Source: a virus
Length of the DNA: 22,974 nt
Reading direction: 5' to 3' (one strand)
IMG/VR virus record: IMGVR_UViG_3300015371_000192
Span: 1 to 22,974 of that record
How positions within the stretch are numbered: position 1 is the stretch's first letter; the number at the start of each line of letters is the position of its first letter. Below, piece after piece: positions 1 through 22,974 of this stretch. The translations under genes were made by a program, and so were the position numbers. Under the pieces are notes generated by a model, which saw only the letters and a list, made by a program, of their open reading frames with translations, was not told the DNA's origin and made no database searches.

Positions 1-1921
1 CCTGTGCGCGGAGGTCGTCGAGCTCCTCGATCGCCTTCGTGATCTGGCGCATGTTCGGGTCTGTGGAGGCGAGCGCGATCCGGGCGATCTCCTGCTCGGC
101 CCGCTCGCGGGTGTGCCGGCGGGCCTGCTCCCCGGAGCGCTCCCTGACGAGACCCAGATCCTCTACCGGGGTGCCGGTGCCGATTGCGTGGGTTCGGGCA
201 CGATCGGCATCCGACATCTCCCGGCGCGGACGCTGGTCATGGCTGGCCCGGGTGGCGGTACCTTCCTCCCGCATGACTCGGGTGAGCTGACTGACGAAGG
301 GCTCGAGGAACCCTTCGAGCTGCCCAATCCGTGCGTCCACATCTTCTCTCGTGCGACCGCCTGGAGCGTCGGGGGTGTCGTCGCCGAAGCGCTGCTCCTC
401 CCACCACCTGTAGGCGGAAGCGTCCATGACGTCCATCGTCGCCTCGAGCAAAGGCTCGTTCCCCTTGAACTCCGGGAGCGCTGCGAGCTCACGCTTGAGC
501 GCCTCCCGGGTGGGGCTGTTGATGTCGGGGAGCTGGAAGATCTGCTTCATCGGCAGGTTCAGCTTCGCCGCGGCCGTCTCCGGGGTCAGCATCCCGTACT
601 TGATGAAGATGTCCTGGACTGCCTCGGTGATCTCGCGGCCCTGGTCGACGAGACGGAAGAGCTTCTGGTCGCCCTTCTCGATCGCCTTGATTGCGCCGCG
701 GAGCTGGACGCGCATCAGCCGGTTCGAGCGTCCGCCCCAGCGGTCGCGTGCCGCGATCTCGTCCTGGATCGAATGGATCGCCTGCACGGGGGAGCCGCCG
801 AAGCGGGCGAGGCGGTCGTAGGCGATCCGGCGGAACGGCCGGCGCATGACCGGGCGGGCTGCCGCCGCGAACTCGACCAGCGGCGCCATCATCCGCATCT
901 TCTCTTTCTCGTCGTCGATCGCGAGCTGCTTCTTCGCTCGCTTGTTGACGCCGACGAGAGGCGTGTCCGCGGGCAGGTTCTCTTCGGCCTGGCGGGCGAC
1001 CCATCCCTGGAGCATCTGGGTCAGCGGTGCTCCCGACTGCTGCCGGCGCACCGGCCCGGACTCGGTCAGCGTGTAGCCGACCGGAACCTCTTGGGCGCGG
1101 CCGGCCAGACGACTGGCGGTGTGGCCGAGCTGGCGGGGGAGGCTCGCGAGCCCCCAGAGCGAGAGCGCGTACCAGGCGGGATCCTCGTAGACCTTCTTGC
1201 CGATGTCCTTCGTGTTCAGGTGGTACTTCGCGTCCTGCCAGGCGAGCTTCGCGAACTCCTTCGGGTGCGAGACGCCGAGCATGATCCCGGGGATGAAGCC
1301 GACCGCGGAGTTGGTGATCCCCTCGCTCAGGTTGCCGGTGAACTCGGCCGTCTGGCCGATCAGCTCCGGGCCGGGACCTGCCGTCTGTGGCGGCTGCCGC
1401 AGGTTCGTCAGTCCGCCCGGGCGCTGAACGGCGGTGCCGCCGGTGATCCCTGCCTCGCCGATCTCGCCGATCCGCTTCGAGATCCGTCCGCCCTGCCCCA
1501 TCAGGTAGTTGGCCGGCCGGTCGAGCCCGTGAACGGTGTCCTGGATCAGCGTCCCCTTGCGGGCGAGACGCTCGGCGGTGCGCTGTTGCGGGCTAAGAAT
1601 CTGCGGGGCTCCGCTGACGTCGGTCGGCTGCTGCTTCTTCAGCTCGACGCGGGCGGGGCGGGCGAGCGCGAGCTTGAAGACCTGGTCGAGATCCTCGGGC
1701 GCCGGCCGCTTCGCCCACTTTTCACGGACAGGCTCAGGCCGCCCCCCTGCCGCGAGGGCAGGAGGGATAAAGACGGAGCGGGGGGCGGCGTCGATCGTGG
1801 CGGCGCGAGCAGCGGAACGCTTCTCCGCTTCCGCCATGACATGGCTGACCGTGCGCGTGTCGCGCGGTCCGGGACGCTTCTTCTTCTGGGGGCGGGAGCC
1901 GGTTCCCGGATCGAGGGCCAT
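1..1921 (-). CDS. Large virion-type protein, C-terminus cut by window edge
   Basis: The minus frame starting at the ATG whose first base is 1921 stays open for 640 codons to base 1 with no stop, so the gene continues out of the window. Its ATG overlaps the stop of the preceding gene as TGATG, a translational-coupling junction. The N-terminus is basic (QKKKRPGPRD). Residues around 190-275 hold Gly/Ile-rich stretches and a segment ending in WYALSLWGLASLPRQL that could be membrane-active or amphipathic. The rest is charged and helical, with one Trp pair in YRWWEEQRFGDD. I do not recognise a catalytic motif. Size, position after the tail genes and the helical composition fit an internal or ejection protein of a short-tailed phage; a polyvalent protein carrying an enzyme beyond the edge is the alternative. 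The frame is certain; the function is inference. Confidence 0.8.
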   Translation of the reverse strand, partial: MALDPGTGSRPQKKKRPGPRDTRTVSHVMAEAEKRSAARAATIDAAPRSVFIPPALAAGGRPEPVREKWAKRPAPEDLDQVFKLALARPARVELKKQQPTDVSGAPQILSPQQRTAERLARKGTLIQDTVHGLDRPANYLMGQGGRISKRIGEIGEAGITGGTAVQRPGGLTNLRQPPQTAGPGPELIGQTAEFTGNLSEGITNSAVGFIPGIMLGVSHPKEFAKLAWQDAKYHLNTKDIGKKVYEDPAWYALSLWGLASLPRQLGHTASRLAGRAQEVPVGYTLTESGPVRRQQSGAPLTQMLQGWVARQAEENLPADTPLVGVNKRAKKQLAIDDEKEKMRMMAPLVEFAAAARPVMRRPFRRIAYDRLARFGGSPVQAIHSIQDEIAARDRWGGRSNRLMRVQLRGAIKAIEKGDQKLFRLVDQGREITEAVQDIFIKYGMLTPETAAAKLNLPMKQIFQLPDINSPTREALKRELAALPEFKGNEPLLEATMDVMDASAYRWWEEQRFGDDTPDAPGGRTREDVDARIGQLEGFLEPFVSQLTRVMREEGTATRASHDQRPRREMSDADRARTHAIGTGTPVEDLGLVRERSGEQARRHTRERAEQEIARIALASTDPNMRQITKAIEELDDLRAQ

Positions 1922-3360
1922 CAGCCGCCCAACGGTTTCGCGTCTGCGGCCCGGTTCCGCTTCGGCTTCGGCTTACCCTTCGGCGGGTTGATGTGGGCGG
2001 CGGCGAGGATCCGAGCCGCCATCTCGTTCACCTGCTTCTTCGTCCAACCGAAGCGATCGAGGCGGGCGTGCAGGGTGCCGCGGATGTAGTCGCGGGCGAC
2101 GGTGTAGTTGACCTTCTTCTGCTGCTCCTCCGTCACCTTCTTCGTGACGATGTTCGGGTCCTGGATGTTCGTGGTCGTGCCGCCGTTCTTCGTCCGGTAG
2201 ACGGGCACCTGCTTGCCGGTGCCGAACGGATCCAGGGTGGTACCGATCTTCACCGGGACGGGGGTGAGCACGACGGTCTCCATCCCCTTCGCCTGGTTGG
2301 AGAGCCAGGTGGTCATGTCGACGATCGCGTCCGCGGTCTCGTCGTTCCGCTTCTGAACTGCCGCCTGCCGTGCTTCGGCCTTGCGCTCGGTCACGGTCTT
2401 CGCGTTCGAGGGCGCCTTCGACTTGACGACCTTGCCGTTCTTCCACTCGTAACCCGGGGGGATCAGCGTCTGACCATCGGGGGAGACGGTGTAGCCAGGC
2501 ATGGGGTTGCCGTTGACGTCGAGCCCGGAGGTCTCGTTCGCCTTTATCCCGTACTGCTTCTCGTACAGGGTCTGAGCTCGAGCGTTGATCTGGTTGTCGG
2601 CGAAGGTGTCGTAGCGCTGGAGCGCGTTGTCGGCGAGGGAGTCCTGGTAGCCGCGGCCGGACTCGAGCAGCGACTGGTAGATCTCGGGCTGCTTCGCCCG
2701 TAGGAGGGCGATGTCGTCGCGGTATTTCTGCTGCGCGGCAGTTGTGTCGGCTCGGGCCTGGATACGCGCGGAGGCGGGCAGGAACGCAGCCGCAGCGGCC
2801 ATTGCCGTGCCGGTGGTACCCATCGTCTGGGCGGGGAGAGATCCGCCGGTCCCGTAGATCACGTCGCCGACCGCTGCGTTCGGGCTGGCGCCGAGCGCCG
2901 GCAGGCCGAGCTGCGCGAGCGTCCCGGCCTGCGCAGCATCGCCGGCGTTCAGCACCCCCTGCACGGCCTGCGAATACCCGCCAGCGAGATCTCTTTGTGC
3001 GGACGCATTGTTGCTATAGAGGCCGGCGATCTGGCCGCTGATCGGTTCGAGCGAACGCGCGAGCCCTTCCCCTGCCGCCGCGTACTGCGGGCCGAGCCGG
3101 TCGCTCTGCGCCTGGATCGGCGCGACCGTCGCATCGAGGATCTTCTGCGCCTCCGCTCGCGACTGCGCGATCACTTCGGCCGGCGACAGGTAGCCGGCGT
3201 ATGGCTTCGGCTTCGCTTTCGCCTTCGGCTTCGGGGCGCCCGCCGGCGCCTGCCCTGCCGGCGTCTTCCGCGGCTTCGTCTTCCCTCGAGCCTGGATCGC
3301 TCGCGCCACCTTCGGGGTCGAGCCGCCAGGCACATACGCCTTCGGGTTGTAGTAGGCCAT
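1921..3360 (-). CDS. Virion-associated helical protein, 479 aa
   Basis: The ATG at 3360 directly follows the TAA of the upstream gene, and the stop overlaps the next ATG (TGATG), so it is fully embedded in the virion operon. The first 55 residues are rich in Lys, Pro and Ala (for example KPKAKAKPKPYAGYLSPAEV), a flexible basic linker. Residues about 60-290 are Ala/Gln-rich and predicted helical with heptad-like stretches. Residues about 285-330 contain a Gly/Pro-rich turn region (NGNPMPGYTVSPDGQTLIPP). The C-terminus is again basic (KGKPKPKRNRAADAKP). No enzyme motif is visible. By position next to the giant protein it is likely an internal core or DNA-ejection protein of a podovirus-like particle. 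This is inferred from context and composition only. Confidence 0.8.
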   Translation of the reverse strand: MAYYNPKAYVPGGSTPKVARAIQARGKTKPRKTPAGQAPAGAPKPKAKAKPKPYAGYLSPAEVIAQSRAEAQKILDATVAPIQAQSDRLGPQYAAAGEGLARSLEPISGQIAGLYSNNASAQRDLAGGYSQAVQGVLNAGDAAQAGTLAQLGLPALGASPNAAVGDVIYGTGGSLPAQTMGTTGTAMAAAAAFLPASARIQARADTTAAQQKYRDDIALLRAKQPEIYQSLLESGRGYQDSLADNALQRYDTFADNQINARAQTLYEKQYGIKANETSGLDVNGNPMPGYTVSPDGQTLIPPGYEWKNGKVVKSKAPSNAKTVTERKAEARQAAVQKRNDETADAIVDMTTWLSNQAKGMETVVLTPVPVKIGTTLDPFGTGKQVPVYRTKNGGTTTNIQDPNIVTKKVTEEQQKKVNYTVARDYIRGTLHARLDRFGWTKKQVNEMAARILAAAHINPPKGKPKPKRNRAADAKPLGG

Positions 3361-4077
3361 TTAGACCGGCACCCGTCTGCCGCCCGGGAGCGGGTTCTGA
3401 GTGATCACCGGCGAGTAGGGGAGAGCGTTCCATGCCGCTCCGAGCTCGGCCGGCTGCTGCCCGGGGGCGATCGGGAGCGGCGCGTCCTTGACGTTGCCGT
3501 AGGCGTCCTGCTCGAGCGTGCGCCACTGTTGGGCGCGGGCGTTGAAGTCATTCGTGTAGTCGTCGTAGACGCCGCGGTTCGCGCCGAGCAGCTTGCCGGT
3601 TGCGTCGGCGAGGTTCTGCCGGTGCAGCAAGCCCTGCTCCTGTTGCTGGTAGCCGAGCTCGCCGGAACGGAGCATCCCTCGAGCGGCGAGCGCCCGCTTG
3701 CTTCTCCGCGCCGCGTCCGCATATGCCTTCTGCAAGCGGGCGAACGTGGAAACCCCGGAGGCGGTGTTGGCGGCGGCGAGCTGACGGGTCTCGTCGTTCA
3801 CCCACCCGTACTTGTCCTGGAAGCCCTCCGGGATGATCCCGAAGTCGATCAACTGCTGCCGGATCCGTTCGGCCGCGCTGGCGCCCGAGGCTTCGCCTTG
3901 AGCCCGAAGGTCGGCGCTGCCCTGCACGTAGGGGGCGGTGCCGTGCGCGAGGTTCGTGTAGTACGCGGACTGGTCGGCCGGTGTCATCCCTGCGCCGGGG
4001 GCGCCGGCGTTCGGGTCCATCCCGAGCGCACGCCGGATCATCGCCTGGTATGCAGGATCGTTGAAGTCGATCGGCAT
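3361..4077 (-). CDS. Virion-associated protein, 238 aa, probable internal protein
   Basis: The frame is open up to 4143, but the ATG at 4077 is preferred: AGGAG lies about 5 bases before it, and it starts just after the stop of the tail protein gene at 4085. The product begins MPIDFNDPAYQAMIRRALGM, with a Gly/Pro-rich stretch, then long helices. The segment SKRALAARGMLRSGELGYQQ (about residues 125-144) resembles a short motif that recurs in proteins next to internal virion proteins of short-tailed actinophages; that comparison is from memory. It is followed by Gln-rich helix. TAA at 3361-3363 directly abuts the next ATG. No enzymatic signature is visible. Likely a virion internal or tail-associated component; exact role unknown. 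Confidence 0.78.
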   Translation of the reverse strand: MPIDFNDPAYQAMIRRALGMDPNAGAPGAGMTPADQSAYYTNLAHGTAPYVQGSADLRAQGEASGASAAERIRQQLIDFGIIPEGFQDKYGWVNDETRQLAAANTASGVSTFARLQKAYADAARRSKRALAARGMLRSGELGYQQQEQGLLHRQNLADATGKLLGANRGVYDDYTNDFNARAQQWRTLEQDAYGNVKDAPLPIAPGQQPAELGAAWNALPYSPVITQNPLPGGRRVPV

Positions 4078-4084
4078 GGGGCTC

Positions 4085-5017
4085 CTAGAGGTAGGCGCAG
4101 ATGGCGCGGATGACGGTGGTGCCGATGTCGCCCCTCTGTCCAATGGTCGAGCCGCCGTTGCTCGTCTTGGAGTTGAGGAAATACGACTGCTTGGTGGTCA
4201 GAACGAGCGTCCTGCGTCGGATGTGATTCTCGTACTGCTGGTCGAGAACGCCTGCCCCGCCCCCGTTGATCTGGGAGAGGCACGTCATGGAGATGTCGGA
4301 CTCGGTGTTATTCGCGGTCGAAAGAGTGGTGTATTTGCTCGGGTTCACATCGTCGTCGGTGTCGATGTAGGAGCAGGCTTCGTAGTAGAGCTCCCACACC
4401 CCGATCGGGACCGACAGAGACCGCGAGCCAAGGTTGTACCAGGTGCCTGCAACCGTGGCACCTTGGTTGTCATGCGCCGTCGAGGTCGTCTCGGCCGTCC
4501 ATTTCGTGGGGTCGAGGTTGAAGCCGAAGGGCGCCTTCTCACGGGACATGTACGGGAGGGTGATCGCGGCGTTCGCGAGCGTGTAGTCGGTGCCGCCGTA
4601 GATCGTGACCGTCGTGTTCGGCGCCGAGTAGGAGACCTTCGTGACGATGAAGTATTTCGCTGTCGTCTGGGTCAACTTGATTCGTTGGCCGGCGGCGTAC
4701 TTCGTTGTCAGATCGGTAGCGACCGTGAACGTGAACGTGGGCGAGTCAGCGGAGGCGTATGTCCAGGTCTCGCCGGTGGCGGCGGTCCAACCGTCAGTCG
4801 ATGCGCTCGAGCCCGCCCCCGGTAGGTCGCCGGCGATCTCGACGAGGACAAAGTTCTTGATCCAGGACTTGAACTCCGGACTGAGCTCCGTGACGGAAGC
4901 GTTGTAGCGCAGCCATTGCGCCCGCTCTTTGTCGTCGAGCTTGCCGGGGAGGGACTCGGGCTTCTTCAGGTACTCGCTGGTCGTGTTGCCGAACTGGTCG
5001 GGCAGGAACTCGCTCAC
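4085..5017 (-). CDS. Tail fibre / receptor-binding-type protein, 310 aa
   Basis: It starts at an ATG overlapping the stop of the nozzle-like gene by four bases (ATGA). The N-terminal 55 residues include FKSWIKNFVLVEIAGDLPGA and look like an attachment region. Residues about 75-175 form a beta-rich module with TWTYASADSPTFTFTV, AKYFIVTKVSYSAPNTTVTI and YGGTDYTLANAAITLPYMS. I recognise this string as a module that recurs in tail fibre or tail tip proteins of many unrelated tailed phages. It is followed by FGFNLDPTKWT and a Ser/Thr-rich beta domain of about 130 residues, probably the adhesin head. The location directly after the nozzle supports a tail-tip or fibre role in binding the host surface. 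The receptor cannot be predicted. Confidence 0.75.
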   Translation of the reverse strand: MSEFLPDQFGNTTSEYLKKPESLPGKLDDKERAQWLRYNASVTELSPEFKSWIKNFVLVEIAGDLPGAGSSASTDGWTAATGETWTYASADSPTFTFTVATDLTTKYAAGQRIKLTQTTAKYFIVTKVSYSAPNTTVTIYGGTDYTLANAAITLPYMSREKAPFGFNLDPTKWTAETTSTAHDNQGATVAGTWYNLGSRSLSVPIGVWELYYEACSYIDTDDDVNPSKYTTLSTANNTESDISMTCLSQINGGGAGVLDQQYENHIRRRTLVLTTKQSYFLNSKTSNGGSTIGQRGDIGTTVIRAICAYL

Positions 5018-6471
5018 CGCGCAAGCCTCGAGCGCTCGCGGGCGTGAACGTCAGCCTCGATCCCGTAGAGGCGGGCATCGCCGGCGGCGAGCTGGGTCAG
5101 CTTGAAGCCGATCCCTTCCTGCACGAAGCCGAGCTGGAAGCGGGAGCGCTGGTACCCGGAGTGTTCGGCCAGAGTGCCGTAGACCCCGGAGTAGGAGGTC
5201 TCGGCGGGGGAGCTGATCGTTCTGACCGCGATCGTCGGGTTGTCGGTCGCCCAGTCGAAGAGCTCGTAGCCGACGTAACCCTTCTTCCAAGTCTTCTGCC
5301 CCGGTTCGCCCTCGTAGTAGGCGGTCTCGAGCACCGGCAGAACGGCGGTGCCGTCGCCGTCGTTCTTGACGGCTGACGCCGGCGTGAAGATCGAGGAGAG
5401 CTTGCCGACCTTGCCTTCCTGGGAGCGGCCGATGTAGAGCTCGTCGAAGCTCGTGACGGAGCTCCAGAGCACCTTCGCGTCGACGTTCGAGATCCGTGAC
5501 CAGGTGTAGTCGCGCAGGTTGCACATGAAGCCGTCGTTGGCGGAGCCGTCGTCGTCGACGATCACGAAGAGGGTGTTGTTGAGCACGCCTGTCGCGAACG
5601 TCCAATCGGATTGCAGGCTGAGAAGGAGGTCAGTCCAGTAGGAGCTCATGTCGCCGCGGCGGGTCAGGTCTTCGATCGAGACGCCGTCCGAGCGGAACAC
5701 TCCTTCGGTCGAGCACCAGTAGACCCAGTCGGCGTAGGTGCAGATAGAGCGGGCGTCGACGAGCCCGACCTGGAAGGCGGGGTCGTCCTTCTCGAGGTCG
5801 CCGTCCGGCGGGGGAATGGATCCGCGGAGGCGGGAGACGGCGTCGTCGTGGAAGACGAGCACGGAGTTGCGGAGGGCGGCGAGCCCGCGGATCGGGCGGG
5901 AGAAGTCGATGATCGAAAGGGTGGTGTCCCATGTCGCGTTCGGGTCCCCCGGCTCGGAGAAGAAGAGCCGGCGCGGGTTCGCGGTCGTGTTCGCGAGCAG
6001 CGTGTAGTCCTTCCAGACGGTCGCGTACTGGCCCGCTGGAGGGGTGCCGCCGAGCGCGGCGATGGCGGTGTTGTTGTAGCGCTTCGGGGCGGTCGATCCG
6101 TCGCCGGAAGGGAAGATGACGTAGTCGGCGTGGAAGACCGGGTTCTGGAGCGGTAGCCCGGAGGCGTAGGCGACACCGATCCCGGTGACGGTGCCGGCGT
6201 CCGTGAAGCTGTAGAGGTTGCCGCCGTCGTCGACGGCCAGGTTCTTCTTCGTCGAGAAGGGGGCGTAGATGCCGGCGTGGATCTTGTCCGCTGACGACGT
6301 GACCGCATGGATGTCTGCGAGCGCTGACCAGCCGCCGCGTCCGCGCAGGGGCGCGTCGTCTCGAGGGAGCCAGTCGACCATGTTCCAGACGGCGCCTTGA
6401 GGGAGCTGGTTGCGTGGGAAGTCCCGCGCCATCCGAAGGAAGTCGCGCTGGAGAACCGAGGGGTTCGCCAT
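5014..6471 (-). CDS. Tail nozzle-like protein (beta-propeller type), 485 aa
   Basis: The ATG at 6471 overlaps the TAA of the adaptor gene (TAATG), and the end overlaps the fibre gene by four bases. The product is beta-rich with repeated blade-like segments, for example LRGRGGWSALADI, NLYSFTDAGTVTGIG, LVFHDDAVSRLRG, DWVYWCSTEGVFRSDGVS and ELYIGRSQEGKVGKL. This pattern and the length fit the propeller-type nozzle proteins that close the short tail of T7/P22/SU10-like phages. The place immediately after a head-tail adaptor is the expected one. The C-terminal region contains YYEGEPGQKTWKKGYVG, seen in this class as far as I recall. There is no signal peptide or transmembrane segment. Alternative: another tail-hub protein with a propeller fold. 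Confidence 0.7.
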   Translation of the reverse strand: MANPSVLQRDFLRMARDFPRNQLPQGAVWNMVDWLPRDDAPLRGRGGWSALADIHAVTSSADKIHAGIYAPFSTKKNLAVDDGGNLYSFTDAGTVTGIGVAYASGLPLQNPVFHADYVIFPSGDGSTAPKRYNNTAIAALGGTPPAGQYATVWKDYTLLANTTANPRRLFFSEPGDPNATWDTTLSIIDFSRPIRGLAALRNSVLVFHDDAVSRLRGSIPPPDGDLEKDDPAFQVGLVDARSICTYADWVYWCSTEGVFRSDGVSIEDLTRRGDMSSYWTDLLLSLQSDWTFATGVLNNTLFVIVDDDGSANDGFMCNLRDYTWSRISNVDAKVLWSSVTSFDELYIGRSQEGKVGKLSSIFTPASAVKNDGDGTAVLPVLETAYYEGEPGQKTWKKGYVGYELFDWATDNPTIAVRTISSPAETSYSGVYGTLAEHSGYQRSRFQLGFVQEGIGFKLTQLAAGDARLYGIEADVHARERSRLAR

Positions 6472-7157
6472 TACGGGTAGATGTCGTTCCGGGTGCGGAG
6501 GAGGGTGGAGCGTCCGCCGATCCGGGCGCGAGGCATCTTCGAGCCGCCCTTGCGGTTCACCGCCGGCCGGATGATCCGGGCGAGAAACTGCTCGTACTGC
6601 TGCTCGTAGCTCTGGCCCATCTTTGAGCTCTCGTCGTCGTCGAAGCTGGCGCCCTTCGCGAAGGCGTAAAGCTCGAGCGCCCGGTGGAACTCGGTCGGGA
6701 TCAGCCCGTAGGTGGACGTGGCGGGATCGTTCGCGCCGGTCGTCATCTCCGTGGGCTTGGGGACGATGTAGACGGTCAGCGTCTCGGCCGCTGACGGGGT
6801 TGGGTACATCATCAGGAGGTTGGAGCCGAGCACGGCGTAGGCGCGGGTGGCGCCGGTGAGTCCGATGTTGCGCCGGCGCAGCTCGAAGATGTCTTCGGGC
6901 GTCATGTATTCAAAGCGGTTGCCGGTCGTCGGCCCGTTGATGTCGATGATCGCGAGCGTTGTGGCGGGGAGCTGGTAGTCGGTTGTGCCGGCCACGAGCG
7001 CCTGCGTTGTCGACGTGACGTAACAATGCGTCCGCAGCAACACGTCACGAACTGCCTGGTTCAGCCACTGGTCAATCAGGAGCTGATCGGCGCCGGCGGC
7101 AGTGTTGTCGAGACCGAGCTCGGATGCCACCGATGTACGGAGAGCGGAAAAGATCAA
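6471..7157 (-). CDS. Head-tail adaptor (SU10 adaptor-like), 228 aa
   Basis: The start is a TTG at 7157, with AAGGGG some ten bases upstream; no better start fits the family-like N-terminus. The key segment is DQWLNQAVRDVLLRTHCYV (about residues 29-47), followed by a beta region, then EYMTPEDIFELRRRNIG and LLMMYPTPSAAETLTVYIVP. The C-terminal helices carry LIPTEFHRALELYAFAKGAS and a basic tail (KGGSKMPRARIGG). This layout matches the SU10-type adaptor family that joins the portal to a short tail, as I know it. It sits between a fibre-type gene and the nozzle-like gene and ends in a TAATG overlap with the latter. Length is normal for the family. Confidence 0.7.
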   Translation of the reverse strand: MIFSALRTSVASELGLDNTAAGADQLLIDQWLNQAVRDVLLRTHCYVTSTTQALVAGTTDYQLPATTLAIIDINGPTTGNRFEYMTPEDIFELRRRNIGLTGATRAYAVLGSNLLMMYPTPSAAETLTVYIVPKPTEMTTGANDPATSTYGLIPTEFHRALELYAFAKGASFDDDESSKMGQSYEQQYEQFLARIIRPAVNRKGGSKMPRARIGGRSTLLRTRNDIYP

Positions 7158-7178
7158 GAGGAGCCCCTTGCTCGAGGG

Positions 7179-8423
7179 TTACTGACCGACGCCCATCAGC
7201 GTTCGGAAGAGCCGTGCAACGGCGCCGCCGCCGGCGACGAAGGTGGCGACCAAAGTGGCGGTCGCGGACGCGGTCGCAGACAGCGTCTTCAGGACGACCT
7301 TCTGGATCGTGGCCGTCGAGGTCGCGCTCGCAGAGACCGTCTTCAGGACAACGCGGGACATGGTCGCGGTCGCGGTTGCGTTCGCCGTCAGCGCGACCAG
7401 CTTCACCTTCTGCGCGAGCAGCGAAGCGGTGGAGGTCGCCGTCGCGGTCAGGAGCTTCAGGACGGTGCGGGTCATCGTCGCCGTCGCGGTCGCAGAGGCG
7501 GTAAGAGCCTTCGCGACCGTTCTCGTCATCGTCGCCGTCGACGTGGCGGAAGCGGAGACGGTCTTCAGCACCGTCCGGGTCATCGTCGCCGTGGCCGTCG
7601 CCGTCGCGGTCAGCGTCAGCGTGACCGAGCGAAGGGTTGCGATCGTCGCGGTCGCCGTGGCCGAGCTCGAGAGCAGCTTCAGCACGGTCTTCTGGATCGA
7701 GCTCGTCGCCGTCGCGGTCGCGGTGAGCGCTTTCGCGACCGTCTTCTGGATCGTCGCGGTGGCGGTCGCGGTTGCGGTGACGCGCTTGGCGACGTTGACG
7801 GCGATCGTGGCGGTCGCGGTTGCGTTCGCGGTCAACGCCTGCGGGAACACGGTCGGCGCAACCACGCTGCCGGCGTCGGGAAGCGGGAACGGGAGGAAGA
7901 CGTTGCCGGGGCGGCGGAAGCGCTTCAGCGCGAACGGGAAAACGCGCCTGCCCGGACCGCTCTGGGGGGAGTCCTCGCCCCAGATGATCGCGTTGACAAC
8001 GCTCGGGCCGGCGGTTACGCCGTAGGGGTTCGGGAAGTCCTGGCTGGTCGGGTTCGTCTCGAAGTAGTTGCCGCCCGAGTCACCCTGGAAGTTGTAGGCG
8101 TCCCCGGCCGACCGGATCGCGAGCCAATACTTCGTGCCGCTGACGATGGCGACGCCGGGACTGATGATCGCCCCGAAGACTCCTGTCCCGGTCGGGGTGC
8201 CGATCGTGACGGTGCCGACGCCCAACCTCGCGGCAGGGGCGGAACCCGAATCGGCGTAGATGCCGAGCTTGTAGCTGCTGCCCGTGTTCGCGACCTTCGA
8301 CTGCGCGAAGATGACGGTGAGCGTGCCGGAAGCTACAGCCGTGAAATCCCACGCTGCCGTCGTGTCCGAGGAGGCGAAGTCGGCAGTCGTGCTCGCCGTA
8401 GTGCGGCCGAGAAGAACGGCCAT
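7179..8423 (-). CDS. Fibre-like protein with beta-sandwich head and 18-residue repeats, 414 aa
   Basis: ATG at 8423, six bases after the preceding stop. Residues 1-150 look like a beta-sandwich resembling carbohydrate-binding domains of phage and actinobacterial surface proteins (SSYKLGIYADSGSAPAARLG, SGTKYWLAIRSAGDAYNF). Residues 155-185 are a basic/Pro linker. Residues 196-394 are about eleven tandem copies of an 18-residue unit with core ATATAT followed by [MIL]x[RK]xVxK. The extreme C-terminus is short (GGGAVARLFRTLMGVGQ). Alternating small and Thr residues with a periodic basic/hydrophobic turn suggest a beta-helical or fibrous trimer stalk. It lies among the virion genes just before the adaptor. 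Most likely a head fibre, decoration or tail fibre; binding to sugars is inference. Confidence 0.75.
   Translation of the reverse strand: MAVLLGRTTASTTADFASSDTTAAWDFTAVASGTLTVIFAQSKVANTGSSYKLGIYADSGSAPAARLGVGTVTIGTPTGTGVFGAIISPGVAIVSGTKYWLAIRSAGDAYNFQGDSGGNYFETNPTSQDFPNPYGVTAGPSVVNAIIWGEDSPQSGPGRRVFPFALKRFRRPGNVFLPFPLPDAGSVVAPTVFPQALTANATATATIAVNVAKRVTATATATATIQKTVAKALTATATATSSIQKTVLKLLSSSATATATIATLRSVTLTLTATATATATMTRTVLKTVSASATSTATMTRTVAKALTASATATATMTRTVLKLLTATATSTASLLAQKVKLVALTANATATATMSRVVLKTVSASATSTATIQKVVLKTLSATASATATLVATFVAGGGAVARLFRTLMGVGQ
7242..7838 (-). repeat. Eleven tandem, degenerate ~54-bp coding repeats (18 aa units)
   Basis: Within the fibre-like gene, residues 196-394, units such as LTASATATATMTRTVLK, VSASATSTATMTRTVAK and LTATATATATIQKTVAK follow one another with a period of about 18 residues. 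Two units are one or two residues longer (IATLRSVTLT region and LLAQKVKLVA region). At DNA level the plus strand shows many gtcgccgtcgcggtcgcggt-like tracts. Copies are diverged rather than identical. A mirror of the repeat appears as a long Val/Ala-rich frame on the other strand, which is not a gene. Confidence 0.9.
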
Positions 8424-8429
8424 CGCCGG

Positions 8430-9032
8430 TTAGGTCAGAGAGTTGATGGCAACGTCGTGGACGGTGATCGCCTCGGCCGTCGACCCTGACCGCTTCACGT
8501 CCACATGGATCGTTCCGGCCAGCGTCGTGTCGACGTTGACTGCCGCCGGCGCCGTCGCCGGCAGGAAGAGCGGGTTCGACGCCGCCGCCCAAATCGCTGA
8601 CGAACCTTCCGCCCAGACCAGGCCGTAGCCGAAGAGCGGGGAGGCGGTCGGCACGAACGTTGAGGCATCGCCGCGGGCTTCGATCACGAAGCGTGCCCAC
8701 CAGGTGGCGTTCGTCTTGTTGGCCGCGCCCACGACCGCCGCCGATGTGGCGAGGATCGTGCCGCCGGCGTCGGATGCGGTGCCGGTCTGATGGCGCAGCT
8801 CCCAAGTGATGTTTCCGGGGGTCGCGGCGGTCGTCATGCGGCCGAGCATGTAGATCGACCAGCGCCGGCCAGGCTTGCCCCAGTAGAAGGCGGGGAAGGC
8901 GAGCGCGGTCGCGGGAACACGCAGGACCGGGATCGCGCTGATCGAGGTCGTGAGCGGCGAGACCGCGGTGAAGTCTCCTGCCTGGTAGTACGGATCGCGT
9001 GTCTCGTGGTAGTTCTGGGTTTCACTAGCCAT
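8430..9032 (-). CDS. Beta-rich virion protein, 200 aa
   Basis: The ATG at 9032 overlaps the stop of the preceding 58-codon gene by eight bases. The product has a short N-terminal tail (ASETQNYHETRDPYYQAGDF) and then a beta-rich body with YWGKPGRRWSIYMLGRMT and TPGNITWELRHQTGTASDAG. Trp and aromatic residues recur in the second half (ATWWARFVIEARG, LVWAEGSSAIWAAA). Such jelly-roll-like proteins are common among small head-decoration or fibre components of actinophages; that is a recollection. No signal peptide or transmembrane segment is present. The gene lies in the run of small structural genes between the capsid and the tail. Structural role likely; exact location in the virion unknown. Confidence 0.7.
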   Translation of the reverse strand: MASETQNYHETRDPYYQAGDFTAVSPLTTSISAIPVLRVPATALAFPAFYWGKPGRRWSIYMLGRMTTAATPGNITWELRHQTGTASDAGGTILATSAAVVGAANKTNATWWARFVIEARGDASTFVPTASPLFGYGLVWAEGSSAIWAAASNPLFLPATAPAAVNVDTTLAGTIHVDVKRSGSTAEAITVHDVAINSLT

Positions 9033-9201
9033 TGGGGTCCTCCGAGAGCTCCACGATCGAGTTGACTTGCTCGTCTGCTTCCAGCTCTAGTGCCTCGAGC
9101 GCCGCGTTCGGGTCATCCGCGGACATGTCGACCGTGCGGGAATGGTCGCCGCCGCCGCTATCCGTGAAGACCTTGTCGACGTAAATGCGGTACCAGTTCA
9201 T
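9025..9201 (-). CDS. Small protein, 58 aa, in virion operon
   Basis: An open frame of 58 codons starts at the ATG at 9201, nine bases after the stop of the upstream structural gene, with a purine-rich AAAGGGGCGGG just before it. It ends in TAG at 9025-9027, overlapping the next start. The product reads MNWYRIYVDKVFTDSGGGDH, then an acidic Glu/Ala-rich helix and SIVELSEDPNG. The first part looks like a small beta unit and the second like a helix. It fills what would otherwise be a 178-base gap in an operon with no other gaps of this size. I do not recognise the family. Probably a small structural or assembly protein. Confidence 0.65.
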   Translation of the reverse strand: MNWYRIYVDKVFTDSGGGDHSRTVDMSADDPNAALEALELEADEQVNSIVELSEDPNG

Positions 9202-9210
9202 CCCGCCCCT

Positions 9211-9606
9211 TTAGTTGTCGTAGATGACCTTCATCGTGAACGTGATCGCGTCCGCAATTGCGAGCCCAATTCCCGTGAAGTCACCCTTCATGTAGAGGTT
9301 GCCGCCCGAGGCCGCGTCGAAAAGGCCGGCGTTCGTGACGGTGCCGGCGCCGGTCGCGGTGCGGGTGCCGACCACCTGGTAGGTGTCGTTCGTGGTCGTC
9401 GTTGTCTGCCGCGTCGACGTGCCCACCGTGTGGTCGGTGCCGGCCGACGTGGTCAGGTCGACGAGCTTTTCGGTGAAGAGGGTCGTGTCGGTTCGGGCGG
9501 TGGTGCCGGCGGCCGTTCCCCAACCGATGTTCAGTGGCTCGGTGCCCGAGCCCTTGAGTCGGTTTGTGGTGATGTCGAGTCCGCCGTCAAGAAGGAAGGT
9601 CGCCAT
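9211..9606 (-). CDS. Small beta-rich virion protein, 131 aa
   Basis: Starts at the ATG at 9606, 20 bases inside the end of the preceding 57-codon gene. The product is Thr/Gly-rich, for example PLNIGWGTAAGTTARTDT, HTVGTSTRQTTTTTND, and ends NLYMKGDFTGIGLAIADAIT followed by FTMKVIYDN. The GWGT, NAGLFDAASGGNLYMKGDF and DAITFTMKV elements are, from memory, shared by a family of small virion proteins in many tailed phages, usually next to a small basic protein like the one upstream here. It lacks a signal peptide. A head- or tail-surface role is likely but not proven. Confidence 0.72.
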   Translation of the reverse strand: MATFLLDGGLDITTNRLKGSGTEPLNIGWGTAAGTTARTDTTLFTEKLVDLTTSAGTDHTVGTSTRQTTTTTNDTYQVVGTRTATGAGTVTNAGLFDAASGGNLYMKGDFTGIGLAIADAITFTMKVIYDN

Positions 9607-9760
9607 GCGTTCTCCTCATGCGGTCTTGGATCCGCCACTTGAGGCGGATCAGGGGGTTGCGATGCCAGCGGGCGACAACGCCTAGGTCTTCGATCGTTCC
9701 GTCGGCTCGAGTGACCACCGCCGAGATCGACGCTTCGCGGGCCGAGCCTTTGGCCTTCAT
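9587..9760 (-). CDS. Small basic protein, 57 aa, in virion operon
   Basis: The ATG at 9760 immediately follows the stop of the upstream gene (TAG at 9761-9763). The frame runs 57 codons to TGA at 9587-9589, overlapping the next gene by 20 bases. The product begins MKAKGSAREASISAVVTRAD and continues with GTIEDLGVVARWHRNPLIRL and a basic tail KWRIQDRMRRTHG. The ARWHRNPLIRLKWRIQDR segment matches, as far as I remember, a short protein repeatedly found just before beta-rich virion proteins in tailed phages. The function is unknown. The gene is short enough to be missed by length cut-offs, but the zero-gap and overlap junctions on both sides make it convincing. Confidence 0.7.
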   Translation of the reverse strand: MKAKGSAREASISAVVTRADGTIEDLGVVARWHRNPLIRLKWRIQDRMRRTHGDLPS

Positions 9761-10096
9761 CTACGTCTCGACGATGTAGGCCAGGTGGCCGTTGACGGCC
9801 GCAGTGGAGATGATCTTCAGCGGCTCGTTGATCCGGGTCACGAACCAGGGCACGGAGGGCTGGCCGGCCGCGACGACGCCTCCGTACTGAGCGATGTCCA
9901 TCGCCCCAGTCAGGTCGCCGGTGTTGTCCGCGAACTTGACGGTGCAGTTTGCGGAGCCGACGACGACGTAGGAGACGACTTTGATCCGCCTGTCTCCGGT
10001 AACGGCGGCGATGAGCGTCTGTGTCCCGTTCGAGGCTGAGATGGGCACGTAGACGAGCGTTCGCCCCTGCCCTCCCTGGATCCCGACGCTCGCCAC
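9761..10096 (-). CDS. Small beta-rich virion protein, 111 aa
   Basis: The start is a GTG at 10096, directly abutting the TAG of the preceding gene (10097-10099), so translation is probably coupled. The product is mostly beta strands: TLVYVPISASNGTQTLIAAV, RRIKVVSYVVVGSANCTVKF, AQYGGVVAAGQPSVPWF and INEPLKIISTAAVNGHLAYI. The pattern of a short sandwich with a final NxHLAY strand is typical of small phage decoration or tail proteins. No signal peptide, no transmembrane segment, one cysteine. I would call it a structural component with unknown location. Confidence 0.7.
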   Translation of the reverse strand: MASVGIQGGQGRTLVYVPISASNGTQTLIAAVTGDRRIKVVSYVVVGSANCTVKFADNTGDLTGAMDIAQYGGVVAAGQPSVPWFVTRINEPLKIISTAAVNGHLAYIVET

Positions 10097-10411
10097 CTAC
10101 AGGCTCTTCAGCGCCGCGAGCCCGTCCGCGATCTGCTTGCCGGCGGCGACCGCCTTCTCACCGTTGTCGGCGAGCTGACGCTGCTCGTTCAACTGCCGTT
10201 CCAGGCTCGAGACCTGACGGGTCGAGTCGGCGAGCGACTGCTCCATCACCTTCAGGTCTTCCTCGAGCTGGACTGCCGCATCGAGCTTCTTCTGGGCGGA
10301 GCCGAGCAGCTTGCTTTGCCGGCTGACTTCTGCGGAGAGCTCGGAGGCGCGAGCCTTGATCTCCTGGAGCTGGACGGCGAGCTCCGACTCCCGGTCCTTT
10401 GTGGCGGGCAT
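10097..10411 (-). CDS. Coiled-coil protein, 104 aa
   Basis: The ATG at 10411 overlaps the TAA of the zinc-ribbon gene (TAATG). Nearly the whole product is a heptad-rich helix, for example SELAVQLQEIKARASELSAE, KKLDAAVQLEEDLKVMEQSL and STRQVSSLERQLNEQRQLAD. There are no cysteines and no membrane segment. It may be a trimeric stalk, an assembly chaperone or a small scaffold element. It separates the glycosyltransferase/methyltransferase/zinc-ribbon group from the small beta-rich virion proteins. Function not recognisable from sequence. Confidence 0.72.
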   Translation of the reverse strand: MPATKDRESELAVQLQEIKARASELSAEVSRQSKLLGSAQKKLDAAVQLEEDLKVMEQSLADSTRQVSSLERQLNEQRQLADNGEKAVAAGKQIADGLAALKSL

Positions 10412-10809
10412 TAGCTTCCTTTCATCGAACGGGGGACGAGGATTCCGTGCGTGGACTCGTAGAAGTTGCGCTCGTGGTTGTCGTCGACGCGCTCGAGGCC
10501 GGCTTCGATCGAGACGGCCCGCGGGTCACGCTCGACCCCCTTGAACTTGCGGGTGAAGTCGAGCTGCTGGAACTCGCGCATCGGGTAGCCGCAGAGCCCG
10601 CAGTTCTCGGGGAAGGCGTGCTCGTGCGGCTCGAGGCAGTCGAGACAGACGTAGCCCAAGCGCATCCGCTCGATGTCCTTCGCTTTGAAGCGCATCTGCA
10701 CATCGAGGGTTGGCCGGCCGGTCTCGATCGTGACGTTGTCGTAGTCGTCTCGGACCGCCAGAGGGATCACCGGCTCGCGCCAGCGCTCGTGCAGGGTGTC
10801 TTCGCTCAT
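10411..10809 (-). CDS. Zinc-ribbon protein, 132 aa, next to glycosyl/methyl transferases
   Basis: The ATG at 10809 overlaps the methyltransferase TGA by four bases (ATGA); longer upstream extension in this frame is an antiparallel-free shadow of the methyltransferase gene. Residues 55, 58, 70 and 73 form CxxC-x11-CxxC within YVCLDCLEPHEHAFPENC and GLCGYPM, a rubredoxin-like zinc ribbon. N-terminal residues (HERWREPVIPLAVRDD) and the C-terminal part (FTRKFKGVERDPRAVSIEAG, then LERVDDNHERNFYESTHGI) are charged. No nuclease or polymerase motif is seen. Its place directly after two transferase genes suggests a partner or a structural protein; zinc ribbons of this size also occur in virion genes of other actinophages. 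Role unknown. Confidence 0.72.
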   Translation of the reverse strand: MSEDTLHERWREPVIPLAVRDDYDNVTIETGRPTLDVQMRFKAKDIERMRLGYVCLDCLEPHEHAFPENCGLCGYPMREFQQLDFTRKFKGVERDPRAVSIEAGLERVDDNHERNFYESTHGILVPRSMKGS

Positions 10810-11288
10810 GGCCGCTTCGCGATCCCGAACACGCCCGGGTGGCCTGGGTACCAGTCGGGCTCGACGCGCACGATCTCGAGACCGTTCGTCTCGAAGAGGA
10901 GCGAGATCGAGTCCTCGGTGAAGCGCCAGTAGTCGCCGGGGTACTCGTGGTAGGGGAAGCCGATGCCGCGGGTGGTGATCAGCATGTGACCTCCGGACTT
11001 CAGGACTCGTTTCATCTCCGGGATCGAGAGCCAGAAGGAGGGGTCGTGCTCGAGCATCTCGGTCGAGATCACGGTCTCGAAGGTCTCGTCCTCGAAGGGG
11101 AGCTCGGACGCGAGCGCGACGATGTCGACGTCCGGGCCGGGGAGCATGTCGACGCCGACGTACTCGCCGGTGAAGAAGGGGCGGACGGTGCCGTTGTAGT
11201 TCTGGCTGCCGCACTCGAGGGTCTTCAGGTCAGCGAGATTCCACTGCTTGACTTGCTGCAACGTCCAGCTCATGACGCTCTGATGCAC
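10806..11288 (-). CDS. Class I SAM-dependent methyltransferase, 160 aa
   Basis: The chosen start is a GTG at 11288 because AAGGAGG lies six bases before it; an ATG at 11273 in the same frame has no clear ribosome site, and a start at 11324 is also open. Counting from the ATG at 11273: motif I is LECGSQNYNGTV (residues 19-30), the acidic ribose-binding position is VGVDM (39-43), motif IV is TVISTEMLEHDP (67-78) and the post-motif strand is MKRVLKSGGHMLITTRG (87-103). This is the methyltransferase type 11 pattern. FPYHEYPGDYWRFTED is a familiar segment in small-molecule or sugar methyltransferases. It is short for the fold. It overlaps the glycosyltransferase end by 59 bases, so the two are probably co-translated and may act on the same glycan. 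Substrate unknown. Confidence 0.82.
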   Translation of the reverse strand: MHQSVMSWTLQQVKQWNLADLKTLECGSQNYNGTVRPFFTGEYVGVDMLPGPDVDIVALASELPFEDETFETVISTEMLEHDPSFWLSIPEMKRVLKSGGHMLITTRGIGFPYHEYPGDYWRFTEDSISLLFETNGLEIVRVEPDWYPGHPGVFGIAKRP

Positions 11289-12285
11289 TGACTGCCTCCT
11301 TCCACTTGTCGATGTGGTGGGCAATCAGCTTCTGGTCGAGCACGAACTGGCGAGCTTTCTTCGCCATCTCCTTCACGTCGTCCGGCGAGTTGACCGCCCA
11401 CTTGACGATCCGGCGCCACTCCGTCTCCGTCGACGCGGAAGGGACAACGTCGATCCAGTCGGCGTAGCAGGGGGAGTCGGCCTGCACGATCGGGAGGGCG
11501 CCCGAGAGCGCGTACTCGATCGCCTTGATGTCCGACTTCGCGTCGTGCCAGGGGGAGCGCTTCAGCGGGCAGAGCCCGACGTCGAGCACCTGGAGGTTCT
11601 TGCGGTAGACGGCGAGGTCGTTCGCCCACGGGAAGATCTCGTGCGGGAATGTCCAGTGGACGTTGCCGAGCCCGATCTTCCAGACCATCGTCTTGCGCTG
11701 GTCGGCTGCCCAGCTCAGGGCTCGCTTGATCAGGGTGACGTCGTGAACGTGGCTGTCGGAGCCGGCGTAGCCGACGCAGAAGACCTCGCTCTGTTTCTCG
11801 AACGGCTCGGGCCAGTCGTCCAGGTCGACGCTGTTCGGGCAGACGTAGATCGGCGCCGTAGTTGCGGACGCATATTGCTCCGCGAGTGTCGGCGTGGTGA
11901 CGATGACCCCGTCGACCCATTGCACGATCCGGGCGTGCGCCTCGTGGCTGTATCTGTCCTCGGGCGTCCGGTCGACGCGGGCCTGCCACTCGGACGCGAA
12001 GCCGGCGCGGTGGGGGGCGGCGAGGAGGTAGTTGTCGTCGACCTCCACGAGCACCTTGGCGACGTTCTCGGTCTGAAGGTGCGCCATGATCAGCGCCCTG
12101 GTCGCGTTGCCGGGGAACTGCCAGATCGACGCTCCCTCCTGGCCGACCAGGCGGACGCCGTCGTACTCGTCGACGAGGCTCTCGTTACGGAGCTGAAGCA
12201 CCTGTCCCGGCAACGCCCGCGCCGGCACGTCGCAGCGCCAGTACGTGGTGCCGGGGGTGGCCTGCCGCCACCATGTGGCGAGCAT
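11230..12285 (-). CDS. GT4-like glycosyltransferase, 351 aa
   Basis: The frame is open to 12687, but the ATG at 12285 overlaps the TAA of the upstream gene (TAATG) and starts the foldable protein; the upstream part is Arg/Ala shadow. Domain features: an N-terminal Rossmann half with KVLVEVDDNYLLAAP (77-91) and VDGVIVTTPTLAEQY (124-138), the interdomain YVCPNSVDLDDWPEPF (147-162), and a C-terminal nucleotide-sugar half starting VGYAGSDSHVHD (171-182). The donor-site segment is PLKRSPWHDAKSDIKAIEYA (240-259) followed by SGALPIVQADSPCY. The KSxIKxxEYAxxGxxP pattern is that of a GT4 subgroup I know from cell-surface glycan enzymes. The enzyme should move a sugar from a nucleotide donor to an unknown acceptor. 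Its location inside the virion operon points to modification of virion proteins. Confidence 0.83.
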   Translation of the reverse strand: MLATWWRQATPGTTYWRCDVPARALPGQVLQLRNESLVDEYDGVRLVGQEGASIWQFPGNATRALIMAHLQTENVAKVLVEVDDNYLLAAPHRAGFASEWQARVDRTPEDRYSHEAHARIVQWVDGVIVTTPTLAEQYASATTAPIYVCPNSVDLDDWPEPFEKQSEVFCVGYAGSDSHVHDVTLIKRALSWAADQRKTMVWKIGLGNVHWTFPHEIFPWANDLAVYRKNLQVLDVGLCPLKRSPWHDAKSDIKAIEYALSGALPIVQADSPCYADWIDVVPSASTETEWRRIVKWAVNSPDDVKEMAKKARQFVLDQKLIAHHIDKWKEAVSASERHELDVAASQAVESR

Positions 12286-12833
12286 TACGCTTCGACGAGG
12301 GTTTCGACGTTCGCCTCGAGCTCCGCGATCACGATCTCCCGATTCAGGTTCTCGCGCTCGTAAGCGGCGACGGTCTGCGGGTCGAGCCCGAGCGTGCGCA
12401 CGGTCTCGGCGATCTGCGCGGCGACGAGCTCGATCGTGCGCCGGCCCTGCGGCACGAGCTCGTCGTACTTCGGCCACGGCGCCGGCAGGCGCGGGCGCTC
12501 GATCCGGAAGTAGTCGGCGTTCTGGCCGTCGTCGAGCATCTTCTCGACCGCCGCCTTCTCCTCGTCCGACCAGTTGAGCCGCTTCGCTTCCTCGTCGGTG
12601 TCGTAGGAGCTGATCCGCTTCAGCGGGTCCTCGCCGTCTGCGACCCCTTTGAAGCCGAAATGTGTGACGGCAAAGTCGCGCTCCCAAGGCGTGATCCCGA
12701 CCGGCCGAAAGAAGGCGATGTGGGGAGCCGAGACTTCGTGCAGCACCGGCCCGTTCTGCCCCTGAATCAGGGTGTGTGTTGCCTTGCGGACAGTCTTCTT
12801 CATCGACGAATACTTCGAGATGTAACGAGCCAC
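12285..12833 (-). CDS. Unknown protein, 182 aa, in virion operon
   Basis: The start is a GTG at 12833 with GGAGG about five bases upstream in the ten-base gap to the previous stop. The product opens with a basic segment (ARYISKYSSMKKTVRKATHT), then GPVLHEVSAPHIAFFRPVGI, WERDFAVTHFGFKGVADGED, and an acidic helical part with DTDEEAKRLNWSDEEKAAVE. The last 50 residues are helical (IAETVRTLGLDPQTVAAYER, REIVIAELEANVETLVEA). I recall similar proteins just after the capsid gene in actinophages, without a known role. It could be a head completion or capsid-associated protein. It ends in a TAATG overlap with the glycosyltransferase. Confidence 0.72.
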   Translation of the reverse strand: MARYISKYSSMKKTVRKATHTLIQGQNGPVLHEVSAPHIAFFRPVGITPWERDFAVTHFGFKGVADGEDPLKRISSYDTDEEAKRLNWSDEEKAAVEKMLDDGQNADYFRIERPRLPAPWPKYDELVPQGRRTIELVAAQIAETVRTLGLDPQTVAAYERENLNREIVIAELEANVETLVEA

Positions 12834-12843
12834 TTTTCCTCCG

Positions 12844-13125
12844 TTATGTCAGGGTTCTGACCGCGGCCGAGAGCGCCTGAATGGCGTCGATTTCCGCGTT
12901 CAGCTTGTCCCGTTCCTCTTGCAGATTCGCAACGGCGACAACGTCGATCACGCCGGCGTCTTGGAGCACGGTGTTCTGTTCGGCGGTGAGCAGGACTTGG
13001 GCGTCGTCCTCGAGCTTCAACCTCGAGAGCGTGTCTTTGACCTTGTCGAGCTCGGCCTTCTTCCCCTGCCGGATCTCGCGAAGCTGGCGCAGGTAGTCGT
13101 CTCGATGCCCTTCGTCTACGGCCAA
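12844..13125 (-). CDS. Coiled-coil protein, 93 aa
   Basis: The start is a TTG at 13125 with AGGAGG five to six bases upstream. It is the first gene after the hairpin that follows the capsid gene. The product is two helices rich in charged heptads (REIRQGKKAELDKVKDTLSR and NLQEERDKLNAEIDAIQALS) linked by a short hydrophobic part (AGVIDVVAVA). There are no cysteines and no membrane segment. Similar short coiled-coil products follow the capsid gene in other phages, but I cannot name a family. A structural or assembly role is likely. Confidence 0.68.
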   Translation of the reverse strand: MAVDEGHRDDYLRQLREIRQGKKAELDKVKDTLSRLKLEDDAQVLLTAEQNTVLQDAGVIDVVAVANLQEERDKLNAEIDAIQALSAAVRTLT

Positions 13126-13143
13126 AGGTTCCTCCTCGAAAGT

Positions 13144-13184
13144 AAGAGCGGGCGGGCGCGTGCGGCCACGTCCCGCCCGCTCTT
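13144..13184 (-). terminator. Strong GC-rich hairpin after the capsid gene
   Basis: Bases 13144-13156 (AAGAGCGGGCGGG) pair perfectly with 13172-13184 to give a 13-bp stem. The 15-base interior holds a second 4-bp stem (13159-13162 with 13167-13170). On the minus strand it is followed by a weak T-rich stretch (TTACTTTCG). It lies in the 105 bases between the capsid gene and the next gene, the only sizeable gap in the virion operon. It is likely a partial terminator or 3'-end stabiliser that lets the capsid gene be expressed more than the genes after it. The weak T-tract makes full termination uncertain. Confidence 0.7.
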
Positions 13185-13230
13185 TGAACGCCGCGGCCAG
13201 GTGCAGGCGGCGGCGCTATCACCACCCCGG

Positions 13231-14403
13231 CTACGAAGTGGCGTTCTTGATGATCGCGTGCTTCTGCTCGTTCTGGAGCTCGAAGCTGGTCTCCGTCAGG
13301 TACTCCTCCGTGACACGGTCGGCGTCGTTCGCCTGCCGGTTGCGGAGAAGGACCGTGTTCTGGAGCGGGCGCAGCCGAACTGCGTCCATGTCCACAACGA
13401 AGGCCCACGATCCGTACTGAGAGGAGGTCGAGGAGAGATCTCCCCACTCCCTCTTGACGAACACCGGGATCTCGTACCCGTAGGCACCCGACACGAGGCC
13501 GTCGATCTTGACGCCCCAGATCGTGTTCTCACGGGTTGCCCGGACCCAGTTGTCCCTCGCATACGTGGAGATGATGCGAGCAACGAGCGGGGCACAGAAG
13601 ATGACCTTGTTCTGCCCAGAGCCGTACTGCAAGTCGGTCTGGAGGAACGTGTCAAGCTCCGTGGAGGTCATCTGCCCCGACGGGTCGTGGATGTTGGAGG
13701 TAAGGAACTCGAAGATCCCGCCCATGAAGCCGGACGGCTCGTTGCCTCCCTGACCCGTGGTGTCGAGCTCACGAGGCCCGAAGAAGAGGGCTGCCTCGAG
13801 CTGCCGCTTGTGCTCGATCGCCTTCTTCTTGCGCTCGTAGTTCGGCTCGCCCCCGGTGTAGAGACGCGACTGCGTCAGGGTGCGAGTGAAGCTGTAGGAC
13901 AGGCGGAAGATCTGCGTGTAGTTGAACTGCGCCACACGCTCGACCACCTTTGACGTCGGCAGGAGCCCGCCCTGTGGGGAGGCGTTGCCGATGATCACGA
14001 GCTCGGCGCCGGACGCCGACGTTGCCGCCGCGACCGTGCCGATGGAGCGGGTGATCCCGACCGAGTCGGAAGTGACACCCGTGACCTCATACGCCTCGCC
14101 GTTGACCGCGTTGCGGACAACGTCGCCGACGATGAAGTAGATCCCCTCGCCCGCCGTCACGTCCATTGACGCCGTGCCCGCCGAAGCGGTCGCGGCGAGC
14201 GCGGACTTGCGCGGGAAGAGCCGATCCTCGAGCCATTCCACCTTGCTCGAGTTGGCCGGCTTGCTTCTGACCTTCATGAGCGCAGTTGTGAACTGCGTCC
14301 ACTCGGTCTCGAGCATCCCGACGATGTCGGACATGTCGATGACCCGTTCGTTTTGCAGAATGTCTTGGTCGTCGACCAGTCCGGAGTTGATGGTCACTGC
14401 CAT
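13231..14403 (-). CDS. Major capsid protein, SU10/DUF5309 type, 390 aa
   Basis: The ATG at 14403 has GGAGAC about seven bases upstream. The protein forms the head shell. Family signs: the N-terminal helix with ERVIDMSDIVGMLETEWTQF, the strand KVEWLEDRLFP (54-64), a small beta insertion at about 78-140 (GEGIYFIVGDVVRN ... GAELVIIGNA), the NYTQIFRLSYSFTRT segment (161-175), a long helix (RKKKAIEHKRQLEAALFFG, 191-209) and SGFMGGIFEFLTSN (224-237). These are features of the HK97-fold family that I know as SU10 major capsid protein (DUF5309). Length is normal. It sits between the scaffold-like gene and a strong hairpin, as expected for the most highly expressed structural gene. Confidence 0.88.
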   Translation of the reverse strand: MAVTINSGLVDDQDILQNERVIDMSDIVGMLETEWTQFTTALMKVRSKPANSSKVEWLEDRLFPRKSALAATASAGTASMDVTAGEGIYFIVGDVVRNAVNGEAYEVTGVTSDSVGITRSIGTVAAATSASGAELVIIGNASPQGGLLPTSKVVERVAQFNYTQIFRLSYSFTRTLTQSRLYTGGEPNYERKKKAIEHKRQLEAALFFGPRELDTTGQGGNEPSGFMGGIFEFLTSNIHDPSGQMTSTELDTFLQTDLQYGSGQNKVIFCAPLVARIISTYARDNWVRATRENTIWGVKIDGLVSGAYGYEIPVFVKREWGDLSSTSSQYGSWAFVVDMDAVRLRPLQNTVLLRNRQANDADRVTEEYLTETSFELQNEQKHAIIKNATS

Positions 14404-14462
14404 TGATTCGTCTCCAGAAGTGGGGGTTCAGTGAGTCGCCCCGCCTCCGGTTGTCTCCGCGC

Positions 14463-15452
14463 CTAGCGCTGGAGGCCGTGAGTGACGGACTGCGGTTCCG
14501 GCGTCAACATGAAGTCCTTCAAGCGGTCGTAGTTGCCCTTTTCCTCCCGCGCCGGCGTGGAGGAGGCGCTTACGACTGCTGCACTGCGCTTCGCTTCCCG
14601 AGCGGCTTGCTTCTGCTCGGGGGAAGCAGCCACTACCTCGGCCGGTCTGCCCGCCTTGACCCAGCGGTAGATCGTCTCGAGCGCGGCCTTCGGGTTCGTC
14701 TCCTGGAGCTGCCGGATCACCGTTGCATCGAGGCCAGAGACCTCGGCTTCGGTGGCCGACTCCAGAACCGAATCCAAATCGGGGTAGGTGCCCCGAAGTT
14801 CTGTCTGTGCCTGCACCATCGAGCGCTCCCGCGTCTGCTGACGCGCCGGCTCGATCGCAGGCTGAATCTTCGTCTCCATCTCGCGACGGAGCAGGTCCAT
14901 CTCGAGCGCTCGCTCGAAGCGGGACGCCTCGCGCGGGTTCTCCTCGTACCAGTTCGCCATCGCGGCGTTGTAGACGCCCGCCTGGTTCTGCTCGAGCGCC
15001 CAGCGGGCGACCTGGTCGGGGTTCTCCTCGATCGCCTCGTCGAGATCGCCGGGGAACGCTTCCGGGCGGGCCTGCTGCTCCTGGCTGGCGCGGATCGCGT
15101 CGACCTCTTTGCGTAGGTCGCCGAGCTCCTGCCCTTGCCGGCCGATCAGGGATTGCGCTTCGACCGCGGAGCGCAGCGCCTTCGCCGGGTCGCCGTCGAA
15201 GCTCTCGACGAGCTCCTTCAGGTACTCGTTGGCGCGGGCGTCGAGCTCGAGCGCGGCCGGTGCCGGCTCCTCCTCGGGCTCCTCCTCCTCGGGCTCCTCG
15301 GTTCCGGGACCGACGACCTCGGGGTCGAGCAGCTCGTCGTCTGTGTCGAGAACGTGCTCGTGGACGTCCGGGTCGGGCTCTTCGGCGGGGGTTGTCTCCT
15401 CGCGGGAGTCCACCTGTGCGGCCAGTGCCGCGTCGAAGTCGTAGTCGCTCAT
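14463..15452 (-). CDS. Capsid scaffolding-type protein, 329 aa
   Basis: The ATG at 15452 overlaps the preceding stop by four bases. The first 70 residues are very acidic (EETTPAEEPDPDVHEHVL, TEEPEEEEPEEEPAPA). Residues about 75-240 are helical with coiled-coil character (YLKELVESFDGDPAKALRSA, LRKEVDAIRASQEQQARPEA, FERALEMDLLRREMETKIQP). The C-terminus is basic and ends KGNYDRLKDFMLTPEPQSVT. An acidic helical protein directly upstream of the capsid gene is the classic arrangement for a scaffold that guides shell assembly and then leaves. No protease motif (Ser-His) is obvious. The call is from composition and position. Confidence 0.75.
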   Translation of the reverse strand: MSDYDFDAALAAQVDSREETTPAEEPDPDVHEHVLDTDDELLDPEVVGPGTEEPEEEEPEEEPAPAALELDARANEYLKELVESFDGDPAKALRSAVEAQSLIGRQGQELGDLRKEVDAIRASQEQQARPEAFPGDLDEAIEENPDQVARWALEQNQAGVYNAAMANWYEENPREASRFERALEMDLLRREMETKIQPAIEPARQQTRERSMVQAQTELRGTYPDLDSVLESATEAEVSGLDATVIRQLQETNPKAALETIYRWVKAGRPAEVVAASPEQKQAAREAKRSAAVVSASSTPAREEKGNYDRLKDFMLTPEPQSVTHGLQR

Positions 15453-15751
15453 TCAGCGTTCCTCTCAAGCGCCTGGGCGAAGCTCGACTCTGCCTGCTCG
15501 GGGTTCCGAAGAATCCACTCCGCTCCCGAGAAGAAGCCGCGCTGGTAGTCGACCTCGCGTTGGTCGAGCGGCGAGGCGCTGATACCGCCGCTCGTGAGCT
15601 TGCGTGCGAGGCGACCCTCGTACTGGGCCTTGACTCGATCGAGCTCCTCCCGGAGGGTTTTCCAGGCGGGGTGGTCGACGAGTTTGGAGAGAGACTGGGC
15701 GCGGTCGCCGAGCACGCGGATCTCTTCGGCGACGAGCCGTGCTTCAGACAT
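15449..15751 (-). CDS. Small helical protein, 100 aa, between portal and scaffold
   Basis: The ATG at 15751 overlaps the portal TGA by eight bases; a GTG four codons further upstream (15763) is the alternative start and neither has a clear ribosome site, so coupling to portal translation is likely. The product is helical (SEARLVAEEIRVLGDRAQSL, KTLREELDRVKAQYEGRLAR) with a middle part SGGISASPLDQREVDYQRGF and WILRNPEQAESSFAQALER. No motif is recognised. Small proteins in this slot are frequent in actinophage head operons. It might help portal assembly or scaffold binding. Confidence 0.7.
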   Translation of the reverse strand: MSEARLVAEEIRVLGDRAQSLSKLVDHPAWKTLREELDRVKAQYEGRLARKLTSGGISASPLDQREVDYQRGFFSGAEWILRNPEQAESSFAQALERNAE

Positions 15752-17555
15752 TCGCTGGGCCACCGTTCATGGCGCCCATCCGGGCCATCGGCATCGCCGG
15801 CGACTGCGAATACTCGTTCGAGGGGGCGTTCAGGTCGGTCGCCATCGGCGACGTCACCCCCGGCTGCGTCGGCGCCGGCGGTTGCGCCTGCGCCGGCGGC
15901 GCCCCTGGCTGCGGCTGCGCCGAGAAGTAGCGGTCCATGTCCTGGACGCCGGCTGCCTCGAGCATGTCTTCGACGAACGCCTTCATGTTCAGCGGCTGGC
16001 CGATCAGGGCCATCGGCTGGAGCGCTTGCAACGCGACTTGGAAACGGGAGGTTGCTTCGGCGAGGCGCTCCTGCCGGATCAGGCTCTCGTCCATCTGCTC
16101 GACCTGGATCGAGAAGGTGCCGTCCTGGAAGCTCTCGGGGTGGATCTCCTGCCACCCTTCCTCACCGTCTTTGCCGACGATCCCGACCATCCGCGACTCG
16201 GTCATGAACTGCCGGTTCAGCTCGATCCACTGGTTGCCGACCGCGACATCGGCCATCGTGAAGTTGAACTTCTGCGCAGCGAGCCGACGCTGGGCCAAGT
16301 TCGTCAACAGCGAGACCTCTGTCGCGGTCTGCTCTGTCGCGGACGGCTGTCCGAGGAGCGCCGGCGAGGCGCCGGGGATGTTCTGGATGTCGGCTTTGAT
16401 CAGCGCTTCCGCCTCGAGCGAGTAGCGGGCGACGTCGGCGTTCGGCTGCCACATCGTGACGGCGTCCTTGTCGGAGACGAGCCACTGCTCACCGGGGGCG
16501 AAGACGAAGCCGCCCGGATCCAGGACGTCCTCTCTGACCATGACGATCGCGTTGTTGATCAGCTCGAGGTTGTCTTTGCGCTGGTTCTGGAGCCCCCAGA
16601 GCATCTCCTGGAGCTCGTCGACGAGCTCGACCATTGAGACGCCGGGGATCCGGAACAGATCGGGGATTCCGGAGCAGGCGATGAAGGGGAAGTTGCCGTG
16701 CGCGAAGGGGTTGTCGCGCTGCTTCAGCAAGACCTTGTTGTTGGCGATCGTGACGACCTTCTTGCCGCCGTCGTACCAGTGCTCGACCACCTGCACCATG
16801 TCTTTGGTGCGGTCGACGTTGAAGAGATCGGTTTCGCGGGAGGCGAGCCGATCGGTGAAATCCTTCGTCTCTTTGAGCTGGTCGACGTTCTTGTAGTAGC
16901 CCTGCTGCTCGAGCTCTTTCAGCTCGTCGAAGCTCATCCAGACGCGGTGGTGGATCCGGTTCGCCGACTCGACCGTGCGGGCCGACTCGTTCCAGATCCA
17001 GTCACGAACGTCGACGACCTCAACGCCGGGGTCGTCTCGGTCGACGCCGATCGTCTCGATGTCGTGCTCGACGATCTGCTGCATCCCGAGCTCGTCGATC
17101 TCGGAGACGGACTGCCGGCGCGTCACCATCCGCTCCTCGAGCCGCCAGTAGGTCTTCCAGACGGTGAGGCCGGCGATCAGACCCTGCAACCGATGCGGGC
17201 GCTGCTTCAGGGCGAGCCCGTCCATGTCGCGCTGGTAGGCGAGCAGGATCTCGAGCGACTTGGCTCCGTTGCGGAGACGCTCGACCTCGTCCGGGCTGTC
17301 CATTTTCGGGCGCGGCTTCACCTTCCAGGCCGGCTTCGGGTCCTGCAAGCCGGCCACCATCGTCTCGACGATCTGGAGCAGGTACGGAGGGTGCGACTTG
17401 CTCTTCCACTTCGCCGCCTCGGACTGCGTGTCGAGGATCCCGCGCCAGGCGCGGTACCAGCGGTCGACCTTGGCGATCCAGAGGTCGTGGTGCTTGCAGT
17501 CCTCGTCGAACTCGCGGATGCAACGGCCGATGATCTCCCGGTCGTTATCCGGCAT
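15744..17555 (-). CDS. Portal protein, 603 aa
   Basis: Starts at the ATG at 17555 and overlaps the preceding gene by 11 bases. The portal is the twelve-fold ring at one head vertex through which DNA enters and leaves. The N-terminus has the usual helical wing start (CKHHDLWIAKVDRWYRAWRG, residues 20-39), followed by PPYLLQIVETMVAGLQDPKP (56-75) where the product is aligned to the head interior. The central region contains VDVRDWIWNESARTVESANR and NPFAHGNFPFIACSGIPDLF. The last 70 residues are Pro/Gln/Ala-rich (QPQPGAPPAQAQPPAPTQPG). Length and order after the terminase fit. The family is podovirus-like rather than the shorter HK97 siphovirus type, by my judgement. Confidence 0.85.
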   Translation of the reverse strand: MPDNDREIIGRCIREFDEDCKHHDLWIAKVDRWYRAWRGILDTQSEAAKWKSKSHPPYLLQIVETMVAGLQDPKPAWKVKPRPKMDSPDEVERLRNGAKSLEILLAYQRDMDGLALKQRPHRLQGLIAGLTVWKTYWRLEERMVTRRQSVSEIDELGMQQIVEHDIETIGVDRDDPGVEVVDVRDWIWNESARTVESANRIHHRVWMSFDELKELEQQGYYKNVDQLKETKDFTDRLASRETDLFNVDRTKDMVQVVEHWYDGGKKVVTIANNKVLLKQRDNPFAHGNFPFIACSGIPDLFRIPGVSMVELVDELQEMLWGLQNQRKDNLELINNAIVMVREDVLDPGGFVFAPGEQWLVSDKDAVTMWQPNADVARYSLEAEALIKADIQNIPGASPALLGQPSATEQTATEVSLLTNLAQRRLAAQKFNFTMADVAVGNQWIELNRQFMTESRMVGIVGKDGEEGWQEIHPESFQDGTFSIQVEQMDESLIRQERLAEATSRFQVALQALQPMALIGQPLNMKAFVEDMLEAAGVQDMDRYFSAQPQPGAPPAQAQPPAPTQPGVTSPMATDLNAPSNEYSQSPAMPMARMGAMNGGPANV

Positions 17556-17853
17556 ACGCCCTCGAGAGCAGCTTGGGCGACATCTTTCCGCCCATCGCGT
17601 CCTGGAGCTCCTTCTCCTCGGCCGCGAGAACCTTCTGGATCAGGGTCGTAACCTGCTCCATCGTCAGCTTGTTCTGCTCGTCCTGCTCCTGATCGAGGTA
17701 GCCGCGGGCGATCTCGAGCATCTCTTTCAACATGTCGGAGACCTCGCCGCCGCCGGCGTCCTGCTCGGCCGGCGGGGGCGCCCCCGGTGCGCCGCCAGGA
17801 GGAGGAGCACCGCCACCCCCGCCGCCGAGCAGGGCTTCGAGTCCGCCGCCCAT
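17545..17853 (-). CDS. Small protein with Gly/Pro-rich N-terminus, 102 aa
   Basis: The ATG at 17853 overlaps the previous TAA (TAATG), and the end overlaps the portal start by 11 bases. The first 30 residues are nearly all Gly, Pro and Ala (GGGGGGAPPPGGAPGAPPPA), followed by helices (SDMLKEMLEIARGYLDQEQD, EQVTTLIQKVLAAEEKELQD) and AMGGKMSPKLLSRAYAG. Such short proteins between terminase and portal are common in actinophages. They have no known biochemical activity. The low-complexity tract may be prone to length change. Confidence 0.72.
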   Translation of the reverse strand: MGGGLEALLGGGGGGAPPPGGAPGAPPPAEQDAGGGEVSDMLKEMLEIARGYLDQEQDEQNKLTMEQVTTLIQKVLAAEEKELQDAMGGKMSPKLLSRAYAG

Positions 17854-18062
17854 TAGGAGAGGATCACCGGCACCTTGCCGGTCCCTTCCTTCAGCACCGG
17901 CTGCGCCTCACGGCCTGCCGGCGAGCCCGAAAGGAACGTCGGGCCTGGCAGAGCGGGTGCGTCCGGGTGCCGATCGGGCGAATCGACCGAAACGAGCTTC
18001 GTGACGATGTTCTTCATCGCGGAATCGCCGGTTCCGCCGAGATTCGGGTTCTGCTCGCTCAT
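17853..18062 (-). CDS. Small protein, 69 aa, after the terminase
   Basis: The ATG at 18062 begins three bases after the terminase stop, with AAAGGCG about eight bases upstream. The product (SEQNPNLGGTGDSAMKNIVT ... GTGKVPVILS) is Gly/Pro/Ser-rich and probably mostly unstructured. It has no cysteines and no membrane segment. The stop overlaps the next start (TAATG). I do not recognise it. The tight packing between terminase and portal is the main support for it being a real gene. Confidence 0.65.
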   Translation of the reverse strand: MSEQNPNLGGTGDSAMKNIVTKLVSVDSPDRHPDAPALPGPTFLSGSPAGREAQPVLKEGTGKVPVILS

Positions 18063-18065
18063 TTA

Positions 18066-19706
18066 CTACGCCTTTCGGTAGCGTTTGTCGAAAAATGGCC
18101 CGTCAAGCCGCACGGTGGCCGTCATATCCTTCTGACGGCGCCTTTCGGGGCTCCAACGGTCGGGATGGGCGCCATATCGGCGGTACATCTCCATCGTGAT
18201 CGCCGCGGCCATGACTCGATCGTCATTTGCGCCGTCTTGAGCCCTCGGGGAAGGCAGATTCTTCTGGTAGGTGAACGTCTGGCACTCGGAAACGAGGTCT
18301 GGCGGCATAACGGCCATCTCCCGTTCCCGAATTACCTGCTCCAACTGCGACAAAACGAGCGGCCGGGTCTTCATCGTCATCGGGAAGCCGATTTGCTTGC
18401 TTCCGGGGCGGTCAATTCGGCCGTCCTGGCGGTGCCGGTAAAGCATCGGGTACGGGGGGCGCCCGTCGCGGCCGTCTCGGAGCGGAATCACGACGGCTTC
18501 GCCGTATCCGCCGCCCAGCTCGACTGCCATCCGAGCGTTTTGGTACCACTTTCCGAGGTAATGAAGCTGCATGGCGTAGACATCTGCGTCAACACGGCCA
18601 TGAAACTCCGCGACAAACTCCATCGTCCCCAGATCAATGACGTAGGCGGCAGAAAAGTCTTTGCCGCGGCCGGTCGCGACGTCGATTCCGATCGCGTATG
18701 TGTGCCCGACTACGGGCTCACGGAAGCAACGGATGTAGCCGTTCTTCTTGCGGTGAGCCTTCGCCTTGGCTTGGCCCAGCTCCAGGAAGTCGAACGAGAA
18801 GAGCTCGCGAGCTAGAGCGTTTTTCGCGTACCAGAAGAGCGATTCGGCGTCGAAATACTGGTCGCCGGTAAGCAGGAAGGCTTCGTCGGCGTCATCGGGG
18901 TACTGCTCCGCTTTCGAGCGCAACGGCATCGAGAGCCCGCGGTACCACTCCTCGTCACGGTCGGGGTGGCTTCGCCAGGAGAGGAAGCGGCGCTCGATCC
19001 CGAGCTCGCGGTGGTTCTTCCACAGGTGGTGGAAGAAGTTGCCTTCCTCCTCGCTCGTGGAGATCCCGTTCGCGGTCGAGATCACGATCAGCTTGCCGCC
19101 GTCCGCCATCGTCGGCACGACCGCGTTCCAGGTTTCGCGGGCGTACTCCTGGCGGGCGTACTCGTCGAGGATCACGACGGCGGCGGTCTCGCCGTGGCCG
19201 GCGGTCTTCGTCGACGCGAGCGCGAGCACGGAGCTGATCCGGCCGTCCGGGAACTCGAGCCCGATCGCGTTGAACGGCCTGACGCCGCGGGTCGGCTTGA
19301 TAACCTTGGCGCCGTTCCAGAGGAACAGGGGCAGGGAGTGGAGCATGTCCCAGAGCCGGTTGACGACCTTGGACGCCTCCGTCTCGTTGATCGAGACGAT
19401 CAGGACCGTGGTGCCTGGCTTGTAGAGCAGCGTCCAGAGCCCGAGGCCGGCAGAGAGCCAGGTGACTCCGAGCTGGCGAGCCTTCAGGACTACAGACGAG
19501 TTATCCGCAAGCCATCCGTCGAGAACGGCCCGCTGCCAGTACCAGGGCTTCTCCTCGTCGAGCAGTTGAAAGGTGAACTCCTCGCCGGTCTTCGCGTCCA
19601 CGCAGCGGACGTGCTCGAGCAGGTAGGCCGGATGCGTCTCGCAATTGCGGCGCTCGATCTCGATCTCAGCTTCATGAAGGAGCAGCTCGTCAAGAGTCAG
19701 ACTCAC
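18066..19706 (-). CDS. terL: Terminase large subunit, 546 aa
   Basis: The start is a GTG at 19706 with AGGG about seven bases upstream; no ATG fits better. The enzyme packs DNA into the head, using an ATPase motor and a nuclease that cuts concatemers. ATPase signs: variant Walker A KARQLGVT (75-82), Walker B AVVILDEYA (176-184, D181/E182) and the coupling motif STAN (210-213). Nuclease signs: the RNase H-like AIGIDVATGRGKDFSAAYV (338-356, D342), E396 in MAVELGGG and D495/D496 in GANDDRVMA. All acidic residues expected are present. Length is normal. No small subunit is recognised beside it. It is the first gene of the minus-strand virion operon, and its upstream region has a nested inverted repeat. 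Confidence 0.92.
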   Translation of the reverse strand: MSLTLDELLLHEAEIEIERRNCETHPAYLLEHVRCVDAKTGEEFTFQLLDEEKPWYWQRAVLDGWLADNSSVVLKARQLGVTWLSAGLGLWTLLYKPGTTVLIVSINETEASKVVNRLWDMLHSLPLFLWNGAKVIKPTRGVRPFNAIGLEFPDGRISSVLALASTKTAGHGETAAVVILDEYARQEYARETWNAVVPTMADGGKLIVISTANGISTSEEEGNFFHHLWKNHRELGIERRFLSWRSHPDRDEEWYRGLSMPLRSKAEQYPDDADEAFLLTGDQYFDAESLFWYAKNALARELFSFDFLELGQAKAKAHRKKNGYIRCFREPVVGHTYAIGIDVATGRGKDFSAAYVIDLGTMEFVAEFHGRVDADVYAMQLHYLGKWYQNARMAVELGGGYGEAVVIPLRDGRDGRPPYPMLYRHRQDGRIDRPGSKQIGFPMTMKTRPLVLSQLEQVIREREMAVMPPDLVSECQTFTYQKNLPSPRAQDGANDDRVMAAAITMEMYRRYGAHPDRWSPERRRQKDMTATVRLDGPFFDKRYRKA

Positions 19707-19721
19707 CGGAATCCCTGTCGT

Positions 19722-19778
19722 GTGCAGGAGGTTTGCAGATCTGCAATGTGTGAGCCTCCTGCACTTTGCGGTTTTTTT
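19722..19778. promoter_or_regulatory. Nested inverted repeat with T-run between divergent operons
   Basis: Outer arms GTGCAGGAGG (19722-19731) and CCTCCTGCAC (19755-19764) are perfect complements. Between them is the perfect 14-bp palindrome TTGCAGATCTGCAA (19733-19746). Seven T follow at 19772-19778. Read on the plus strand this is close to a Rho-independent terminator (10-bp stem, T-run seven bases later), perhaps stopping antisense transcription of the terminase gene. Read on the minus strand it lies in the terminase leader. Four TGCAG/CTGCA half-sites in one short stretch also suit a DNA-binding operator, for instance of the neighbouring helix-turn-helix protein. Confidence 0.65.
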
Positions 19779-19780
19779 CG

Positions 19781-19839
19781 TTCACGGGCGCCGCCTCCAT
19801 CTGCTAAAAACGAGGGCAGAGATCAGGAGGATCAGGAGG
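19781..19839 (+). promoter_or_regulatory. Weak promoter candidate and duplicated ribosome site for the rightward operon
   Basis: TTCACG (19781-19786) and TAAAAA (19805-19810) are 18 bases apart, each four of six to the common consensus; this is a weak candidate only. Downstream, ATCAGGAGG occurs twice in direct tandem (19822-19830 and 19831-19839). The second copy is placed seven bases before the ATG at 19847 and is an ideal ribosome site. The duplicated site may have a regulatory effect or be fortuitous. Confidence 0.4.
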
Positions 19840-19846
19840 CAGTGAG

Positions 19847-20206
19847 ATGTCCGACATCGACCCCGAAGGGGTCCAACAGACGAACCGAGTCGTCTTCGTT
19901 CCCGACGAGGCGCGGGTCGTGCGCTACTCGGAGCTACGGGACTACCTGGAGGAGCTGGGGAGCGTCGGGATGGTCGCCCAACATCTCGGCGTCGACGCTT
20001 CCACGGTGAGCCGGCACCTGACGTCCGCCGGCGTCCCCTCCGCGGAGCGTTTCGCGCGGCGGATGGGGAACGAGATCGAACGGCTCCAGGCCGAGCATGT
20101 CCAGAACGAGATCCGCCATGAGGCGGACGAGGAGCGTCACGCTCAGGACACGGAGAGGATCGAGAAGCTCGAGAAGGAGTTGAAGGATCGTGACGAGGGG
20201 GTCTGA
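19847..20206 (+). CDS. Helix-turn-helix / coiled-coil DNA-binding protein, 119 aa
   Basis: ATG with AGGAGG seven bases upstream. Residues 38-61 (GSVGMVAQHLGVDASTVSRH and the following LTSAG) are a clear helix-turn-helix with Gly at the turn. Residues 74-117 form a charged coiled coil (EIERLQAEHVQNEIRHEADE, DTERIEKLEKELKDRDEG). It is the first gene on the plus strand, divergent from the terminase gene. Possible roles are a transcription regulator of the divergent promoters or a terminase small subunit, which is often an N-terminal helix-turn-helix plus coiled coil and is otherwise missing here. The divergent orientation is unusual for a small subunit. The DNA-binding call is firm; the role is not. 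Confidence 0.8.
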   Translation: MSDIDPEGVQQTNRVVFVPDEARVVRYSELRDYLEELGSVGMVAQHLGVDASTVSRHLTSAGVPSAERFARRMGNEIERLQAEHVQNEIRHEADEERHAQDTERIEKLEKELKDRDEGV

Positions 20207-20345
20207 CCTCGAGCTGACGTTGGAGCGTGTGAAGCTGCTCGAGCGGCTGCTCGTGGTCAGCTCCGACAGCGCTCAGGAGCTCGAACTACTGTTTTCGATT
20301 CGGCGAGCGCTGGAAAGGATCGTTGGCAAGGAGGTTGCCGCGTGA
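20190..20345 (+). CDS. Small helical protein, 51 aa
   Basis: A GTG at 20190 lies inside the end of the helix-turn-helix gene, with AAGGAGT ten bases upstream and AAGGA close to the start. The frame encodes one amphipathic helix pair (TRGSDLELTLERVKLLERLL, VVSSDSAQELELLFSIRRAL, ERIVGKEVAA) and ends in TGA at 20343-20345, overlapping the next GTG as GTGA. No motif is recognised. Leu/Glu/Arg heptads suggest a dimerising or partner-binding peptide. Position-specific support comes from the overlaps on both sides rather than from homology. Confidence 0.55.
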   Translation: MTRGSDLELTLERVKLLERLLVVSSDSAQELELLFSIRRALERIVGKEVAA

Positions 20346-20461
20346 GGGTGAGGAGACTGCCGCGCCGGTTCCGGCGTTTCGGGCCGGCGGAAGTCAACAG
20401 CCTCTATCGGCGTGCTTTCGACTTGGGCCGGTTCAGGTTGCTCTGGAAGCGCAATGCGTAG
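20342..20461 (+). CDS. Very basic small protein, 39 aa
   Basis: The GTG at 20342 overlaps the previous TGA and is preceded by a near-perfect AAGGAGG (20328-20334) at seven bases, which is strong support. The product is RVRRLPRRFRRFGPAEVNSL and then YRRAFDLGRFRLLWKRNA, with about one third Arg/Lys. It ends in TAG at 20459-20461 and overlaps the next ATG by eight bases. It could bind nucleic acid; no family is recognised. Confidence 0.58.
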   Translation: MRVRRLPRRFRRFGPAEVNSLYRRAFDLGRFRLLWKRNA

Positions 20462-20750
20462 GTATTACCCGCCCGAAATGAAGCAGACAGCGCGTAATCT
20501 CGCGAAAACGGGCAGAACGAACATGCAAATCGCGAAAATCCTGAATGTGTACCCGCAATTGGTCGATCGTTGGGTGAAATCGCAGGATCCCGAATATATG
20601 CGCAAAGAAGCGGAACGATTGCGCAATCGGCGTCACGAACAGGCGAAAATCTGCCCGGTATGCCACAAGAACAAGATTGTGAACCCGGGATCGACCCGTT
20701 GCACCGAGTGTTACAGGACCCGAAGGAAGGAGGCAGTGGCAGTCCACTAG
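20454..20750 (+). CDS. Helix-turn-helix / zinc-ribbon protein, 98 aa
   Basis: The frame is open to 20412, but the ATG at 20454 is chosen: GGAAG is just upstream and the start overlaps the preceding stop. Residues 8-42 contain a helix-turn-helix resembling those of transposases and small terminase-like proteins (TARNLAKTGRTNMQIAKILN, VYPQLVDRWVKS). Residues 67-86 are a CxxC-x12-CxxC zinc ribbon (CPVCHKNK, TRCTEC). It is basic overall. The gene is clearly richer in A and T (roughly 45-57 % GC by line) than the rest of the window and uses AAA, AAT and GAA codons freely, which suggests recent acquisition. Role: sequence-specific DNA binding; a terminase small subunit or HNH-associated factor are possibilities. 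Confidence 0.75.
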   Translation: MRRYYPPEMKQTARNLAKTGRTNMQIAKILNVYPQLVDRWVKSQDPEYMRKEAERLRNRRHEQAKICPVCHKNKIVNPGSTRCTECYRTRRKEAVAVH

Positions 20751-20804
20751 GGAGGAAGCCGCACGCTCCCGCACACCCCCACTTGCCGCCTGTGGCTTCC
20801 TCCC
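20750..20804 (+). terminator. Hairpin after the helix-turn-helix/zinc-ribbon gene
   Basis: GGGAGGAAGCC (20750-20760) pairs exactly with 20794-20804, and three more pairs (one G-U) extend the stem to 14. The loop is 27 bases. There is no T-run after it (CCTATTCGC). It begins at the last base of the preceding stop codon. It may be a weak terminator or a translation-control structure for the frame that follows. Confidence 0.4.
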
Positions 20805-21019
20805 CTATTCGCTGGAACGACGGTTGGAAAACCAAGACCGGATGGTCGGGGATTTACTGCGTCTACTGCGATGTCGGGGCTGCCGCCTCGAGGGACGATG
20901 TTTTGGAGCGGTGGATGCGCCGGCATCGCGATCGGCGCCGGCGGCAGGCGTGCCCTACTCCTTCATCTGGGCGTCGGTTCGGAAGCGGGCGTAGAGCCCG
21001 TAGCGTTTCGGCGGGTTGA
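20792..21019 (+). CDS. Doubtful short Cys/Trp-containing protein, ~75 aa
   Basis: The plus frame can start at a GTG (20792) or a TTG (20783), both inside or beside the hairpin, and has no ribosome site near it. It reads SSPIRWNDGWKTKTGWSGIY, CVYCDVGAAASRDDVLERWM, RRHRDRRRRQACPTPSSG and a Gly/Arg/Ser tail. The CxxC and the WxxxHR spacing look more protein-like than average shadow frames. The last 65 bases overlap the minus-strand gene ending at 20955, so the tail may not be real. It could be a small zinc-binding protein or a remnant. Low confidence. Confidence 0.35.
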   Translation: MASSPIRWNDGWKTKTGWSGIYCVYCDVGAAASRDDVLERWMRRHRDRRRRQACPTPSSGRRFGSGRRARSVSAG

Positions 21020-21242
21020 GGAGCCGAGCGGAGCGAAACTCCCAGTGCTTGTCGGTTGCGGCCACCCGCAAGCCTCTGGCGGCGCTGTAGGCGCTGCCGG
21101 CGACGGTGAAGACCCTGATCCGCGCCCACGCGCCTGGCCGCTTGTGAACGGTCTGGAGCGCGGCGCCGTAGCTGATCAGCGTTCGCGACGGGGGACGGGG
21201 GTCTTCCCAGCGGAAGTCGTCCTCGTTAGGGGGTGTTTCCAC
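20955..21242 (-). CDS. Unknown small phage protein, 95 aa
   Basis: The start is a GTG at 21242, overlapping the end of the ribbon-helix-helix gene by 17 bases. The product has an acidic start (PPNEDDFRWEDPRPP), a helix (LISYGAALQTVHKRPGAWAR), a middle part with AGSAYSAARGLRVAATDKHW and EFRSAR, and ends RYGLYARFRTDAQMKE. The pattern PGxWAxx ... AYSxA ... WEFR ... LYARF is, from memory, that of small early-region proteins of many actinophages. Their function is unknown. It is translated together with the upstream regulator-like gene. Confidence 0.65.
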   Translation of the reverse strand: METPPNEDDFRWEDPRPPSRTLISYGAALQTVHKRPGAWARIRVFTVAGSAYSAARGLRVAATDKHWEFRSARLLNPPKRYGLYARFRTDAQMKE

Positions 21243-21453
21243 AACGCTTGCAGAACGTGCCCCGTCGATGATGTCTGGCGTCGTCGCAGAGCACGAGCTG
21301 CGCGGCGGGTGCGCCGGCGCGGGGAACAGCCACGGTCTCGATCGTCTCGAGCCGGGAGAGGATCTCGGCGTGCAGGCTCCGGTGCTCCCTCGAGGCGGCG
21401 TGCTTGAGCTCCAGGTGGAGGTCGGGCGGAAGGCGCAGGTTCAGGCTCGGCAT
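21226..21453 (-). CDS. Ribbon-helix-helix protein with Cys/His tail, 75 aa
   Basis: The ATG at 21453 is chosen over an upstream start at 21513 because GGGAGA lies about five bases before it and the ribbon-helix-helix domain starts at once. Residues 3-36 are the Arc/CopG-type fold: strand SLNLRLPPD, helix LHLELKHAASREH, turn and helix RSLHAEILSRLE. Residues 56-71 carry C56, H61, H62, C68 and C71 (VLCDDARHHRRGTFCKRCG), a likely small zinc-binding tail. Such proteins bind DNA as dimers and usually repress their own promoter or act as antitoxins. No toxin gene is recognised beside it; the 95 aa partner is not a known toxin. A TTGAC repeat just upstream could be its operator. Confidence 0.75.
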   Translation of the reverse strand: MPSLNLRLPPDLHLELKHAASREHRSLHAEILSRLETIETVAVPRAGAPAAQLVLCDDARHHRRGTFCKRCGNTP

Positions 21454-21463
21454 CGAGTCTCCC

Positions 21464-21492
21464 TTGACAGTTGACTCTAGTTCGCGGATCAT
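21464..21492 (+). promoter_or_regulatory. Promoter candidate for the secreted-protein gene, with TTGAC repeat
   Basis: TTGACA (21464-21469) is a perfect -35 consensus. GATCAT (21487-21492), four of six to the -10 consensus, follows after 17 bases. It would start transcription near 21499, 39 bases before the ATG of the plus-strand gene. A second TTGACT (21471-21476) is one base further on, giving a TTGAC direct repeat of seven-base period. The repeat lies just upstream of the ribbon-helix-helix gene on the other strand and could be its binding site. Confidence 0.5.
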
Positions 21493-21537
21493 CCCGCTTG
21501 GACTGCGGCGCAACCACCACGTCGAAAGGCAGGGACG

Positions 21538-22179
21538 ATGGTCAAGCGCGTTAGCTGGACAGGGCTTCTAGCCCTGATCGTGATAGTCCTCTTCGTGGGG
21601 ACAGCCCGTGCGGACGAGTGCATGGGTGACAGGCCGAGCTGTGGTGGGGGAGGCGTGCTTGTGCCGCCGCCGCCGCCGCCGAGCCCGCCCCCGACAGAGC
21701 CCGCCCCTACGCCGGTGCCTGCTCCGACGCCGGCACCGCCGCCTCCGTCAGGAGAACCGCAGACGGGGTACACGTCAACGCAGGAGCTCGCCGACTACGG
21801 CGAAGACGGCCCGGAACAGATCGACACGATCTACCGGACGTTGCAGGCTCTGGACGGCACGAAGTGCTACGGGGCGAAATGGTCTGACCGCAACGGCCAC
21901 TTCTTCTACGTGAGGAAGGTCTTCCAACAGGTCAATTGGTGCGCCCGCGACGGTGTCATCTCGAGCTGGTCGGCGCAGCAATGGGTGGAGACCGGGCTCT
22001 ACTGTGTGCCGGCGACAAGCCCGGAAACGATCCGTCTCGCCGGCGGGGTGGGAGCGACGTTCGTGACGCTGATGAGCAGAGCAGCGTTCACCTGCAACCT
22101 GCGTCTCCTACCCGATCCGACAGACTGGGTCGACGTCGACGTGCGCTACGGCGCGGACGGGAGGATGACGGACGTATGA
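21538..22179 (+). CDS. Secreted proline-rich protein with Cys-containing C-terminal domain, 213 aa
   Basis: ATG with AGGCAGGGA upstream. Residues 1-25 are a signal peptide: basic start VKRVSW, hydrophobic TGLLALIVIVLFVGTA and an ARA cleavage site. After cleavage comes a short Cys-bearing part (C28, C35), then a Pro-rich linker at 42-75 (VPPPPPPSPPPTEPAPTPVP), and a folded domain at 78-213 with C110, C135, C156 and C186. Segments QQVNWCARDGVISSW and FTCNLRLLPDPTDWVDVDV resemble small secreted domains that I associate with deep-branching actinobacteria, a weak memory. It may act at the cell surface, for instance in superinfection exclusion, or be a cargo gene from the host. Next gene overlaps it by four bases. 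Confidence 0.75.
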   Translation: MVKRVSWTGLLALIVIVLFVGTARADECMGDRPSCGGGGVLVPPPPPPSPPPTEPAPTPVPAPTPAPPPPSGEPQTGYTSTQELADYGEDGPEQIDTIYRTLQALDGTKCYGAKWSDRNGHFFYVRKVFQQVNWCARDGVISSWSAQQWVETGLYCVPATSPETIRLAGGVGATFVTLMSRAAFTCNLRLLPDPTDWVDVDVRYGADGRMTDV

Positions 22180-22265
22180 ACCGAGCTCAGGTGATCCGCT
22201 GGGGGCTGATCGCGGCGATCGTGATCGTGTCCCTCTGGGCGATCCAGATCGTGATCTGGAAGTAG
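22176..22265 (+). CDS. 29-aa single-pass membrane peptide
   Basis: The ATG at 22176 overlaps the TGA of the secreted-protein gene (ATGA). The product is NRAQVIRWGLIAAIVIVSLW and AIQIVIWK: a basic start, about 19 hydrophobic residues and a Lys end. This is a clear transmembrane helix with a predicted cytoplasmic N-terminus. The coupling and the terminator hairpin eight bases after its stop support it being real. It may partner with or retain the secreted protein. No family is recognised. Confidence 0.6.
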   Translation: MNRAQVIRWGLIAAIVIVSLWAIQIVIWK

Positions 22266-22273
22266 AACCAGAA

Positions 22274-22313
22274 GGGGGCTGGACCGGGAAAGGCAGGATC
22301 CCGGCCAGCCCCC
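22274..22313. terminator. Strong bidirectional-looking hairpin between convergent genes
   Basis: GGGGGCTGG (22274-22282) pairs with 22305-22313, and after one bulged A, CCGGGA (22284-22289) pairs with 22299-22304. The stem is 15 pairs with a nine-base loop. It lies between a plus gene ending at 22265 and a minus gene ending at 22323. The plus-side tail is only moderately T-rich (ACGTTTCATT). It most likely ends transcription from both sides. Confidence 0.75.
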
Positions 22314-22322
22314 ACGTTTCAT

Positions 22323-22553
22323 TCAGAGCAGCTCCGCGTGATCCTGCTGGCAGGCAGGGTCGTCGCAGAAGTTCGAGCCGCAGAAGAAGCCGGGGTTCTC
22401 GAGCATCGCGACCTCCTTGCGGTTGAGCTCGCTCAACTCGATCAGGAGCAGATGGGCTCGACGCGACCAGAACTCCTCCACGTCGGTCGAGAGGATCTCC
22501 ACGAGCTCGTCCAGAACCTCCCGGTGCCGCGCCTGAACCTCCTCGAGCGTCAT
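22323..22553 (-). CDS. Small Cys-rich protein, 76 aa
   Basis: The ATG at 22553 is preferred; a GTG at 22577 would add eight residues, and neither has a ribosome site, so leaderless translation is possible. The product is mostly helix (EEVQARHREVLDELVEILST, WSRRAHLLLIELSELNRKEV) and ends in a Cys motif FFCGSNFCDDPACQQDHAEL, with three Cys and a His that could bind zinc. No catalytic motif is seen. It might be a regulator or an inhibitor of a host protein. The start lies in a set of GCACCA repeats. Confidence 0.62.
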   Translation of the reverse strand: MTLEEVQARHREVLDELVEILSTDVEEFWSRRAHLLLIELSELNRKEVAMLENPGFFCGSNFCDDPACQQDHAELL

Positions 22554-22590
22554 AGCACCAGAATGGTGCCATAGCACCAGATCAGCACCA
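22551..22590. repeat. GCACCA repeats around a gene start
   Basis: CATAGCACCAGA occurs at 22551-22562 and again at 22570-22581, and GCACCA occurs a third time at 22585-22590. An inverted copy, TGGTGC, is at 22564-22569. The cluster covers both candidate starts of the 76-aa gene and the end of the next short frame, and is a possible operator or a small tandem duplication. Confidence 0.6.
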
Positions 22591-22731
22591 CAGGGAAAAC
22601 CAGCGCTCGAGCTCAGGCCAATCCCAGATCAGCCCATCCTCCAGATCTTCATCAATGAAATGCCATCCCGCCACATGCAGACGCAGCGAATCCGGGAGCG
22701 GATGCCGGCGGACAACGCTATAGCCGGCCAC
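22582..22731 (-). CDS. Short Trp-rich protein, 49 aa (start uncertain)
   Basis: The frame ends in TGA at 22582-22584. A GTG at 22731 or a TTG at 22764 could start it, both inside the end of the 31-aa gene and without a ribosome site. The product includes VVRRHPLPDSLRLHVAGWHF, IDEDLEDGLIWDWPELER and WFSLWC. The acidic/Trp composition differs from the Arg/Ala-rich shadow frames nearby, which is the reason to keep it. Function unknown; it may be a degraded gene. Confidence 0.35.
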   Translation of the reverse strand: MAGYSVVRRHPLPDSLRLHVAGWHFIDEDLEDGLIWDWPELERWFSLWC

Positions 22732-22813
22732 GAACGATGAAGACGACCAGGGCGATGATCGCAAGGATGATGAGGGCCAAAATCAGCGGATCGCGCGTCG
22801 TGGCAAGCAGCAT
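22718..22813 (-). CDS. 31-aa single-pass membrane peptide
   Basis: The ATG at 22813 has TGGAGGTC six bases upstream, a strong ribosome site; the longer upstream frame is not used. The product is LLATTRDPLILALIILAIIA and LVVFIVRGRL, a transmembrane helix of about 20 residues ending in RGRL. It could be a small membrane-active phage peptide, such as an exclusion factor, a holin-like helper or a regulator of a membrane enzyme. It is too short for a family call. Confidence 0.65.
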   Translation of the reverse strand: MLLATTRDPLILALIILAIIALVVFIVRGRL

Positions 22814-22974
22814 GAAGACCTCCAAGTAGATGCGGTCACATCGGGGGGGCGAGGAAAACTCCGTGCGGCGAACCCCCCGGGGGAGTCCCGGGCACGCGCG
22901 CACCCGCGCGGGGGGAGGGGGGGCGGCAGGGCGGCCGGTCACGGGCAGGCTCTGCCCATCGGTCTCATGTACGC
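22814..22974. other. GC-run-rich stretch with hairpins, no gene seen
   Basis: No convincing reading frame covers these 161 bases apart from the ribosome site of the 31-aa gene. It contains CCCCCGGGGG (22874-22883), GC alternations near 22893-22910, long G runs to 22923 and a perfect 6-bp hairpin GGGCAG-GCT-CTGCCC (22943-22957). It may be a terminator cluster plus promoter region for the minus genes to the left. No promoter can be named with confidence. Confidence 0.4.

Follow-up and report, generated by a model that had tools for sequence, protein, structure and literature searches.

A candidate glycan cassette of two genes at a fixed position in the late operon of an uncultivated phage group

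We identified a glycosyltransferase gene (GT) and a methyltransferase gene (MT) in a viral late operon that probably (with a probability of about 0.6) make up a glycan cassette of two genes at a fixed position of this operon (the slot), serving to glycosylate a virion protein and then to O-methylate the sugar. The sequence analysed, hereafter the window, is an IMG/VR virus record of 22,974 bases. With a nucleotide-sugar as donor, GT would attach the sugar to a virion protein of the phage, and MT would next O-methylate it there. Three elements of this reading are inferred, namely a virion protein as acceptor, the sugar as the site of methylation, and the order of the two steps; virion glycosylation with sugar methylation is favoured by the position of the slot, the sugar-enzyme company of the two genes, and a functional parallel in mycobacteriophage Che8. 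The original prediction had assigned these activities to a trio that also included the adjacent zinc-ribbon gene (ZR). Its enzymatic part is supported by the location of GT and MT in the virion operon and the recurrence of GT in the slot, whereas ZR is not a member.

The late genes of the window are encoded on the minus strand in the order terL, portal, scaffold, major capsid protein (MCP), g93, g182, GT, MT, ZR, a coiled-coil gene, fibre-like genes, g228, g485, and others (Table 1). Three overlapping genes for a GT4-like enzyme, a class I methyltransferase, and a four-cysteine zinc ribbon had been predicted at 10411–12285, and we confirmed them on this strand together with the predicted overlaps of 59 bases (GT/MT) and 4 bases (MT/ZR, ATGA). 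MT starts with GTG, six bases 3′ of AAGGAGG, and the residues that follow this start (M-H-x-S-V) are kept in two relatives, which supports the GTG start and hence the 59-base overlap. The overlaps had also been taken as the mark of one three-gene unit. They do not delimit the trio, because 1-base overlaps at 12285 and 10411 join it to both flanking genes and overlaps of like size occur elsewhere in the operon (4 bases at 5014–5017, 59 bases at 4085–4143); they reflect the dense packing of the whole operon and do not set three genes apart. Nothing useful came from Rfam, tRNA, and promoter/terminator scans. Among all fetched loci, the small coiled-coil-like genes CC104 (10097–10411) and g93 (12844–13125) were present in the window only. 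Two further frames lie on the opposite strand: one near the terL side (20412–20750) combines an HTH-like part with CxxC...CxxC pairs, and the other (21538–22179) begins with a signal-like stretch, contains a proline-rich linker, and possibly encodes a secreted protein. A 640-residue frame on the minus strand (2–1921) runs off the left end, and the virion module is thus cut by the contig end.

Table 1. Features of the window relevant to the proposed cassette, with the basis of each assignment.
Feature	Position	Strand	Basis
Major capsid protein (MCP)	13231..14403	-	phrog_1328 major head protein, E 2.2e-33
g182, conserved gene 3′ of capsid gene, upstream slot boundary	12285..12833	-	profile map of relatives
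GT, GT-B fold, GT4-like glycosyltransferase, 351 aa	11230..12285	-	phrog_7162, AlphaFold2/Foldseek
MT, class I SAM-dependent methyltransferase, 160 aa	10806..11288	-	Methyltransf_11, phrog_32762
ZR, four-cysteine zinc-ribbon protein, 132 aa, downstream slot boundary	10411..10809	-	gene order in 68 readable loci
g131, Thr-rich small structural/fibre-like protein, 24% Thr, candidate acceptor	9211..9606	-	composition; weak matches to phrog_240 and, below cut-off, Gp80
Thr-rich repeat protein, 28% Ser+Thr, candidate acceptor	7179..8423	-	composition; no significant Pfam or PHROG match

GT matches the PHROG 'glycosyltransferase' family phrog_7162 (E 2.7e-19) and is thus a phage-encoded glycosyltransferase. 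Its AlphaFold2 model (pLDDT 84) aligned in Foldseek to many GT-B/GT4 enzymes (E ~1e-9, probability 1.00, TM ~0.5–0.65), which places it in the GT-B fold. A sequence search returned no relative with a solved structure. All Pfam GT4 models scored below cut-off (PF13439, 19.2 bits versus the curated 28.5), so that we refer to the protein as GT4-like and not as GT4. GT4-like GT-B protein O-glycosyltransferases (GtfC/Gtf3 of accessory secretion, SdgB, GtfA) share this fold and are among the best Foldseek matches, but are only ~12% identical to GT; the fold does not indicate specificity, as glycogen synthase, MshA, and TreT match about equally well. MT exceeded the cut-off of Pfam Methyltransf_11 (E 4.3e-9, 37.3 bits versus 21.2, profile positions 47–95), and its N-terminal half is covered by the phage profile phrog_32762 (E 9.5e-19). 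The MT family is present in more than 500 viral stretches, and GT2 and other methyltransferases were the commonest Pfam matches among 83 proteins neighbouring it. MT is a putative sugar O-methyltransferase, an activity predicted solely from its glycosyltransferase neighbours.

A capsid profile search of viral contigs recovered 80 loci, onto which the window genes were mapped by profile after fetching. These loci yielded 73 non-redundant capsids including that of the window, and 68 of them were readable from g182 to ZR. Capsid protein and profile alignments worked for this purpose; exact-pattern scans of viral contigs with single ZR, GT, or terL sequences gave nothing usable. In 59 of the 68 readable loci g182 is followed directly by ZR without GT (gap mostly 4–66 bases by profile ends), while in nine, including the window, GT occupies the interval from g182 to ZR, which there measures 1.1 to 4.1 kb. 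All nine GT carriers fall into one clade of 15 in the capsid tree (support 100/100), along with five members without GT and one unreadable member. GT thus occupies the slot in 9/14 readable clade members and in 0/54 readable members outside the clade. GT homologues are 39–48% identical, and eight relatives carry GT in the same slot. A GT search of the contigs of 38 relatives returned one match in each of eight, the same eight that carry GT in the slot. The main division among the capsids recurs in a tree of the nine GT sequences, and GT accordingly looks like a stable resident of this clade. The capsid search of genome contigs returned two weak matches only and therefore gave no host link.

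Beyond GT, the contents of the slot vary. MT was absent from the slot in seven of the nine GT carriers and occurred there together with GT in the window and locus L124 only. Its homologues in two relatives are 61–62% identical; the 61% identical copy, in contig 3300025889_000012 (L039), is located upstream of terL, ~10 kb from GT. In that contig, the MT homologue is clustered with an RGP-family transferase, Methyltransf_24, and a DUF3431 gene downstream of fibre-type genes (L039:5962–8498). An unrelated location of the transferases, which would have spoken against the original prediction, was accordingly seen for MT in this one relative and not for GT, which keeps the same slot in nine phages. 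MT is an optional companion of GT that is also found elsewhere in the genome, and GT is the clade resident. This separability of MT from GT counts against our preferred explanation. The slot of L124 contains GT and MT together with a nucleotidyltransferase and one more protein, which lacks a Pfam match and which we read as transferase-like; that of L122 contains a nucleotidyltransferase, a GT2, and a GT2–GT4 fusion. L147 combines GT with a Methyltransf_24/CmcI-like O-methyltransferase, L121 combines GT with fibre-like genes, and the remaining carriers have GT alone. The CTP_transf_like nucleotidyltransferases and further transferase genes of L122 (11302–13896) and L124 (13291–14396) suggest that some phages of the group produce the activated sugar or polyol themselves. 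The nucleotidyltransferases resemble glycerol-3-phosphate cytidylyltransferases and heptose adenylyltransferases, at scores below the equivalog cut-offs.

Virion glycosylation by phage enzymes has precedents. The glycosyltransferases gp108–110 of Che8 and gp38 of Corndog are reported to glycosylate the capsid and tail tube of mycobacteriophages (Freeman et al. 2023, as presented in PMC12363180, PMC11256854, and PMC12619734), and capsid glycosylation of Che8 is likewise described in PMC11256854 and PMC12363180. The label of an undescribed system, proposed for the window genes, was therefore too strong. Che8 gp108 is a glycosyltransferase joined to a methyltransferase domain and offers a functional parallel to the activities predicted for GT and MT of the window. 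However, gp108 has no detectable homology to GT (no BLASTP or hhalign alignment), gp109 and gp110 belong to PHROGs other than that of GT, and the Che8 genes are located at the right genome end, whereas GT and MT lie between capsid and tail genes. Pontimonas phage phiPsal1 (MG835450) encodes a group 1 glycosyltransferase, a methyltransferase of the same family as MT (38% identity over 113 aa), and a GT2 between its major capsid and neck genes, but has a different virion module, the methyltransferase on the opposite strand, and no annotated zinc-ribbon gene. Synechococcus phage S-CBS4 and Caudoviricetes ctKR88 also have a methyltransferase of this family near glycosyltransferases in the head region; they differ in that the S-CBS4 cassette lies between portal and capsid genes, that ctKR88 has several glycosyltransferases, and that the glycosyltransferases of both match phrog_2170, another PHROG family than that of GT. 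The arrangement of a glycosyltransferase near a methyltransferase in the head region recurs in these three unrelated phages. Together with the recurrence of GT in the exact slot of nine phages, the presence of the same MT family near glycosyltransferases in their head regions favours the virion-glycosylation reading.

Serotype conversion is a known role of phage glycosyltransferases. The main rival explanation, which we consider unlikely, is that the target of GT and MT is a glycan on the host surface (capsule, teichoic acid, or LPS), modified late in infection, for example to block superinfection or to keep progeny from re-adsorbing to debris, and that the two genes share the virion operon for timing only. 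Phage glycosyltransferases with such a role exist (PMC12619734), and the enzymes that the nucleotidyltransferases of L122 and L124 resemble, again below equivalog cut-offs, are used for surface polymers. Against this, the position of the slot among head genes is fixed in every carrier, no flippase or membrane-anchored glycosyltransferase was recognised adjacent to it, and neither GT nor MT contains a strongly hydrophobic, membrane-like segment.

Distinctly less probable is that GT, MT, and ZR act as one unit with ZR as target or partner of the transferases, as originally predicted. ZR follows directly 3′ of the cassette with its 4-base overlap, and the GT–ZR overlap in L032 is also 4 bases; such overlaps are, however, ordinary in this operon, and ZR adjoins g182 in 59/59 readable relatives without GT. 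Because ZR is found throughout the group without GT and MT, we rejected it as a transferase partner. A conserved GT–MT–ZR trio did not emerge from the neighbourhoods of relatives either, given these 59 loci with ZR and no GT and the seven of nine GT slots without MT. ZR is the next conserved gene 3′ of g182 in 68/68 readable loci, and all four of its cysteines are invariant among 68 distinct homologues; it is a core gene of the head/tail (virion) module that bounds the slot by chance and stands outside the cassette. In comparisons of the ZR model (pLDDT 76) with PDB and viral models, there was no significant structural match, the nearest sensible one being a short overlap with an NZF-type zinc finger, and Pfam DUF7130 matched only below cut-off. 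Least probable is that GT glycosylates phage DNA at a hypermodified base, with MT acting on the base or the sugar: DNA-glycosylating phage glycosyltransferases are well known (PMC12619734), but the scan of window genes, which represent part of the genome, recognised none for base modification, and GT is tied to capsid genes.

For the favoured glycosylation of a virion protein, two Thr-rich products encoded downstream of ZR are candidate acceptors (Table 1). Both g131 and the repeat protein are Thr-rich internally; the latter is Ala/Thr-rich with repeats of ~20 residues and has homologues in L124 and L131 only. The 10.8-kb contig of L131 carries both candidate genes as well as g200 and lacks GT; in L125, which has GT, hardly any space for appendage genes is left between ZR and g228. 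That appendage genes do not track the presence of GT also counts against our explanation, and for this reason we name neither protein as the acceptor. The acceptor could equally be a capsid-linked protein such as MCP or g182. A further point against our explanation is the C-tail of the window MCP, which is not Ser/Thr-rich; in mycobacteriophages, glycans are reported at C-termini (PMC12619734).

We further propose, tentatively and with more doubt than conviction, that an uncultivated podovirus-like group may possess a lineage-wide, position-fixed 'glycan slot' in its capsid-to-tail operon that swaps sugar chemistries on one capsid-associated acceptor and acts as a modular coat system of the virion, some members perhaps supplying their own activated sugar or polyol. 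The versions considered are a single GT, GT with MT, GT with MT and a nucleotidyltransferase, and a nucleotidyltransferase with GT2 and GT. Glycosylation of virions by phage glycosyltransferases is already known; what stands out here is a fixed slot with changing sugar-gene contents. If our reading is correct, phage-encoded virion glycosylation would extend from mycobacteriophages to an uncultivated group without a close isolate, and its empty, single-gene, and multi-gene slots would provide a natural comparison for the role and the carrier protein of a virion sugar coat.
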